This document shows, piece by piece, positions 1 to 64,000 of a stretch of DNA of 64,000 nucleotides; positions within the stretch are counted from its first letter, which is position 1, and each line of letters starts with the position of its first letter. Below the pieces are notes generated by a model that was not told where the DNA came from, made no database searches, and was given only the letters and a program-made list of their open reading frames with translations. The translations under genes were made by a program, and so were the position numbers. The stretch covers positions 86,939-150,938 of the forward strand of contig NZ_SNYV01000013.1 of assembly GCF_004363245.1 (NCBI RefSeq), given 5' to 3'. The stretch comes from Sphingobacterium yanglingense (lineage in GTDB: Bacteria > Bacteroidota > Bacteroidia > Sphingobacteriales > Sphingobacteriaceae).

Positions 1-2569
1 TAGTAATCCGGTTGCTAATGCTTCTGTGGAGTACACCGTTTCAGGTTTGACAGGCGTTCAGACATCTACATTAATTGGTACTTCAGATGCTAATGGGCAG
101 TTTGAACTAACGTTGACCAGTGAGAAGATCGGTACAGCTAGTATCACAGCTACTGCTAGTGGTAGAGCGATCACGGTAGGAAGCCCTGCATTGGTTACGT
201 TTGTTGCCGGTGCTATTGATTTCAGCCTATCTAATATTGAGGTTATTGATAATAACGCAACTGCAGATGGTGTTGAAGAGAATAAAGTACGAGTCAACTT
301 ATTGGATGCTTTTAGTAATCCGGTTGCTAATGCTTCTGTGGAGTACACCGTTTCAGGTTTGACAGGCGTTCAGACATCTACATTAATTGGTACTTCAGAT
401 GCTAATGGGCAGTTTGAACTAACGTTGACCAGTGAGAAGATCGGTACAGCAAGCATCACGGCTACGGCTAATGGTACTACTATCACATTAGGTAGTCCAG
501 CTGAAGTGACGTTCGTTGCAGGAGCTATTGACTATACAAAATCGAATCTTAAGGTTACAAAAGACAATGCTGTTGCAGACGGTGTAGACTACAATGAGTT
601 CACGGCTACAATCATGGATGCGTTTGAGAATCCTATTGCGAATAAGGATGTAGTATTCAGTATTACTAACCCTGATGGTACTAAGGACACAAGAACAGTC
701 AAAACAGATGCAGCTGGTGTGGCAGTGATCGAGACTAGATCGACAAAACCAGGGACAGTTACGGTAGACGCTCAAGTAGATGCTAAGTCTATCAACGGTA
801 GCCCGGCTACAGCGAAATTTGTTATTGCGAATAATTTATTGATAGCAAAAGTAGCTGATCAAACACGTGTCAAAGCAGGTACAAATACAAGCTTTACAGT
901 TACGATCACCAATAACGGCCCTGCTAAGATTGAGGTGGGTAAAGTTATCACCCTTGGCGAGATACCAAGTACAGGATTAACAATCACTGGATACGCTGTA
1001 ACTTCAGGTAATGCTATCGCAGCGGGTACTGGAAATACAGCTACCGTAACTACCAATAGTGAGATTACAGTAGGAGGTACAATAATTGTAAAAGTAACAG
1101 CAGCGGTAGGAGCGGATGCACCATCGACTATCACCAACGGTATCAAAGTATGGGGACCAGATAAGGATCCTGGTACTGACCCAGAGGATGATAAGGATGA
1201 TACCCCTGAGGTGCCGGTAGATCGAGAGTCGAATCTGAGTATTGTGAAAAAGGCAGATCAGACACGAGTAAAAGCCGGAGAAAATACTACCTTTACGTTG
1301 ACTATTACAAATGATGGTCCATCTACTATCGATGTAGGCAAAAAAATCCAGTTGACAGAGCGTCCTGGTGAAGGTGTAACCATCGATAAATATGAAATAG
1401 TAGGTGCCAACGCAATTGTTAGTGGAACAGCTAATAATGCAGTGGTTACTACAACAGCGAAGATTGCAAAAGGACAGACTATAGTGGTAAAAGTAACCGC
1501 TAAAATAGATGCAGATGCACCTTCGACGATTACCAATGGTATCACGGTATGGGGACCAGATAAGGACCCAGGTACAGATCCTGAGGATGACACGGATGAC
1601 ACACCTCCGATTCCTGTAGATCGTGATTACAAATTGACCATAGAAAAAGTAGCAGATGAGAGCAAGGTAAAAGCCGGAGAGTCTACGACATTCACAGTGA
1701 CGATAACCAACAACGGACCGTCGGTAATGGAGATAGGCAAAGATATCAAATTGGTAGAACGTCCTGGCGCTGGTGTGAGCATAGAGAAGTATGAGATAGT
1801 TGGTAATAACGCGACAATATCAAGTACAGGTAATAATGCCACGGTAAAAACTACAGCTAAATTAACAGTTGGCGGTACAATTATCGTGAAGATCACAGCT
1901 AAGGTGGATGATGAGGCTCCTGAGAAAATTACTAACGGTATCTCCGTGTGGGGACCAGGTAAAGAACCGGGAACAGATCCTGAAGATGATAAAGATGATA
2001 CACCGGAGATCCCAGTGGTTTATCCATTGATCCAAGCGGTAGATGATGTTGCTGAAACAAAAACTGCTGTAGCTGTAGAGATTGATGTATTAGCGAATGA
2101 TATCGTAACCAAATGGGATATTAATCCGACTTCTCTTGAGGTGGTATCTTCTTCGGTAGGAGCGACTGCAACTGTAGGAATAGATGGTAAAGTTACCTAT
2201 ATCTCTTCTCGTGAAATGATTGGTGAAGATACCTTTACTTATCGTGTGAAAGATATTAAAGGTCGATGGAGTAATACGGCGACAGTGCGTGTAGCTGTTA
2301 TGAACAATGATCTGGATATTCCAAATATCATCACGCCGAATGGCGATGGTAAGAATGATGAGTTCCGGATCAAAGGCCTAGAGCTTTATGACAGAGTAGT
2401 ACTGACTATCGTCAACCGTTGGGGGAATGAGGTGTATAAGAGCAATAAGTACAATAATGACTGGTCTGGAGCTGGATTGAGTGAAGGTACATACTTCTAT
2501 GTACTGGAGCTAGTGAAAGGCGGTAAGTCAGAAGTACAAAAGGGATGGGTGACGATCAAGTCAAATTAA
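1..2569 (+). CDS. Giant repetitive surface adhesin, 3' end, with type IX secretion C-terminal domain (5' partial)
   Basis: The frame is open from base 2, so the gene starts before the window and only its last ~855 codons are visible. In order, the protein holds invasin-like Ig (Big_1) modules, the first two being near-identical copies 312 bp apart. A third, divergent one reaches about base 830. Three DUF11-like modules of ~132 residues (about 830-1230, 1231-1629, 1630-2027) each end in an Asp-rich linker containing DPGTDPEDD. A cadherin/Ig-like module (about 2030-2310) and a CHU_C gliding-associated C-terminal domain follow, the latter with the typical NIITPNGDGKND start and a WGNEVY stretch. 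Members of this class are secreted by the type IX system and attached to or released from the cell surface. The next genes encode PorP/SprF and OmpA-type partners, the usual neighbours of CHU_C proteins. Ligand unknown. Confidence 0.9.
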   Translation, partial: SNPVANASVEYTVSGLTGVQTSTLIGTSDANGQFELTLTSEKIGTASITATASGRAITVGSPALVTFVAGAIDFSLSNIEVIDNNATADGVEENKVRVNLLDAFSNPVANASVEYTVSGLTGVQTSTLIGTSDANGQFELTLTSEKIGTASITATANGTTITLGSPAEVTFVAGAIDYTKSNLKVTKDNAVADGVDYNEFTATIMDAFENPIANKDVVFSITNPDGTKDTRTVKTDAAGVAVIETRSTKPGTVTVDAQVDAKSINGSPATAKFVIANNLLIAKVADQTRVKAGTNTSFTVTITNNGPAKIEVGKVITLGEIPSTGLTITGYAVTSGNAIAAGTGNTATVTTNSEITVGGTIIVKVTAAVGADAPSTITNGIKVWGPDKDPGTDPEDDKDDTPEVPVDRESNLSIVKKADQTRVKAGENTTFTLTITNDGPSTIDVGKKIQLTERPGEGVTIDKYEIVGANAIVSGTANNAVVTTTAKIAKGQTIVVKVTAKIDADAPSTITNGITVWGPDKDPGTDPEDDTDDTPPIPVDRDYKLTIEKVADESKVKAGESTTFTVTITNNGPSVMEIGKDIKLVERPGAGVSIEKYEIVGNNATISSTGNNATVKTTAKLTVGGTIIVKITAKVDDEAPEKITNGISVWGPGKEPGTDPEDDKDDTPEIPVVYPLIQAVDDVAETKTAVAVEIDVLANDIVTKWDINPTSLEVVSSSVGATATVGIDGKVTYISSREMIGEDTFTYRVKDIKGRWSNTATVRVAVMNNDLDIPNIITPNGDGKNDEFRIKGLELYDRVVLTIVNRWGNEVYKSNKYNNDWSGAGLSEGTYFYVLELVKGGKSEVQKGWVTIKSN
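2..465 (+). repeat. 312-bp tandem repeat inside the adhesin gene
   Basis: The stretch beginning at base 2 recurs at base 314 with almost no change over about 150 bp, both reading SNPVANASVEYTV. Period 312 bp, or 104 codons. Identity at DNA level, including synonymous positions, implies recent duplication or gene conversion. More copies may lie upstream of the window. Confidence 0.9.
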
Positions 2570-2594
2570 TTGAAATAATTAAGAAATACGTGTT

Positions 2595-3605
2595 ATGAAA
2601 CGATACGGAATAAAAAGTGCATTAGTGTTGACCATGGCTCTTCTAGGAATGAAGAGCTACGGCCAACAGAATATTCAGTTTACACAATATATATTCAATT
2701 CGATCAGCGTAAACCCAGCCTATACCGGGTATAAAGAAGAGTGGTTCGGACAGATGGGCCTTCGCAGTCAATGGTCCGGATGGGATGGCGCACCGAAGAC
2801 AGGAACGATATCTATAGACGGGGTAGTTGATCAGGATAAGCGGCATGGTGTGGGCTTACAGATAACCGGAGACCAACTCGGAGCGCAAGGAGCGATGAGT
2901 GCCTATGCTAACTATGCTCTTCGCCTACAATTGGACCGTGCAGACGAGCATCGCCTGGCATTAGGGATTGCAGCGGGAGCAACACAATATAGTTTGGACG
3001 GAAATAAATTAAAATTCCACGATCAAGGTGATCAAGCTGTGCCTGAAGGTAAGATTTCGACCTGGCGGCCAGATGTGCGACTAGGAGTGTACTATAGCAA
3101 CCCCAAGTGGTATGCTGGTGTGGCGGTACACGATTTGTTTACCAATAGCAAGAGTGGAGAGGATTTTCAATTCAACCTAAACTCTTTAGAGAGTCTCTAT
3201 AGAAGTATACACGGTTATTTCATAGCCGGGATGTTGGTCGAGTTGGATCGGGGATTGATGTTGCGCCCAAGTATCCTTATCAAGGATGATTTTAAGGGGC
3301 CGACGTCTATGGATGTCAATGCTATGTTTATCTTTAATGAAAAGTTTTGGATAGGTGCTAGTTATAGAACAAGAGCGAAAATATTCGATAGGGACTATGT
3401 TTCAAAATCTGCAGCGAAGCTCAGTGCGTTAAACTCGATGAGTGGTATTGCGCAGTTTTATGTTTCACCGAAATTCAGAATAGGCTATTCTTATGATCAC
3501 ATGCTTAATAGAATGAGTGGTATGCAGAATGGAACACATGAAGTGACATTAGGTGTTACATTTGGAAGAACAGGAAGACAAGTGATGAGCCCTCGATATT
3601 TCTAA
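2595..3605 (+). CDS. PorP/SprF family type IX secretion-associated outer-membrane protein
   Basis: A 336-residue protein with an N-terminal signal peptide ending near SYGQQ, followed by the family hallmark QNIQFTQYIFNSISVNPAYTGYKEEW. The rest is aromatic-rich alternating beta-strand sequence, as expected of an outer-membrane barrel. PorP/SprF proteins act with the type IX machinery, and family members encoded next to CHU_C proteins are thought to help those proteins reach or anchor at the surface. The gene starts 25 bp after the adhesin and is followed 18 bp later by the OmpA-family gene, so the three form an operon. Family assignment is firm. The specific partner, the adhesin just upstream, is inferred from position. 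Confidence 0.92.
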   Translation: MKRYGIKSALVLTMALLGMKSYGQQNIQFTQYIFNSISVNPAYTGYKEEWFGQMGLRSQWSGWDGAPKTGTISIDGVVDQDKRHGVGLQITGDQLGAQGAMSAYANYALRLQLDRADEHRLALGIAAGATQYSLDGNKLKFHDQGDQAVPEGKISTWRPDVRLGVYYSNPKWYAGVAVHDLFTNSKSGEDFQFNLNSLESLYRSIHGYFIAGMLVELDRGLMLRPSILIKDDFKGPTSMDVNAMFIFNEKFWIGASYRTRAKIFDRDYVSKSAAKLSALNSMSGIAQFYVSPKFRIGYSYDHMLNRMSGMQNGTHEVTLGVTFGRTGRQVMSPRYF

Positions 3606-3623
3606 CTATTAATTGTGAGCTAT

Positions 3624-5573
3624 ATGGAAAGAAAATATTATAAAGGAATAGGTGCTTTAGCAATGCTTTTAGCACTCAATTTTCAACATATTCAGGCACA
3701 GGAGCAACCAGGTAGAAGAGCTAGGGCAGAGCAGGAGTTCTTGAGAATGGAATACGCGAATGCCGCGCAATCCTACGAACAGTTGGTACTGGATAAAAAG
3801 AAACCAAAAACGGAAGATTTAGAGCGGTTGGCAGAAAGCTATTATTATATTAAGCGTTACGACCTTGCCGAAAATTGGTTCTCACGTGTGGTAGCACTTC
3901 AAGATGCTAGCCAAGAGGCGCATCTAAAGTATGCTGAAGTATTGAAGCAACAAGGGAAATATCCCGAAGCGAAAGAGCAGTACGCAAAATATATAAGTAA
4001 GTATGGGGCTAGCCCCGAAGTAGAACGGGCTATCGTCGGAGCAGATTCTGCTGCTTACTGGATGCAACATCCTACCAAGCACCAGATCAATAACGAGCAG
4101 GCTATCAATACCGCTTTGGCTGAGTTTGGATTGACACCTACCGCTAATGGAGCACTGTATGCTACAGAGCCGAATAGCCTATTACAGGACAAAAGTGGTA
4201 TGACCGGACAGTCTTACCTTAGAGTGTATTCGGCGGAACGCCGTATTGACGGTTCGTTGCATTATCCTAATATAATGACCGAGTCATTCAATAACTCCCC
4301 TTTTCATGTGGGACCGGTAGCGGTCAATCTGGCAAATGATATGTTATTCCTAACACGTACTTACGCTGGTAAGGACGCACAGAAATACAAAGCACATTCG
4401 CAACGCTGGAAGAAGCAAAACCTAGAGCTCAAAATCTATAGAAAGAATGGTGAGTCGTGGACAGAAGAAGATTTTCCGTATAATAATGTAAAGGCGTATT
4501 CTTTGGGCCATGCAACATTGAATAAAGACGAAAATATTCTTTACTTTGCATCAGATATGCCTGGTGGACAGGGAGGTGTTGATATTTGGTATTGTGAATT
4601 ACAGCAGGATGGTTCCTGGGCTGCTCCCAAGAATGCCGGAAGCCAGATCAATACGAGTGGAGACGAAATGTTTCCTTCGGTAGAAGGTGATGATTTTTAT
4701 TTTTCGAGTACCGGACATATCGGAATGGGAGGTTTGGATATTTTTAAAGCAACAGGCGCGAAGTCTACATTTACCGTTCCCGTCAATATGGGATATCCGG
4801 TCAACTCTGCTTCGGACGATTTTGCCTTTGTGACCAGTATGGATGATGCCATGCATACGATGGGATATCTCTCTTCAAATCGTACGGGAGGAGTAGGATC
4901 TGACGATATTTATTCCTTTTCTTTGACAAAACCTAGGTTAAATATTGAACTTCTTACTGTCGTGAAGGATAAAAAGACCGGAGAAATTCTAGATCGGGCG
5001 GTTGTAATGCTATATGAAGAAAATAAAGTAATAGCCCGAGGAAGTACAGATAACAAAGGTGAAATTAATTTTGATATTGGTAAAGGGTTGTCTTACAGGG
5101 TTTACGGAGAGCGTGAAGGGTATATGGCAGATAGTGCCTCCTTCAATGCGGTGTATCCTCGACAAGATACCACCATATATTTAACACTTAATTTGCAACC
5201 TGTAAATAAAGTTGGCGAAAAATTTGTGTTAGAAAATATATATTACGATTTTGACCAATCTAAAATCCGTCCAGATGCGGCACTGATTTTAGACAAGTTA
5301 GTAGCGACGATGCGGAATAACCCGACACTGAAAATTGAGCTTTCAAGTCATACGGATAGCCGCGGAGCGAAGAAATACAATGAGAAATTGTCCCAAAGAC
5401 GTGCACAGGCAGCTGTGGATTATATTGTGGCTAAAGGGATCGAACGCGATCGATTAGTAGCTAAAGGCTATGGCGAATCGAGATTGGTCAACAAATGTGC
5501 GGATGGCGTAGATTGTACACCGGACGAACACCAAGCAAACAGAAGGACGGAAGTCGAGGTGCTTGCTTATTAA
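3624..5573 (+). CDS. OmpA-family protein with TPR and PD40 repeats (type IX/gliding accessory)
   Basis: About 649 residues. I chose the ATG at 3624 over the GTG at 3615 because it is followed directly by a good signal peptide ending HIQAQ. Domains in order: TPR helices (about 30-140), WD40-like PD40 beta-propeller repeats with motifs such as LYFASDMPGGQGG and YFSSTGH (about 230-430), a carboxypeptidase-regulatory-like Ig module (about 440-520), and a C-terminal OmpA peptidoglycan-binding domain with YYDFDQSKIRPDA and a conserved NRRTEVEV end. This architecture is typical of the third gene in adhesin/PorP/OmpA trios. It probably tethers the outer-membrane complex to the cell wall. The role in adhesin display is inferred from operon context. 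Confidence 0.92.
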   Translation: MERKYYKGIGALAMLLALNFQHIQAQEQPGRRARAEQEFLRMEYANAAQSYEQLVLDKKKPKTEDLERLAESYYYIKRYDLAENWFSRVVALQDASQEAHLKYAEVLKQQGKYPEAKEQYAKYISKYGASPEVERAIVGADSAAYWMQHPTKHQINNEQAINTALAEFGLTPTANGALYATEPNSLLQDKSGMTGQSYLRVYSAERRIDGSLHYPNIMTESFNNSPFHVGPVAVNLANDMLFLTRTYAGKDAQKYKAHSQRWKKQNLELKIYRKNGESWTEEDFPYNNVKAYSLGHATLNKDENILYFASDMPGGQGGVDIWYCELQQDGSWAAPKNAGSQINTSGDEMFPSVEGDDFYFSSTGHIGMGGLDIFKATGAKSTFTVPVNMGYPVNSASDDFAFVTSMDDAMHTMGYLSSNRTGGVGSDDIYSFSLTKPRLNIELLTVVKDKKTGEILDRAVVMLYEENKVIARGSTDNKGEINFDIGKGLSYRVYGEREGYMADSASFNAVYPRQDTTIYLTLNLQPVNKVGEKFVLENIYYDFDQSKIRPDAALILDKLVATMRNNPTLKIELSSHTDSRGAKKYNEKLSQRRAQAAVDYIVAKGIERDRLVAKGYGESRLVNKCADGVDCTPDEHQANRRTEVEVLAY

Positions 5574-5625
5574 AATGCTCAGTTTTTTTATCATACATTC
5601 CGTATGATTTTATAATGGTAGATGC

Positions 5626-5668
5626 GGAATGCGGTATTCTCTCCCCGATTATACCGCTTCCATTTTTT
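5626..5668 (+). terminator. Rho-independent terminator after the OmpA-family gene
   Basis: GCGGTAT (5631-5637) pairs with ATACCGC (5651-5657). Outer GGAA/TTCC pairing extends the stem, and a T-run follows. A weaker hairpin, TCATAC/GTATGA at 5591-5607 followed by TTTT, precedes it. The element also faces the end of the convergent sigma-factor gene. Confidence 0.7.
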
Positions 5669-6320
5669 AATTGGATAAGCTACCAATAGCAACAAATACC
5701 TTATCAACCACATTATTGCAATAGATAAGATTAAATTCGAATAAATCAGAAGGGCTATAGCTTTTCTCTATTTCTCTGCGAAGTTTATCCTTTGCCCGAT
5801 TGAGTCTGACTTTAACATTACTTTCGCTGATATCCAGTATATTGGCCGTCTCGGCAACATCGAGACCGTTGATTTCGCGTAAGGAGAAAACCATGCGATA
5901 TTCAAGAGGGAGTCGGGATAAGGCATCCTCGATTACACGGCGAAGTTCGCGGCGCTGCAAGATAGCATGCGAGTCTGGATTGGAATGACTGAACATTGGT
6001 TGCGTGGCATCATTGATTTCCATGCTTGTCTCGTTTTTGAAGCTCCACTTTTCTCGCCTCCGATAGCAGTTGTTCAGCATGATGCGCATAATCCAGGATT
6101 TAAATTGAGCGCGACCTTCAAAAGTGTCAAGCCCTTTAAAAGCGTCGACAAAACTATCTTGCATCAGGTCTTGAGTATCCTCATGATTGTAATTGTAAGA
6201 TCTTCCAATTTTATAAAGATAGGGGTTGAATCGTCTTACAATCAGTTCGTAGAGTCTGGTGTCGCCCGCTAATATACGGTCGATAAGTTCAACCTCGGGG
6301 AGGTCATTGAATTGTTCCAT
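5667..6320 (-). CDS. ECF-type RNA polymerase sigma factor
   Basis: A 217-residue sigma-70 family protein of the extracytoplasmic-function type. Region 2 (about residues 20-95) carries the DLMQDSFVDAFKG stretch used in core binding and -10 recognition. Region 4 (about 130-190) has the helix-turn-helix LDVAETANILDISESNVKVR. It differs from the three FecI-like factors in this window in having no FecR gene beside it and a longer C-terminal tail. Its targets cannot be told from the sequence. A TAnnTTTG box and a long inverted repeat lie just upstream. Confidence 0.92.
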   Translation of the reverse strand: MEQFNDLPEVELIDRILAGDTRLYELIVRRFNPYLYKIGRSYNYNHEDTQDLMQDSFVDAFKGLDTFEGRAQFKSWIMRIMLNNCYRRREKWSFKNETSMEINDATQPMFSHSNPDSHAILQRRELRRVIEDALSRLPLEYRMVFSLREINGLDVAETANILDISESNVKVRLNRAKDKLRREIEKSYSPSDLFEFNLIYCNNVVDKVFVAIGSLSN

Positions 6321-6325
6321 AGTGT

Positions 6326-6365
6326 ATTTTATGTAGATTTTGTGTCCTTCAAACCTACATAAAAT
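6326..6365 (-). promoter_or_regulatory. Promoter and 11-bp inverted repeat upstream of the ECF sigma gene
   Basis: ATTTTATGTAG (6326-6336) and CTACATAAAAT (6355-6365) are perfect inverted repeats separated by 18 bp. On the minus strand TAGGTTTG (6350-6357) matches the Bacteroidota -7 box TAnnTTTG and overlaps the distal arm. Transcription would start near 6343, about 20 nt before the ATG. The arrangement suggests an operator or 5' UTR element. Confidence 0.55.
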
Positions 6366-6380
6366 TGCAAGAAATACAGA

Positions 6381-6402
6381 GCTAAATACCTACATATTTA
6401 GC
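6381..6402 (-). terminator. Hairpin downstream of the hypothetical gene at 6422
   Basis: GCTAAATA and TATTTAGC are perfect 8-bp arms around CCTACA. The element lies between the stop of the upstream minus-strand gene and the sigma-factor promoter, so it may terminate the former. There is no clear T-run, and its loop repeats the CTACA seen in the neighbouring inverted repeat, so a regulatory role is also possible. Confidence 0.35.
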
Positions 6403-6421
6403 CTGAAAACTAATATAAATC

Positions 6422-6838
6422 CTAAGGCATTCGCCAGGCGAACAGCTCAGGCTGTAGTTGTTTGATAAAACCCAATAGTGTTGGGGATTCAATTACTTTA
6501 GATTCCTCGATAATGACCTTATTAAAGGTGATTATATTTAAATCTATTCTGTTCAATCTAGATTCGAGCTGCTTTAGTTTCTTTGACAGCCCGGACTGAG
6601 AAAGACCGGTGTGAAGCAGCAAAGCCGCACTCAAGGAGTGGTTCAATGCTTTCAGCTTTAAGGAAGAGGTCTGGATGAAATCCGTATTTCTTGCCGTTTT
6701 TCCTAGATGTTGAAAATATGTCAAGATTTCTTTGATACTGACCTCCGAGGAGATACCAGTTCCCAGAGATATCAACACGGTATTGTGCAGTGGTGCGGTA
6801 GGTCGCTCCTTTGATAAATCGTTACTGATCTGTAGCAT
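6422..6838 (-). CDS. Hypothetical protein, 138 aa
   Basis: No family recognised. The product is soluble, with no signal peptide or membrane segment. It is rich in Leu, Ser and Lys, and a helical middle section (about residues 60-100, containing LSQSGLSKKLKQLESRL) could form a coiled coil or a helix-turn-helix-like element. It stands alone between an ECF sigma gene and an AAA ATPase. The start is not certain, because no clear promoter precedes it. Confidence 0.5.
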   Translation of the reverse strand: MLQISNDLSKERPTAPLHNTVLISLGTGISSEVSIKEILTYFQHLGKTARNTDFIQTSSLKLKALNHSLSAALLLHTGLSQSGLSKKLKQLESRLNRIDLNIITFNKVIIEESKVIESPTLLGFIKQLQPELFAWRMP

Positions 6839-7074
6839 AATTCTGTTCCTCTTCTTTTTAGAATGTCTCTAGTATAATCTATAGTTGTATTCTCAAATAC
6901 CTATCCCATGCAACAAGAAGTTATTATGGCGGTATCTATTGACATAGAGTAGGTGAAAGGCTAAAAGGTTACAATTTTTTTTCTGGACCAGTAAATTAAA
7001 TCCGATACTGGAGTAGCAACTGGTTAGAACTATTCTTCAACTTTGCGGATGCTGTACAAACTTCATAAAGTTCG

Positions 7075-7082
7075 TACCTTTG
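7075..7082 (+). promoter_or_regulatory. -7 promoter box (TACCTTTG) for the AAA ATPase gene
   Basis: Exact match to the Bacteroidota consensus TAnnTTTG, 24 bp before the ATG at 7107. It overlaps the possible TTG start at 7080, which argues for the ATG. A short inverted repeat AACTT-CATA-AAGTT (7059-7072) sits directly upstream. Confidence 0.6.
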
Positions 7083-7106
7083 CAACGGAAAATTAGTTAT
7101 TGTATA

Positions 7107-7847
7107 ATGAATATCGCGGATTTATTAATTACCAAAAAAGAAGCCATTGCGTTAGATGATATGATTCTTGCTGACGAAAGCCGGGGACAGCTAGATCATC
7201 TGTTGAAAGAACATAAGTACTTAGATGTGCTCCAAGGCTATGGCTTGCCAGTAAATAATAAAATTCTTTTATACGGAGCTTCCGGTTGTGGAAAGACTAG
7301 CACCGCTAAGGCGTTGGCAAATGCATTGAATAAGCCCATTTATATTCTTAATTTAAGCAATGTGATCAGCGCCAAGATCGGAGAGACCTCCCAACACCTT
7401 AAACAGATATTTGACAAAGCAGGTCGGGACCAGGCAGTTCTTTTCCTAGACGAATTTGACCAGATAGGGAAGTCCCGGATGAGTGAAGATAAAGATGTCG
7501 GAGAGATACGCCGCCTCGTCAATACATTGATACAACTCATCGATTACTACCCGGAAAAAGCATTACTTATTTGTGCGACCAATCATATTGAAGTTATTGA
7601 TGCAGCTATCCTTAGACGTTTTCAACTACAGATTGAATACATTCTACCATCTAGCCCAGTACTCGATAGATACTACGATTCTTTATTAGCGAAGCTACCT
7701 GCGCAAATCGCCGAAGGCGTCCAGCGTAAATATAATATATCATTTGCTGAGGCCAAGGATTATGCGTTTACACAAGCGAAGTATAATGTCATCACGCAGT
7801 TGGAAAGTGGAGAATCTATCCTACAGGATGAGGTTTTGGAGGTCTAG
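7107..7847 (+). CDS. AAA-family ATPase
   Basis: A 246-residue single-domain AAA+ ATPase. Walker A is GASGCGKTS (about residues 54-62) and Walker B is LFLDEFDQIGKSR (about 115-130). A sensor/arginine-finger segment, CATNHIEVIDAAILRRFQ, follows. No signal peptide or membrane segment. ATPases of this small type are often encoded directly upstream of a subtilisin-like (S8) peptidase gene. None is present here, only a ~30-codon in-frame stretch after the stop that could be a relic. Substrate unknown. A strong bidirectional terminator separates it from the peptidase operon. Confidence 0.85.
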   Translation: MNIADLLITKKEAIALDDMILADESRGQLDHLLKEHKYLDVLQGYGLPVNNKILLYGASGCGKTSTAKALANALNKPIYILNLSNVISAKIGETSQHLKQIFDKAGRDQAVLFLDEFDQIGKSRMSEDKDVGEIRRLVNTLIQLIDYYPEKALLICATNHIEVIDAAILRRFQLQIEYILPSSPVLDRYYDSLLAKLPAQIAEGVQRKYNISFAEAKDYAFTQAKYNVITQLESGESILQDEVLEV

Positions 7848-7957
7848 TGAGGTGCAAATCTACAAGAACACAATATTCGCAGAGAGAAAGAAATAGTACC
7901 CCAACTGTCTCAATTATTTTCTGAGGCGACAGATCAAACACGATGAAGTGTATACAA

Positions 7958-7993
7958 AAAAGCCTCAATATCTTTTAAGATATTGAGGCTTTT
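7958..7993. terminator. Bidirectional terminator between the AAA ATPase and peptidase genes
   Basis: A perfect 17-bp stem, AAAAGCCTCAATATCTT paired with AAGATATTGAGGCTTTT, with only TT between the arms. It has A- and T-rich ends on both sides and lies between convergent genes. Confidence 0.9.
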
Positions 7994-8012
7994 ATTAAAA
8001 GTAAATAACCTT

Positions 8013-10706
8013 TTAGTCGTACAGTTGATTGAACAACAATTTGAAGGTAGCATGACTCTGTGCTCTGTTTGTTATCTCCGGACCAAAGGCGATAAGCTTT
8101 CCTTTGCCCATTATTGCGGCAAGCCCGATCTGGGTTCCATCTAAGTACTGTTGGCCATGTGCCCAACCGCTCAGAAGCGGAGTTTTATTACTAAAATGAC
8201 CTAGAGAATAAAGTGTGGAGCTATTTTCAAATTGAAATACAGGACTATTATTGAAGACAATATTAACGTTCTCGTCCAATCCCGCATTTTCTGCACGGGA
8301 CACATCCAGACTCGCGCGTAAGATACTTGTCGGGATATAGTATTCTGAACTGGATAGGCGAGCAGGTTTGTTGTCCTTCCCGGCCTTTGTCAAAGGATCC
8401 GTTACGGGTAGATTAAAGTGGTAAACCAAGTCTGCCGAGCTCCCTATAGTCAGAATCCGCCCTCCATTCTCAATATATTGTTTCAATTGAGGAATAGATT
8501 TTTCGAGACTGACCTGTCCCATCAAATGATTTAACTCCTGAGGAACCAGATTCGCTTCCGGAAGTCTGAACTTGGTACTTTGCTCATTGCGTGCTGGAAT
8601 ACCCTGTCCTACAAAAAGTACAATGTCATATTTTTTTAGATCACCATTATCTATATTCTGCGGATAGAACAATTCATAGTTGAAGCCATATTGTTCCAAT
8701 ATCCAGCGTGCCCATCCCGATGGCATTGATCCACCGTAGTGATCAAACAGACCTATCTTCAAGGCTTTTACGGGAGCCAGATGATTAGGCTTTTTATCTA
8801 TAGCCTCTACCCGTAGGCCTAGGTCTTGGATGTTCTGCTGTAGTAATTTTTGCTGTTTAGCATCAATATAAAAATCTTTAGAATCCAGATCGCGCTGTGG
8901 TTTTAAACCGGCAGCAATTAATTTATTGATCACTAGAAAAGCGTCATTGGCTTTGCCGTTTATCAGATAGCCGCCTTTACTGCTAGGGAGTTGTTCGGTG
9001 GTCGCAACCAATGCGGCACCGTGTGGTTTACGTTCGAATGGTCCAGTTATCTCTTCATAAAAGCGATCATATTGCACCCCCATCTGTAGGCCTAGCGTCC
9101 AACCCGCAGCATCGTAGGGGCGTATAGGAGGACCACCTTCATACTCCGTGTCATGTGGATGATCCTGTGGTTCAAACATATCGATAACTTGTGGACGGAA
9201 TGCTTGATTTGTCTTTACAATTATGGAATGTTTGGGGTATTGTTTGCCTTGTACGCTAAACGGGGCTGTGGCCTGATAGACATACACGCCAGATTTGATC
9301 AGTGCATTGACAAATTTGACTGCAGTACCAAAATCTGCCTGATCTGCAGATAGGATGTACACCCTCGGATCCCGATGTTCTGGAGTACGGTACAGGCTAT
9401 CGAAATAAGAAGCCGGAATACGTTTCGAACGGTAGAAGGACGTCGCGTCTTCTACGATCTTACCTGCTTTAAGATCTTTTTCATAGGCCGTTTTCAGTAG
9501 ATCGATATAACGCGGGTAGGCCGTCCAATGATCGGTATTACCCCGGTCTATAGAGTTTTTTCCCATTTTATAAAAGTTGTAGAGCAACTTGTCTCCATTC
9601 CGTGCAGCATAGTCTAATATGGCCATATTCATCGATACCGAATAATCAATAGATTGTTTGAAATGCCATTTCTGCGGAGCTATTGGATTAGGTAGTCCAT
9701 TCCTTGGGATCTGACGCTCCGCTACCAGTGGTATGGTAGAAGGAGTGGGACTACCAGTTGTTTCTGTCAATATACCAATCATGTTATGAAAGTACGGAGC
9801 AGTGCGCAATCCTCCATTCCACCAAGTAGAAAACGTCGATTGATCCATACGTACATACCCAGGTTTATCTTCTTCATTCAATCGATTGATCATCGCAAAG
9901 CCCACACCATCAATTCCTGTTACCAACAGCGGATCATATACATGGTTGAAAGGATCGCGGTAAGGAGGGCCAGCCACTACGGTTCCATCGGGCGAAGTCT
10001 GGTGGTGGTTGTAGACAATCTGTGGCAACCAGTCTACATACATGACCTTCGCCAGGTTACTGGCTTCCTTCATATTGTACATGAAGAAATCCCGGTTGTT
10101 ATCATGGCCTACATACTTTTGGTATAAGGTAGGGATTGACATATTCCTATCCTTAGGATTCTCATATTGCATGTACCAATCAGCCAGTAGGTCCTGCCCA
10201 TCAGGATTGACATGCCACATCAGGATAACAACTTTATCCAGATAGTTCAATATATCAGCCTCATTGCTTGAAGCCAACTGATATAATGTTTCAATCATTT
10301 GGTGCGACCCCACAGTTTCATTAGAGTGCATCCCTCCATCGATCCAAACGATAGGCTTGCCTTCTACCGATAGTTGTCTGGCCTGTTGTTCATTTATGCC
10401 TTCAGCACGGCCGAGTGACTGGGATATTTTTCGGTATTTCTCAACATTGGCAAGGTTTTCCGGGGAAGAAATAACCAAGAGATACTGTTGACGCCCTTCT
10501 TCGGACAACCCAGCTTTCTCGATTAATACCCGGTTGGATTCTGCGGCAACTTTCAGGAAATAGCTTTCCATCATTTTGTAGTTCGCTATTTGATAATCGT
10601 CGCCTATGTTAAACCCAAAATGAGATTTTGGAGTACTTATTTGCTGCGCCTGCACAGCTCCTATGCTGAGCGCTAAAAACCAAATTAAAATAGTTCTAAC
10701 TGCCAT
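8013..10706 (-). CDS. M14 family zinc metallocarboxypeptidase, secreted
   Basis: An 897-residue protein with a signal peptide ending AVQAQQ (about residue 21). The M14 zinc-binding HxxE motif is in GGMHSNETVG (H127, E130), and a WHVNPDGQD segment of the active-site region follows. The C-terminal third resembles the extra beta-rich domain of large bacterial M14 peptidases. It should remove C-terminal residues from peptides in the periplasm or outside the cell. Its ATG overlaps the stop of the upstream S9 peptidase gene by one base (TAATG), so the two are translationally coupled. It is the last gene of the sigma-FecR-SusCD-peptidase operon. Family certain; peptide preference unknown. Confidence 0.92.
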   Translation of the reverse strand: MAVRTILIWFLALSIGAVQAQQISTPKSHFGFNIGDDYQIANYKMMESYFLKVAAESNRVLIEKAGLSEEGRQQYLLVISSPENLANVEKYRKISQSLGRAEGINEQQARQLSVEGKPIVWIDGGMHSNETVGSHQMIETLYQLASSNEADILNYLDKVVILMWHVNPDGQDLLADWYMQYENPKDRNMSIPTLYQKYVGHDNNRDFFMYNMKEASNLAKVMYVDWLPQIVYNHHQTSPDGTVVAGPPYRDPFNHVYDPLLVTGIDGVGFAMINRLNEEDKPGYVRMDQSTFSTWWNGGLRTAPYFHNMIGILTETTGSPTPSTIPLVAERQIPRNGLPNPIAPQKWHFKQSIDYSVSMNMAILDYAARNGDKLLYNFYKMGKNSIDRGNTDHWTAYPRYIDLLKTAYEKDLKAGKIVEDATSFYRSKRIPASYFDSLYRTPEHRDPRVYILSADQADFGTAVKFVNALIKSGVYVYQATAPFSVQGKQYPKHSIIVKTNQAFRPQVIDMFEPQDHPHDTEYEGGPPIRPYDAAGWTLGLQMGVQYDRFYEEITGPFERKPHGAALVATTEQLPSSKGGYLINGKANDAFLVINKLIAAGLKPQRDLDSKDFYIDAKQQKLLQQNIQDLGLRVEAIDKKPNHLAPVKALKIGLFDHYGGSMPSGWARWILEQYGFNYELFYPQNIDNGDLKKYDIVLFVGQGIPARNEQSTKFRLPEANLVPQELNHLMGQVSLEKSIPQLKQYIENGGRILTIGSSADLVYHFNLPVTDPLTKAGKDNKPARLSSSEYYIPTSILRASLDVSRAENAGLDENVNIVFNNSPVFQFENSSTLYSLGHFSNKTPLLSGWAHGQQYLDGTQIGLAAIMGKGKLIAFGPEITNRAQSHATFKLLFNQLYD

Positions 10707-13147
10707 TATTTCGTGTCCTTTCTGTTTTTAACATAGTTCTCTAACCATTGATCTTGCTCCCAAAAGGTATGCAACACACCTTCTCTGCTACGGTAGCCAT
10801 GAAATTCTTTAGGTAGTAGTACCAGGCGTACAATACCGCCATGCCCCTTGATCGCTGCATAAAGACGTTCACTCTGTATCGGGAAAGTACCTGAGTTTTC
10901 ATCATCCATACCATGTGTCATCAGCAATGGACGTTTTATATTTGGCGCATAGGTAAAAGGAGACATCTTATCATAGACATCTTTGGCCTGCCAGTAGGTA
11001 CGGGCCTCGCCTTGAAATCCAAAGGGAGTCAGCGTACGGTTGTAGGCACCACTTCGGGCGATACCTGCTGCAAAGAGATCTGTATGAGCCAATAGATTGG
11101 CGGTCATAAATGCACCGTACGAATGCCCTCCTACACCTATACGATTTCTATCGGCTACTCCTAGATCCACGACGTAGTCGATCAGTGCTTTTGCATTGTC
11201 CTCAATCTGTTGGATAAATGTGTCATTAGGTTCATTGCTTCCCTCACCGACGATGGGCATATCAGCTTGGTCGAGTACAGCGTAACCTCTGGTCACCCAG
11301 AATACAGGCGATCGGAATGCCAGTCTTGGGTATCGGTGTGGCGAACCTTTGACCTGTCCCGCAGCAGCTCTAGTTTTAAATTCTCGTGGGTACGCCCATA
11401 TCAATACGGGTAGGGGGGCATCGCCTTTTTTGAAACCTTCGGGTAGATATAGGGTCGCTGATAGGTTCAAGCCATCTTTACGGGGATATGATAAAAGTCT
11501 TTTCTCTACATTTTGAAGACTTGGATAAGGATCTGAGAAATGTGTCAACTGATCCTCCGCTTTTGATTTTAACGTAATAGCGTATACGTTGGGCGAAGCC
11601 GTTGATGATTCTCTGAAAACATAGACAATTCCCTTGTCGTCATAATGCAGAGGTTCTTCGTAATAGTTTCGTTTAGATTTGTATAAGGTGTCCTGTTTGC
11701 TCGTATGTACATTCCATCGCATTACAAAGGGACGATCTCCTTCTTTTGATGCACCAGTTCCTTGAGTGTAAATATTTCCTTTGTTATCACCACGTAACAT
11801 TCCTTTGCCATTAAGAAGAAATTTTCCTGGATCACTATACGTATCTTCCGATTTACGATTGGCCAATACACGAAGTACTTTGTTAGTTTTGGAATCCATT
11901 ACCGTCAATTGCGAAGTACGGTCTTTGCGCCAATTTTCTTCTATGATACCAAAGCCTGTGCTCCATGAAACCTGACGGATCCTATATTTACTGATATAGA
12001 GCTTTGTCGCTTGATTGATTTCAAAAGGTGCATTAGTCTGGAGTAGCTCATCGCGGAACTCTCTGTTTTGATTTGGGTCACCAGCGTCCTGCGCTACCGT
12101 CCATAACAAGGTAGCATCTTTATCCTTACGCCAGGAGAAATTGCGCGGCCCCGCAATCACTGCATCAAAGCTGATAGGAAGGTTGTCCCCTAAAGGAATG
12201 GTGTGTATGGTTTTACTGCTATTGTCGCTTAGGTTTACCACAGCGACTTCAACAGGAAACAGTTGAATGGGTACGAGATAAGAATAAGGCTTCACGATTT
12301 TTTCGACCAAGATGTACTTGCTATCTGGCGAATAGCTTGCATCATTTAAGATTCCCGAAATCCCCGTTTCCCTAATCTGTCCATTACGATCGATTTCGAC
12401 TAATGAGGAACTTAGATAATAGCTCATCAGGTCTTCATCATGCGCATTGCCCAATAGGTTTTGATAGGTACGGGAAGGAGTGATTCCACCTAGGTTTTGT
12501 TGGACAATTGGTCCGATTGGAACCGGATTCGCTTCGGGAGCCTTCTGGTCGGCAAAGGCAACCCGTTGTACCAGTAAGGTGTTTTCATCTTTCCATTGAA
12601 AAGTTTTACCGAAACTATCGTTGACCTGGTCCATCAGCTTACGGGCTTTTTGCGTAGTCAGATCCGCTATCCAAAGTTCGGTATGCTTTATAGTTTTATT
12701 AAGAAACGCAAAAGAGTTATTAGAGGGAGACCAGTTGATATCTGCCAGTTGTAGGTCTTTTGGGAGACCGTCCAGCGAGAATTCTTTTCCTGTTTTAATA
12801 TCCCGTATCCGTATCGATTTATACTTACCCGAGTTTTCGCCCACAGTAGTGTAGGTTATGGGATTGATACGCAATCCCGCAATCCCTAATACGGGTTGTG
12901 ATGCCTCTATAATGGTTTCAAAGCCTGGGGCTTCGAGGATGAGCATCCATACGCCATCACTACTTATTTTTATATCCGGTATTTGTGGAGCATCGACCAG
13001 ATCCACGATGCTTTGTGGAGGTAGTTTATAAGGAATCTGTTCCTGGGCAAGTGCAGTGGTCGCTATTAACCAGGAGCTCGTAATGAGGGTCAGCCGCGTA
13101 GCTAACGTCACCCACTTAGTTCTTCTTGTAAAATTCATCAGCATCAT
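10706..13147 (-). CDS. S9 family (prolyl oligopeptidase-like) serine peptidase, secreted
   Basis: 813 residues, with a signal peptide ending TTALAQEQ, an N-terminal beta-propeller (about residues 50-560) and a C-terminal alpha/beta-hydrolase domain. The nucleophile is in GGHSYGAFM (S676). The probable acid lies in HGMDDEN (about D748) and the histidine in EFHGY (about H783). The sequence recalls the glutamyl endopeptidase/acylaminoacyl peptidase branch rather than true prolyl oligopeptidase. The gene overlaps the end of the upstream S10 gene by about 30 bp. The first codons read MMLM, so an ATG nine bases further in is equally possible. It likely cuts imported or periplasmic oligopeptides. 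Confidence 0.92.
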   Translation of the reverse strand: MMLMNFTRRTKWVTLATRLTLITSSWLIATTALAQEQIPYKLPPQSIVDLVDAPQIPDIKISSDGVWMLILEAPGFETIIEASQPVLGIAGLRINPITYTTVGENSGKYKSIRIRDIKTGKEFSLDGLPKDLQLADINWSPSNNSFAFLNKTIKHTELWIADLTTQKARKLMDQVNDSFGKTFQWKDENTLLVQRVAFADQKAPEANPVPIGPIVQQNLGGITPSRTYQNLLGNAHDEDLMSYYLSSSLVEIDRNGQIRETGISGILNDASYSPDSKYILVEKIVKPYSYLVPIQLFPVEVAVVNLSDNSSKTIHTIPLGDNLPISFDAVIAGPRNFSWRKDKDATLLWTVAQDAGDPNQNREFRDELLQTNAPFEINQATKLYISKYRIRQVSWSTGFGIIEENWRKDRTSQLTVMDSKTNKVLRVLANRKSEDTYSDPGKFLLNGKGMLRGDNKGNIYTQGTGASKEGDRPFVMRWNVHTSKQDTLYKSKRNYYEEPLHYDDKGIVYVFRESSTASPNVYAITLKSKAEDQLTHFSDPYPSLQNVEKRLLSYPRKDGLNLSATLYLPEGFKKGDAPLPVLIWAYPREFKTRAAAGQVKGSPHRYPRLAFRSPVFWVTRGYAVLDQADMPIVGEGSNEPNDTFIQQIEDNAKALIDYVVDLGVADRNRIGVGGHSYGAFMTANLLAHTDLFAAGIARSGAYNRTLTPFGFQGEARTYWQAKDVYDKMSPFTYAPNIKRPLLMTHGMDDENSGTFPIQSERLYAAIKGHGGIVRLVLLPKEFHGYRSREGVLHTFWEQDQWLENYVKNRKDTK

Positions 13148-14672
13148 TATTTAGTTGTATCATACATTCTTTTGGCATATAGACCATATGGCCTGCCTCA
13201 TAATAAGTAAAGGAAGTCTTGGCTTGCTGTTCGGGGCGCAGGTTCATATGCTTGACGACATACTCTGCTGCATGATAGGGGGTAGCCAGATCATAATAGC
13301 CAGCGATAACCCATACCTTGAGGTCCGGATTTTTGGACATTGCCTGCCTTAACAATTCCGAGCTGTTAAGATACTTATTTTGCACGTTATCATAGTTCCA
13401 AGGATGGACTGCACCCGAAAAATCGTAAGGTAGGTTATTCTTAAAACCTAGTTCAGTCCGTATATGGTTATTAATGGTGGCCGAGAATGTGCCCGCTGTA
13501 TTGCCTGCCGGGTCGAACTCGACCTGTTGTCCGCTATCATCATAGTCTCTCCCTATGGCACGGCTATCCAGCCGCCCTACAGTAAGGCCCTCATCCCTGC
13601 GTAACTCTTTACAGAATTTATGGATGTTGATACGGAGATTGGTCGATCGGATATACGGAATCGACAAGCCTGTGTAGTAGGCCAGTTTGTTCGCGATATG
13701 TTCATATTCTGTAGTGCTCAGGTCAGAGCCTTTATTCAGCGCGAGTAGGTACTCCGTATTGGCAAATTTTTCTACTTCATCCAATGTCTTTCTCAGGTTC
13801 TGCTGGAGTTCTGGAGCAAGCTTTTTATGGTAAAATGCTGTAGCGGTATAAGTCGGTAGAAATAAGGGGTAAGGCACATCATTGCCTATTTCAAAACGTG
13901 CTGTCTGCATATTCAATATAGAGCTTAGCATAATGACCCCATCAAAAAACAGGGTGTAGCGCGATTGTAGGTATTGCACCAATCCGGCTGCACGTGGTGT
14001 ACCATAGCTTTCGCCCATAATGTATTTTTTTGAAGACCAACGCTCGTTTTTAGTAACATACAGTCGGATGAAATCCGCTACCGATTGTACGTCCTCCACG
14101 AAGCCGTGAAACTGTTTGGGGTCTTCACCCGTTACAGCCCTACTGTACCCTGTCGATATAGGGTCGATAAATACAAGGTCTGTTTTATCGAGCCATGTTT
14201 CCGGATTATCGGTGTAGCTATAAGGGTAGACGGCGTCTCCAGCATCATTTAGTACAGGACGCTTTGGCCCCATAAAACCGAGATTGACCCATACCGAGGC
14301 CGATCCTGGTCCTCCATTGAAGGCAAATGTTAGTGGACGGTCCGCCGCTTTTTTGCCTGTGGCGATATAGGCGATAAAAAAGACATTTCCTTTTGCATTA
14401 CCGTCTTCATCCTTCAGTTGGACATAACCTGCTTGGGCGGTATAATCTAATGTGCCACTTCTCAGTCTAGCACGGTGCTTGGTTTCGACGATATTCGGAA
14501 TAATAGAAGAATTAGATTCGATCACCGAGGTATCAATAGATAGCGGTGTTGCTTTTGCAGATTTGTGGTATGCTGGTCCTCTAGGAATAGAGGGAGCCAG
14601 GCTCCCTGCCTGCGCCCATATACTGATGGGCGCAAGTAGAAAGGCTACTATATAATACAATTGTTTTACCAT
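13116..14672 (-). CDS. S10 family serine carboxypeptidase, secreted
   Basis: 518 residues with a signal peptide ending SIWAQ. Oxyanion-hole region FNGGPGSASVW is at about 118-128, with nucleophile motif MGESYGTPR (S222). The acid is in the GYYDLATPYHAAEY segment and the histidine in YYEAGHMVY near the C-terminus. S10 enzymes release C-terminal amino acids from peptides. The gene follows SusD by 2 bp and overlaps the S9 peptidase gene, so it is a core operon member. Together with the M14 enzyme it gives the locus two carboxypeptidases of different mechanism. Confidence 0.93.
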   Translation of the reverse strand: MVKQLYYIVAFLLAPISIWAQAGSLAPSIPRGPAYHKSAKATPLSIDTSVIESNSSIIPNIVETKHRARLRSGTLDYTAQAGYVQLKDEDGNAKGNVFFIAYIATGKKAADRPLTFAFNGGPGSASVWVNLGFMGPKRPVLNDAGDAVYPYSYTDNPETWLDKTDLVFIDPISTGYSRAVTGEDPKQFHGFVEDVQSVADFIRLYVTKNERWSSKKYIMGESYGTPRAAGLVQYLQSRYTLFFDGVIMLSSILNMQTARFEIGNDVPYPLFLPTYTATAFYHKKLAPELQQNLRKTLDEVEKFANTEYLLALNKGSDLSTTEYEHIANKLAYYTGLSIPYIRSTNLRINIHKFCKELRRDEGLTVGRLDSRAIGRDYDDSGQQVEFDPAGNTAGTFSATINNHIRTELGFKNNLPYDFSGAVHPWNYDNVQNKYLNSSELLRQAMSKNPDLKVWVIAGYYDLATPYHAAEYVVKHMNLRPEQQAKTSFTYYEAGHMVYMPKECMIQLNNDADEFYKKN

Positions 14673-14674
14673 TA

Positions 14675-16165
14675 TCAGTCATTTTTGATGAGGTTATTCA
14701 AAGTCAATTCACTGTTCGGTATCGGAAATATATAGTTAGGCTCCGTAGGTGCGACAGCAGGGATAGACTGTTTTACTTTTGATGGTATAGTCTGCCCTAG
14801 ACGCATGATGTCACCATTCCGGATGCCCTCTCCCAAGAATTCAATCCTTCTTTCTTCTATAATTCGGTCGAGATAGGTGTCCAGCGTCCCGAAGTCGCTA
14901 GAGGCGTATGTTTTCCCTTGGTTAGAACGAGAATAGATCGCATTAAACAAGGCGAGCGAGCGGCTGTCAATAGATTTTTTACTCCTTGCCAATGCTTCCG
15001 AAAGATTCAGGACGACCTCAGCATAACGGATTACAGGGATGTAGTCTAAATAAGGTGAGGCCTGATAAAATTTGAAAAGCCAAGGGCGGCCGCTTTGTTT
15101 GCCGACCTTCACAAACGAAGTCCGTCTATCATCATCTGCAGCCCAAGTGTTCGAAGCAAAGATTCCTTCAACCACATTCAGGGAGTACTCTCCGGCCCCA
15201 TTGCTCGTTGGTGTCCCTCCATCCGTAAGCCCTGGCATATAATACCGCGGTAGCGATGATCCCGGTGCATCGTTGGAACTGAAAGGCATGGAGAAAATAG
15301 ATTCATCTGAGGTATATGGAGCTTTAAATACTTCAGTAACACTGCCCATTAATTTATTGGCTACGCCCGTGGGGGCTACGAATGGTGCTGCAGCAGGGAC
15401 AATCTTATCCGCCTCTGTGATCACTTTGTCGTACTCGCCCATACTCAGGTATACCCGGGTTTTTAAAGCGATAGCTGTGTTTTTGTGAGCACGTGTCGTG
15501 TTCAGTGCAGCAGAGCTATAATTCGATGGCAGGTTCTTCTCGGCAAAATCTAAATCATCTAAGATCTGCTTATACGTCTCCGCTACAGAGCTCCTTTTGA
15601 GGTCGTAGTTCCCGGGACCGACATTTCCTTTTAGTCGTAGAGGTAGACCAGGCATACTGCCTTTGCCATCCCAGAAAGGACGGGCATAGAGCTGCAGAAG
15701 CAGGTAGTAGCTCGTGGCACGTATCAGTCGGGCTTCCGCATTGTACTGGTTGAACTGCTCTTCGCTCAGTACTGCTTTCCCTTTGCTCTCGAGGCCTTCG
15801 AGAAATACATTCACCTTATTTATGGCGAGGTAACCTGCCGCCCAGACATCTTCTACATCCGAGGTCGTGGCCTGTGTTAGCATCGAGAATACAATGGCCC
15901 CTGTAGCACCATTCATATTGGAAGAATGAAATTCGCCGGTGCGGACATCACTCAATAGTACTCCCCAGCTACCGTACAGGTTAGTTGCTTTAAGATTTAC
16001 ATATAGACCGTTCACCTGGTTGCCTATCCGTTCTGCGCTACCGAAAGCAGTCTCATCAGTGATTAGAGTCAGTGGATTTGGATTTAGCCATTCGTTTTTC
16101 TTGCAGCTCGCTAGGGATAGTACAAGTAGCGAAGAGCATAGTATATATTTTAGATTATTCTTCAT
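14675..16165 (-). CDS. SusD/RagB family substrate-binding outer-membrane lipoprotein
   Basis: 496 residues with lipoprotein signal LVLSLASCKKNEW, so the Cys at about residue 21 would be acylated. A TPR-like helical SusD fold follows, with the family motifs LIRATSYYLLLQLYARPF and, near the end, IRYAEVVLNLSEALAR and ERRIEFLGEG. It pairs with the SusC porin encoded 32 bp upstream to capture substrate at the cell surface. The three downstream peptidase genes suggest peptide substrates. Confidence 0.95.
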   Translation of the reverse strand: MKNNLKYILCSSLLVLSLASCKKNEWLNPNPLTLITDETAFGSAERIGNQVNGLYVNLKATNLYGSWGVLLSDVRTGEFHSSNMNGATGAIVFSMLTQATTSDVEDVWAAGYLAINKVNVFLEGLESKGKAVLSEEQFNQYNAEARLIRATSYYLLLQLYARPFWDGKGSMPGLPLRLKGNVGPGNYDLKRSSVAETYKQILDDLDFAEKNLPSNYSSAALNTTRAHKNTAIALKTRVYLSMGEYDKVITEADKIVPAAAPFVAPTGVANKLMGSVTEVFKAPYTSDESIFSMPFSSNDAPGSSLPRYYMPGLTDGGTPTSNGAGEYSLNVVEGIFASNTWAADDDRRTSFVKVGKQSGRPWLFKFYQASPYLDYIPVIRYAEVVLNLSEALARSKKSIDSRSLALFNAIYSRSNQGKTYASSDFGTLDTYLDRIIEERRIEFLGEGIRNGDIMRLGQTIPSKVKQSIPAVAPTEPNYIFPIPNSELTLNNLIKND

Positions 16166-16197
16166 GATATAAATTCCTAAATAGTGATCAATAATGA

Positions 16198-19100
16198 TTA
16201 AAAACCAACAGATAAGCCAACCGTATACGTACGCGCATTTGGCGCCTGGTTCTTATCGATACCCTGTTGTATGGCTGCATTACCAAAAGTCGTTACCTCT
16301 GGGTCGAATCCGGTGTATTTGGTCCACATTGCCAGGTTCTGTCCACTTACATAGGCACGTAGGTTTCCGACTCCTATTCTTTTGGCTATAGTGCTAGAGA
16401 AGTTATAGGCTATCATGACATTTTTAAGTCGGATAAAATCCGTCGAACTTACATTCTTGGACAGTGGAAGGGTATTGCCATTAGAAACATTGTCATTATT
16501 TACCAGACGGGGAATGTCTGTGTTGTCCCCTGGTTTTTGCCATCTATCCAACATGTCTACCGAATTGTTCCAGAAGCGCATATCACGCATGCTGCCCTGT
16601 GTTCCGTTCATCATATGTCCACCGAATTGATAGGTAATCAATGCCGATAGCTCTATGCCTTTATAGTTGAACGAGTTAGACCAACCTCCGAATACCTTAG
16701 GTGCTACGTTGCGGTAAGGCTTAGCGTCTTCAGCAGGCGTGATTGCACGTGCACGGCTTCCATCCTCATATTCCCATTGATATTTGACACCATTCCCTCC
16801 GTTCAAGCTCTGCTGATAAAGCACTTTATTGCCATTACCATCCAAGAAAATCTGACGGCCCGTAGCTGGGTCGACACCCGCAGTTTCAATTACATAGAGC
16901 ATACCTGCACTTTGTCCCGGCATTGTGATGGTCAGACCATCGTTAGAGCCCAATATGATACTGGATACTCCATTGGCCAGATTTTTAACTTCATTCTTAT
17001 TGGTCGTGAAGTTGAAAGAAGTATTCCAGGTGAAATTGTCATTCGTTATTGGCGATGTATTTAATGTTAGTTCTATGCCTTGATTATACATTTCACCTAC
17101 GTTTTGCAGGATACGGTTGTTAGTCGCATTCGGAATTCCAGCGGAAGGAGGAAGAGGAACAGCGATGATCAAGCCATCGACGGTATTACGGTAGTATCCG
17201 ATTTCCCCTGTTATTTTGCCGAATAAGCCAAAATCAAGACCGATATCTAATTTTTTACTGGTTTCCCATTTGAGATCCGGGTTACCTGTTATGGAGTAGG
17301 TCAATCCCGGCTGGCCACCATATAGATTCGCGCTATAGGTATTGATGGCACCAAAGTCTGTAAGGCCGCCTACATTTCCAACTTTACCGTAACTTCCGCG
17401 CAGCTTAAGGTTTGTGAGCGTGCTGGCGATAGAAGCGTCTTTCCAGAAATCTTCTTTTGTAATATCCCATCCTGCAGATACGCCCCAGAATACCCCTTTT
17501 TTATTGTTTAATCCCAATGCTGAATATTCATCCTGGCGTAGGTTTGCAGTTATGTAGTACTTCTTCATATAGTCGTACTGTACCCTAGAGAATAAGGAGA
17601 ATAGGTAGTTGTTGATTTCGGGATTACCAGTAGCATAAGCCACTACATTCTGCCATCCCCCTTGTATCGTCGTGTAGTATGGATCACTTTGTCCAGTGCG
17701 TTGCAGACCGAACTGATTTCCTGTAGTGCGTTGCTGTTCTTGGCCCAGTAATACACCTAAGCTGTGCACATCAGCAAATTTTTTATCAATATTTAGTGTA
17801 TTGGTCCATACCCAGCGCTCCTTGTTGGCTTGGAGATTAAATGTAGAGCCGTTGGTCGATATTGCTTCACCCGAGAGTGGCGACAGGTAATGATCGTATT
17901 TTGCAAGGCGGTAGTCTATACCATAAATACTCTTGAAGGAAATCCATGGTAATGGATTAATCTGTATAAAAGCATTAGACTGTATATTATTGACATGATT
18001 GTTCGATCGGTTGTGGTCCAAAGAGATCACAGGGTTGTAAAAACCAAAACGGGATTGGTTAAGGTGGCCTTCATTATCCATTAGTCCGATGAAACCACTT
18101 GCTGTCGTATTGTAGCTGCCATCATTATTGTAGGGAGCTGCGACTGGAGCCGATATCAGGGCTATCCGGGACATGGCACCCGAAGAAGATGAAGATTGAA
18201 AAGCACCCGTAGAACCTGTACCCGTAGACATCGCTGCGAGGTTGTTTTCGTTAGAGAAATTTAGTTTAGCGCCTACCTTCATCCAATTGGTGGTCTTGTT
18301 GTCAATGTTGAACATTGCTGACTTACGTTCGAAACCACTGCGTTGAAAAATACCTTCTTGGTTCGCGTAGGATATCGACCCGTAATAGTTAGTCTTATCC
18401 GTCGCTCCTGATATATTCAGTGCGTGGCTATGTGACTGCCCCGTGCGGTAGATATAGTCATTCCAATCCGTGTCGATAAAATTTCCGTCTTTATCCTTGT
18501 TTAGCGAGAAATAGTTTGTTTTATCGTTGTAAGAGCCGTCGTTTCGTATTCCTTCATTTTTTATTTCCACATACTGGGCTGCATTCAGCATCTTGGGTAA
18601 TCTGTTTGCTTTATTGATGCCATACCAGCCTTCGTAGTTGACACGTGTCGATCCTCTTTTACCTTTTTTTGTAGTGATGAATACAACACCATTTGCAGCT
18701 CTACTACCGTATATACTCGTGGCAGCAGCATCCTTTGCGATATCAATACTCTCGATATCAGCAGGATTGATTGCCGATAGCGGGTTGTTAGAAGCATAGC
18801 TCGGTCCAGAGTCATCGTTGGTGTCAAATGCAGGTACACCATCAATGACTACGAGTGGATAGGTGCTGAGCGATAGCGAGTTTGTGCCTCTGATCTTGAA
18901 TACAGGAGCCTGGTTCGGTACCCCTGCATTGGCACTTACCTGTACTCCTGAAGAACGGCCTCCCAGTGCCGCATCAAAACTCTGCACCGGAAGACTATTG
19001 ATGTCATCTCCTTTCACGGAGGTCAGGCTTCCCGTACTTTCTTTGCGCGATTGGGTACCGTATCCGATTACGACCACCTCATCCAGCTGTTCTTCTGACG

Positions 19101-19725
19101 ATTGCAAAATAATTTCTATAGGGCTGGCATCTGTAATTAGCTTCTCTTGCGGTAGATAGCCGATGTATTTTATGACAAGTACACTGTTGCGCGGTACATT
19201 GAAAGAAAAATGCCCCTTATTATTGGTCGAAGTAGCGAGACTGCTTCCTTTTATGCTCAATGATACACCCGCGATAGGTTGACGGTTGGCATCGAGGACC
19301 CGGCCACTTATTGCTAACTCTTGCTGATTATGCCTAGGCTCTGTCGGTGTGCTGACCTCGTTTACGTCCGGTTTTTGGATCAGTACCGTATTGTCGTTGA
19401 TTTTGTACTGAAGTTTCTGCTTGGACAGTAGCTCTTCTAGCGCGGTAGTCCAACGCATATTTTCACAGCGTAGATTTACATTTTCATATTCATTCACATT
19501 CCTTGTGTTGTATATAAAGTCTATGCCCGTTTGATTTCTGATTTCAGCCAGAACAGCTTTAAACGGCTTGTTTCGAGCTTCTATAGTGACATATTGACCA
19601 TAACTATTTGCACTGACCTGTACGCAAGCGATGGTTAGCAACAAGATGATGAGTTTCATGTGCATCAAAATTTTGACGGTCCTGTTCCCTACAGGTTGCC
19701 GCCATGAGTGAGAAGTTTTGTACAT
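16198..19725 (-). CDS. SusC/RagA family TonB-dependent receptor with STN domain
   Basis: 1175 residues. After a basic N-terminus and signal (ACVQVSANSYGQ) come an STN (secretin/TonB short N-terminal) domain at about 45-115, a carboxypeptidase-regulatory-like beta-sandwich (about 139-220), the TonB-box-like DEVVVIGYGTQ, a plug with the SusC signature AATSIYGSRAANGVVFITTKKG, and a large beta-barrel. The STN domain marks receptors that signal to a FecR/ECF pair, which is encoded just upstream here. It imports the ligand captured by SusD, using TonB energy. Expression probably depends on its own sigma factor. Confidence 0.95.
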   Translation of the reverse strand: MYKTSHSWRQPVGNRTVKILMHMKLIILLLTIACVQVSANSYGQYVTIEARNKPFKAVLAEIRNQTGIDFIYNTRNVNEYENVNLRCENMRWTTALEELLSKQKLQYKINDNTVLIQKPDVNEVSTPTEPRHNQQELAISGRVLDANRQPIAGVSLSIKGSSLATSTNNKGHFSFNVPRNSVLVIKYIGYLPQEKLITDASPIEIILQSSEEQLDEVVVIGYGTQSRKESTGSLTSVKGDDINSLPVQSFDAALGGRSSGVQVSANAGVPNQAPVFKIRGTNSLSLSTYPLVVIDGVPAFDTNDDSGPSYASNNPLSAINPADIESIDIAKDAAATSIYGSRAANGVVFITTKKGKRGSTRVNYEGWYGINKANRLPKMLNAAQYVEIKNEGIRNDGSYNDKTNYFSLNKDKDGNFIDTDWNDYIYRTGQSHSHALNISGATDKTNYYGSISYANQEGIFQRSGFERKSAMFNIDNKTTNWMKVGAKLNFSNENNLAAMSTGTGSTGAFQSSSSSGAMSRIALISAPVAAPYNNDGSYNTTASGFIGLMDNEGHLNQSRFGFYNPVISLDHNRSNNHVNNIQSNAFIQINPLPWISFKSIYGIDYRLAKYDHYLSPLSGEAISTNGSTFNLQANKERWVWTNTLNIDKKFADVHSLGVLLGQEQQRTTGNQFGLQRTGQSDPYYTTIQGGWQNVVAYATGNPEINNYLFSLFSRVQYDYMKKYYITANLRQDEYSALGLNNKKGVFWGVSAGWDITKEDFWKDASIASTLTNLKLRGSYGKVGNVGGLTDFGAINTYSANLYGGQPGLTYSITGNPDLKWETSKKLDIGLDFGLFGKITGEIGYYRNTVDGLIIAVPLPPSAGIPNATNNRILQNVGEMYNQGIELTLNTSPITNDNFTWNTSFNFTTNKNEVKNLANGVSSIILGSNDGLTITMPGQSAGMLYVIETAGVDPATGRQIFLDGNGNKVLYQQSLNGGNGVKYQWEYEDGSRARAITPAEDAKPYRNVAPKVFGGWSNSFNYKGIELSALITYQFGGHMMNGTQGSMRDMRFWNNSVDMLDRWQKPGDNTDIPRLVNNDNVSNGNTLPLSKNVSSTDFIRLKNVMIAYNFSSTIAKRIGVGNLRAYVSGQNLAMWTKYTGFDPEVTTFGNAAIQQGIDKNQAPNARTYTVGLSVGF

Positions 19726-19773
19726 TTGAATAGGATAAAATGATTTATAATTTTCGTAGTGAATCGTTATCTC

Positions 19774-19801
19774 ATACGGAGGTGTTGCCGCACCTCCGTA
19801 T
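19774..19801 (-). promoter_or_regulatory. Hairpin between fecR and susC (peptidase locus)
   Basis: Perfect 11-bp arms ATACGGAGGTG and CACCTCCGTAT around a 6-nt loop, 48 bp before the susC start. No T-run follows in the direction of transcription, so it is not an ordinary terminator. Hairpins occupy the same position in the other two Sus loci of this window. Confidence 0.7.
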
Positions 19802-19818
19802 ATTGTTTTTCATAGGTG

Positions 19819-20958
19819 TTATTTTTTCAATACATAGACTCCTCCTTCTTTAACTTTAAATCTAATTGATGAGACTTCCTGTAAGTTCTTTAATAATTCT
19901 TCTAGGCTATTGGTGCGTTTGAATGAACCGGAAAAACGGTCATCACTTTCATAGTCATAACTGACAAATTCCAGGTTATACCATTCGTTGATCGAATTCA
20001 TCAATTCCCGGATAGTTAGGTTGTCAAAGTAAAGGTATCCTTGTTGCCAGGCAGTCACTTTCTTTAGGTCTGCTTTTCGCTTTTGAAGAGCATTGTTCCC
20101 AAATGCCTGTTCGCCAGGTTTCAATAATATACTGTTCTCCTTGTTGTAGATCTTTACAGCACCTTCGAGTAGCGTTATTTCCTCTTCTTTACCCACGGTA
20201 GCATTTACGTTAAAATTTGTCCCCAGCACCCTGGTTACGTTATGTGGCGTCTTTACATGAAAAGGCCATTCTTTATTCCCCATAACATCAAAGTAAGCGT
20301 TGCCGATTAGCGAAAGGCTGCGCACATGCTTATCAAACACCAACGGTACGTTTATTTCCGAGTTACCACTTAATAAAACCTCGCTTCCATCAGGGAGAAA
20401 AACCCGGTGCAGCTGTCCTTTTTTGGTGTTTATTTTTAATTCGAGATTATTAGCCAGCATAGAATCCTCCTTTGCATTGGTAAAAGTAGTGCCGCTGGCA
20501 TGTACAAATATTCCATAGCGCTGTAGTTCATATTCATTTAATAAACGGAAATTTTGCCCCGGTTCGCGAAGGGAGAGCAGGGGGGCTCTATTGTCAAAAG
20601 AGAAGTGTTCCAAAGTTGTATACCCGAAACTATTTTCTGTTTTATAGAATGATCTGAACAGGCTGATAGTACCTATCAGTAGTACTATCGCAACACTGGC
20701 ATATTTTAGGATAGCGCGCCAGCGATAGGCGAGACCGTTATCCTTCTGTTGGCGTAGGATATTTTCCCACACTTGATTCTGCTGGTGGTCCAAAAAGGGG
20801 ACAGCTTTGCCATATTGTTTATAGTATTCATCAAATTGTGTTAGGATATCTTCAGAAGGGTTATTGGTCAATAACTCAAGAAGCAGCTTTTCTTCGTCAG
20901 GGGTTAGTCCCCCTTCAAAATAGCACTTTAATAAATATGGTAATTTATGTTTATTCAT
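19819..20958 (-). CDS. FecR-family anti-sigma factor
   Basis: 379 residues: a cytoplasmic N-terminal part that should bind the sigma factor, one membrane helix (about 85-103, YASVAIVLLIGTISLF), a periplasmic FecR domain (SGNSEINVPLVF, FDVMGNKEWPFHVKT) and a C-terminal DUF4974-like domain. It relays the signal from the STN domain of the downstream SusC protein to the ECF sigma factor encoded 73 bp upstream. Confidence 0.93.
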   Translation of the reverse strand: MNKHKLPYLLKCYFEGGLTPDEEKLLLELLTNNPSEDILTQFDEYYKQYGKAVPFLDHQQNQVWENILRQQKDNGLAYRWRAILKYASVAIVLLIGTISLFRSFYKTENSFGYTTLEHFSFDNRAPLLSLREPGQNFRLLNEYELQRYGIFVHASGTTFTNAKEDSMLANNLELKINTKKGQLHRVFLPDGSEVLLSGNSEINVPLVFDKHVRSLSLIGNAYFDVMGNKEWPFHVKTPHNVTRVLGTNFNVNATVGKEEEITLLEGAVKIYNKENSILLKPGEQAFGNNALQKRKADLKKVTAWQQGYLYFDNLTIRELMNSINEWYNLEFVSYDYESDDRFSGSFKRTNSLEELLKNLQEVSSIRFKVKEGGVYVLKK

Positions 20959-21031
20959 GGTTGGTTACTGAGCTGTTTATAGATATAACAATTCTCAGAA
21001 CCACGAAGTACTATCTGTGAAAAAATAAATA

Positions 21032-21586
21032 TTAAATAGTGAAGTTTTTGTTATCCTTTTGCAGCTCGTCACGTATGAACTTGAGGGCGGTGGCCATCTG
21101 GTTTTTTACAGTCTGTACTGAGATATCGAGATCTAGGGCAATCTCTTTGTGTGAAAAACCTTCCAGTCTACTGCGACGGAAAATCAGTTGGCGGCGGTCA
21201 GGGAGCTTTTGGATAATTATTTCGAGCTGTTCACGCAGTTCACTTTCTTTACGGTTATTTTCTTCGGCATCGCTGCTCGGATTATTACATTCCTGTAGCG
21301 GTGCAAATAGTGCTTGTTCTCTTTTTATCTGTTTCAGTTTATTGAAGCTTTTATTGCGACATATGACATAGAGATAAGCCTCGATATTGGCATCACAGTC
21401 AATATTCTGCCTTCCGTTCCATACTTCTAAAAACGTGTCCTGTACGATTTCTTCCGCATATATCACTTCCCGAAGGATATTGAAAGCAAGTTGGTAAATC
21501 TGTGCACTGAAATTGCTATAAAGCTCCCTAAAAGCGAGTTGATTGCCTTTTTGCAACTGTTTTAATATGAAAAAAGCGCTTTTCAA
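21032..21586 (-). CDS. FecI-like ECF sigma factor (peptidase locus)
   Basis: 184 residues. Region 2 includes EEIVQDTFLEVWNGRQNI (about 46-63). Region 4 has the helix-turn-helix FSHKEIALDLDISVQTVKNQM near residues 147-167. It is the first gene of the minus-strand sigma-FecR-SusC-SusD-peptidase set and should activate that set when released by FecR. Short length and partner genes place it with the Bacteroidota-specific sigma factors. Confidence 0.93.
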   Translation of the reverse strand: MKSAFFILKQLQKGNQLAFRELYSNFSAQIYQLAFNILREVIYAEEIVQDTFLEVWNGRQNIDCDANIEAYLYVICRNKSFNKLKQIKREQALFAPLQECNNPSSDAEENNRKESELREQLEIIIQKLPDRRQLIFRRSRLEGFSHKEIALDLDISVQTVKNQMATALKFIRDELQKDNKNFTI

Positions 21587-21806
21587 GTGTTTATAAGTTC
21601 GGTCGTAGAGCCAAGTAGCTCAACGTCTTTGTTAGTTTAAGTAAACATAATGTATTTTTATTAAATTATAATAGTTTATTTTCCAAACTCTTTGAACCTG
21701 ATCTTCCTTTCTTAGATATGAACTGGAAAATGGAGCATAAATGTGATGTTTCGGGATGAATACATTATGCTTTCCGTACGCGAGAATGCTATAGGCTAGA
21801 GACAAT

Positions 21807-21841
21807 GCTTTAATACCAACACTTTTGGATGGTATTAAAGC
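21807..21841 (-). terminator. Hairpin after the acr3 gene
   Basis: GCTTTAATACC (21807-21817) pairs perfectly with GGTATTAAAGC (21831-21841), just past the stop of the arsenic operon. The T-run after it is poor, so termination efficiency is uncertain. Confidence 0.55.
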
Positions 21842-21856
21842 GTCTAGCTTGGATGG

Positions 21857-22870
21857 TTAATATTTCTTTTTAAGCCATAGGCTTATTTTTACGAGGGCGA
21901 TCAGTACGGGTACTTCGATCAATGGTCCGATTACGCCTACAAATGCCTGTGGAGAATGTATTCCAAATACTGCAATAGCTACAGCTATCGCAAGCTCAAA
22001 ATTGTTTCCTGTGGCTGTAAAGGAAATTGCCGCATTTCTGTCATAGTCCACATGCATTGCTTTGTTGATGAAAAAACTTATAAAGAACATGAGAACGAAA
22101 TAAATCAACAATGGAATCGCTACTTTTAAGACCTGCATAGGCAGCAGAACGATCTGCTCTCCTTTTAGGCTAAACATCAGTACAATCGTGAATAGCAAGG
22201 CGTATAAGGTGAATGGTGATATAAAAGGGATAAATTTACGATTGTACCAATTCTCACCTTTCCATTTCGTAAGCAATCGTTGGCTTAGAAATCCCGCTAG
22301 AAATGGAAGTCCGAGGTAGGTTAATACACTTTTAATTACCTCGCTCATTTTTATCGAAACGGCGTATTCCGCAAAACCAAAGTAAGCAGGGAGCACATTG
22401 ATAAATAACCAGACAAAGAAACTATAGAAGAGCACTTGAAATATACTGTTTAGCGCAATCAAAAGCGCAGCATATTCTCGATTACCTCCTGCAAGATCAT
22501 TCCAGACAATTACCATGGCAATACATCGCGCCAGTCCTATGAGAATCAGCCCTACCATATAATCCGGTTCATTTCGTAAAAATATTACTGCAAGGATAAA
22601 CATTAAAATGGGACCGACCAGCCAGTTGAGCACAAGCGAAAGGCTTAAAACTTTCTTATCCTTAAAAGCCAATGGAAGTAGACTATAGTTAACTTTGGCT
22701 AGAGGTGGATACATCATGACTATCAACCCAATGGCCAGTGGGATATTTGTCGTGCCGATAGACAGCTGATCCATGCTGTCTGAGATTCCCGGGAATATAT
22801 TGCCTACAAGTACCCCTAGTCCCATAGCGATAAAAATCCATAACGTCAGATAGCGATCTAAAAATTTCAT
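21857..22870 (-). CDS. acr3: ACR3-family arsenite efflux permease
   Basis: About 337 residues with ten predicted membrane helices. The conserved ACR3 segment [18 protein letters not shown] in the fourth helix includes the cysteine thought to bind arsenite. I favour the second Met (22870), which begins [12 protein letters not shown], over the Met at 22882. ACR3 pumps As(III) out of the cell, driven by proton-motive force. It is the last gene of arsR-DUF6428-arsC-acr3. The whole operon belongs to the common As(V)-reduction and As(III)-export type. Confidence 0.93.
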
Positions 22871-22890
22871 TCTTACCTGCATGGTATATC

Positions 22891-23499
22891 TTATTTAATC
22901 TGTGAAAAAATGAAAAACATCTCGGTGGCAATGGCTAGGCTTCTTGCTGCATACACCTCGTTCTGTACCGATGTACCGTCCGACGACTTAGGGTCCTCAT
23001 AGGTAATCGGTATCCTTTTTTCTGCACCGAGGATAAAAGGACAACCTCCGTCAGCCTGGGAACAGGTCATTACAGCGGCAAAATCAGATTGTGGGTTGAA
23101 TGCGGCATCATACGTCTTTGAAAACCCAATTATTGGGGGAGCGTTTCTGTCGTATTTTAGTGCATAGATCGGATTGCTACCATCAGCTATTTTATCCACT
23201 TCAATCCCCGTCGACTGTAAGCTCTCTACTATTTTAGGGAAAAGAGCAGTTACTTCTGTGCCGCCAGAGTAGCAATAGACATTTGGTATCGCATAGTATG
23301 CTACTGCTATCTGTGCCCATACCTGACACAGGTGGCTGCGCCGCGAATTGTGGGTACATATAAAATTGATGTTGACATCCATCCGCTGCGCTACACGGTG
23401 CTGAATGTATTCAACCAAGGGCCGTAGGATGGGAATACGCTCCGGGTTGACCTCAGATTTCTGAATGAACGAAATAGTATCTTTGAGTTTTGAATACAT
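22891..23499 (-). CDS. arsC: Arsenate reductase-type low-molecular-weight protein tyrosine phosphatase
   Basis: 202 residues from the ATG at 23499. A longer frame would need a TTG inside the previous gene. The phosphatase-loop motif C-x5-R appears as CTHNSRRS (C48, R54), and the later Cys in [11 protein letters not shown] could serve in the reductase relay. Arsenate reductases of this type reduce As(V) to As(III) for export by the next gene. About 60 residues precede and 40 follow the core, making it longer than thioredoxin-coupled ArsC (~130 aa) but similar to the Bacteroidota ars-operon form. A strict phosphatase role cannot be excluded. Confidence 0.85.
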
Positions 23500-23510
23500 A
23501 TCAATCCCTA

Positions 23511-23966
23511 TTAACAACAACCAGAGCCAGGCGTGCAGGCATTGGATTTCGATTCGACTACAGTAAGGCGACTTGGAATACCGCAGGCATCTTCCGCCAG
23601 GCAGGCCGTTGTTTTGGCCGTCAGTATAAAATGCTTGCCGTTAAATGCTAGACCATATTTTCCAATGGTACCACTTTGGTATTCCACTTCAATCTCATGA
23701 TCTCCGATATGAAGAGTTTTTTCCGACAGTTCAATAATATGCAATAACTTCCCAGGCTTTAACCGGTGTTCATAGTCATCCGCATTCCATAATTGGAAGT
23801 TAACCGTGTTTTCTGTTCTCGTCACACCACCACAGTCGATAAAATGTTTGTTGATCTGACCGACTTCAGTCACATGGAAGTGTTCAGGAACAAAAGATCC
23901 ATCTTCCAGTTGGAATTCGACATGGTCTAATGTCGTTAGGATTTGCTTGATTTCTGATAATTTCAT
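23511..23966 (-). CDS. DUF6428 family protein of the arsenic operon
   Basis: 151 residues, soluble. Resembles the DUF6428 family found in ars operons of Bacteroidota. Cysteines cluster near the C-terminus (ACLAEDACG, then ACTPGSGCC at the very end), which would suit metalloid binding or delivery. No function has been shown to my knowledge. The gene lies between arsR and arsC, with its own operator-like palindrome just upstream, and ends 11 bp before the arsC start. Confidence 0.8.
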   Translation of the reverse strand: MKLSEIKQILTTLDHVEFQLEDGSFVPEHFHVTEVGQINKHFIDCGGVTRTENTVNFQLWNADDYEHRLKPGKLLHIIELSEKTLHIGDHEIEVEYQSGTIGKYGLAFNGKHFILTAKTTACLAEDACGIPSRLTVVESKSNACTPGSGCC

Positions 23967-23985
23967 AGCGTTTTAAAATTTATAT

Positions 23986-24001
23986 ATCGTTATATTACGA
24001 T
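23986..24001 (-). promoter_or_regulatory. Second ArsR operator candidate (ATCGTTATATTACGAT)
   Basis: Matches the palindrome in front of arsR at 14 of 16 positions and lies between arsR and the DUF6428 gene. It suggests separate control of the downstream resistance genes. Confidence 0.65.
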
Positions 24002-24035
24002 GTTTGAGTTTAAAAAAAGGGAGTAGAATTCTGGC

Positions 24036-24362
24036 TTAGCAGCATTTTTGATCATTCACAGATAGAATAATATTTGCAAAGTATTGTTTTAATACTGCAA
24101 ATGTACTTTCATCAATACAGTAACAGATAGAAGTACCTTCTATATTACCCTTGATCAGCCCCGCATTTTTCAGTTCTTTGAGATGCTGCGATATAGTAGA
24201 CTGGGCTAGGGGCAGTTCATCTACAATATCACTGCAGATGCAGGTATTGACCCTTAATAGATATTCTATTATCGCCACTCGGGCAGGGTGTCCCAGTGCT
24301 TTTGCTATAGCGGATATTTTATTTTGCTGTTCTGTAAAGTGATCCTTTTTTGTTACTCCCAT
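24036..24362 (-). CDS. arsR: ArsR-family arsenic-responsive repressor
   Basis: 108 residues with a winged helix-turn-helix (LPLAQSTISQHLKELKNAGLI). The recognition segment is preceded by NTCICSDIVDEL, whose two Cys (41, 43) correspond to the As(III)-binding CxC of classic ArsR. The protein ends in Cys-Cys, a possible third ligand. It should repress the operon until arsenite or antimonite binds. It is the first gene of the arsenic operon, with a 16-bp palindrome immediately upstream. Confidence 0.92.
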   Translation of the reverse strand: MGVTKKDHFTEQQNKISAIAKALGHPARVAIIEYLLRVNTCICSDIVDELPLAQSTISQHLKELKNAGLIKGNIEGTSICYCIDESTFAVLKQYFANIILSVNDQKCC

Positions 24363-24377
24363 GTTATTTCTTTTTAT

Positions 24378-24393
24378 ATCGCAATATTACGAT
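24378..24393 (-). promoter_or_regulatory. ArsR operator candidate (ATCGCAATATTACGAT)
   Basis: Palindrome ATCG-N-AATATT-N-CGAT, 15 bp upstream of the arsR ATG. A T-rich near-match to the -7 box lies slightly further upstream on the minus strand (24410-24419). Position and the second copy at 23986 support ArsR binding. Confidence 0.7.
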
Positions 24394-24778
24394 TAATAGT
24401 TTTCCTGACCAAAAAATACATTGTAATATTTTTGATTAAGCGATTTTATTGAGGGTTATACTGGATATCCTGTTTGCAAAAAAAAGTTCGTGTGATGCAC
24501 TGAGTAATTTTGAGTATACGCTTTTTCCTAACTTATTGTTATTAATTTTTATTATTGCGCATTAGTGATTGAATTATTGAGGAAATATTTCTTTTCTATT
24601 ACATCTACTGTTGCCATTACGCAACGCTTTTTAGTGCAGGATGGGTCTGATCCGGATAGTCGTAACATAATGTTCACAATCTGGTAAAACGCAGGCCGAT
24701 CGATCAGATTACATGTGATGCGGTGTATGGAGAAGGACAGGGAAGCGATAAAAATAATACACGAATAAATATATATCT
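24394..24778. other. Intergenic region between arsR and the small peptide gene
   Basis: No gene seen. A + strand TATTTTTG (24427-24434) matches the -7 box, but is ~345 bp from the next start. The stretch probably holds the promoter and a long leader of the peptide/lipoprotein pair. No clear hairpin found. Confidence 0.4.
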
Positions 24779-24937
24779 ATGAAAAAAGTTTATAAAACGC
24801 CTACCATAGAGGTTTTTAAAGTTGAATTGGAAGAGAGTATCGCAGCATCTTCTATCGTTACTGGGGGAACCACCAGTATGCCCCAGATAGAAGAAGAGAA
24901 TTTATTGGAGAATAAACAACAATGGATTGTTGATTAA
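24779..24937 (+). CDS. Small peptide, 52 aa, encoded before the fimbrillin-like lipoprotein
   Basis: Starts MKKVYKTPTIEVFKVELEES and ends QQWIVD. It belongs to a type of ~50-residue peptides with an MKKxYxxPxIEV opening, which I recall being common in front of surface-lipoprotein genes in Bacteroidota. No function known. It has no hydrophobic segment and a net negative C-terminal half. The downstream lipoprotein gene starts 9 bp after its stop, so the two are co-transcribed. Too short to be found by most gene callers. Confidence 0.65.
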   Translation: MKKVYKTPTIEVFKVELEESIAASSIVTGGTTSMPQIEEENLLENKQQWIVD

Positions 24938-24946
24938 GATTAGACT

Positions 24947-26905
24947 ATGAGAACATTATTAATTATACGCAAGAATCTGTTCAGGGGAACATTTTATTTT
25001 AATATCCTTTTATTGCTCGTGTCTATCGCTCTGATAACGAGTTGTTCAAAAACTAAAGAAGAGGCTGTAGGTGAGACTATAGATTTGATTGTGAAGGTAG
25101 AGGGGGTTGATAGCGATGTCACGATGCCCAATACGAAATCATCTGCTCGCAGCAATTATGTGTTACTGCCTACGGACGAGGAAGCGCAACCGAGTACGGT
25201 GACAAAAGATGATGTCACCTTTATTTCTAAATCGGAGGTGGAGCCTGACAAGGAGGGCTTCGCTTTAAAGAAAGATGTTTACGCTACAAAATCAACGCCC
25301 ATGGATCCTGGTATTAAATATCGACTTTTAGTCTATACCATGTCCAATGTTCTTGTATCTTCCGTAGAAGTGACAGCAGGGCAAGCACAGCGTATATCAG
25401 TTACATCAGGTACCACTTACAAATGGCGTGCTTATTCCTACAATACGAGTGATGCAATACCAGCTCCTAATCCGAGTAATCCAGAAGTGATGACCCCCAC
25501 CGCTACAACATTATTGTACGCCAAAGGAGAGATTACACCTACAGCGCCAAGTAATATATTAGCTATTACTTTTAAGCATCAATTGACACAGCTCAGAGTC
25601 GTGGTCAAAGATGGTTCTGGATTTAGATCTGTCTTAAGTGTTGACGGGCAGATTGGTGATCCAAATTTAATAAAAACCTCTGCTTTTGATCTCCTTGCCG
25701 GAGAGAAGAAGGCAGGGACAACAGTCCCTGCAAATGTTTCGACTTTAGATTTTGCCCCTGAGACGGTTGAGGGGGTAACTAGGCAAGTAGCACGTTGTTA
25801 TACATCTGATCAAAATATAGCCTCTTATGGCCTATGGATTAATAGTATGAAGATTCAGTATACCAGTACTGTAGACCGAACTATAACTGACGGTGGAGGC
25901 TACTTTACATTTGGGACTGACCCTTGGGTTAAAACTGGTTATATCCTTCAAGGGACTTTGGATATCGTTTTTAGGCTTCCGACGATGCGTATTCTACCTT
26001 TTAGTAATAATAATGCAAGCAATGGTTATCGTCTGGCTCCGGCTACAGCTGCTGGTGCATTCTTGAGAGAACCAGCAAATTTTGGTCCTAATAGTAAGTA
26101 TGTGGGGATTACAAGTCTTACCATCGATGCGCCAACTACAGCTACAGAAGCAACATCTTCTTCTACGGGATGGAATAGATTCAAAGCATTGATGACTAAT
26201 CCAGCTACTTATCCTGATGTTTTAATAGTAGCAAGTTGGTACAACTATTTAGATGATGCTTGTTGGGATCTTGTTAAACAATATATAGACAGAGGTGGAA
26301 ATGTACTGTACACACATGATGATGCTAATCTTGAAGGTTCTTATGCCGGGAGAGGTATAGGGAATATCATGGGGTCGCCGGTTTCATTGGAACGGAATGT
26401 GGAGTCTTATGGCGTCTACAAGTTTACAGATACACCTGCGGGAGAAGCCGACTTGGACATCCTGAACGGTCCTTTTGGTGACGCTAGACCCTATCATTTA
26501 GGGCAGGATAGGATTGGGACATCGTATGTGACTGGATACAATGGGCCTAATGCCATAGTGTATAGCAATCACGCACAGAACAAGACAGCTCCGTCTAAAC
26601 CAGGAATGGTCTTTTTTAGGCATAAGACCAAAAGTTTCTTTTTTGTGGGAGATGGTGGGTTTTATTTGAATGAGAAGGTAACTGCCGTTACCAGTTTTAC
26701 AGAAGATCCTTTCAGATTCAATCCAGCAACCAAATTCCCGGCACTTGCACCGTATGGACAATCTGCAGTTAACGGTTCACCAGCTTATGGTACTCCAGGG
26801 ACAAATGTGAACGGCGGTTTTACAATAGCCAACAGTATTGTATTTGGAAATATGATGGCCTGGATGCTGAATAGAGCACATTATCATGGTATCAATAGAA
26901 ATTAA
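24947..26905 (+). CDS. Fimbrillin-like surface lipoprotein, 652 aa
   Basis: The lipoprotein signal peptide ends ALITSCSKTKEE, with Cys at about residue 33. The middle (about 50-330) resembles fimbrillin-type (FimA/Mfa-like) beta domains: after the lipid Cys come a polar stretch, a KYRLLVYTMSN strand and an AITFKHQLTQLRVVV segment that is typical of fimbrillin families. The C-terminal half (about 350-650) contains VLIVASWYNYLDDACWDLVKQYIDRGGNVLY, which suggests a glutamine-amidotransferase-like (DUF4350/ThuA-type) fold. The combination is unusual. Surface-exposed role inferred; no partner fimbrial genes follow. A strong terminator ends the unit. Confidence 0.7.
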   Translation: MRTLLIIRKNLFRGTFYFNILLLLVSIALITSCSKTKEEAVGETIDLIVKVEGVDSDVTMPNTKSSARSNYVLLPTDEEAQPSTVTKDDVTFISKSEVEPDKEGFALKKDVYATKSTPMDPGIKYRLLVYTMSNVLVSSVEVTAGQAQRISVTSGTTYKWRAYSYNTSDAIPAPNPSNPEVMTPTATTLLYAKGEITPTAPSNILAITFKHQLTQLRVVVKDGSGFRSVLSVDGQIGDPNLIKTSAFDLLAGEKKAGTTVPANVSTLDFAPETVEGVTRQVARCYTSDQNIASYGLWINSMKIQYTSTVDRTITDGGGYFTFGTDPWVKTGYILQGTLDIVFRLPTMRILPFSNNNASNGYRLAPATAAGAFLREPANFGPNSKYVGITSLTIDAPTTATEATSSSTGWNRFKALMTNPATYPDVLIVASWYNYLDDACWDLVKQYIDRGGNVLYTHDDANLEGSYAGRGIGNIMGSPVSLERNVESYGVYKFTDTPAGEADLDILNGPFGDARPYHLGQDRIGTSYVTGYNGPNAIVYSNHAQNKTAPSKPGMVFFRHKTKSFFFVGDGGFYLNEKVTAVTSFTEDPFRFNPATKFPALAPYGQSAVNGSPAYGTPGTNVNGGFTIANSIVFGNMMAWMLNRAHYHGINRN

Positions 26906-26930
26906 TATACACACATAGTCTAATATGATA

Positions 26931-26966
26931 AAAGCCGTTCTGAAGAATAATTCGGAACGGCTTTTT
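26931..26966 (+). terminator. Rho-independent terminator after the fimbrillin-like lipoprotein gene
   Basis: AAAGCCGTTC-T-GAA pairs with TTC-G-GAACGGCTTT, followed by TTT. It stands 25 bp after the stop codon. Confidence 0.9.
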
Positions 26967-27248
26967 CTAGTTTATATATCAAGTAGGGCAGTCTGTTCTC
27001 GTCCAGCACGTCGATGATTCTTTTTAATCATTATAAAACAATATTCCTTTATATATGATATTTAGCTTTTGCGGTATACAATTCTGCTGTTTCATCGTGT
27101 TCGATATTACAAAAGGCACATTTATTCCTTTTGACTGCATGTTCTTTTTGATAAGAAATCCCTAATATTGTAATTAGTTAATATTGAAGGGATAGCTTTC
27201 CATACGGTTTAGAAGGTCTTTTCAAAGCGATAATAGTACGTTTTAGTA

Positions 27249-27314
27249 GTGAATTGTAGCATTAGTACATTATTCTTCTTCTTTTTCTTTTTTGGCCCCC
27301 CAGGGCCGAGATAA
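27249..27314 (+). CDS. Phe-rich leader peptide (attenuator) of the PheRS gene
   Basis: A 21-codon frame begins at GTG 27249 and contains seven consecutive Phe codons (27273-27293, TTC and TTT mixed), then GPPGPR and TAA at 27312-27314. The stop is only 6 bp before the ATG of a phenylalanyl-tRNA synthetase. Phe-run leader peptides are a known way to sense Phe-tRNA charging (for example pheL of enterobacteria). The non-ATG start is the weak point. The in-frame Phe run and its location are seen directly. Confidence 0.6.
   Translation: MNCSISTLFFFFFFFGPPGPR
27294..27307 (+). promoter_or_regulatory. GC hairpin between leader Phe codons and PheRS start
   Basis: GGCCC-CCCA-GGGCC, a perfect 5-bp GC stem placed directly after the last Phe codon and 13 nt before the PheRS ATG. 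No U-run follows, so it would control translation rather than transcription. A ribosome held on the Phe codons would cover its 5' arm. Confidence 0.55.
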
Positions 27315-27320
27315 ACTACT

Positions 27321-28274
27321 ATGTCCGTTACGTACGGATACCAACATAACATTTTACTTTACGATTTTTTTAATAACATGCCCTACGACAGGATTGCCGT
27401 AGAGTGCGATACAATAATAGATATGAATAATATCCCCAAGACTATAAACGAGAAACGTAGTCTCAAATTACACAACAATGAACAACATCCAGTCTGTCAG
27501 TTAAAGCATAAAATACAATCTTATTTTCATGACTTCACCACTTTTGATCACCTGTCCGAAGTTGTGAGCACCAAAAAAAACTTTGATGAGTTGCTCTTGC
27601 CCGAGGATCATCCTGCCCGATCAGCTAGTGATACCTACTATCTGGACTCTGATCATGTCTTACGTACCCAGACTTCGGCCCACCAGAACGAACTATTGAA
27701 GCAGGGGCATAAGCAGTTTATTGTTACGGGGGATGTCTATCGAAAAGATACCATAGACCGTACACATTATCCTGTCTTCCATCAGATGGAAGTAGTTAAG
27801 ATACTGCCCAAGGGCACAGATGCCTTAGCTGACTTAAAGGAGACCCTATCTGGACTGATCAGGTATCTCTATCCGGGCAAGGCGTACAGATTCTTAGACG
27901 ATTATTTCCCATTCACGGATCCATCCATACAGATCGAAGTTGATCAGGATCAGGAATGGATGGAGGTTCTCGGAGCAGGAGTAGTTCATCCTACAATCCT
28001 AAAAAATTGCAGTATCGATGCTACAGGCTGGGCTTTGGGTCTCGGCTTAGATCGTCTAGTGTTATCCTACTGCGATATTCCAGATATCCGCTACCTGTGG
28101 ACCACAGACGAGCGTTTTATCAATCAATTCAAAGCAGGTCTGGTTCCATTTCGGGAGTATTCCAAATATCCACCCGTTTATAAGGATATATCATTCTGGG
28201 TTAATAATTATAGGGACAACAGAGAGGGAGGATGGTCAATGTACAATGATTTTTGTGAGATTATCAGAGAATAA
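27321..28274 (+). CDS. Mitochondrial-type phenylalanyl-tRNA synthetase, catalytic domain
   Basis: 317 residues up to an in-frame TAA. The class II motifs follow the pattern of mitochondrial single-chain PheRS (FARS2/MSF1) rather than bacterial PheS: TSAHQ (118-122), GDVYRKD (137-143), HYPVFHQMEVVK (149-160), EVLGAGV (215-221), GWALGLGLDRL (236-246), then DIPDIRYLW and DERFINQF. The enzyme would activate Phe and charge tRNA-Phe. The anticodon-binding FDX-ACB domain expected at the C-terminus is encoded in the same frame after the stop. Bacteria normally use an alpha2-beta2 PheST, so this would be an extra enzyme, perhaps a resistance or stress paralogue. No beta-chain gene is nearby. The gene stands alone behind a Phe-codon leader. 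Confidence 0.85.
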   Translation: MSVTYGYQHNILLYDFFNNMPYDRIAVECDTIIDMNNIPKTINEKRSLKLHNNEQHPVCQLKHKIQSYFHDFTTFDHLSEVVSTKKNFDELLLPEDHPARSASDTYYLDSDHVLRTQTSAHQNELLKQGHKQFIVTGDVYRKDTIDRTHYPVFHQMEVVKILPKGTDALADLKETLSGLIRYLYPGKAYRFLDDYFPFTDPSIQIEVDQDQEWMEVLGAGVVHPTILKNCSIDATGWALGLGLDRLVLSYCDIPDIRYLWTTDERFINQFKAGLVPFREYSKYPPVYKDISFWVNNYRDNREGGWSMYNDFCEIIRE

Positions 28275-28457
28275 GGGACAGACCTTATCGAAGCCGTTGT
28301 TTTGCAGGACAGATACCAAAAAGAAGGGCGAACATCACTCTCTTATCGGATTGCCTATCGCTCAGCAGAACGTACCTTGTCCAATGAAGAGATCAATAGG
28401 ATACAGCAAAAAATCAGAGATGTGCTTTCACAGCGATTTGATGTTGAATTAAGATAA
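28275..28457 (+). pseudogene. FDX-ACB anticodon-binding domain of the PheRS, separated by an in-frame TAA
   Basis: Directly after TAA (28272-28274), and in the same frame, 60 sense codons read GTDLIEAVVLQDRYQKEGRTS, then YRIAYRSAERTLSNEEIN and so on to a TAA at 28457. This is the FDX-ACB (B8-like) domain that ends mitochondrial PheRS, and its junction with the catalytic domain is continuous, as if one sense codon had become TAA. There is no start codon at its head. Either the gene is inactivated, a catalytic-core protein is made alone, the stop is read through, or the base call is wrong. Confidence 0.75.
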
Positions 28458-28485
28458 GAGGACAATTATTACAGTCAATAAGATT

Positions 28486-28515
28486 ACCTGAAGCGAGGAG
28501 CTTCAGGTATTCTTA
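28486..28515. terminator. Terminator hairpin after the PheRS gene
   Basis: ACCTGAAGC (28486-28494) pairs with GCTTCAGGT (28500-28508), followed by ATTCTT. The stem is the same as in the three small-RNA repeats further along, but the sigma-54 promoter sequence is absent here. Confidence 0.75.
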
Positions 28516-28569
28516 ACTAATCAATAATGTATCTTTAATCACAGATAGTAAGCTAAATACTCTTCAAAA

Positions 28570-29301
28570 ATGACAACAGCTTTAATATTTCATCCCGTTA
28601 TCAAGGAATACTGGGATGCACAGTTTTCAGGAACTATTATTTATAAAAGAGACAACTTCAGAATTACATTAAGAGAAGACCTAGAACACGATGAGAGGAT
28701 GATGACATTAGAATTTCAGGATGGGGGGAATCATATTGTTGTCGATAATGATGTCTGGACTGAGATAAATAATGGATGGCTAGACCATATTGATTTTGAT
28801 GATATCATTCAATTGCTGAATACTCGAGGCATAAAACTGCATGGTGCTGATTGCCTTTTTTATTTTTCTGAGGATAGTGAACTAGCGCTTAAGGAGTGGA
28901 AGGTTGTACCAGAAGTACGGGCTCTTCGAGAGGAAGATGCAACTTTATTTACCAAATTTGAATCTGCGGCAACCACGCAAGACCTAGAGGGTGCTTCCGT
29001 TTCATTGCAGCATTGGATGGTGTTTGGTGCTTTTGAGGGTGATAAGCTAGTTGCTGTAGCTAGTATGTATCCTTGGGATGACGATTTTAAAATAGCAGAT
29101 TTAGGAGTGCTAACCTTGACTGAATTTCGGGGAAAAGGATATGCTCACCGTGTTGTGAACGCACTCTGTAAGGCAGCATTGCTAGCCGGATATCATCCTC
29201 AATATCGATGTCAGTTAGAGAATTATTCTTCTACAGCATTAGCAAAGAGATTGGGAATGAACTTATTTGCAAAATGGAATATCATATCCCAAGGAGAATA
29301 A
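28570..29301 (+). CDS. GNAT family N-acetyltransferase
   Basis: 243 residues. The C-terminal half is a GNAT fold with the acetyl-CoA binding motif LTEFRGKGYAHRVVNAL (about 177-193) and a QLENYSSTALAKRLGM ending. The N-terminal ~100 residues are acidic and unlike standard GNATs, and may form a substrate-recognition domain. Acceptor unknown. It ends 6 bp before the stop of a convergent permease gene, the two sharing one hairpin. Confidence 0.85.
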   Translation: MTTALIFHPVIKEYWDAQFSGTIIYKRDNFRITLREDLEHDERMMTLEFQDGGNHIVVDNDVWTEINNGWLDHIDFDDIIQLLNTRGIKLHGADCLFYFSEDSELALKEWKVVPEVRALREEDATLFTKFESAATTQDLEGASVSLQHWMVFGAFEGDKLVAVASMYPWDDDFKIADLGVLTLTEFRGKGYAHRVVNALCKAALLAGYHPQYRCQLENYSSTALAKRLGMNLFAKWNIISQGE

Positions 29302-29326
29302 AACTCATTATCCCTTAATGAGTTTT
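29300..29326. terminator. Bidirectional terminator overlapping two stop codons
   Basis: AAAACTCATTA and TAATGAGTTTT are perfect 11-bp arms around TCCCT. The left arm includes the end of the GNAT stop codon and the stop of the minus-strand permease gene. Confidence 0.85.
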
Positions 29327-30264
29327 GGTACGACTCTTATGTATATCAGTTCAAATAGAATCTCAACTATTGTCTGTGTGACAATCACCACCGCGACTAA
29401 TTGATTGTCGGGAGAGGGAAGCGAGAGTGCTAGAGGCAGTACCACCAGCGAGTTTCGGGTACTAGATGAAAATACAACAGCTCTTGCTTGATACGCTTCT
29501 AATCTGAATATTTTGGAAGAAAGAAAGCCAATAAATGGAGCTATTATGGCAAACAATATATAAACAGGTAATACCTTGACGATAGGTTCAGGTTTTGTCC
29601 ATAAGGTTTCAATTTGCGAGGCGATGACCACAAAAAAAGTTAACGCCATAAATGGAACCGGTAACCAAGCTGAGATATTTATAGCTGTTTTGCCTAGACG
29701 CGTCGATTTAGACATCCATTGAGTAATCAATGCAAAAGTAAATGGTAATAGAATCAGATATAAGAAAGTCTTTATAAACGGTGTTACCTCAAATATCGTT
29801 ATAGATTCATGGCCTACAAAAAGCCACAAGAATACTGGCAGGAGTAGTACTTGAAAGACAAAGAGTAATGGAGTCGCAGCTAATACCGAATTAGAATCCC
29901 CTTTGCCGAGATGTGTAAATACGATCACATAATCAATACAGGGCGTCAATAGAACCAATAGCACCCCTATACTCGATAGTGTATCCAAATTGAAAAGTAA
30001 GATTATCAGCCCGACCAGTAGCGGGATCAATACAAAGTTGCCCAGTAAAAGAGCCTTAAAGAAAGAAGGACTTGTAAAAGATTTCTTGATTTCTAAAAAG
30101 GGAATCTGGCAGAACATACTATATAAAAGCACAGCGATTATGGGTTCTATAGTAACCTGCAGAGACGTACTGCCGTTCCAGTTCAGGCCTACCAAGACCG
30201 CTATTAGAAGCGTCATGATATAAATGTTTATTTGCTTTTTCTCTAAGAGTTCTTTAGTAATCAT
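29308..30264 (-). CDS. Arsenite/bile-acid-type permease (BASS superfamily)
   Basis: 318 residues, ten predicted membrane helices, no signal peptide. Resembles the arsenic-resistance branch of the bile acid:sodium symporter superfamily, with LLTPCIDYVIVFTHLGKGDSNS in the fourth helix holding a Cys where ACR3 has its arsenite ligand. It is distinct from the ACR3 at 21857 and is not part of an ars operon, so substrate assignment is tentative. Confidence 0.8.
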   Translation of the reverse strand: MITKELLEKKQINIYIMTLLIAVLVGLNWNGSTSLQVTIEPIIAVLLYSMFCQIPFLEIKKSFTSPSFFKALLLGNFVLIPLLVGLIILLFNLDTLSSIGVLLVLLTPCIDYVIVFTHLGKGDSNSVLAATPLLFVFQVLLLPVFLWLFVGHESITIFEVTPFIKTFLYLILLPFTFALITQWMSKSTRLGKTAINISAWLPVPFMALTFFVVIASQIETLWTKPEPIVKVLPVYILFAIIAPFIGFLSSKIFRLEAYQARAVVFSSSTRNSLVVLPLALSLPSPDNQLVAVVIVTQTIVEILFELIYIRVVPKLIKG

Positions 30265-30418
30265 GTTTTAAACCTATTTTAATAGTCGGATGTACGAAGA
30301 GAAATCCAGTTTGGACCTCTCCTGTTGATTAGGCGCACTAATATACGGCCTAATCACTAAATAAAATTTTCCTACCTATAAACGATTCGCTGTTTTCGAA
30401 GTACATTTTACTATGTAT

Positions 30419-31180
30419 TTACCGACCTACATAGAGCATCGTGTCATATTTAAAGATCACTTTCCCATTCTCTTGATAGCTGTCAAAGAGTTGTTCTAGT
30501 GCACTCATTACCAAATCATAGTTTTTGTCCCCTTCTTTTGGAGCGTAAGAAGAGGAGCGGAGCCTTCCCTTTAGTTCTGCTAGATTGAAAATCTGCTGAT
30601 TGTCCAATTCAATCAATTGCATTACCTTGGGTGCTAAAAAAGAACGAATCTCATCTACGTTTATATTTTTTTGCGTCACCTTAGCATACTCTGGTATTAA
30701 GTTTCTCATTAGACGCTCGTATTCCTGCTGAAAAGGATCGTGTATACTTCTTTCATTCCATGCCAACACAATGGTTCCTTCGGGCTTTAAAATTCGGAGA
30801 AACTCCTTCTTCGCCTTTTCGAAATCGAACCAATGGTATGCTTGTCCACAGAAGATTAAATCTATGGACTGATCTTCTAAGGTAGTTCCCTCTGCTGTAC
30901 CATTTATAGGTTTAAAATTCTTATTACCATCAAAAAAAGCTTCGCTAGCCTGTCGCATTTCTAAATTAGGCTCCACCGCGTATACCAGATTCCCGGCCTC
31001 TACAAATCGTTGAGAAGACAGTCCGGTTCCGCTCCCGATATCCGCTACGATAAAGTTACTTTCTAGGCCTATTGTCTGAGACAGTTTTTCGATAATCTCT
31101 TTAGGATAGTGAGGTCTGTATTTCACGTAGTCAGATACCCGATCTGAAAATCTTGTAGTATTTGATTTATTTGTTTGCAT
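30419..31180 (-). CDS. Class I SAM-dependent methyltransferase
   Basis: 253 residues. The SAM-binding motif VADIGSGTGLSSQ (about 42-54) and the acidic VYAVEPN are typical, as are DLIFCGQAYHWFD (motif of the UbiE/COQ5-like methyltransferase_11 group) and FLRILKPEGTIVLAWNE. Cytoplasmic. Substrate unknown and not hinted at by neighbours. Confidence 0.9.
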   Translation of the reverse strand: MQTNKSNTTRFSDRVSDYVKYRPHYPKEIIEKLSQTIGLESNFIVADIGSGTGLSSQRFVEAGNLVYAVEPNLEMRQASEAFFDGNKNFKPINGTAEGTTLEDQSIDLIFCGQAYHWFDFEKAKKEFLRILKPEGTIVLAWNERSIHDPFQQEYERLMRNLIPEYAKVTQKNINVDEIRSFLAPKVMQLIELDNQQIFNLAELKGRLRSSSYAPKEGDKNYDLVMSALEQLFDSYQENGKVIFKYDTMLYVGR

Positions 31181-31485
31181 AGCTCTGTAAACGATTAGCG
31201 TAGTTTCTAATTTAAGGCTAAATGACGATTAATTCAAGTCAGGACTATCTTAATTACGAAAATATAGGTTTCCTCAAATCAATTTCAGTGTTCCTCGATT
31301 TCAACATCTTTCATCCAATACAGTTCGTCCTCTCTTCCGGACTACCCGATTACCACCTAATTGCTACCCGAGTACTACCCATACGAAAAGTCGCCGGGAA
31401 CCAATTACAAACTATTTTTGCAATTCATTCCCACTTAGTCGTGGAAAGTACACGAAGTCATAAAACATTTAAATCGTAACAACGT
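31181..31485. other. Intergenic region with promoter for the secreted protein at 31486
   Basis: No gene seen. TATTTTTG (31413-31420) is an exact -7 box match 66 bp before the ATG of the + strand gene. Confidence 0.5.
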
Positions 31486-31944
31486 ATGAAACATTTATTA
31501 TCTACATTCATTGGGATCTTTTTTCTACTTTCTAGTCAGGCACAGACTACAAACAATCCTTTATTAGGTACATGGCAGACTATACATCTACGTGAGATAG
31601 TGTCTGGACATGGTGAGGAAACTGTTAAAGAGGATGACGAATACGACTATTACAGTTATAGGTTTGCATCGAATGGAATATGTTATTATAGAGAAAGTTT
31701 CTCCCGTTTAGACCATCCGCACAACTATAGGATCGATCAGAATAAAGTTTACCTTAACGTGGTACCAGCGCATTTAAAGAAGATTGAGGAGCATAATCAC
31801 AATGATGATTATGATATTGATTCGAATCCCAAGGAATACGAGTTTTATATAGATCCATCCACAAAAAATCTAGTATTCATTTATACTGATGAGGGGAGTG
31901 TTATTAAAATTCAGCGCATCTATACCTTAAAAAAGATAAAATAA
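31486..31944 (+). CDS. Secreted hypothetical protein, lipocalin-like size
   Basis: 152 residues with a signal peptide ending SSQAQTT. The mature part opens LLGTWQTIHLREI, the sort of start seen in small secreted lipocalin-like proteins, followed by beta-strands rich in Asp, His and Tyr (HNHNDDYD). Function unknown. Single gene with its own promoter and terminator. Confidence 0.7.
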   Translation: MKHLLSTFIGIFFLLSSQAQTTNNPLLGTWQTIHLREIVSGHGEETVKEDDEYDYYSYRFASNGICYYRESFSRLDHPHNYRIDQNKVYLNVVPAHLKKIEEHNHNDDYDIDSNPKEYEFYIDPSTKNLVFIYTDEGSVIKIQRIYTLKKIK

Positions 31945-31968
31945 ACAAGAAAGGAACAAAATATCAGC

Positions 31969-31998
31969 AAGCCGTTTCAGATTTGGGACGGCTTTTTT
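31969..31998 (+). terminator. Rho-independent terminator after the secreted protein gene
   Basis: AAGCCGT pairs with ACGGCTT around TTCAGATTTGGG, followed by TTTT. Almost the same sequence recurs at 39766. Confidence 0.85.
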
Positions 31999-32028
31999 GT
32001 ATCGTATATTGCTGGTTAAAGACACCAA

Positions 32029-32481
32029 CTAAAAGCTCATATTAGCAGAGCCGTACTTCATGAAGTAAGAAGACTCATCCTCAGCTACAGTTTTAAAGCC
32101 TAGGCTTATATAGAGCTCCTGTGCCCTGTTCACTTTTAGAACACTAAGCGATACCGATCTGTTTGATGCGCTTGCCTCCTGGAGGATGGCTTGTAAGACC
32201 GATCCGCCAATACCTTTATTTTGATACTCCGGATCGATCTGAATCTGTATAATTTCTATATTATCGATCTTACGGTCAGCTTTAAGAAGCCCGATAGCCA
32301 CCTTGTCCAGTTCAATTATATAGGCCTGGTCAAACTTATAATTTATCCGGTGCAGGTGTGCTTCCTGGGATACAGGTAGGGAAGTGGCTGTTAGATGAGG
32401 ATCCATAGTTTTGGATCTCAGCTCTAATAGAAAGCTTTTATCACTGTCAAGAGCCGGCCTGTAGTTTATATTTAAATTCAT
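32029..32481 (-). CDS. GNAT family N-acetyltransferase
   Basis: 150 residues. Acetyl-CoA motif IDPEYQNKGIGGSVLQAI (about 82-99), followed by VNRAQELYISLGFKTV. A compact single-domain GNAT of the RimI-like type. Acceptor unknown. Another GNAT gene lies 45 bp upstream on the same strand, possibly co-transcribed. Confidence 0.88.
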   Translation of the reverse strand: MNLNINYRPALDSDKSFLLELRSKTMDPHLTATSLPVSQEAHLHRINYKFDQAYIIELDKVAIGLLKADRKIDNIEIIQIQIDPEYQNKGIGGSVLQAILQEASASNRSVSLSVLKVNRAQELYISLGFKTVAEDESSYFMKYGSANMSF

Positions 32482-32526
32482 CTTTGCATGATAATAATAT
32501 CAAGATAAAGAGTAAAAGCTAGTCCA

Positions 32527-32976
32527 TTATACCAATACCTGATAGATTCTAGATTCGTCGCCCCATGGGTGATAACCTTGTGCGATGTATTCAAAGCCGA
32601 GTTTCTCATAATATCCGATATGCTCAGTACTAAGATATAGATGGGCAAAGCCAAATCGCTTTGTATCTGATTTTATATGCTCAATGAGGATATTACCGTA
32701 GTTATTCCCTCTATGTTCTTCATTGATGAACAATGCACAGAGCCATGGGTATAGGTCCATACGGCTTATGAAATCGTTTGTAATTAACCCCGTACAGCCG
32801 ATTATCTCGCTATCTTTTTCGAGTAGATACCATTGCGGTAGTGATTGTGCAGCATCGATACAGTTTGCGATACAATCCTGATAAATGATGGGAGCCACCT
32901 CAGGCCAGCTGCCTTGAAAATATTGGATGGCCACATCTTTATATTCCGGATTTTCTCGTACAGATATTATTTTCAT
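32527..32976 (-). CDS. GNAT family N-acetyltransferase
   Basis: 149 residues from the ATG at 32976 (MKIISVRENPEYK). A longer frame to 33042 adds a segment unlike the family. Acetyl-CoA motif INEEHRGNNYGNILIEHI (about 81-98) and YYEKLGFEYI near the end. Probably an operon with the next GNAT gene. Substrate unknown. Confidence 0.88.
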   Translation of the reverse strand: MKIISVRENPEYKDVAIQYFQGSWPEVAPIIYQDCIANCIDAAQSLPQWYLLEKDSEIIGCTGLITNDFISRMDLYPWLCALFINEEHRGNNYGNILIEHIKSDTKRFGFAHLYLSTEHIGYYEKLGFEYIAQGYHPWGDESRIYQVLV

Positions 32977-33151
32977 ATTGATCTTTTGTTTATGAATGAA
33001 ATATGATCCAAAAGTTCGCATCGGTAGCGTACAACATAACATGCCAATATTACTAATTAGAATGTTTACAGTGTCAAAGAATAGTTAGCTTTCACAATAT
33101 GTATCTAAGGATATACCGTAGTCGTCGTGAAGCAATCTGGTCATAAGACAT

Positions 33152-33646
33152 TTAATTTAGAAGTCCTTCTACATTTTCCCAATCCGCATCGTCACGGATT
33201 TCGCAATTAAAATTAACCAACCTGTTTGGATCATCTTCGATTTCGTTGAATTTATCAATTGAATTTTCTACATTATCAACATACAATTCCAGGTTTAGTC
33301 CGATGTCTGTTGTAATCCGGGCAACAATATGACAAATACCAACTTCTCTAAGTTTTGTGGTGAAATATTCTTCAATATCAGCAAAATCAAGATCCTTCTT
33401 TTGCGCATTAAATTCATCTGTCAAATCAATACTAACATAACAGTTGAACATGCATTCCTCTTTAAAGGCGTAGTTTTTATAAGCTTTATCAACCCAATGA
33501 GTCGCAGGTTTTCCACTTTCAGTATCCATCATAAAAAGAGTGATGCTACTTGCTGGATATACTTTTTGGCTGTCTGATTTAATCTCTTCCCAGTTCATAT
33601 GTAAATAACTATTCGTGCATTTAATTGTTTTCTCGATGGAACTCAT
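33152..33646 (-). CDS. Hypothetical protein, 164 aa (possibly DUF695-like)
   Basis: No signal peptide or membrane segment. Acidic, with a C-terminal stretch (about residues 120-164, NCEIRDDADWENVEGLL) that weakly recalls DUF695-type proteins. Family not secured. Its position near a SUKH-like gene would suit an orphan immunity protein, but that is only context. Confidence 0.55.
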   Translation of the reverse strand: MSSIEKTIKCTNSYLHMNWEEIKSDSQKVYPASSITLFMMDTESGKPATHWVDKAYKNYAFKEECMFNCYVSIDLTDEFNAQKKDLDFADIEEYFTTKLREVGICHIVARITTDIGLNLELYVDNVENSIDKFNEIEDDPNRLVNFNCEIRDDADWENVEGLLN

Positions 33647-33945
33647 GAATGCTTCGCATTTATTGTATAATCCGCCAGCTGGTGGATCGGTTTGTTTTTT
33701 CTCTAATGGTTTCTGTTACGTGCGCTTTTCCACTGTATCGCGCTACGATTGACTGTTTGGCTAAATTAAGGAAAAAAATATAGACTCTTTACTTGCTTTA
33801 AAATAGCGGTTTAAAATATGATCTTGTATACAACCTAGTTGTATCGCAGAAAACAATTCATTTTTTGTAGTTTTATGATAGATGTTTATCATACTACTAG
33901 ATATAATAGGGCAGCGGCAAGATAGCTCATCGATTAGCATAGCAT
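33647..33945. other. Intergenic region with a 17-bp palindrome
   Basis: No gene seen. ATACAAC-CTA-GTTGTAT at 33828-33844 is a perfect inverted repeat ~100 bp before the SUKH-like gene, a possible operator. A weak -7-like TAGTTTTA follows it. Confidence 0.4.
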
Positions 33946-34509
33946 ATGAACGTATTTAATTTAAAAATAGTTGGACAACCTACAGAATTCGGTGATCGTA
34001 CCTTTCTCGAGACCTATCGGTTTTCCAATGGAGAATCTTTTCCTGAATCCTATAAGACGTTTGTTCGTTCATTGGGATACGGTCTGCTGATGGGGCAGTT
34101 TCACATTTACATACCTATGGGCAGCTATGGAGACTCATGGGAAGTTCGCAGCCCTGCCATCAGGTCGACTTATTATCAAGATTTATTGGACAATGATATC
34201 TGGTTTGACCTAGGGCCAGACGGTTCCGTAGCGCTATTGAAAAGGTTGGTCCCATTTGCTGCCAGTGATAATGGGTACTATCTGTTCTGGGATATAGAAT
34301 CGGGCGTGGAGAATGAGTTTGACATATACATCACCGATTTTGGAGGTACTGGTTTTCGAAAAATAGGAGATACACTTTTGGATCTAATCCAAAACTTGAC
34401 AAGTGATAACATAAGCCAACGCATGCCTTTCGAAAGAGCACCTTTGCCGGATGTATTTGAATGCTACTATAAAAGCGGACAGTTCTATGAAAAATGTAGC
34501 GCAGATTAA
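33946..34509 (+). CDS. SMI1/KNR4 (SUKH) family protein
   Basis: 187 residues. The family pattern is seen as SFPESYKTFVRSLGYG (about 30-45), then LVPFAASDNGYYLFWD (about 102-117) and the C-terminal YITDFGG. SUKH proteins in bacteria are often immunity proteins against contact-dependent or secreted polymorphic toxins. No toxin gene is next to it, so it may be an orphan. Cytoplasmic. Confidence 0.75.
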   Translation: MNVFNLKIVGQPTEFGDRTFLETYRFSNGESFPESYKTFVRSLGYGLLMGQFHIYIPMGSYGDSWEVRSPAIRSTYYQDLLDNDIWFDLGPDGSVALLKRLVPFAASDNGYYLFWDIESGVENEFDIYITDFGGTGFRKIGDTLLDLIQNLTSDNISQRMPFERAPLPDVFECYYKSGQFYEKCSAD

Positions 34510-34574
34510 TCCTTAAATTGAATCCCTTTCATTCAATACAGTTTAGGCATAGTGAGCATAGGCATAATCAATAC

Positions 34575-34641
34575 AAAAAATACCTGAAGCGGGGAGCTTC
34601 AGGTATTTTAACTAACCAATTATTAACCTAAATTATGAATA
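34575..34641 (-). ncRNA. Predicted sigma-54-dependent small RNA, copy 1 (~67 nt)
   Basis: The minus-strand transcript would start about 34641, 12 nt past the -12 GC, and end in the T-run after the hairpin AATACCTGAAGC/GCTTCAGGTATT. A single-stranded 5' part of ~32 nt precedes the hairpin. The sequence is identical in the other copies except for A/T run length. Start and end are predicted, not measured. Confidence 0.65.
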
Positions 34642-34650
34642 CTAATCCTA

Positions 34651-34668
34651 TTGCAAAGTGCGTGCCAA
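34651..34668 (-). promoter_or_regulatory. Sigma-54 promoter of small RNA copy 1
   Basis: TTGGCACGCACTTTGCA on the minus strand equals the RpoN consensus YTGGCACG-N4-TTGCW without a mismatch. GG and GC are 10 bp apart, as sigma-54 requires. Confidence 0.75.
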
Positions 34669-34740
34669 TCCTATGTTTGCATAGTAAAACAACATAAAGG
34701 TTACAATTCTTTTATACAGACAATAAGCTATGCAGGAAAT

Positions 34741-35283
34741 TCATTCCAATCTCCTTACAATTTCCTCTTCGCTCACTTCGGTCATTGTGGATAGGTCGAT
34801 TCGATCTCCCGTATCATGAATAGAAAAATACATCCCTTTTTGAAGCTCGATGCCTTGGCTCGCTTCTTTCCAGCAATCAAAAAACCAATTTTCAAAGGCT
34901 TCGTTCTTTTCGTCAAAATAACTGTCGTATAAGCGGGATTCATCCTGATCAACATTATCATCATACCGCTTCATCGTCTTTTCGCTTTCAAAACTGTAGA
35001 TAGAATTGCGTGTGATTGTTTTCCAATCTTTCTCCGGAAATTTGCTTGGAATGGAAATATGCTCAGTATATTGACTTAAGTTTTTGTCCAGTCCATAGAA
35101 GGTTAAATCGAGTAGTTCAAAATCATATTCGAAGAGATAAACTACAATATCCTCATTTGTTCTTTTGTATTGATACACGATGCTTTTATCCATCAGAATG
35201 TCGCGTATATCGCTAATAGTTTGTTCGGATAAACGCTGCAGATCCTGTTTAAACTGCTCTAAGTATTTTTGATATTCATTCAT
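34741..35283 (-). CDS. Hypothetical protein, 180 aa
   Basis: No family recognised. Soluble, very acidic and aromatic-rich (SRLYDSYFDEKNEAFENWFF near 115-135), with no signal peptide. The N-terminal third is helical (YQKYLEQFKQDLQRLSEQ). It sits beside a SUKH-like gene and a small-RNA repeat. Possibly another orphan immunity-type protein, but there is no direct support. Confidence 0.6.
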   Translation of the reverse strand: MNEYQKYLEQFKQDLQRLSEQTISDIRDILMDKSIVYQYKRTNEDIVVYLFEYDFELLDLTFYGLDKNLSQYTEHISIPSKFPEKDWKTITRNSIYSFESEKTMKRYDDNVDQDESRLYDSYFDEKNEAFENWFFDCWKEASQGIELQKGMYFSIHDTGDRIDLSTMTEVSEEEIVRRLE

Positions 35284-35379
35284 ATTTATTTTCCTCCGAC
35301 ATTAAATCCGATTTTTATTCCTCCTCTTTATACATCAACACTAGTCGATAAGAAATGTTTATCAACAAATGTAAATAAA

Positions 35380-35416
35380 AACTACGTAGTTAAATACGTA
35401 TATTGTTATACATTTG
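35380..35416 (+). promoter_or_regulatory. Promoter and palindromic operator of the GNAT-MarR operon
   Basis: TACATTTG (35409-35416) is an exact -7 box, 25 bp before the GNAT ATG. AACTACGTAGTT (35380-35391) is a perfect 12-bp palindrome over the expected -33 region. A second TACGTA core (35395-35400) lies 12 bp on. Likely the binding site of the MarR protein in this operon. Confidence 0.6.
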
Positions 35417-35440
35417 TACGCTATTTATAATTCATTTTTT

Positions 35441-35932
35441 ATGAAACCACTAAAAATAAAGTCTATTGATAATTCTTATTCAACACAAGCAATCAATCTG
35501 ATAATAGAGATACAGCAAAATGAGTTCAGGACATCAATAACAATAAATGATCAACCAGATCTTTTCGAAATTGAAGATTACTATATGCAAAAAGGAGGAA
35601 ATTTCTGGGGTGCATTTATAGAAAATGAACTAGTGGGAACTATTGCCTTAGCAAATTTTGGAAATAGCAATGGAGCTGTCAGAAAGATGTTCGTTAAAGA
35701 ATCCTTTCGTGGCAAAGAATTAGGGATAGCTCAAGAATTGCTAAACGAACTAATTTCATTTTCTTCGGCTCATAATATTACAGATCTTTATTTAGGTACA
35801 ATCGATGTTTTCAAGGCGGCACAACGTTTTTACGAACGAAACAATTTCACAATAATCAATAAAGAAGAACTTCCTGTTTCTTTTCCATTAATGAATGCAG
35901 ATAATCTTTTCTATCATTTAAACATTAAATAA
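35441..35932 (+). CDS. GNAT family N-acetyltransferase (MarR-linked)
   Basis: 163 residues from the ATG at 35441. The TTG at 35414 lies inside the promoter box. Acetyl-CoA motif VKESFRGKELGIAQELL (about 85-101) and AAQRFYERNNFTII near the end. The MarR gene starts 2 bp after its stop. GNAT-MarR pairs are common and the two domains are fused in some bacteria, which supports a shared role in detoxification or small-molecule acetylation. Confidence 0.88.
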   Translation: MKPLKIKSIDNSYSTQAINLIIEIQQNEFRTSITINDQPDLFEIEDYYMQKGGNFWGAFIENELVGTIALANFGNSNGAVRKMFVKESFRGKELGIAQELLNELISFSSAHNITDLYLGTIDVFKAAQRFYERNNFTIINKEELPVSFPLMNADNLFYHLNIK

Positions 35933-35934
35933 AT

Positions 35935-36414
35935 ATGAATGTATTAAATCAAGCCGGGATTTTAGCTCTTTCTTCTAGAATGCACCGTTTAAGTGAACAA
36001 ATAAGAAAAGATGGAGCTCTGATTTATAAAGAATTTGACATAGATTTTGAGCTTAAATGGTTTCCTGTAATTTATACTATCTATAAAAAAGAAAACGTTA
36101 ATGTTATGGAAATTGCCAATGAAATTGGATATACTCATCCTTCTACAATTACTTTATTGAAAGAGATTGAGAATTTGAAATTAGTTGCCTGGAAAAAAGA
36201 CAGCCAAGATGAACGTAAAAAAAACTATCACTTAACAAAAGAAGGGCAGAAGTTAGTCACAAAAATGAAACCGGTGTGGGAAACGATGTCCCTTGTTCTT
36301 GGAGAAATATCCGACAATCAAAATAATCTTTTACAGGCCATTAACGAAGCTGAAAACAAATTAGTAGAACAGTCTTTCTACCAAAGGGTATTGCAACTAA
36401 AAAATGAACTTTAG
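35935..36414 (+). CDS. MarR-family transcriptional regulator
   Basis: 159 residues with a winged helix-turn-helix (VNVMEIANEIGYTHPSTITLLKEIENLKLV, about 57-86) and the wing basic patch KKDSQDERKKNYHLT. Dimerising helices flank it. It probably represses its own operon through the TACGTA palindromes upstream of the GNAT gene. Ligand unknown. Confidence 0.9.
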   Translation: MNVLNQAGILALSSRMHRLSEQIRKDGALIYKEFDIDFELKWFPVIYTIYKKENVNVMEIANEIGYTHPSTITLLKEIENLKLVAWKKDSQDERKKNYHLTKEGQKLVTKMKPVWETMSLVLGEISDNQNNLLQAINEAENKLVEQSFYQRVLQLKNEL

Positions 36415-36468
36415 TATTTACTAGCAATAAACTGAACTAAATGAGTACATTACGAAAACACATTGTTT

Positions 36469-37011
36469 ATGATGGAAGATGTTGAAAAATTAAAATACCC
36501 AATAGGCAGATTTGTAAGACCAGAAGTAATTACGGTAGTTGATCTAAAGGAGTGGATTGCAATATTAGAAGCCTTTCCTGATCTAATACAGAAGGAAGTA
36601 AAAAGTCTTTCCTATCAAGCGTTAAATAATAGGTACAGGCCAGGAGGATGGACAATCAGGCAAGTAGTACATCATTGTGCCGATAGTCATATTAATAGTT
36701 TTGTGCGATTTAAATTAGCATTAACAGAAGAAAAACCAACTATAAAGCCTTATAACGAAGCCATGTGGGCCGAATTAATAGATGCACAAGATATGCCAAT
36801 AGATAGTTCATTAGCTATTATTAAAGGAATACATCAGCGTTGGGTAGTTTTGTTAAAGAGTCTATCTATCAAAGACCTACAGAGAACGTTTATACATCCT
36901 GAAACGAAAGAAGAAATTAGTTTACAAACTAATATTGGTATTTATGCTTGGCATTGTCAACATCATCTCAATCATATTGTTAATGCAAAGAATTCTGCAT
37001 ACAGCTCATAA
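36469..37011 (+). CDS. DinB/YfiT-family putative metal-dependent hydrolase (bacillithiol transferase-like)
   Basis: About 180 residues (ATG 36469; the next codon is also ATG). The YfiT-type opening KLKYPIGRF is present. DinB-fold metal ligands are suggested by VVHHCADSHIN (about 64-74) and AWHCQHHLNHI (about 163-173). Members of this family in thiol-using bacteria transfer bacillithiol to electrophiles such as fosfomycin-like compounds. Following a GNAT-MarR pair, a detoxification role would fit. Not part of that operon with certainty (gap of ~55 bp). Confidence 0.82.
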   Translation: MMEDVEKLKYPIGRFVRPEVITVVDLKEWIAILEAFPDLIQKEVKSLSYQALNNRYRPGGWTIRQVVHHCADSHINSFVRFKLALTEEKPTIKPYNEAMWAELIDAQDMPIDSSLAIIKGIHQRWVVLLKSLSIKDLQRTFIHPETKEEISLQTNIGIYAWHCQHHLNHIVNAKNSAYSS

Positions 37012-37129
37012 AAGAGGAAGAATAGGGACTACGATGCAGCGTATCTAGGCATCTATTGTATGCTTTTTGATAATGCTAGAATTTGGGCCAATTCATTTTA
37101 AATGACTGACAGATCTAAAAGATATCAGT

Positions 37130-37717
37130 TTAAGGTTGTAGAAGAATCTTGGTCCATATATCACTTTCTTTTTGATACAGTATTCTATCGTGAAAACGGG
37201 TTTCTTTGAAAATTAAAAATTCAATCCGTATCGGAGCAATTCCAAAAGCTCCCCAATTACCTGGGCGAGGCAGTGATGTTTGAGATTCTAAATATTGCGT
37301 ATAGGAGTCATATTTTGTATTTAGAATTTCTGGATTACGAAGAAATTTTCCTTGATCACTTACTATAGAAACTATTTGACTTTCGATATTTCTTTGCTTA
37401 AAATAGGTATCAGCTATCGAATCTTCAATTCTGTGTGTTTCTCCCTGAATTCTGATTTGCACTTGGGTTTCAGGAAGCCAAAAGGTTAAAGCTGCTTTAT
37501 TGTTTTGTGCCAGTTCTTCTCCTTTCCTTGCTGATAGTGTGCCCGAAATAATAAACTGTTCGTTGGTAATTTCTTTTAGAGATACAAATCTTGAATTTGG
37601 AAAACCATCTATACCGATTGTGGAGAGACAACAAGCATAAGGCAGCTTTTGTTTTCTAGTTTCAATTTCTTGATCTAAGTAAAATTGAAATTGTGATAAG
37701 ATACTTTGAAGCGTCAT
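37130..37717 (-). CDS. Pyridoxamine 5'-phosphate oxidase-family flavoprotein
   Basis: 195 residues from the ATG at 37717 (MTLQSILSQFQFY). It shows the PNPOx fold: DGFPNSRFVSLKEI (about 43-56), SARKGEELAQNNKAALTFWLP and the C-terminal RPGNWGAFGIAPIRIEFL plus RFHDRILY, which resemble the FMN- and PLP-site segments of PdxH. A role in pyridoxal phosphate synthesis is likely, but other FMN-dependent oxidases share the fold. No vitamin B6 genes adjoin it. Confidence 0.82.
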   Translation of the reverse strand: MTLQSILSQFQFYLDQEIETRKQKLPYACCLSTIGIDGFPNSRFVSLKEITNEQFIISGTLSARKGEELAQNNKAALTFWLPETQVQIRIQGETHRIEDSIADTYFKQRNIESQIVSIVSDQGKFLRNPEILNTKYDSYTQYLESQTSLPRPGNWGAFGIAPIRIEFLIFKETRFHDRILYQKESDIWTKILLQP

Positions 37718-37859
37718 AATGGATAAAATTAGCAATAGAAATTCTATATTACAAAGGAGGTGCAGCTATAATAACTGATATAACCAATTAAACTCAGAGG
37801 GTACTGCAAATATAATCTATGTGTTGTCAGCTTTTTAAATAATGGTATTCATATTTTAC

Positions 37860-37928
37860 AAAAAAATACCTGAAGCGGGGAGCTTCAGGTATTTTTAACT
37901 AACCAATTATTAACCTAAATTATGAATA
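37860..37928 (-). ncRNA. Predicted sigma-54-dependent small RNA, copy 2 (~69 nt)
   Basis: Same transcript as copy 1 with two extra bases in the A/T runs. The hairpin spans 37867-37891 and a seven-T run ends it. It lies ~140 bp upstream of the PNPOx-family gene on the same strand, so it is terminated before that gene. Confidence 0.65.
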
Positions 37929-37937
37929 CGAATACTA

Positions 37938-37955
37938 CCGCAAAGGATGTGCCAG
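37938..37955 (-). promoter_or_regulatory. Sigma-54 promoter of small RNA copy 2
   Basis: CTGGCACATCCTTTGCG: GG-N10-GC spacing kept although the N4 spacer and flanks differ from copy 1, a pattern expected for a functional RpoN site. Confidence 0.7.
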
Positions 37956-38121
37956 TCTTATGTTGGCATAGTAAAATAACATAAAGGTTACGATTCTTTT
38001 GTACTGACAATTGCTATGCAAGAGATTCATCTCCCATTATCCTGCTGTTATAACCACTAGGTTTTCTATGGGGACCTAAGTTTTAACCGACACTAGTGTT
38101 CAGTCTATTTATAATTTTTCC

Positions 38122-38472
38122 TTATTTCTTGGAAGGCATCTTTTTGATTTCCTGAGGTTTCATCATCTGATGGATTGTACCGTTATGGTCGAGATACTGG
38201 TCTGCCTGCAACTTCACTACTTTCTTGTCTTTCATCACCACCTCGCCGTTGGGGTGTATCCAAACATCGCCAACTTTGGTTTCTTTGGTCATGTGCATCG
38301 ATTTACCATCTTTCATTTCCACTATTTTTCCATCTTTCCAGCACCAATGTTGCATGTTGTGTTCCTTTTGCACATGGTGTTCCTCTTTTTTGTGTTCCTT
38401 TTTTTGTTCTTGAGCCGAAGCACTATATCCAATCCAGGAAATTAGTGCTACTGATAAAATTAACTTTTTCAT
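38122..38472 (-). CDS. DUF6799-type secreted protein
   Basis: 116 residues from the ATG at 38472 (MKKLILSVAL), with a signal peptide ending YSASAQEQ. A His/Lys/Glu-rich linker (about 22-45) is followed by the DUF6799-like repeat of short DGK units: WKDGKIVEMKDGKSMHM, then WIHPNGEVVMKD and LDHNGTIHQM. Periplasmic or outer-membrane associated. The His-rich linker might bind metal. Function unknown. Confidence 0.78.
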   Translation of the reverse strand: MKKLILSVALISWIGYSASAQEQKKEHKKEEHHVQKEHNMQHWCWKDGKIVEMKDGKSMHMTKETKVGDVWIHPNGEVVMKDKKVVKLQADQYLDHNGTIHQMMKPQEIKKMPSKK

Positions 38473-38552
38473 TTTTAAAACACTCTTAATACCTAAAAAT
38501 GAATTTCTTAGGGATTGAATAACAAGTTTAGATAGATAAAGTTTTGGCAAGA

Positions 38553-38785
38553 TTAATTTTTTTCGTTCCTCGCTATTTTTTTGTTTTCGATCCCCTGATC
38601 TAGAAATGCGAAAGGACTTGCAGGGCTGTATTTAATCCCATCAGGGAGGTTGTCACAGAATGTGATAAGCTCACGCCATTCATTTTTGGTGAGTTGGAAC
38701 ATGAATTCCGTAGGAATTGGTTTATGAGTTATTGTCTTAATTCCGCTTTTTTCTTTTAGATAGGTTTGAAGTACGAGGAGAAGCT
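38553..38785 (-). pseudogene. ORF6N-type antirepressor remnant
   Basis: An open stretch of about 75 codons without a proper start reads ...PTEFMFQLTKNEWRELITF and ...SPFAFLDQGI before a stop. This matches the middle of ORF6N proteins (EDFMFQLT... and PYAFTEQGV). The N-terminal part is missing (a TAG lies upstream in frame) and the end breaks off early. It is probably a leftover of a mobile-element gene. A fuller ORF6N gene lies at 41730. Confidence 0.5.
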
Positions 38786-38890
38786 ACCTCTTCTTTTTGG
38801 AAAGGCACGAGCTGAAAGCTCGCACTAGCGGAAGAGTGAATGTGTGTTTTAAGAGTTTATTGATTATCTTGTGTAAAATGAAAACTATGT

Positions 38891-39466
38891 ATGCCTAATA
38901 TCTACGTTATATCCGGTTGTAATGGTGCTGGCAAAACTACTGCTAGTTATACTGTATTACCCGAAATTCTTAACTGTAAAGAGTTTGTCAATGCAGATAA
39001 TATCGCGGCAGGGATATCCCCATTTAATCCAGAGAGTGTTGCTTTATCGGCAGGACGTATTATGCTGGAGCGAATCCATGAGTTGATAAAAGAGGGAGCC
39101 GATTTTGCATTTGAGACTACCCTGTCAACAAAGAGCTATCGAAATCTTATTCTCGACGCCCAGAAGAAAGGTTATACTGTCACACTGTTATATTTTTGGT
39201 TAGATTCTCCTGCTTTGGCGATGCAACGCGTCAAAAAGCGTGTAGAGCGAGGAGGTCACCACATTCCAGATAATGTCGTTGAGCGACGGTACCATAGAGG
39301 ATTGACAAATCTATTTAATCTCTATCTTCCAATATGTGATTATTGGATGGTTTTAGATAATATGGATTTGGTTCCAGAGATTATAGCCAAACAAAACGAA
39401 TTTGGAGAATCAATTGTAAATAACGAACTTTGGTCTAGATTAAAAGCAGAATACTATGGTAAATGA
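38891..39466 (+). CDS. Zeta-toxin-like P-loop kinase
   Basis: 191 residues. Walker A GCNGAGKTT (9-17), the substrate-side motifs FVNADNIA (about 33-40) and FETTLST (about 74-80), and a basic KKRVERGGHHIP segment, matching the zeta toxin/COG4185 family. Zeta toxins phosphorylate UDP-GlcNAc and block wall synthesis. Many chromosomal relatives are not proven toxins. The small downstream gene overlaps by 11 bp and may encode its partner, an order (toxin first) opposite to classic epsilon-zeta. Confidence 0.82.
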   Translation: MPNIYVISGCNGAGKTTASYTVLPEILNCKEFVNADNIAAGISPFNPESVALSAGRIMLERIHELIKEGADFAFETTLSTKSYRNLILDAQKKGYTVTLLYFWLDSPALAMQRVKKRVERGGHHIPDNVVERRYHRGLTNLFNLYLPICDYWMVLDNMDLVPEIIAKQNEFGESIVNNELWSRLKAEYYGK

Positions 39467-39638
39467 AGATTTAAAAAATAGTAAAGCCGATTGGACTGAA
39501 AAAATTCGCGAGGGCGTACAAAAGGCACTTCGAAAGTTAGCTGAAGAAAGCGCAGCCAAAGGTGAGAGCTTGGTCGTAAAGATAGATGGTGAGATTAAGG
39601 AAGTTCCTGCTAAGGAGCTTTTAGCTACTCTTCCATAA
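39456..39638 (+). CDS. Small protein partnering the zeta-like kinase (putative antitoxin)
   Basis: 60 residues, mostly helical and charged, with a KIREGVQKALRKLAEESAAKG helix and an EVPAKELL end. Its ATG overlaps the end of the kinase gene by 11 bp, so translation is coupled. Not homologous in any obvious way to epsilon. The antitoxin role rests on size and pairing only. Confidence 0.65.
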   Translation: MVNEDLKNSKADWTEKIREGVQKALRKLAEESAAKGESLVVKIDGEIKEVPAKELLATLP

Positions 39639-39765
39639 AATAGTAATATACAAGCCTAGATGAATTCGTCTTTACAGTAATATAATTGCGTCGTAATATA
39701 AAGTCGAATCTTGTTGCCTCCTCAGCCATTTAGAGTTTAATATAGAGAAAATATAATATTACGAG

Positions 39766-39795
39766 AGCCGTTTCAGAGTTGGGACGGCTTTTTTG
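39766..39795 (+). terminator. Rho-independent terminator after the zeta-like operon
   Basis: AGCCGT pairs with ACGGCT around TTCAGAGTTGGG, then TTTTT. Nearly the same as the element at 31969. Confidence 0.85.
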
Positions 39796-39823
39796 TCTTA
39801 TTATATCTCCATCAATCTACTAT

Positions 39824-39892
39824 AAAAAAATACCTGAAGCGGGGAGCTTCAGGTATTTTTAACTAACCAATTATTAACCTAAATTATGAATA
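39824..39892 (-). ncRNA. Predicted sigma-54-dependent small RNA, copy 3 (~69 nt)
   Basis: Identical to copy 2 over the predicted transcript, ending in seven T after the hairpin. It faces the zeta-kinase terminator at 39766. Confidence 0.65.
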
Positions 39893-39901
39893 CTAGTCCT
39901 A

Positions 39902-39919
39902 TTGCAAAGTGTGTGCCAA
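39902..39919 (-). promoter_or_regulatory. Sigma-54 promoter of small RNA copy 3
   Basis: TTGGCACACACTTTGCA, one difference from the RpoN consensus in the non-critical G of CACG. GG-N10-GC spacing intact. Confidence 0.75.
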
Positions 39920-40016
39920 TCTTATGCCTGCATAGGAAAGCAACATAAAGGTTACGATTCTTTTATACAGACAATAGCTATACAAGAGATTCATCTCCTA
40001 TTATAACCGATGATTT

Positions 40017-40193
40017 ATGGCGTACTGCAAACACTGTGACGCTAGCCGAGGATATATTCCCGCTCATAGAAAACAGTCTCACGAATTGTATAACTTAGCA
40101 GAAGATATTTTCGAGCAGGATAATCTGGTCGAACAATATCCGGAGAAAGTCAAGGAACTAAGTGATCTGCTAGATAAACAGAAGCAGAAATAA
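40017..40193 (+). pseudogene. C-terminal fragment of a sulfatase gene
   Basis: A 58-codon frame. Its second half reads ELYNLAEDIFEQDNLVEQYP and continues EKVKELSDLLDKQKQK, the usual end of arylsulfatases (ELYDL...D..E..NLA). The catalytic part is gone and the first ~22 codons are unrelated. It lies directly before an intact sulfatase gene, so it is probably the relic of a tandem sulfatase. Confidence 0.6.
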
Positions 40194-40206
40194 ATAGCTG
40201 ATTCAG

Positions 40207-41661
40207 ATGAATATAAAAAGAAGCTTATCGACATTGTGCATTTTGTTAACTGTATTTTCATATACAGTCGTGGCACAGAAAAAGGAAAAAATGAATGTAC
40301 TGTTTGTTATTTCTGATGATCTCACCGCTGCGGCTGTATCTTCCTATGAGAATTCGCTATCCTACAGTCCCAATATAGCGAGACTATCGGAAGAAGGCGC
40401 GCAATATACACGAGCCTATAGCCAATATCCAGTCTGTGGCCCTTCTCGAGCATCTTTGCTATTTGGGTATTATCCTACTGCCACAGGAGTATATGGCTAT
40501 ACCAGCGGTCGTGAAAAGGTCGGCCCAGATAAAAAATCATTACCCCAGTTGTTTAAAGAAAGCGGATATTATACTGCACGCGTCAGTAAAATCTTTCATA
40601 TGGGCATCCCGGGAGATATTGAATCGGGCTCTGACGGAGCTGACGATTCGTTATCATGGACACAACGATATAATAGTCAGGGACCCGAATGGATGGCTAG
40701 AGGCGAGGGCGAGTTAGTTCAAAATAATCCATACGGAAAGTTTCCCGTGAAAGGCGGAAATGTCATGACTATCGTCAAGGGAGAGGGCGGCGACTTAGAA
40801 CATTCCGACGGGCGTACAGCACAGAAAGCAATAGAGATCATTAGAGCGAAAAGCAAACAGCCATTTTTTCTAGCTGTAGGATTAGTGCGGCCGCATGTAC
40901 CTTTTGTTGCGCCTCGCGAATATTTTGATAGATTCCCCTATCAGGAGATGGTGTTACCTCCAAAAGTGCAGGGAGACTGGGACGATATGCCTGCTAATGC
41001 TATTAATTACGTGACCACCAAGAATGCTGAGATGTCCGAAGACCAGCAGAAGAAAGCAATAGCAGCTTATTACGCCTCCGTGTCTTATATGGATGCACAG
41101 GTAGGAAAGATTTTAGCCTGTCTAAAAGAGGAAGGACTAGATAAAAATACCATTGTAGTATTCACGTCCGATCATGGATTTCATTTGGGAGAGCATGACT
41201 TTTGGATGAAAGTGAGCCTCCACGAAGAGTCTGTCCGTGTCCCCTTAATCATTAAGGTTCCTGGCAAGAAAAGTGTAGTGTGCCATTCTTTTGTAGAGTT
41301 GCTGGATCTGTATCCCACCTTAACCGAATTGGCGGGAATCAAACCACAGTCCAATATCCAGGGAAAGAGCCTAGTGAAAACCTTGGATGATCCGCTTTTT
41401 AAGGTGAGAGATTTTGTTTTTTCAATCAGTCAAAATGCTGGTAAGGGAGGGAATGCTTTTTCTATTCGTAACCACAAGTGGGCTTATATACAATATGGCG
41501 AAAATGCAGAAAATGGAGCTGAACTGTATGATATGGAGTACGATATCAAACAGTATACAAATTTGGCAAAGCTACCCAGATACGCCACTACTGTTGAACA
41601 GATGAAGCAATTGTTACGTCAAAAAATACAAGAAGTAAGAGACAATGATTTGTCGCTTTAA
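40207..41661 (+). CDS. Sulfatase (iduronate-2-sulfatase-like), secreted
   Basis: 484 residues with a signal peptide ending TVVAQ. N-terminal metal ligands are in VISDDLT (D37, D38). The formylglycine site is CGPSRASLLFG (C77, R81), so it is a Cys-type enzyme needing a formylglycine-generating (maturase) enzyme encoded elsewhere. TSDHGFHLGEHDFWMK (about 319-334) is characteristic of the iduronate-2-sulfatase branch. It should remove sulfate from a sulfated glycan or small ester in the periplasm. No SusCD or glycosidase adjoins it. Confidence 0.92.
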   Translation: MNIKRSLSTLCILLTVFSYTVVAQKKEKMNVLFVISDDLTAAAVSSYENSLSYSPNIARLSEEGAQYTRAYSQYPVCGPSRASLLFGYYPTATGVYGYTSGREKVGPDKKSLPQLFKESGYYTARVSKIFHMGIPGDIESGSDGADDSLSWTQRYNSQGPEWMARGEGELVQNNPYGKFPVKGGNVMTIVKGEGGDLEHSDGRTAQKAIEIIRAKSKQPFFLAVGLVRPHVPFVAPREYFDRFPYQEMVLPPKVQGDWDDMPANAINYVTTKNAEMSEDQQKKAIAAYYASVSYMDAQVGKILACLKEEGLDKNTIVVFTSDHGFHLGEHDFWMKVSLHEESVRVPLIIKVPGKKSVVCHSFVELLDLYPTLTELAGIKPQSNIQGKSLVKTLDDPLFKVRDFVFSISQNAGKGGNAFSIRNHKWAYIQYGENAENGAELYDMEYDIKQYTNLAKLPRYATTVEQMKQLLRQKIQEVRDNDLSL

Positions 41662-41690
41662 TTCTATTTAGGCCTTGGTGTATCACAATG

Positions 41691-41726
41691 GAAGCCGTTT
41701 CAGATTTTGAGGCGGTTTTCTTTTTT
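41691..41726. terminator. Terminator between the convergent sulfatase and ORF6N genes
   Basis: GAAGCCGTTTC pairs imperfectly, with wobble pairs and one bulge, with GAGGCGGTTTTC, followed by TTTTTT. Related in sequence to those at 31969 and 39766. Confidence 0.6.
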
Positions 41727-41729
41727 GTT

Positions 41730-42227
41730 TTACTTTCCTCCGACCTTAAATCCGATTTCACCTTTTGAGTTTGGCTTTGTAGGTGGACTTTCTTCCTTCT
41801 CCTGCAAGCGGTAGATATATTCGAAGAGCAATTCGATATTCTGATCGTGGCCTTTTTGTTTCTTAGCGATTTGCTCCACGTTGTATTTTATTTGAGGTAT
41901 TTCAAGTTGCACTTGTGTATTAGTAGCTATGGCTTTACGCAATTGTACAAAGGCTCTGACAAGCCTTATACTCATTTGTGTTGCGATAACACTTTTTAAT
42001 ACGTTAGCGAGCATAAGCACTCCATGTTCATTAAAAGCCTGTGGGTTGACACTTGAATGTTTCAGTATATCGAACCGGTCACAATTTGTGACCAGTTCAT
42101 TTTTTTCTTCAGTTGTAAGTTGGAAACGAAAGTCCTCAGGAAACTTGTCTATGTTCCTTTTCACAGCTTGGTACAGTGCTTTAGTTTCTACATTATAAAC
42201 CTCGGCTAGATCTCTGTCTATCACCAT
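41730..42227 (-). CDS. ORF6N domain protein (phage antirepressor-like)
   Basis: 165 residues. ORF6N domain at about 1-90 with IDRDLAEVYNVETKALYQAVKRN, FPEDFRFQLT and FNEHGVLMLANVL, then a helical tail (VEQIAKKQKGHDQNIELLFEYIYRLQ). Compared with the family, the first ~15-20 residues are missing. Upstream codons still read VIRQWSD but a TAG precedes them, so the gene may be 5'-truncated. Family members are DNA-binding regulators of phage and plasmid origin. Confidence 0.82.
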   Translation of the reverse strand: MVIDRDLAEVYNVETKALYQAVKRNIDKFPEDFRFQLTTEEKNELVTNCDRFDILKHSSVNPQAFNEHGVLMLANVLKSVIATQMSIRLVRAFVQLRKAIATNTQVQLEIPQIKYNVEQIAKKQKGHDQNIELLFEYIYRLQEKEESPPTKPNSKGEIGFKVGGK

Positions 42228-42352
42228 GTCCGACCACTGGCGGATTACCTACTGGTCTCTGATGATTGAGATGAGGTCTTCTCTTCTTATTGATATTGTC
42301 AAACAGAACAGCTTTGTAAATAATGGCCTTCTCTTTTAACTTTTCAATTTTG

Positions 42353-42360
42353 TAGATTTG
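42353..42360 (+). promoter_or_regulatory. -7 promoter box (TAGATTTG) of the sigma factor gene
   Basis: Exact TAnnTTTG match, 19 bp before the ATG at 42380. A plain vegetative promoter would let a basal amount of this sigma factor be made. Confidence 0.55.
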
Positions 42361-42379
42361 AACACTCAATCATTCTATT

Positions 42380-42988
42380 ATGTCGTCCAATGCTTCTGAT
42401 CAATTAGAAAGACAATTGCTGGTAGATTTGAAAAGAGGTGATCATGCCGCTTTTCAGGAGCTATACAACATGTATAAGAGGTCCATTGTTACCTCCATGT
42501 TACGGTTGTTGAAGTCCCCTGTTTTGGTTGAAGAATTAGTCCAGGAGCTTTTTCTCGCTCTTTGGGACAATCGGGAAAACATAGATACAGATCGCTCTAT
42601 CAGAGCCTATTTATTTGTCATAGCAAATAATATGGCCAAGAATACTTTGCGTAAAGCCTATTATGATAAGAAAATGAGGTCTATGCTTCAGCCATTCGAC
42701 GAACAGGTGTACGTACAGATAGATGATCATATCCGCAAAAAGGAAAATCAGGCATTACTGCAGCAGATCCTTTCTTATCTTCCTTCGCGTCGTCGCGAGG
42801 TTTATACATTATGTAAGTTAGAGCAGTTGAGCTATAAAGAGGTTGCGCAAAGATTGGGGATAACAGAAAATGCCGTAAACGATCATGTAAAAAAGGCTAA
42901 TGCGCAGATACGAGATCTCATTGTAGATAAGGAAATCCTATGGCTAGTTCTCTTTTTCTGTATACAAGAAGGAATTTTTGTAAAATAA
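42380..42988 (+). CDS. FecI-like ECF sigma factor (TlpA-linked Sus locus)
   Basis: 202 residues. Region 2 holds VEELVQELFLALWDNRENIDTD (about 51-72). Region 4 has the helix-turn-helix LSYKEVAQRLGITENAVNDHVKKA (about 152-175). A hydrophobic C-terminal tail (WLVLFFCIQEG) is common in this group. First gene of sigma-FecR-SusC-SusD-TlpA-TlpA-thioredoxin on the plus strand. It should be freed by FecR when the STN-bearing SusC binds ligand. Confidence 0.94.
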   Translation: MSSNASDQLERQLLVDLKRGDHAAFQELYNMYKRSIVTSMLRLLKSPVLVEELVQELFLALWDNRENIDTDRSIRAYLFVIANNMAKNTLRKAYYDKKMRSMLQPFDEQVYVQIDDHIRKKENQALLQQILSYLPSRRREVYTLCKLEQLSYKEVAQRLGITENAVNDHVKKANAQIRDLIVDKEILWLVLFFCIQEGIFVK

Positions 42989-43076
42989 ATAGATTGATAA
43001 TCAGTTTGATGTGTTTTTTTTGAAGATAGAGCTACTGCTTTTTATTGTACAATTGTATTAATAATAAAAAGCAACT

Positions 43077-44219
43077 ATGGAAGGAACAGACTTAGAATCC
43101 GTATTTCAGCGTTATCTCGACAACGAGTACACCGAAGCCGACCTTAGTCTTATTCTTGAAGCTATTGTTAATGGCGATTTAGATAAGACGATGACAGCAG
43201 AGGTATTACAGCGATTGTCATTTGATGATAGTGTGGACAATGAGCTGGTTGACCATATTGCTGATAATGTAGAACAACATTTAAGTCGGACGATAAAACC
43301 TACAAAAGTCCGTAAGCTATCTTGGATTTCTTATGCTGCGGCTATCCTGTTTTTTCTCGGTATTGGACTTTATTTCTATTCCATTAGATCGGATCGCTCA
43401 GATACCAGCCTGCAGATGGCGCAGGACGATGATATTCCTCCTGGTACCGATAAAGCTATTTTAACCTTAGAAGGAGGGAATGCTATTGATCTAGATGGTA
43501 AAAAAGGACAGATTATAACTAAAGACGGAATTATTACCTATGCCGACGGGGAGTCTGTGACAGAGACCGAGTCGAGACAGACTCGGTACACCCTGTCAAC
43601 CCCTCGAGGAGGACAGTACCAAGCCATATTGCCAGATGGTACCAAAGTGTGGCTAAACGCAGAATCATCCCTCTCTTTTCCTCCTAAATTTTCATCTTCC
43701 GACCGTGTAGTCAATATGTCCGGAGAAATTTATTTTGAAGTAGCACATGAAAGCAATAGACCGTTTAAGGTCAATATGAATGGACAGGTTATCACGGTGA
43801 AAGGTACCAGTTTCAACGTTAATGCCTATCCCGGAGAGGAGGTCAACTACACAACGCTGATTACGGGAAAAGTAGAGGTACTAACCGACAAAGGTAAGCT
43901 TTTACAGTTGAAGCCCGGCCAGGTATTGTCCAATGACGGTTTACGGCAGGTTATTCAACAAGCGAATACGGAAGAGACCATAGCCTGGAAAGATGGACAT
44001 TTTTTGTTTGACAAGAAACCTTTGAAAGAAGTAATGAAACAGATCTCTCGATGGTATGAAGTCGATGTTGAATATGCCTCAGACGATGTTTATTTTGAGG
44101 TCTATGGTGGTGGTTTTTCTAGAAAGGCCGACCTGCGTACCGCACTTAATGTTTTGGAGGTTACAGGCGATGTCAAGTTTAAAATTGTAGGGAAGAAGGT
44201 CCTGGTATATAAAAAGTAA
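43077..44219 (+). CDS. FecR-family anti-sigma factor
   Basis: 380 residues: a cytoplasmic sigma-binding N-terminus, one membrane helix (about 82-101, ISYAAAILFFLGIGLYFYSI), a periplasmic FecR domain with TPRGGQYQAILPDGTKVWLN and GEIYFEVAHE, and a C-terminal DUF4974-like part ending KKVLVYKK. Begins 88 bp after the sigma gene. Couples SusC signalling to sigma release. Confidence 0.94.
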   Translation: MEGTDLESVFQRYLDNEYTEADLSLILEAIVNGDLDKTMTAEVLQRLSFDDSVDNELVDHIADNVEQHLSRTIKPTKVRKLSWISYAAAILFFLGIGLYFYSIRSDRSDTSLQMAQDDDIPPGTDKAILTLEGGNAIDLDGKKGQIITKDGIITYADGESVTETESRQTRYTLSTPRGGQYQAILPDGTKVWLNAESSLSFPPKFSSSDRVVNMSGEIYFEVAHESNRPFKVNMNGQVITVKGTSFNVNAYPGEEVNYTTLITGKVEVLTDKGKLLQLKPGQVLSNDGLRQVIQQANTEETIAWKDGHFLFDKKPLKEVMKQISRWYEVDVEYASDDVYFEVYGGGFSRKADLRTALNVLEVTGDVKFKIVGKKVLVYKK

Positions 44220-44291
44220 TTATTAACACTAACCAATAGAAAGATATAAAAATGGAAACATAACTACTTCATCGTATTTCTTCCAGAAGAA

Positions 44292-44320
44292 AAGCGAAGG
44301 TGTTTGCGGCACCCTCGCTT
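44292..44320 (+). promoter_or_regulatory. Hairpin between fecR and susC (TlpA-linked locus)
   Basis: AAGCGAAGGTG pairs with CACCCTCGCTT with one mismatch, around TTTGCGG. It lies 67 bp before the susC ATG. No T-run follows. Same position as the hairpins at 19774 and 61979. Confidence 0.65.
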
Positions 44321-44387
44321 CAGTGATCGGAAAGTAAATACTCAACTTGCGTTTAACAATTTTTCTCAACTAACCAAAGTAACTCAA

Positions 44388-47300
44388 ATGTATAAAAAAA
44401 ATAAGAGTTTTTTTTGTACGGCCTGGCCGTATAGATATAAATTATGGATAATAATGAAGTTATCAGTATTCCTTGTCCTGCTCTCTCTGTTTCAGGTAAA
44501 TGCAGCGACTTATGCACAGAAAATTACCTACAATAAGAATAAAGTAACGTTAAGCCAGCTTTTCAACGAGATCAGAAAACAGACGGGGTACGATGTTGTG
44601 TGGTCCGAGCGTAAAATTGAAGGCATATCAGCCCGGAATTTTTACTTTTTAGAAGCCTCTGTTTCTAAGGTGTTGAACGAAGCATTAGAAGGATTGCCAT
44701 TGACGTATGAGATCAGGGATAAGATGATTCTGATTAAAGACAAACCTGATGCTCCTGTTTTATCAAGACCGGTTGAAGGAGAGCAAGATTCCTATGATGT
44801 TACCGGGACAGTACTCGATATGGACGGTAAGCCTGTTGCTGGGGCTACTATATTGGTAAAAGGAACCCGTCTTGGAGTACTTACAGACAAGGCAGGAAAT
44901 TTTAAGATACGCGTTCCTAAGGAAAATGAGTTGATAATGATATCTCATATCGGCTACAAGTACAAGGAAGTAAATGTAAAGGGTAAAACCAATATCCAGC
45001 TCTATTTAGAGGCGGGAGAGAGTCAGTTGGATGATGTCGTACTTATAGGCTATGGCAAGCAGCAGAAACGTGATGTCGTGACTGCTGTGTCTACCCTGTC
45101 CAGTGAAGAGATCATGCAGGAAAATCAAGTAAACTTGGCGAATGCATTGCAAGGGAAAGTAAATGGAGCAGTGATCGTTTCAGGTTCAGGTACTCCCGGC
45201 AAGAATAGACCCACAATAATGATACGTGGAAATAATCCAAAGAATCCTCCGTTGATCGTTGTAGATGGCGTACCGCGCTATCAAGATCTAGGAACGTATC
45301 CATCTGGAGGTATATCATTGACTGGATTGACCCTAGATGATATTAATCCTGACGAAGTCGAGTCTATATCTGTGCTTAAGGATAATGCCGCTACGGCGAT
45401 TTACGGAACAAGGGGTGCACATGGGGTAATATTGGTCAATACCAAAAGGGGAAAAATAGGCAAACCGTCGTTCTCTCTCTACAGCAATTTTTCATATGAC
45501 GAGCCCGGAAGATTCCCGAAAGTTTTCGAAGCATATAAATACGCATTGGTACAAAATGAGTACAACGTCAATAGTGGGATGAAGCCCGCCTATAGTGATG
45601 AAGTGCTAGAAAAAATAAAGAACAATTCGGATCCAACGGTATATCCCAACACCAACTTTTATGATGCGCTCGTGCAGCGCAACGCTTTACAGCATACCAA
45701 TTCATTGAGTGTAAGTGGTGGGACAGAAGGAGTGAGTTATTATGTAAATGGATCAGCTACGACGCAAAAAGGGATTGTCAAGGCGTTTGACCATAACCGC
45801 TATACCCTGCAGTCCAATACAGATATACGTATCACCAAAGATATGAAATTGGCGATGAACATGGGATACCGCACAACCAATACCGATGGAGCCTTTATTC
45901 AGACCGGAGATGCTATCTTTAGTGCTATTCTTATTACGCCACCACTTACGCCTATTTACAATAAAGATGGGTCACTGTATGCTACCAATGATTATGGTAA
46001 CAAATGGGCCAATACCCAACCTGATCTATCAGGCTATCAGACCAACCGGTCCAACAATATTTCGGTCCAAGCTAATTTCGAGTATAATATTCCTTTTGTT
46101 AAAGGGCTGACTTTTCGTGTCAATAACAGTGTAAACTATAATTCGGCAGATTACAAATCATTCCAGAAGTATTACGATACTTACGTTCCAGACGAAAAGT
46201 CCGCTACCGGATATCGCAAAACGGGTGGTTTTACGCCCAATAACCTGCGGCAGAATATCGGAAACGCCAGTTTCTTTAATACCGACATAGGGTTTGATTA
46301 TAGTAAGAAAATTGGCGTTCATCGTTTAGGTATTATGCTTATGGGGACTAACTATTATGGCAAGTCTATGTCGCTTCAAGCATACCGTGATGGTATAATA
46401 GGTGATCTCGAAACCATAAATTCAGGGCGTACGCTCAATCAAAGCAACGGCGGAGTAGAGACGGAGCAAGGAAAAATGGGAGGGATTGCCCGTGTCAATT
46501 ATGATTATAATGGTAAGTATCTTTTCGAGTATGCTATGCGTGCCGATGCCTCGGACAATTTTCCAAAGAAGAATAGATGGGGATTTTTCTCTGGCGGGGC
46601 ATTATCTTGGAGATTAAGTGAGGAAGAGTTTATAAAAGATAACCTAACCTTTGTACAGGATCTTAAAATACGAACATCCATTGGTCTCACCGGCGTAGAT
46701 AATTTATCACCATTTAATTATTATTACACCTATAATATTGCTACATCTGGTCTTAACGCAGGAGGTGGTTATGCTTTCGGTGGAGTTTATCAACCATCAT
46801 TTGTTCTTAATACCTCCAATATCCCTAATAGAGATGTCACTTGGGGCCGTAGTGTGATGCGGAATGTCGGTTTGGACTTTTCCCTTTGGAAAGGAATGCT
46901 ATCAGGAACATTTGATATTTATGACAAAAAGCTGAGCAATCTACCTAGAGCAAAAGACCTAGCTATACCAGCTACATTTGGAATAGGTGCACCGATGTTC
47001 AATTTCGCAAGAGAGAATTACTCGGGCTATGAGATATCATTGACTAACAATACGCATTTTAATGAGAAGATGTCGTTGACGTCCACATTCAACCTTACGT
47101 ATAGCAAATCTAGAGTAATCGATTATGGCGAACCTGTTAATACAGCTCCGTATCTTAAGAAGGAAGGCTATAGCATTCAGAGCAGCCGCTTTTACAGGGC
47201 TTTGGGAATATTCCAGACACAAGAAGAAATAGATGCCTATGCTGTCGTACAGGATGGTAATAAGAATAGCACATTGCGACCTGGGGATATCAAGTTTGCC

Positions 47301-47825
47301 GATTTGAATGGCGATGGCATCATCGATGTTAATGACCAGGAGGTATATAACGATACGAATATACCACCCTACGCAGGAGGTTTAAATCTTACATTTCGTT
47401 ACGGTGGACTATCTTTGAATGCCTTTTTCCAGGGATCTGCAGGAAATAGGATCCATTTTGTACCGGGAACATATACCGATTATGGTTATGAAAACAGCTG
47501 GAGACCTGACAATACAGACGCGAGGTACCCAAGGATTTCTAATTCAACCAATAATGCACCTCGTCAACGGCCCAATACTTTATACATGCAAAAGGGAGAT
47601 TACCTTAGGTTCAAAAACTTAAAACTGGCCTATGCTATACCTAGCCAGTGGTTGCGTGGTACAGGGTTGGCCAATGTGTCCATTTCAGCAGCTGTCCTTA
47701 ATCTTTGGGCTATTTCCGGAATTAAAGATATTGATCCTGAAGTCGCCCCTACGAGTAATATCAACGACGGAGGGTACTATCCACTCCAACGTAACTATAG
47801 TCTTGGTATCAATGTCGGACTTTAA
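44388..47825 (+). CDS. SusC/RagA family TonB-dependent receptor with STN domain
   Basis: 1145 residues from the ATG at 44388 (MYKKNKSFFCTAW). A longer frame would start at a TTG inside the upstream hairpin. After the signal (VNAATYAQ) come an STN domain, a carboxypeptidase-regulatory-like domain (YDVTGTVLDMDGKPVAGATI), the TonB-box-like DDVVLIGYGKQ, the plug signature AATAIYGTRGAHGVILVNTKRG and the barrel. Imports the substrate captured by SusD and signals through FecR. Substrate unknown. Confidence 0.95.
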   Translation: MYKKNKSFFCTAWPYRYKLWIIMKLSVFLVLLSLFQVNAATYAQKITYNKNKVTLSQLFNEIRKQTGYDVVWSERKIEGISARNFYFLEASVSKVLNEALEGLPLTYEIRDKMILIKDKPDAPVLSRPVEGEQDSYDVTGTVLDMDGKPVAGATILVKGTRLGVLTDKAGNFKIRVPKENELIMISHIGYKYKEVNVKGKTNIQLYLEAGESQLDDVVLIGYGKQQKRDVVTAVSTLSSEEIMQENQVNLANALQGKVNGAVIVSGSGTPGKNRPTIMIRGNNPKNPPLIVVDGVPRYQDLGTYPSGGISLTGLTLDDINPDEVESISVLKDNAATAIYGTRGAHGVILVNTKRGKIGKPSFSLYSNFSYDEPGRFPKVFEAYKYALVQNEYNVNSGMKPAYSDEVLEKIKNNSDPTVYPNTNFYDALVQRNALQHTNSLSVSGGTEGVSYYVNGSATTQKGIVKAFDHNRYTLQSNTDIRITKDMKLAMNMGYRTTNTDGAFIQTGDAIFSAILITPPLTPIYNKDGSLYATNDYGNKWANTQPDLSGYQTNRSNNISVQANFEYNIPFVKGLTFRVNNSVNYNSADYKSFQKYYDTYVPDEKSATGYRKTGGFTPNNLRQNIGNASFFNTDIGFDYSKKIGVHRLGIMLMGTNYYGKSMSLQAYRDGIIGDLETINSGRTLNQSNGGVETEQGKMGGIARVNYDYNGKYLFEYAMRADASDNFPKKNRWGFFSGGALSWRLSEEEFIKDNLTFVQDLKIRTSIGLTGVDNLSPFNYYYTYNIATSGLNAGGGYAFGGVYQPSFVLNTSNIPNRDVTWGRSVMRNVGLDFSLWKGMLSGTFDIYDKKLSNLPRAKDLAIPATFGIGAPMFNFARENYSGYEISLTNNTHFNEKMSLTSTFNLTYSKSRVIDYGEPVNTAPYLKKEGYSIQSSRFYRALGIFQTQEEIDAYAVVQDGNKNSTLRPGDIKFADLNGDGIIDVNDQEVYNDTNIPPYAGGLNLTFRYGGLSLNAFFQGSAGNRIHFVPGTYTDYGYENSWRPDNTDARYPRISNSTNNAPRQRPNTLYMQKGDYLRFKNLKLAYAIPSQWLRGTGLANVSISAAVLNLWAISGIKDIDPEVAPTSNINDGGYYPLQRNYSLGINVGL

Positions 47826-47837
47826 AACTTAATAAAT

Positions 47838-49499
47838 ATGAATCTTAAAGTGAATACCCTGAAAAATATTAAGCTGCACCTTTTTGTACTGGTTTTGGCT
47901 ACGATAGGCTTGTTGCCTTCCTGTCAAAAGGGACTCGGGTTAAATCCGAAGGATAAAATATCGGATGAAAATCTATGGAAAAACCAAGAGTTGGTATTGC
48001 TCTACACCAATAACTTTTATTCTCAGATGCGGAGTGGCTTTAACAGTACAATCGGAAGCACCTGGCTTTTATCAAGTATTACAGACGATGCCATGGTGCC
48101 TAGTACGTCTAGTCAAGCTCGAACGGTATATGCCAACCCTTCCTATACTGCCGCTAGCTCGCCAATGAATTCTATTTTTAGCTCTAGGTATTCTTACATT
48201 CGACGAGCTAATCTCTATCTGGCCAATATCGACCAAGTACCTGGAGATCCTGCTTTGAACAAACGTCTAAAAGCCGAAGTACGTTTCTTACGCGCCTATT
48301 ATTATTACGACTTAGTTTCTTTTTTTGGAGGAGTGCCTATTATTACCAAGGCACAAGAGTATGACGAAGATCTGTTTCTACCAAGAAATACCCTGGATGA
48401 ATGTTACGATTTTATTGAAGCAGAACTGGATTTGGCGGCGAATGAATTACCCGCCAAATACCCCGCAAGCGATCTGGGGCGAATTACCAAGCAGGCCGCT
48501 TGGGCTTTGAAATGCAGGATACAGATGATGCGTGAGCATTGGGAGCAAGCTGCATTAACAGCTCAAACTATTATAAGCATGGGAGAGCATAACTTATTGT
48601 CAGATTATACCGCTGTATTTACCTCACGTAATAACAATGAAGTATTACTAGCCGTACAGCACAATGATCGTTACGACGAGCTGGGGACTCAATTTGATAA
48701 GTATACCTTTTCCCCTTATTACGGAGGGCAGGGGAATAATTGTCCTACACAGAACCTTGTGGATGCGTATCAGATGAAAGCTACAGGTAAAGAAATTTCG
48801 GATCCTACTTCTGGATACGACCCTACTCAGCCTTACTTAGGTCGAGATCCAAGATTTTATGCGACTATATTATATGATGGAGTAGCTTTCAAAAGCCGAA
48901 TCATGCAAATGTACACTGGTGGTGAAGATATAACCGTCAATACCATTGCAGGGATAACTGCCGATAAAATCACACCTACGGGATATTATTTAAAGAAATT
49001 TACCAATGAGAATTACAATCCCAATGGTGATCCTAATGGGCGTTCAGGGTACAACTGGCCATTGATACGTTATGCAGAAATTCTATTGAATTATGCAGAA
49101 TCTAAGAATGAGGCGTCTGGCCCTGATGCTACCGTTTATGAAGCTGTCAACAAAGTAAGACAACGTGCAGGAATGCCTAAACTAGACGAAAGTTTTTCTC
49201 AGGCCGATATGCGCACAGCCATCCGTCATGAGCGCCGTATTGAGCTTGCTTTTGAAGATTTTCGTTACTGGGATATCAAGCGATGGAAATTAGGGCCTGC
49301 TCTTTTGACCAACATCACTAATCCTATCCGCAAAGTGACGATTACCAAAAATGCACAGACAGGACAGAAAAGCTATGCCTACTCCAATGTGACCGGATAT
49401 CCTCGACTTTTTGAGGACAAGCATTACCTTTTTCCGATTCCACAGGTTGAGCTTGATAAGCCAGGGAGCAAATTAGAACAGAATCCAGGTTGGAAATAA
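47838..49499 (+). CDS. SusD/RagB family substrate-binding lipoprotein
   Basis: 553 residues. Lipoprotein signal LLPSCQKGLGL, then the SusD helical fold with VRFLRAYYYYDLVSFFGGVPI (early conserved segment) and LIRYAEILLNYAESKNEA, RHERRIELAFEDFRYWDIKRW near the C-terminus. Starts 12 bp after susC. Surface capture partner of the SusC porin. Confidence 0.95.
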   Translation: MNLKVNTLKNIKLHLFVLVLATIGLLPSCQKGLGLNPKDKISDENLWKNQELVLLYTNNFYSQMRSGFNSTIGSTWLLSSITDDAMVPSTSSQARTVYANPSYTAASSPMNSIFSSRYSYIRRANLYLANIDQVPGDPALNKRLKAEVRFLRAYYYYDLVSFFGGVPIITKAQEYDEDLFLPRNTLDECYDFIEAELDLAANELPAKYPASDLGRITKQAAWALKCRIQMMREHWEQAALTAQTIISMGEHNLLSDYTAVFTSRNNNEVLLAVQHNDRYDELGTQFDKYTFSPYYGGQGNNCPTQNLVDAYQMKATGKEISDPTSGYDPTQPYLGRDPRFYATILYDGVAFKSRIMQMYTGGEDITVNTIAGITADKITPTGYYLKKFTNENYNPNGDPNGRSGYNWPLIRYAEILLNYAESKNEASGPDATVYEAVNKVRQRAGMPKLDESFSQADMRTAIRHERRIELAFEDFRYWDIKRWKLGPALLTNITNPIRKVTITKNAQTGQKSYAYSNVTGYPRLFEDKHYLFPIPQVELDKPGSKLEQNPGWK

Positions 49500-49523
49500 T
49501 AATAACATATAAATTATATTAAC

Positions 49524-50444
49524 ATGAAGAAGATTACAAAAATATTAGTTGGAGCCTGTGTAGCCGTATTGACACATAGCCATGTAGTGGCACAAAATGC
49601 AAATTTTGTTAAAATAGATTCTACCTCGACCTCATTTAAAGATCCAAAAGCAATTGCCGAGCGCAAGGCAAAAGCTTTGGAAGGTTTAACAAAACTGGTA
49701 GATGCAACACCAGAATTTAAAAAAGCGATGAATGAAGCCGCGGCTGATAGGGATTTTAAAGTAGAGACCGATTTGTATTATACGGCAGAGTTTATCGAGA
49801 TCCCATTCGAGCAGTACCGTAAGATCGTATTTGATCCTTCTGGCGAGTGGACTACTGATAGTTATGGAAACATAGCGTACACCAAGAAAATAGCAGTACT
49901 TCGTCGTTCGACTCCAGAGGAACAACAAGAACGTATACAGTCACTGAAAGGGTATTTTACACCTAAAACAGGTACACCGATGAGTGACAATAATAAAGCT
50001 ATCGAAAGCAAATTGGTCGGTAAACTCGCTCCTGATTTTACGGTAACGACTTTGGATGGCAAAAAACTGACCATGAGTAGCCTAAAGGGTAAAGTTGTAG
50101 TACTGAATTTCTGGTTCACCAGCTGTCGCCCCTGTGTAGAAGAGATGCCCGATTTGAATAAGATCGTAGCAAAATACGCAGATAATAAGGATGTGGTATT
50201 CCTAGCTCCAGAAATCATAGCCAATACGACTAAGCAGGATGTCGAAAAGTTTTTGAAGCGTCAACCATTTAATTATCAGATTGGTCTAGGAGGTAAAGAA
50301 GCGTCTCTTCTATACGAAGCGAAGACCGCCCCAGCAAATTTTGTAATTGACAAAGAAGGGGTTATACGTATGGGATGGGTTGGTTTAAACCCTTATGAAT
50401 TGCAGGAAATGGGCAAGATGATTCCAGAACTACTAAAGAAATAA
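49524..50444 (+). CDS. TlpA-like thioredoxin-fold protein
   Basis: 306 residues with a signal peptide ending HVVAQ. An N-terminal helical region of ~150 residues has no recognised family. It is followed by a TlpA/AhpC-type thioredoxin domain (about 165-305) whose active site reads FTSCRPCVEE (C201, C204). Periplasmic. Such TlpA proteins reduce or check disulfides and often accompany SusCD loci. The partner TlpA gene begins 3 bp later. Confidence 0.9.
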   Translation: MKKITKILVGACVAVLTHSHVVAQNANFVKIDSTSTSFKDPKAIAERKAKALEGLTKLVDATPEFKKAMNEAAADRDFKVETDLYYTAEFIEIPFEQYRKIVFDPSGEWTTDSYGNIAYTKKIAVLRRSTPEEQQERIQSLKGYFTPKTGTPMSDNNKAIESKLVGKLAPDFTVTTLDGKKLTMSSLKGKVVVLNFWFTSCRPCVEEMPDLNKIVAKYADNKDVVFLAPEIIANTTKQDVEKFLKRQPFNYQIGLGGKEASLLYEAKTAPANFVIDKEGVIRMGWVGLNPYELQEMGKMIPELLKK

Positions 50445-50447
50445 AAG

Positions 50448-51329
50448 ATGTTTATAAAAAAAATAGGCATTCTTTCGGTTGCCACTGTCTTAGCTACGGC
50501 CAACTTTCTGCATGCGCAGGAAGTTGGTGGTACTACTGCGACGAAAGAACAGATTGAAACGAGAAAAAATAAGTATCTGCAAGGCCTTCAACGGTTGACA
50601 GATACCGAAAGTATTGCCAAAGCTGATTCTATCACTGCAGCGCGTGAGATTCAGAACTCCGCCATTACCTTTCTTTCCCATGATTTGGTGAAGATGCATC
50701 CGACGATCTTCTATCAAGAGATTGATATGAGCAAATTCAAGTTGATTGCAGATAAATACGTAGACAAGGATTTTGTGATCAAAGCGCAGGTCATGCGTGA
50801 GGCTACTCCGGTAGAGTATGAGCGAAATGTAGCCGAATTTAAGGCTATTATTAACCAGGTCACTCCGCAAAGTATCGAACGGGATCAGATCATTGCGAAT
50901 CAGATGGGCAAAGCTGCGCCACATTTCTCCGTGACTGATGTCGATGGTGTAAAATATGACCTCGCCGAGTTGAAAGGCAAGATTGTCGTATTGAACTTCT
51001 GGTTTATCGGCTGTGGCCCATGCAAACGAGAGATGCCCGAACTAAACGAGCTGGTCGAAAAATATAAAGGTAAGGATGTGGTGTTTCTGGCCTTTGAGGT
51101 TAATAACAATGAAGCAAATAAGGTGAAGATGATAGCGCGTGATTTTCACTATACACAAGTGCCAAGTACCCGTAAAGAGGGAGATGTAGCGAACAGATAT
51201 CAGATCAAAGTATATCCTACCTCTTATGTTATTGATCAGAAAGGAATCATACGTTTTGGTCTGGCAGGCTACAATCCATTTCGTTTACCAGAATTGGATA
51301 ATACTATCCAAACCCTGTTGAAGCCGTAA
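50448..51329 (+). CDS. TlpA-like thioredoxin-fold protein, second copy
   Basis: 293 residues, related to the preceding gene along its length, so the pair arose by tandem duplication. Signal peptide ending FLHAQ. The thioredoxin domain has FIGCGPCKREMPEL (C189, C192). The first copy has CRPC, so the redox potentials may differ. Thirteen bases separate it from the next gene. Confidence 0.9.
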   Translation: MFIKKIGILSVATVLATANFLHAQEVGGTTATKEQIETRKNKYLQGLQRLTDTESIAKADSITAAREIQNSAITFLSHDLVKMHPTIFYQEIDMSKFKLIADKYVDKDFVIKAQVMREATPVEYERNVAEFKAIINQVTPQSIERDQIIANQMGKAAPHFSVTDVDGVKYDLAELKGKIVVLNFWFIGCGPCKREMPELNELVEKYKGKDVVFLAFEVNNNEANKVKMIARDFHYTQVPSTRKEGDVANRYQIKVYPTSYVIDQKGIIRFGLAGYNPFRLPELDNTIQTLLKP

Positions 51330-51341
51330 TAATAGAACTAT

Positions 51342-52571
51342 ATGAAGAAGATGAAATCGTTAAGATGGGGCGTATGTTCCTTACTGTTCGTAATGGGAAC
51401 AATGGCAGTACAGGCACAGGACAGATCTATTAAGTTTGAAGAAGGCACCTGGGCCGAAATAAAGGCTAAAGCGGTAAAAGAGAACAAAGCCATTTTTATG
51501 GATTGCTATACAAGCTGGTGCGGGCCATGTAAGCAACTGGCCCGTGATGTATTTACGAACAATGATGTAGCTGATTTTTACAACGCAAACTTTATAAATG
51601 CAAAGTTTGATATGGAAAAAGGAGAGGGACCTGGTCTAGCCAAAGAATATGCCGTCAGGGCATACCCTACCTTATTGTTCATAGCTGCAGATGGCAAGCT
51701 GATCAGTAATCGTGAAGGCGCACTGGACGTAACAGCCTTCTTGAAGTTAGGTAAAAACTCGGTATCCGGAGAGTCTATCGAATCGCTGTTGAGCACTTAC
51801 GAAAGTGGACAGCGTGATGCTGCCTTTATGGTCAAGTTTATGAACCGTATGGAAGGACAGAAGCAAAATATCAGCGCCATCATTGAAGATTATTTCAGTA
51901 AGGTGCCCCAGGCAGAATGGTCCAGTAAAGATAATTGGTACTTAATAAATCGGTATGTACGTCGTGCTGATTCGCCCGTATTTGCTTATGTCTTGGGGCA
52001 TCGCGCAGCCTACGAAAAAATGTATAGTGCCGAAGCCGTGTCTGATTATTATGTGATGGTCTACCGTAGCCTCATTGAGAAAGCAGCCAATTCACCCTTT
52101 CCGGTAGAAGATCTTGCCGATCAGCGGGACGAGTTTCTGAAGATGGATTTCAGAGGAGCCGGATTACTCGCCTTAGAATGTGATGCAGCCAGTGCAGACC
52201 GAAGCAAAGATTTAAAAAGCTATGTCAATGTGATGGAAAAGATTTTCCAGGAGTATCCAAATCCGGATAAGGAAAAACATTACGAGACGGTGCATTATAC
52301 CTGCTGGAAGATACTTCAGCGTAGTGGAAATAAGGAGGTATTACAGCAGACTGCGCGAATGGCATCGATTGCCATGGAGACGAAGCAGCCAGCGTTTATG
52401 GATACTTATGCCTGTGTTTTAGCCGATCTGGGCGAACTCGACAAAGCAATTGCAATAGAAGAAACTATTCTTGCCATGTTGAAGATCAAACCGGATCCAG
52501 ATCTATCCATTGCTGCATGTCAACAGCGTATAGAAAAATTCCAGCGTCTAAAGGAATTAAATAAAAACTAG
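51342..52571 (+). CDS. Secreted thioredoxin-like protein with C-terminal helical region
   Basis: 409 residues, signal peptide ending AVQAQ. A thioredoxin-like domain follows directly with YTSWCGPCKQLARDVF (C60, C63). The remaining ~250 residues are helical and TPR-like (FMDTYACVLADLGELDKAI). Last gene of the plus-strand locus. A paralogue with the same layout is encoded just beyond the terminator on the other strand. Confidence 0.88.
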   Translation: MKKMKSLRWGVCSLLFVMGTMAVQAQDRSIKFEEGTWAEIKAKAVKENKAIFMDCYTSWCGPCKQLARDVFTNNDVADFYNANFINAKFDMEKGEGPGLAKEYAVRAYPTLLFIAADGKLISNREGALDVTAFLKLGKNSVSGESIESLLSTYESGQRDAAFMVKFMNRMEGQKQNISAIIEDYFSKVPQAEWSSKDNWYLINRYVRRADSPVFAYVLGHRAAYEKMYSAEAVSDYYVMVYRSLIEKAANSPFPVEDLADQRDEFLKMDFRGAGLLALECDAASADRSKDLKSYVNVMEKIFQEYPNPDKEKHYETVHYTCWKILQRSGNKEVLQQTARMASIAMETKQPAFMDTYACVLADLGELDKAIAIEETILAMLKIKPDPDLSIAACQQRIEKFQRLKELNKN

Positions 52572-52590
52572 ATTAATCAAGAGAACTACA

Positions 52591-52624
52591 AAAACGCCCG
52601 GGGCATTAGCTTCGGGCGTTTTTT
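52591..52624. terminator. Bidirectional terminator between the two Sus loci
   Basis: AAAACGCCCG and CGGGCGTTTT are perfect arms around GGGCATTAGCTT, with T-runs on both strands. Separates the convergent thioredoxin genes. Confidence 0.92.
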
Positions 52625-52642
52625 ATGGTTAATCAATGAGAA

Positions 52643-53866
52643 TTAAATAGGATACTTAATTTTCAGATCTTTGATCATTTGGATATTCTTGTCTGCTTCT
52701 GCGGTATCGCTATTTGAAGCCACGGCATTGGCTTTCATTTGATCCGCTATCTGTAGGGCTTTATCCCATTGAAAGTTGCGCCAGGTAATATAAAAATAGG
52801 TCTTTAGGTATTTTGGGTTATTGTTGCGTTCCAGCAATTCTTCCATCCATTGTATACCGGTCACTGTTTGGTCCCTGCGACCAGTTAGGTTTCCTAATAT
52901 ATGCGTTAATGTAATGGTATAATCATCGTTTTTCTTACCGTATTTTTTAAGGAATGCTGATCCCCGTTTCATGTAGAGTTGTATATCATCTTTCCCGTCT
53001 GCTCCTCTGGAATCCAGTACCGTATAGTATTGTTCATACTCTTTGTAGAAGGGATATTTCTTACGCTTGAATAACGCCATTTTGTTATCAAAATCGCTCA
53101 AGTCTTTATTGCTAAGCCCCACCGATTGTAAACGTTTAAAATACCAAAGGTATGCATTGGCAATGGTACTGTCTATCTTGGCTTTGCCAATGGTTCTGTA
53201 ATAATCTTTTTTGTTTTGTTCGAGGTATTCGAATGGATCCGAAAATGGAGTAATATTTAGCACTTGCATCAGCTCAAAGGTGTTCGTTGTAGCTTTCTCC
53301 GTTTTTGAAAGTTCACCAAAGTATTTGATAAAATCGGAGCTTGCTTTTTCGCTGCGATAGGAGCGCATCAAGGTTTGAAAATAGTTTTTTGCAAACTGAT
53401 GGTCCCGGTTCCCCGCTTCCCATTCTTTGACCAATTTAAGCTGATTGCTGTTCGGATCACTGGCTAATTGGGCAAGTTCGATAAGACCTTTGGCAAAGAG
53501 ACCTCCGGCTGTGGAATGGACAACATTCAGGTCGGCATCTAAAAACATCAACGTGGGGTAGGCAGCGACATTAAATTTTTTTCCGAGTTCTACTCCTTCG
53601 CCTTTGTCATCGCATTGGATTTTTACACTGATAAATTTATTGTTGAAATAATCACCCACTTCTTGTTGTGGGAACACATCCGCAGCCATCATTTTACAGG
53701 GGGCACACCACGACGTGTAAAAGTCAACAAAGATCATCTTGCTCTCTTTTTGGGCCTGCTGTTGGGCTTCATCTAGACTGTGGACGAAGTGAATACCTTG
53801 AGCAGCTACAGTTCCTGCGAATAGTAGGGAGAGTAGGCTGAGTGTAATTGTTTTAAAAGAATTCAT
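52643..53866 (-). CDS. Secreted thioredoxin-like protein with C-terminal helical region (paralogue)
   Basis: 407 residues with a signal peptide ending TVAAQ. The thioredoxin motif is YTSWCAPCKMMAADVF (C54, C57), followed by a long helical part. It matches the protein at 51342 in length and layout but differs in active-site dipeptide (AP instead of GP). Last gene of the minus-strand locus. A hairpin with T-run separates it from DUF4302, so it may be expressed at a lower level than the genes before it. Confidence 0.88.
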   Translation of the reverse strand: MNSFKTITLSLLSLLFAGTVAAQGIHFVHSLDEAQQQAQKESKMIFVDFYTSWCAPCKMMAADVFPQQEVGDYFNNKFISVKIQCDDKGEGVELGKKFNVAAYPTLMFLDADLNVVHSTAGGLFAKGLIELAQLASDPNSNQLKLVKEWEAGNRDHQFAKNYFQTLMRSYRSEKASSDFIKYFGELSKTEKATTNTFELMQVLNITPFSDPFEYLEQNKKDYYRTIGKAKIDSTIANAYLWYFKRLQSVGLSNKDLSDFDNKMALFKRKKYPFYKEYEQYYTVLDSRGADGKDDIQLYMKRGSAFLKKYGKKNDDYTITLTHILGNLTGRRDQTVTGIQWMEELLERNNNPKYLKTYFYITWRNFQWDKALQIADQMKANAVASNSDTAEADKNIQMIKDLKIKYPI

Positions 53867-53881
53867 AAGAGATATTAAAGA

Positions 53882-53909
53882 TAAAACAGCTCAGGAATTT
53901 CCTGAGCTG
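53882..53909 (-). terminator. Intra-operon terminator or attenuator before the last thioredoxin gene
   Basis: CAGCTCAGG and CCTGAGCTG are perfect arms around a 5-nt loop, followed on the minus strand by TTTTA. It lies between DUF4302 and the thioredoxin gene, so it could lower read-through into the latter. Confidence 0.7.
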
Positions 53910-53930
53910 CTTTCTAATTATTCATTTCGA

Positions 53931-55247
53931 CTATTTATCTGCCAACGGCATTAATGTCATGGTTACTTTGCCATCTTCGGAAACAATTCGTCCATAAGCA
54001 TTGCCTTGGTCGTAATAGTATTCCAATTTGAATCTGTTATTTAATAAGAATGTATCCATGAGACTCACCTGAGCAAAGCCCGTAGATTGGATCACTTTAT
54101 TAGATAGCTTAAACATGCGTGTAGTCTCATCAAATGTATAGCTATATCGGTATGTGGTCATAGTCGGTGTAGCCGAATAATACATTAATCCCTGAAGGTA
54201 GATGTATTTATTGGTAGCATCCCATACCAATTGCAAGTCAATTTTTGAAGCGCCACCAGCAACAGGGGGATTTGGTATCTGTCTATGCACTTGATAGAGG
54301 ATATTGTCTCCAGCAGCATTCGTCCCTGGATATTTCACGCGGAACGGAGAGAACAATTTCGTATACATGGTGCCCATCAATTTGTCTAGTGGTAAAAGCG
54401 GATTTTGAGAAGCTCTAATTTCTAACTTATCGCCTTTATCGGTAACAATATAAAGTTTATGGTTTTCCAATAAGATTTTAACCACATAATCATCCCCTAA
54501 AGGGATAGGTTTGCCGATCTGGATACCATCAGCGGTGAAAGAGAATAAATCGTATGATGTTTTTATATTTCCATTTTCTACATGCATGATACCTAAGGTC
54601 CGCGAGTCCGAGTTTATCGTCATTTGGTGCGTTGTACCTTTGTGGTCAAACAAATTGATCTGATTGTTGACAAAAATAGATTTCACCTCATTGATGACAT
54701 CTTTATATTTACCCGATAGATACACTTGTTGCTCGGCCTCTGTAGCACGTACAAAAATAAGCTCGCTTCTGAATTTACGTCCCACAAAAAATAGCGAGTC
54801 TGTTGTCGTTCTTTTCAGTTCGAACTCGATATCCGCTTTTAGACCATTTCCTATTTCACCACCGATAACATTGGGATCAGGGTCCGCTAGTTCGTGAATA
54901 TAGTTGTACGTCTCGAAAGAGAGCATCGGCGCGTTGATCAATTTAACCCGATAAGCTGAGGTCCGTAGAATTTCACTGGTTATATTATTAATATCGGATA
55001 TCATACGTACACGGTCTTTTTCGCCATTGGCGTCAAAATCCATGTAGTGCCCATATTTGCCCTTGCTCAGTGTCGTACTCAATACCCGCCAGCCGTATTT
55101 TGCCTCGACTAGCTGTTGCTTTACCTCCCGTTGCAATTCACTCATTCGCTCATTCGGCGTTTGATCAAAAATTAAATCCACATCGTTACGGTTACAACCT
55201 GCTAGAACCAATAGGACTAAGCATAAAAGTCCATTTAATCTGTTCAT
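53931..55247 (-). CDS. DUF4302 family lipoprotein
   Basis: 438 residues. Lipoprotein signal VLLVLAGCNRND, then the DUF4302 opening NERMSELQREVKQQLVEAKYGWRV, and beta-rich sequence to the end. Usually encoded next to SusCD and a zinc metallohydrolase lipoprotein, as here. No activity known. Probably an outer-membrane surface protein of the uptake system. Confidence 0.88.
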   Translation of the reverse strand: MNRLNGLLCLVLLVLAGCNRNDVDLIFDQTPNERMSELQREVKQQLVEAKYGWRVLSTTLSKGKYGHYMDFDANGEKDRVRMISDINNITSEILRTSAYRVKLINAPMLSFETYNYIHELADPDPNVIGGEIGNGLKADIEFELKRTTTDSLFFVGRKFRSELIFVRATEAEQQVYLSGKYKDVINEVKSIFVNNQINLFDHKGTTHQMTINSDSRTLGIMHVENGNIKTSYDLFSFTADGIQIGKPIPLGDDYVVKILLENHKLYIVTDKGDKLEIRASQNPLLPLDKLMGTMYTKLFSPFRVKYPGTNAAGDNILYQVHRQIPNPPVAGGASKIDLQLVWDATNKYIYLQGLMYYSATPTMTTYRYSYTFDETTRMFKLSNKVIQSTGFAQVSLMDTFLLNNRFKLEYYYDQGNAYGRIVSEDGKVTMTLMPLADK

Positions 55248-55282
55248 ATGTATATTTTATTAAAATACTATCGTTATTTCTA

Positions 55283-56668
55283 TTATTGTACTAAACCAAA
55301 GTCTAGATAATCATTCCTGTTATTTGCTTTATAAAAACCACCGACGTCATAATAGCCTTCATCGCGAAAGGTTAGCATAGGTTTAGATAAAGACCAATCC
55401 ATCATGAATGGGCTACTGGTAAAATAAGCCGAAATAGTCGCCAAAAAGTGAGGCATCATCATCGTTTGATTACCGTAGGTACCACCGGTCTCACTAGCTG
55501 GCTGAGTTATTTTGGTGAAAGATATTCTTTGTGTGGCTGGATCAACTAGATACGTAAACGTATAGGTATGCACACCGTCGGGACTATTTCCCACTTTAGA
55601 TGTCACTTTTATATCAAATTTACCAGTATTGGCACTAATAGGCGTAAATATAAAGTTCATATCCTTGTATACATAAGGGCCATAAGTCGCACCTAATATT
55701 TTGGATTTAAAACTCTCGAATACCGTAGAAAATTCAGTTCCTAAAGCCATTTTTGTTACATTAAAAGTACGGGTAGATAGTTTTGCGTCAAAAAACCACT
55801 CTTTAAAATCCACCTTTTGAATGTGACTGCTTATATAGCCTGTCACTTCCTGTTGTAGCTTACGGAAATCCACATCGTAATTGTCCTTATAAAATTTGAC
55901 AACCACTGCTTCTTTTTGTTTTAGGATGTCCGATCCAGATTTGGGCATCGAAGCGGCTTTAGCATCGTACCAAGCTTGCCCATATGCAATAAGGAAACCC
56001 ACTGTCTCCGCAAAGTCTTCCATTACACTAGAGCGCGCGTAGCGCGAGACAAAACCTTGCTCATTATTTTTAGCATCTGGCCAAATACTAGAGTTGCTCC
56101 AATCTGCTGAGTAGTTCGCTTCCGAGATGACTTCAAATTCACGCGGTATACGAATTAACTGTGTCAGGGTGTGCGCAAATTCATGGTGTACCGTTTTTAG
56201 TTTACGACGCGTTACATCAATATTGTTGACATCTACCGTATTCACTTCATGGATGGTGATGTTACGCCCACCTGAAGAGGTTGCCAAAATACGTTCACCA
56301 CTTGAATTGATATGGAATGAACCCGACAACATCCATTCTTTTGGAAGAAAGGTTTTTGCAAAAGTGCTACCAGCTGCTTTTTCAAAAGGCTTGATAAAGC
56401 CACCATCTATCATTTCCATCTGCTCCTTTACTTTCTCTTCTTTTGGAGGAGTTAGGTTTACATTCAGTTCGCCCATTTTGTAACGGTCAAAACGGTAAAT
56501 GATTTCCATATTATAAGGATCCGTAAACTGAGTTGTCAACCAGCGGTCTAGTTCTGTCGGTACATAATCCAGTTCAGTATCAAATTTGAAATCGATATTT
56601 TCTTGTTTTCTACAGCCGATCATACCTATTAATGCAGCCAGGCATAGTAGTAAATAATTTTTTTTCAT
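55283..56668 (-). CDS. Substrate-import-associated zinc metallohydrolase lipoprotein
   Basis: 461 residues from the ATG at 56668 (MKKNYLLLCL). Earlier Mets at 56674 and 56716 would add sequence before the lipoprotein signal AALIGMIGCRKQE. The zinc-binding HExxH is HEFAH (162-166). The protein belongs to the group of SusCD-linked putative zinc metallohydrolases, which may act on peptides or other substrates at the surface. It precedes DUF4302 by 35 bp. Between it and SusD lies a short AT-rich repeat. Confidence 0.88.
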   Translation of the reverse strand: MKKNYLLLCLAALIGMIGCRKQENIDFKFDTELDYVPTELDRWLTTQFTDPYNMEIIYRFDRYKMGELNVNLTPPKEEKVKEQMEMIDGGFIKPFEKAAGSTFAKTFLPKEWMLSGSFHINSSGERILATSSGGRNITIHEVNTVDVNNIDVTRRKLKTVHHEFAHTLTQLIRIPREFEVISEANYSADWSNSSIWPDAKNNEQGFVSRYARSSVMEDFAETVGFLIAYGQAWYDAKAASMPKSGSDILKQKEAVVVKFYKDNYDVDFRKLQQEVTGYISSHIQKVDFKEWFFDAKLSTRTFNVTKMALGTEFSTVFESFKSKILGATYGPYVYKDMNFIFTPISANTGKFDIKVTSKVGNSPDGVHTYTFTYLVDPATQRISFTKITQPASETGGTYGNQTMMMPHFLATISAYFTSSPFMMDWSLSKPMLTFRDEGYYDVGGFYKANNRNDYLDFGLVQ

Positions 56669-56705
56669 AATCATGTTATATATGTCTATTAAGCGATCTG
56701 ATTCT

Positions 56706-56757
56706 ATATGTCTCATATCTCATATCTCTCGTCTCATATCTAATTTCTAATATCTAT
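56706..56757. repeat. Short degenerate TCTCATATC repeat between SusD and metallohydrolase genes
   Basis: The 52-bp stretch consists of repeated, slightly varying TCTCATATC/TCTAATATC units and ends at the SusD stop. It looks like slippage-prone simple sequence. Confidence 0.7.
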
Positions 56758-58209
56758 TTACCTCGGATTCTTTGGTAAGCCAGATAGAGCTGTACTCGTA
56801 GGCAGTTGGAAAACACGACGTAGATCATCTTTTTTCAAAATATCTACCGTCATTTGCATATTACTGTCGTAGTGCTTATGTTCAATTTCTAGACCATGTC
56901 GGTTGATATCAAACCAACGGAAACCTTCATGTGCAAATGCCTTTTGTCTAAAGTCCAGCACCGTTTGGATTAATCCTGCTTTAAGGTCATTCGTATTGTA
57001 AAAACTCAATACTTTCTGTTCTGTGATCTGGTGACTCGCTACCTTGTAATCTACAATGCGTACCTCAGCAAAGTCGTTCAGATCCTTTAAAGCCAGTTCA
57101 AATTGATCGGTTTGTGTATAAGCTTCCGCACGATTGATCAGTACTTCGTCTGCCGAGAAGAGGACTTGCGTACTTGTTCCTTGTGGGCTCAGTATGTATT
57201 TGTTTAACTGCGGTTTTTCAGGATCTCCCCCTATAGAGGTCAGGTATTGGTAGAAGCGACCACTTGTCACATTGACGGCTGTGATCATGTCGGTAAGCGC
57301 TTTTGCTCCACCGTAGCGATTACTGGCCGAAGAGCCCATAAATTTAGTCCCGACATTGGCCAAGAGTAAGTTGTATGGTGCTGTAGCACTTACAAAAAGT
57401 TGGTTCGGATTACCTACAGCTTTCCAGGATCCCGCTACCGGACGGATGTTCTGCTTAAAATTGTTTTCAGGAAAGACTGCCGAACTGTATTGGATTACCT
57501 TGTCGTATTCGCCTTTGAATAGGTAAAAACGTGCTGCGAAGGCATTAGCCGCTTTCTCATTGAAGTGAAATTTGGACTGTTTGTACACAATACCTTTAAT
57601 CAATTTCATACCCTCTACAAGATCTTTTTCGATGTTCTCGTATACCGATGCTACCGTCCCGCGGTCATAATCCTGAAAGGCATTTTTTTCGGGCATCGTA
57701 ATATAAGGAATACCGTATGAAGAGTTATCGCCATTGATCTGATAAGCTTTCGAGAATAAAGAGACCAACATATGGTGGGCGTAGGCGCGTGTTATAAGGG
57801 CTTCCCCCTTATAGTGTTGACCTTTTGCGCCAAATGCTGCACTATTGTCATCGACAGCTTCTATCGCATGGTTGGCCGCAGCAATTATTCGGTACATATC
57901 CAGCCAATAGGAGTTTGGCGAATAGCTTTCATCGGTACGTGTTAGTTCGGCCCAGTAATAACTGCCGCGAGCGATATCGTTATTGGCATAACTACCAGGC
58001 CCTTTATCCGTAGCATTGTCTGATGCAGTTTCCGAAAACAAGAGGTGATCGGTCATAGGGTATGCTGTAACCAATAGTTGTCCTACTTTATCTGCGGTGT
58101 TTAGTTCGGTCCGCATATCCGGGTTGACCTCGAAATATTTGCTGCAACTTGCAACCATCAAAGCGACAAGGGACAATCCGACTATTTTATATATTTTTCC
58201 AGTGTTCAT
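56758..58209 (-). CDS. SusD/RagB family substrate-binding lipoprotein
   Basis: 483 residues. Lipoprotein signal LMVASCSKYFEV, then GEALITRAYAHHMLVSLFSKAY and, near the C-terminus, DEVLINRAEAYTQ and FAHEGFRWFDINRHG, the conserved SusD segments. Follows susC by 18 bp. Surface partner of the SusC porin in this locus. Confidence 0.94.
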   Translation of the reverse strand: MNTGKIYKIVGLSLVALMVASCSKYFEVNPDMRTELNTADKVGQLLVTAYPMTDHLLFSETASDNATDKGPGSYANNDIARGSYYWAELTRTDESYSPNSYWLDMYRIIAAANHAIEAVDDNSAAFGAKGQHYKGEALITRAYAHHMLVSLFSKAYQINGDNSSYGIPYITMPEKNAFQDYDRGTVASVYENIEKDLVEGMKLIKGIVYKQSKFHFNEKAANAFAARFYLFKGEYDKVIQYSSAVFPENNFKQNIRPVAGSWKAVGNPNQLFVSATAPYNLLLANVGTKFMGSSASNRYGGAKALTDMITAVNVTSGRFYQYLTSIGGDPEKPQLNKYILSPQGTSTQVLFSADEVLINRAEAYTQTDQFELALKDLNDFAEVRIVDYKVASHQITEQKVLSFYNTNDLKAGLIQTVLDFRQKAFAHEGFRWFDINRHGLEIEHKHYDSNMQMTVDILKKDDLRRVFQLPTSTALSGLPKNPR

Positions 58210-58227
58210 TAGAATCTATCTTTTATA

Positions 58228-61200
58228 TTAAAAACCAGCTTTTAAAGAGAATGTGAATTGTCTTGGTACAGGTAGCGCAACACCACCGTTTCCAAAGAAT
58301 TCAGGGTCAGCTCCATTGAGTTTTTTGTCCGAATACAATAGAGCCAAGTTATTCGCTACCAAGGCCAAATCTATATTGCGCATTTTTAATCTTTCTGCAA
58401 TTGTTTTAGGGAGGCTATAACCTACAGTAACATTTTTCAAACGGATAAAATCGCCTTTAGCCACGCGTGCATCCGATAGGTTATACGCACTGTATGGATA
58501 AGCTGGATTGGAAGACATGAAGTATTTTGCTACCAAAGGATCTATAGTCGCAGGGATGTTGGTATACTGCTCATCACCGGGCACCATCCAACGGTTTAGC
58601 CACTCTCGGTTCATACCGATATCATCGCTCATAGCAGAAGAGAAGGTAGGTGCTAAACGCACATAGTTACCGGCACTAAACGTAAATAATGCAGATAGGG
58701 AAAAGTTTTTGTAAGCAAATTGGTTGTAGAAACCTCCTGAAAATGTAGGGTCTACTGGACCGTGATATTTTAAGAAGTCAGTTCGCGTACTGTTGAAATC
58801 TACGCGTAATGTGTTATGTGCACCATTTTCATCAATAAAAGTTGGGTAACCGTAATTGGGATTTAGACCATCAAATTGCACGGAAAATAAGCCACGCTGT
58901 GCATAACCTTCCATCGGCCCACCTTCGGCACGTACCAAGTCGTTAATGATCGGGTTTATCTTTAAATCGGTGATTTTGTTTTTATTTAAACCGAAGTTGA
59001 AAGAGGAGCGCCATCTGAAGTCTTCATTCTTGATAGGATATCCCGCAACAGTCGCTTCAAACCCCTGTCCGGACATAGTTGCATAGTTGGCTGTTTTGAC
59101 CACTTGGCCTCCCATACCCGATGTGGTAATCGGGCCGATCAAATCAAAGATATCACGTTTGTAATAATCTAAGGTAATATCAATCTTCCGGTTGAACATA
59201 GCCAAGTCCGCACCGATATTACCTTCGTACAATTTTTCCCATGTCAAATCCGCGTTTTCCAAAGCTGCAATATTTACATACTGCTCTTTGTCGCTTTCGA
59301 TAGGACGGTAGGTGATACCATTGAAGTAAAGGACCGATTTGTTACGCGCATTACCCAGGTTTGCGACTAGACCATAGGTACCACGGATACGGGCGCCCCC
59401 CAATAGCCAGTTATCCTGATTAAAGAATTTTTCTTGATCAATATCCCATGCACCGGAGATATTCCAAGTCGGTAACCAGCCTAGGCTTTTACTTTTTGCC
59501 GTTGTTTTACCCAACATGTTTGATCGGTCGATACGTGTCGTAAAGTTTACACTGTATTTATCGTTGAATGCATAAGCCGCGCGCAACATCATTGCCGCAA
59601 AACGGTCTTTGCTGTAACCCATACCAAAGTAAGGTTTGTTTTGGTACATAGCATCTTGAAAATACTTGTAATCTGGGTGTACCAATCCGGCATTGCTATA
59701 TTGATAGCCTACGCCATCAAAGTTATCATATTGGCGATCCGTAGAACGCAATTCCATTGAAGCGAAAACATTTAAACGGTGCTTTTCGTTATAGTGAGCG
59801 TCATATTCTAGGTTGTGACGTACATAATAACTCTTTAGGTTGTCACTGTTTACATTGTAAAAGCCTCCGTCAGGTAGCGTAACGAATGGCAAAGCTGCCG
59901 TTGGAAGATTAGGATCTCTGAATAAGAATGGGTTATTTTCGAGGATGAATGGATCATTACCATGCGCTCTGTATGCACCCACCATATTTGAATTTTCCAT
60001 GACATAATGCTTTCTGAATGTAGAAGCATAACGGTATGAACCATCAGCCGAATAGGTCAATTGCGGTAAGATTTTGTATTTAAAACCACCCTGTACTTTC
60101 AATTCATTTAATCCCAGTTCGATATAATTGTTTTCCAGTTCGTTCAGGATATTGAATGGGGCAAAGTTTCTTCTAAAGTATTCTAAACTACCATCCTCGT
60201 TGTATGGTGTCATCAGACGGCTCGTATTCATGGCATAGGAGTACGGGTTGATGTCAAAACTTCTACCTGCTCCACCAACATCGGTGTTGGCATCACGGGA
60301 TAGTGTGCCCGGTGTACGTTGATCACGGATAGAACCGTTGAATAATAACTCTCCACTCAATTTGTCATTCAATTTGAAGTTGGTCCGTAGATTAGCGGTA
60401 AAACGTTTCACCTTGTCCCCAACAGTTTGTCCCGAGTCGTTCATAAAACTTGTTGAAGCATAGGTCTGTGACTTAGCATTACCCGAAGAGTAGCTCAAGG
60501 AATGTTCCTGCATCAGCGAGTTTTTGAATAGTACGTCAAACCAATCCGTATTGGCATTAGCATAACGTGTTAAAAATTGCTGCCGGCTTTTTACATCATT
60601 GCGTAGTGCAAAAGAATCTGTCGCTTCATCATATACATACATCTGGTCGTACATCTTGTTGAATACCCCTCCGTCTTTAGAGTTTCTCGATGCGGCATGA
60701 CTTAAATAGCCCTTGCGTTCCATCTCCAGTAATACATTCATCTGTTCGCCCGAGTTCATCATGTTAAATTGTTCGTACCTAGGCTTGCTGTACGTACTCA
60801 TCGTCATACTGTAGTTGAGCTGGGGGGCACCATCTGTATTTCTACCTTTTTTGGTCGTCACAATAATTACCCCGTTCATGGCACGCGCACCGTACATCGC
60901 TGTTGCAGCTGCATCTTTCAGGATATTAAACGATTCTATATCATCGGGGTTCAGTCCTGCTACCGACGATCCGATAAGTGTATTCGGGTCTCCTGTAGAA
61001 AGAGCCTCGTTAGAGATGTTTACGATATCTTCTAGAATGATTCCATCAATCACCCACAGCGGTTTGTTATCACCTGTGATCGAAGTCGCCCCACGGACCC
61101 TGATTTTAGGAGCAGCACCGAATGTGCCAGACACGTTCTGTATCGATACCCCAGCTACCTGTCCTTCCAGCATACGCGAGATATCCGGCACTCCGGCACG

Positions 61201-61929
61201 GGCTATATCTTTAGCATTTACCTTGGTTGATGCCCCTGTAAATAGTTTACGATCGATGTTCTGGTAACCCGTAGATACCACATCTACCGCTTCCAATTCT
61301 TGGTCAGCGATCTCAAGGTTGATGCTGAGTTGATTTTTATTACCAACGGCAACTTCCTTCGTTCTATACCCTATGAACTTGACTATTAAAGTCGCATCTG
61401 CACCTGAGCTGACGGTAAACTCTCCTTGCGCATTGGTGGTGGTGCCGATATTGGTGCCTTTTACTAAGATAGAGACACCGACCATAGGTTCATCTTTTGT
61501 GTTTTTAACAACACCTTTTACCTGGTTTTGTCGTTTTGTCTCGTTGTTTGAGATATTATTTGTCTTATTCCCAACGGTGATGATCCCATCAAGTATTTTG
61601 TATTGTAGCCCTTTTTCTCCAAGGACCTCATTCAGTACCTCGCGGACATCTTTGTCTTGGGCATATAGATTGATATTATTGGCCGAACGGGTTAGGTCCG
61701 TACTATAAAATACCTTTAGATTAGCTTGTTTTGCTATTTCGGTCAATACCTGTTTTACGTTGGCATTTTTTACATTAAGACTTATCTTTTGCGCCAGACC
61801 ATTCGCCTGTACAGCAGTGACCAAAAGAAAGAGCATAGAAATGCTTAATTTCATAATTCGCATTGTTTGATAGAAAACCTGGCGTCTCAAATTATGGGAC
61901 GTTACTTTCCTATTAAAGAAGTAATTCAT
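58228..61929 (-). CDS. SusC/RagA family TonB-dependent receptor with STN domain
   Basis: 1233 residues. Signal peptide ending ANGLAQK, then an STN domain (NVKQVLTEIAKQANLKVFYS), a carboxypeptidase-regulatory-like domain (VKGVVKNTKDEPMVGVSILV), a TonB-box region around LEAVDVVSTGYQ, the plug signature AATAMYGARAMNGVIIVTTKKG and the barrel. Imports the SusD-bound substrate and, through STN, should activate the FecR/sigma pair upstream. Substrate unknown; the zinc metallohydrolase suggests a cleavable, perhaps peptidic one. Confidence 0.95.
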   Translation of the reverse strand: MNYFFNRKVTSHNLRRQVFYQTMRIMKLSISMLFLLVTAVQANGLAQKISLNVKNANVKQVLTEIAKQANLKVFYSTDLTRSANNINLYAQDKDVREVLNEVLGEKGLQYKILDGIITVGNKTNNISNNETKRQNQVKGVVKNTKDEPMVGVSILVKGTNIGTTTNAQGEFTVSSGADATLIVKFIGYRTKEVAVGNKNQLSINLEIADQELEAVDVVSTGYQNIDRKLFTGASTKVNAKDIARAGVPDISRMLEGQVAGVSIQNVSGTFGAAPKIRVRGATSITGDNKPLWVIDGIILEDIVNISNEALSTGDPNTLIGSSVAGLNPDDIESFNILKDAAATAMYGARAMNGVIIVTTKKGRNTDGAPQLNYSMTMSTYSKPRYEQFNMMNSGEQMNVLLEMERKGYLSHAASRNSKDGGVFNKMYDQMYVYDEATDSFALRNDVKSRQQFLTRYANANTDWFDVLFKNSLMQEHSLSYSSGNAKSQTYASTSFMNDSGQTVGDKVKRFTANLRTNFKLNDKLSGELLFNGSIRDQRTPGTLSRDANTDVGGAGRSFDINPYSYAMNTSRLMTPYNEDGSLEYFRRNFAPFNILNELENNYIELGLNELKVQGGFKYKILPQLTYSADGSYRYASTFRKHYVMENSNMVGAYRAHGNDPFILENNPFLFRDPNLPTAALPFVTLPDGGFYNVNSDNLKSYYVRHNLEYDAHYNEKHRLNVFASMELRSTDRQYDNFDGVGYQYSNAGLVHPDYKYFQDAMYQNKPYFGMGYSKDRFAAMMLRAAYAFNDKYSVNFTTRIDRSNMLGKTTAKSKSLGWLPTWNISGAWDIDQEKFFNQDNWLLGGARIRGTYGLVANLGNARNKSVLYFNGITYRPIESDKEQYVNIAALENADLTWEKLYEGNIGADLAMFNRKIDITLDYYKRDIFDLIGPITTSGMGGQVVKTANYATMSGQGFEATVAGYPIKNEDFRWRSSFNFGLNKNKITDLKINPIINDLVRAEGGPMEGYAQRGLFSVQFDGLNPNYGYPTFIDENGAHNTLRVDFNSTRTDFLKYHGPVDPTFSGGFYNQFAYKNFSLSALFTFSAGNYVRLAPTFSSAMSDDIGMNREWLNRWMVPGDEQYTNIPATIDPLVAKYFMSSNPAYPYSAYNLSDARVAKGDFIRLKNVTVGYSLPKTIAERLKMRNIDLALVANNLALLYSDKKLNGADPEFFGNGGVALPVPRQFTFSLKAGF

Positions 61930-61978
61930 AAATTTGTTAGTTAAGTTAAGTGTACTTGATATTTGACTTACAGTTTAT

Positions 61979-62003
61979 ACAGGGATGTTACCAGCATCCC
62001 TGT
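61979..62003 (-). promoter_or_regulatory. Hairpin between fecR and susC (metallohydrolase locus)
   Basis: ACAGGGATG and CATCCCTGT are perfect 9-bp arms around a 7-nt loop, 49 bp before the susC ATG. No T-run in the direction of transcription. Third example of the same placement in this window. Confidence 0.7.
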
Positions 62004-62051
62004 TTTTGTTGTGTTAGGTTTTTATGTTCATTGTTTGCGGCATTTGCTATT

Positions 62052-63224
62052 TTAGGGTCTTTTATTTTTTATTATCAATTCTTTATCCCGGATCTCAAAA
62101 TCAAAATCGGATCCAAATTGAAGTACATTGAGTACTTTGGCAAGACTTAGATCTCGGCTCATACTTCCCGAGTATTGTTTTTTCATGTCGATATCCCCGG
62201 CAAATTTGACCTGTACATCGTACCAACGGCTCAGTTCGTAAGCGATTTGTATCATGTCATCATTTTCAAATCGAAACTCTTTATTCTTCCAGGCCAGTTC
62301 TTTTGCGAGATTAGCTTTGTTGATATCAAATTTTTCACCATTCCATTCCCCCTGATGACCGGGATTCAGTAATGTTTTCTGTCCCTTTGAAAGGAGTTCC
62401 ACTTTGCCTTGTTCCAATGTTGTTCTTACCCGATCGGTATAAGCATTTACATTAAATCTAGTGCCTAATACGCGGACCTCCGTTCCGTTTGCTTCAACGA
62501 TGAAAGGATGTAGAGCATCATGGCTCACGTCAAAATAGGCTTCACCTTCAATCTTGACTTTACGATCAGTGCCAGAGAAAGCATTGGGGAATGTGAGTTT
62601 AGAGTTTGCATTGACCCATACTTTGGTCTGATCAGCCAGTACTACCGTGTAGTATGCACCTTTCGGTACCACCATTTGATTCAATGCCGTAGGTGCTGAT
62701 ATTTCATTGGGATCAATTGTAATCTGCAACTCATTACCAGTTGTATTTAGGGTCATTCCTTGATTGTTACTGATATTTTTATGCTGATCCAGGGTTATGC
62801 TACGTCCATCCGCTAGGATAAGGGTTGCACCTTGGACAGCAGCCTGTACGTCATTTTTAATGTTTTCTTTGTTCTGTGCTATGGTATCTGTTTCCGTAGG
62901 ACGCAGGTAATGATTGGCCAGATAGAGAAATAGACCGATGAGCAGAGCAGCTGCATAGGGTAACAAGCGTCTGAAAAGGTTGAACTGATGTACTTTAGGT
63001 TTTAGCTTATCTTTCACCTTAATCCAATCGTCTTCCGTATCGACATTTGAAAACATTTTTAGGTGTTTCACTTTTCCTTCCATATTGGTTAGCTCTTCAA
63101 ATAATTGCTCATTTGCGTCAGATTGCGCTCGCCAATCCGTTAGAAGTTTTGATTCTTCTGCAGACAATGGAGATTCTGTAAAACACTTGCTTAATATCAG
63201 TGTAATTTCTTTTCTATTGTTCAT
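62052..63224 (-). CDS. FecR-family anti-sigma factor
   Basis: 390 residues: an N-terminal cytoplasmic part, a membrane helix (about 87-104, LLPYAAALLIGLFLYLA), a periplasmic FecR domain (VPKGAYYTVVLADQTKVWVN, GEAYFDVSHD) and a C-terminal DUF4974-like domain (MSRDLSLAKVLNVLQFG). Partner of the sigma factor encoded 48 bp upstream and of the STN domain of the downstream SusC. Confidence 0.94.
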   Translation of the reverse strand: MNNRKEITLILSKCFTESPLSAEESKLLTDWRAQSDANEQLFEELTNMEGKVKHLKMFSNVDTEDDWIKVKDKLKPKVHQFNLFRRLLPYAAALLIGLFLYLANHYLRPTETDTIAQNKENIKNDVQAAVQGATLILADGRSITLDQHKNISNNQGMTLNTTGNELQITIDPNEISAPTALNQMVVPKGAYYTVVLADQTKVWVNANSKLTFPNAFSGTDRKVKIEGEAYFDVSHDALHPFIVEANGTEVRVLGTRFNVNAYTDRVRTTLEQGKVELLSKGQKTLLNPGHQGEWNGEKFDINKANLAKELAWKNKEFRFENDDMIQIAYELSRWYDVQVKFAGDIDMKKQYSGSMSRDLSLAKVLNVLQFGSDFDFEIRDKELIIKNKRP

Positions 63225-63272
63225 TGGAGGGTATATACTCCTAAGTGAGGAAAAAGGGTGACAAGAAAAAAA

Positions 63273-63806
63273 TTATATTTTAATCAGTAGCAGGAATAGG
63301 GCGATAATATCAGGGTTCAACTTGGCTTTAAGTGCTTTCATGCCCCGTTGCTTCTGCGTTTTTACGGTATTTATGCTAATATTGAGCTCTTCAGCTACCT
63401 CTATATTTGAAAAACCTTCCAGATAGGTTTTCTTAAAAATAAGCTGACAGGAATCCGGGAGTGATTCTATCGCTTTGTATACAATCTCCAAAACCTCCGA
63501 ACGGATTATGTTTAATTCTATCATCTGCTCAGACTCCTGTTCAAACGACTGTTCTTTAGAAAACCGGTCTCTGACTCTTTTCTTTTTCAGTAGACTAAAG
63601 CATGCATTCCGTACGGATAGATAGAGATAATTTTTCAGATAATCTTCATTATCCTTAAAATCTGAGGTAAATTCTACCTGATGGAAAGACACGAATACGT
63701 CCTGAACGAGGTCTTTTGAAAGCTCTTCATCATGCAGATATTGCCAAGCGTAATGACACAGCATACGGTAATATTGTTTAAAAAGTCTTTCTGTTAGTGC
63801 ACTCAT
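63273..63806 (-). CDS. FecI-like ECF sigma factor (metallohydrolase locus)
   Basis: 177 residues. Region 2 has SKDLVQDVFVSFHQVEF (about 29-45). Region 4 has FSNIEVAEELNISINTVKTQKQRG (about 131-154). First gene of the minus-strand sigma-FecR-SusC-SusD set. Expected to drive that set after ligand sensing. Confidence 0.94.
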   Translation of the reverse strand: MSALTERLFKQYYRMLCHYAWQYLHDEELSKDLVQDVFVSFHQVEFTSDFKDNEDYLKNYLYLSVRNACFSLLKKKRVRDRFSKEQSFEQESEQMIELNIIRSEVLEIVYKAIESLPDSCQLIFKKTYLEGFSNIEVAEELNISINTVKTQKQRGMKALKAKLNPDIIALFLLLIKI

Positions 63807-63871
63807 TGCTCCAATATCTGTTCGTAGAAAATGGTTGTCTTTCCTTAAAATCTGATTTGAGGTCTATTGGG

Positions 63872-63879
63872 CAAAAGTA
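63872..63879 (-). promoter_or_regulatory. -7 promoter box (TACTTTTG) of the sigma factor gene
   Basis: Exact TAnnTTTG match on the minus strand, 65 bp before the ATG, giving a short 5' UTR. The rest of 63807-64000 shows no gene. Confidence 0.55.
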
Positions 63880-64000
63880 TGGAATTGATAATGGATTTGA
63901 AAACGAATTGTTTCACCAAGAAATAATTTTTAGCTTAGCAGCAGAAAACTAGCCGTTCGACACATGTATTCTGATTCAGATCCTGTTCATGCCGAAGTTC

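Follow-up and report, generated by a model that had tools for sequence, protein, structure and literature searches.

Among described RNAs, the closest relative in kind of the small RNA (sRNA) family reported here is FopS of Bacteroides (RF04319), a multicopy group of 65- to 70-nt sRNAs that pair with start codons and thereby block the translation of SusC-type transporters (PMC11697453). FopS is bound by the RRM protein RbpB, which counteracts this repression (PMC11697453). GibS of Bacteroides (RF04182) has the R1 seed in common with FopS and also represses via translation-initiation regions; unlike the Sphingobacterium sRNA, however, it is a longer (142-position model), single-copy RNA with a second seed, R2, and a search for RF04182 gave no match here. 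GlmY and GlmZ of enterobacteria are sigma-54-controlled small RNAs linked to the cell envelope (PMC3162934) and resemble the present family, as predicted, in these respects, while they differ from it in their unrelated sequence, proteobacterial host, number of copies (two) and target (glmS). Finally, multicopy sibling sRNAs, such as LhrC of Listeria, are near-identical RNAs that are encoded at several loci and have common targets (PMC4132741).

The window analyzed here is a stretch of 64,000 nt from Sphingobacterium yanglingense (contig NZ_SNYV01000013.1, positions 86,939-150,938; assembly GCF_004363245.1). It carries three repeats whose positions, common orientation and promoter letters agree with the original prediction (Table 1), which had read each of them as a minus-strand sRNA gene with a sigma-54 promoter. 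As had also been stated, the transcript body is identical in the three copies except for the length of the A/T runs and ends in a hairpin and a T-run; measured between the G of GTATT and the final base of the T-run, both included, it spans 68, 70 and 70 nt in copies 1, 2 and 3, respectively. This G is the likely first base of the transcript, which moves the previous estimate of the start site by at most 1 to 2 nt. The copies are not limited to these three. The window itself has a degenerate fourth copy, and a covariance model constructed from 30 diverse copies detected 36 copies at an E value of <1e-3, and 39 at ≤0.1, in the whole 5.49-Mb genome. The model also matched 152 of 201 sampled genomes of the Sphingobacteriaceae, representing 21 of 25 genera, and a DNA search was positive in each of the 36 sampled genomes of the same genus. 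The exact 26-nt seed was present in Sphingobacterium, Mucilaginibacter, Parapedobacter and Olivibacter in a search of named genomes, and covariance-model matches beyond the Sphingobacteriaceae were few and weak. A search of the window against Rfam yielded no match at the gathering threshold and only chance-level matches under permissive settings, and the literature searched contained no report of an RNA of this kind from Sphingobacterium. Collectively, judged from sequence, the sRNA family is real, present in high copy number and spread through the Sphingobacteriaceae.

Table 1. Positions of the three sRNA genes, their elements and a degenerate copy within the window
Feature	Position	Strand	Remarks
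sRNA copy 1	34575..34642	-	about 68 nt; putative start G34642; T-run 34580-34575; covariance-model match C2:121513-121583
Copy 1 invariant seed CATAATTTAGGTTAATAATTGGTTAG	34612..34637	-	17 invariant columns (30 diverse copies)
Copy 1 terminator hairpin, UCCCC loop	34580..34606	-	compensatory changes at 9/9 modelled pairs, family-wide
Copy 1 predicted sigma-54 promoter TTGGCACGCACTTTGCA	34652..34668	-	consensus match at the sequence level
Copy 1 upstream direct-repeat block GTAACCTTTATGTTG, putative activator site	34690..34704	-	similar direct repeat recurs 67-70 nt 5′ of seed
sRNA copy 2	37860..37929	-	about 70 nt; covariance-model match
Copy 2 seed	37899-37924	-	
Copy 2 predicted sigma-54 promoter CTGGCACATCCTTTGCG	37939..37955	-	consensus match at the sequence level
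Copy 2 upstream direct-repeat block	37977..37991	-	
sRNA copy 3	39824..39893	-	about 70 nt; covariance-model match
Copy 3 seed	39863-39888	-	
Copy 3 predicted sigma-54 promoter TTGGCACACACTTTGCA	39903..39919	-	consensus match at the sequence level
Copy 3 upstream direct-repeat block	39941..39955	-	
Degenerate fourth copy	28479..28551	-	hairpin retained; 5′ half of seed gone; without sigma-54 box; E=0.03

Folded alone, the 68- to 70-nt unit consists of an unpaired 5′ part and a single terminator hairpin (−20.2 kcal/mol). Among the 30 diverse copies, the stem varies freely yet stays paired, in contrast to the almost invariant 5′ region CATAATTTAGGTTWATAATTGGTTAG: all nine modelled pairs of the terminator are changed on both sides, double-change cells in the stem number 52 compared with 13.4 in shuffles, and the covariation score of 0.613 compares with 0.194 for shuffled alignments and at most 0.197 when the pairing partner was slid. 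The hairpin loop is C-rich throughout, reading UCCCC or, in other subfamilies, GCCCAUC. Since the stem covaries and the seed is nearly frozen, we conclude that the element is an RNA, and the pattern agrees with an sRNA that acts by base pairing and ends in an intrinsic terminator rather than with an element acting at the DNA level. A reading of the opposite, plus strand as a leader with a small ORF (MNTDIT...) was rejected because the ORFs lack conservation and vary in both length and sequence.

All three window copies match the sigma-54 consensus TGGCAC-N5-TTGC (−24/−12) at 10 of 10 bases, and the exact motif TGGCAY-N5-TTGC occurs only three times in the window, each time at one of these copies (0.18 expected from mononucleotide shuffles). 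Among 209 distinct copies, which are not independent because the species are related, 28 match at least 9 of the 10 consensus bases, where 0.3 would be expected from shuffles; 27 of these 28 high-scoring motifs sit 13 to 16 nt ahead of the seed's CAT. Such a fixed distance, kept although the spacer has diverged, is difficult to account for other than by sigma-54 promoters. Of the ten strong sigma-54 cores in the 2.4 Mb that were read (44% of the 5.49-Mb genome), seven lie outside ORFs, and four of these seven precede sRNA copies, which therefore form the largest single group among the intergenic cores. The genome encodes one full-length RpoN protein as well as four bona fide enhancer-binding proteins, of which three have receiver domains. 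The existence of a minus-strand sRNA with sigma-54 promoters is thus strongly supported by the covariation, by GG-N10-GC elements locked in position in many species, and by the presence of RpoN together with four enhancer-binding proteins.

Other copies have other promoters. In 38 of them, TAnnTTTG, the box of the Bacteroidota housekeeping factor sigma-ABfr, lies 6 nt before the seed, and the 30 copies examined in the S. yanglingense genome itself comprise 13 with a sigma-54-like motif, 10 with TAnnTTTG and 7 with neither, so that a canonical sigma-ABfr promoter is found in about one third of them and is absent from the window copies. Copies directly 3′ of a tRNA occur in one Mucilaginibacter group and at C1:611056 in the S. 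yanglingense genome. Homologues that keep the RNA without GG-N10-GC, which the original prediction would have taken as evidence against itself, do exist in part, since many copies have a sigma-ABfr box or adjoin a tRNA instead. These promoter swaps weaken the notion that sigma-54 defines the RNA and at the same time strengthen the reading of the element as an RNA. Because the promoter classes are modular and position-locked, sigma-54 control has good support in the window copies and is not family-defining. In having promoters of different sigma classes, the Sphingobacterium copies are unlike sibling sRNAs in general.

Reverse-complementing the seed gives AACTAACCAATTATTAACCTAAATTATGAA, a sequence similar to translation starts in Sphingobacterium. 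When the 39-nt seed region was paired in silico with mRNA leaders, for which start codons were assigned heuristically, 42 SusC-type leaders reached a mean of −13.5 kcal/mol compared with −10.6 kcal/mol for other genes (p=1.4e-7), while the lowest p among 12 mononucleotide shuffles was 0.006, and the shift in that case ran the opposite way. In a test that allowed three candidate starts per gene, 58 SusC leaders paired better than 350 other genes (p=3e-7), and none of 60 dinucleotide shuffles performed as well; the same held for 34 SusC genes from a part of the genome kept as a hold-out (p=0.0017; 0/60 shuffles as good). SusC leaders have a moderate energy advantage of 2.4 kcal/mol (1.7 kcal/mol in the hold-out), and −16 kcal/mol or lower is reached by 34% of SusC leaders versus 8.7% of other genes. 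The predicted pairing peaks at the AUG. The strongest single predicted target is not a SusC gene: it is the start of an S9 peptidase (prolyl-oligopeptidase-family) gene (C1:780870-782948; −28.1 kcal/mol). In other species, the test included only 3 SusC genes and was not significant, and an unrestricted duplex scan of the genome, which covered about 82% of the planned windows, returned mostly chance matches in coding regions with a weak enrichment at start sites. No mRNA leader near-identical to the seed complement was detected, as a genome search allowing 3 mismatches returned sRNA copies only. Taken together, the best-supported function of the sRNA is probably the repression of outer-membrane transporter mRNAs.

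The RNA architecture, the covariation, the promoter classes with fixed spacing and the biased complementarity, all demonstrable in the sequence, lead us to favor, as a reasonably probable reading, a FopS-like, partly sigma-54-controlled family of trans-acting multicopy sRNAs in the Sphingobacteriaceae that represses SusC-type outer-membrane transporters. Each gene would be transcribed into an RNA of about 68 to 70 nt that begins at or near the G of GTATT, carries the seed, UUCAUAAUUUAGGUUAAUAAUUGGUUAGUU, unpaired in its 5′ part and closes with an intrinsic terminator whose loop is C-rich. Transcription of the window copies would depend in vivo on sigma-54 RNA polymerase and an enhancer-binding protein, and that of other copies on a housekeeping sigma-ABfr promoter or a position behind a tRNA, so that several signals could converge on one RNA. 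The seed, which contains CAU, the complement of AUG, would then pair with translation-initiation regions, preferentially those of SusC-type TonB-dependent transporters and probably also those of some other exported proteins, and the pairing would repress the SusC mRNAs by blocking translation, by analogy with FopS in Bacteroides. SusC-type importers number in the dozens to hundreds in members of the Bacteroidota, and to our knowledge little is known of the role of sigma-54 in their control. If the proposed mechanism is true, a family-wide, high-copy sRNA with swappable promoters facing SusC start codons would connect this sigma factor with the importers, and FopS-type control would not be limited to gut Bacteroides: it would also operate in Sphingobacteriaceae of the environment, in which the RRM partner is missing. 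A bolder version, which we regard as speculative and rather unlikely, is that this sRNA family is a main output of sigma-54 in Sphingobacterium, a genome-wide off-switch for outer-membrane nutrient importers built from dozens of interchangeable RNA genes, in which paralogues with other promoters admit other signals and no RRM manager of the FopS type takes part.

The Sphingobacteriaceae sRNA and FopS are alike in their length of about 65 to 70 nt, their 5′ seed with UUCAU directed against the start-codon region and their intrinsic terminator. Both are multicopy, with 12 to 15 FopS copies per genome compared with 36 in S. yanglingense; multicopy sibling sRNAs elsewhere have fewer copies. SusC-type transporter mRNAs are proven targets of FopS and predicted targets of the Sphingobacterium sRNA. 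The two differ in seed sequence and in promoters, which in FopS are of the sigma-ABfr type, whereas many Sphingobacterium copies have sigma-54 promoters or follow tRNAs. They differ further in the protein partner, as no RRM_1 protein was found in the S. yanglingense genome by a search that detects one in the Bacteroides ihuae control. The original view that no described RNA fits therefore holds as far as formal membership of the FopS family is concerned and falls short in overlooking a close functional and structural parallel (RF04319; PMC11697453). It could nevertheless be that the present sRNA is a true FopS orthologue and that a single ancient Bacteroidota family was split between Bacteroidales and Sphingobacteriales. 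This is suggested by the shared length, core (UUCAU..UUAGRUU..GGUUA at the 5′ end), terminator and high copy number, and by a locus in a third family (G376, L180/L335) that is matched by both our model (E=1e-4) and RF04319 (34.4 bits; E=0.004). In the RF04319 search of the S. yanglingense genome, no match attained the cut-off of 56 bits and the best, of 28.7 bits, lay at an unrelated locus, while two of the four best belonged to the present family (20-23 bits). A partial match to the R1′ seed was marginal when aligned directly with FopS (p 0.03-0.08) and stronger via an intermediate (p 0.0004-0.008). Moreover, convergence on a common anti-start-codon seed could yield an equal resemblance. Without a match at cut-off, with a marginal seed and a missing RRM partner, yet with a third-family link, orthology is therefore possible but unproven; we give it serious, if doubtful, consideration, and find "works like FopS" better supported than "is FopS."

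The high dosage, the conserved C-rich loop (UCCCC or GCCCAUC) and a seed much longer than usually required would also suit a sponge, that is, an sRNA that mainly titrates an RNA-binding protein or another RNA instead of pairing with SusC mRNAs. We consider this unlikely given the FopS precedent and the preference of the seed, over dinucleotide shuffles, for SusC translation starts in two gene sets. Still less probable is that the window copies are read by sigma-ABfr through the CTTTGC part of the −12 element and match sigma-54 fortuitously: other paralogues do use sigma-ABfr and TTTG is contained in this element, but it lies about 16 nt before the seed instead of 6, the TA of TAnnTTTG is absent, and the −24 GG is conserved beside a diverged spacer in many species. 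A mobile DNA element, whether MITE/REP-like or a recombination site, in which the hairpin would not be the terminator of a functional RNA, could account for the high copy number, the same-orientation clusters, the near-identical unit of about 180 bp at four places and the degenerate copy inside the window. We hold this to be very improbable because the stem covaries while the seed is frozen and kept across genera, T-runs follow on the same strand, position-locked promoters of two sigma classes lie 5′ of the seed, and promoters and RNA units are recombined in modular fashion. Readings as an integron-like attC site or a MITE, for which copy number is the sole argument, were likewise set aside.

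Returning to the sRNA genes themselves, conservation does not end at the −24 element, as had been proposed, and extends to a further upstream block that includes, in the window copies, GTAACCTTTATGTTR 67 nt before the seed. This sequence is an instance of a GTWA-N7-GTWA direct repeat that is located about 67 to 70 nt before the seed in 37 copies of all classes, compared with about 0.3 in shuffles, and that occurs in part of the sigma-54 copies and part of the unclassified ones; its recurrence points to a possible shared activator site.

A tRNA-like gene lies immediately 5′ of the sRNA copies at eight of the loci examined (L044, L183, L211, L216, L226, L232, L235, and L259), and in the Mucilaginibacter copies the adjoining upstream gene is tRNA-Ser-like. 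Since these copies directly follow the tRNA-like gene and no promoter was seen between the two at any of the eight loci, processing of the tRNA may be what releases them. Within the window, a degenerate fourth copy retains the terminator hairpin, CUGAAGCUCCUCGCUUCAG, and lacks the promoter and the 5′ half of the seed. The genes adjoining copy 3 resemble a small toxin-antitoxin-type module.

The best complementary site found for the sRNA (−28.1 kcal/mol) lies at the start of a peptidase S9 gene, GAACTAACTATAACTTACCTAAATTATGAAA; judged from sequence, this gene is, taken individually, a strong candidate target.

Coordinates of the features discussed (C1, S. yanglingense contig; others, window)
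Feature	Position	Strand	Remark
Degenerate fourth sRNA copy	28479-28551	minus	
Zeta-toxin-like kinase gene, then short ORF	38891-39640		adjoins sRNA copy 3
sRNA copy	C1:611056-611125		L044; directly 3′ of tRNA-like gene
Peptidase S9 gene	C1:780870-782948		L126:870-2948

At locus L181, a weak match of our covariance model sits between two Flavo-1 (RF01705) matches (199-250 and 2326-2397), both slightly below the cut-off. Locus L333, from a different family of Bacteroidota, carries a weak match to a FopS-like RNA (~1460-1565; 36.9 bits), which is preceded, ~20-35 nt 5′, by a sigma-54-like box, TTTGGCACGCTAATTGTAT.
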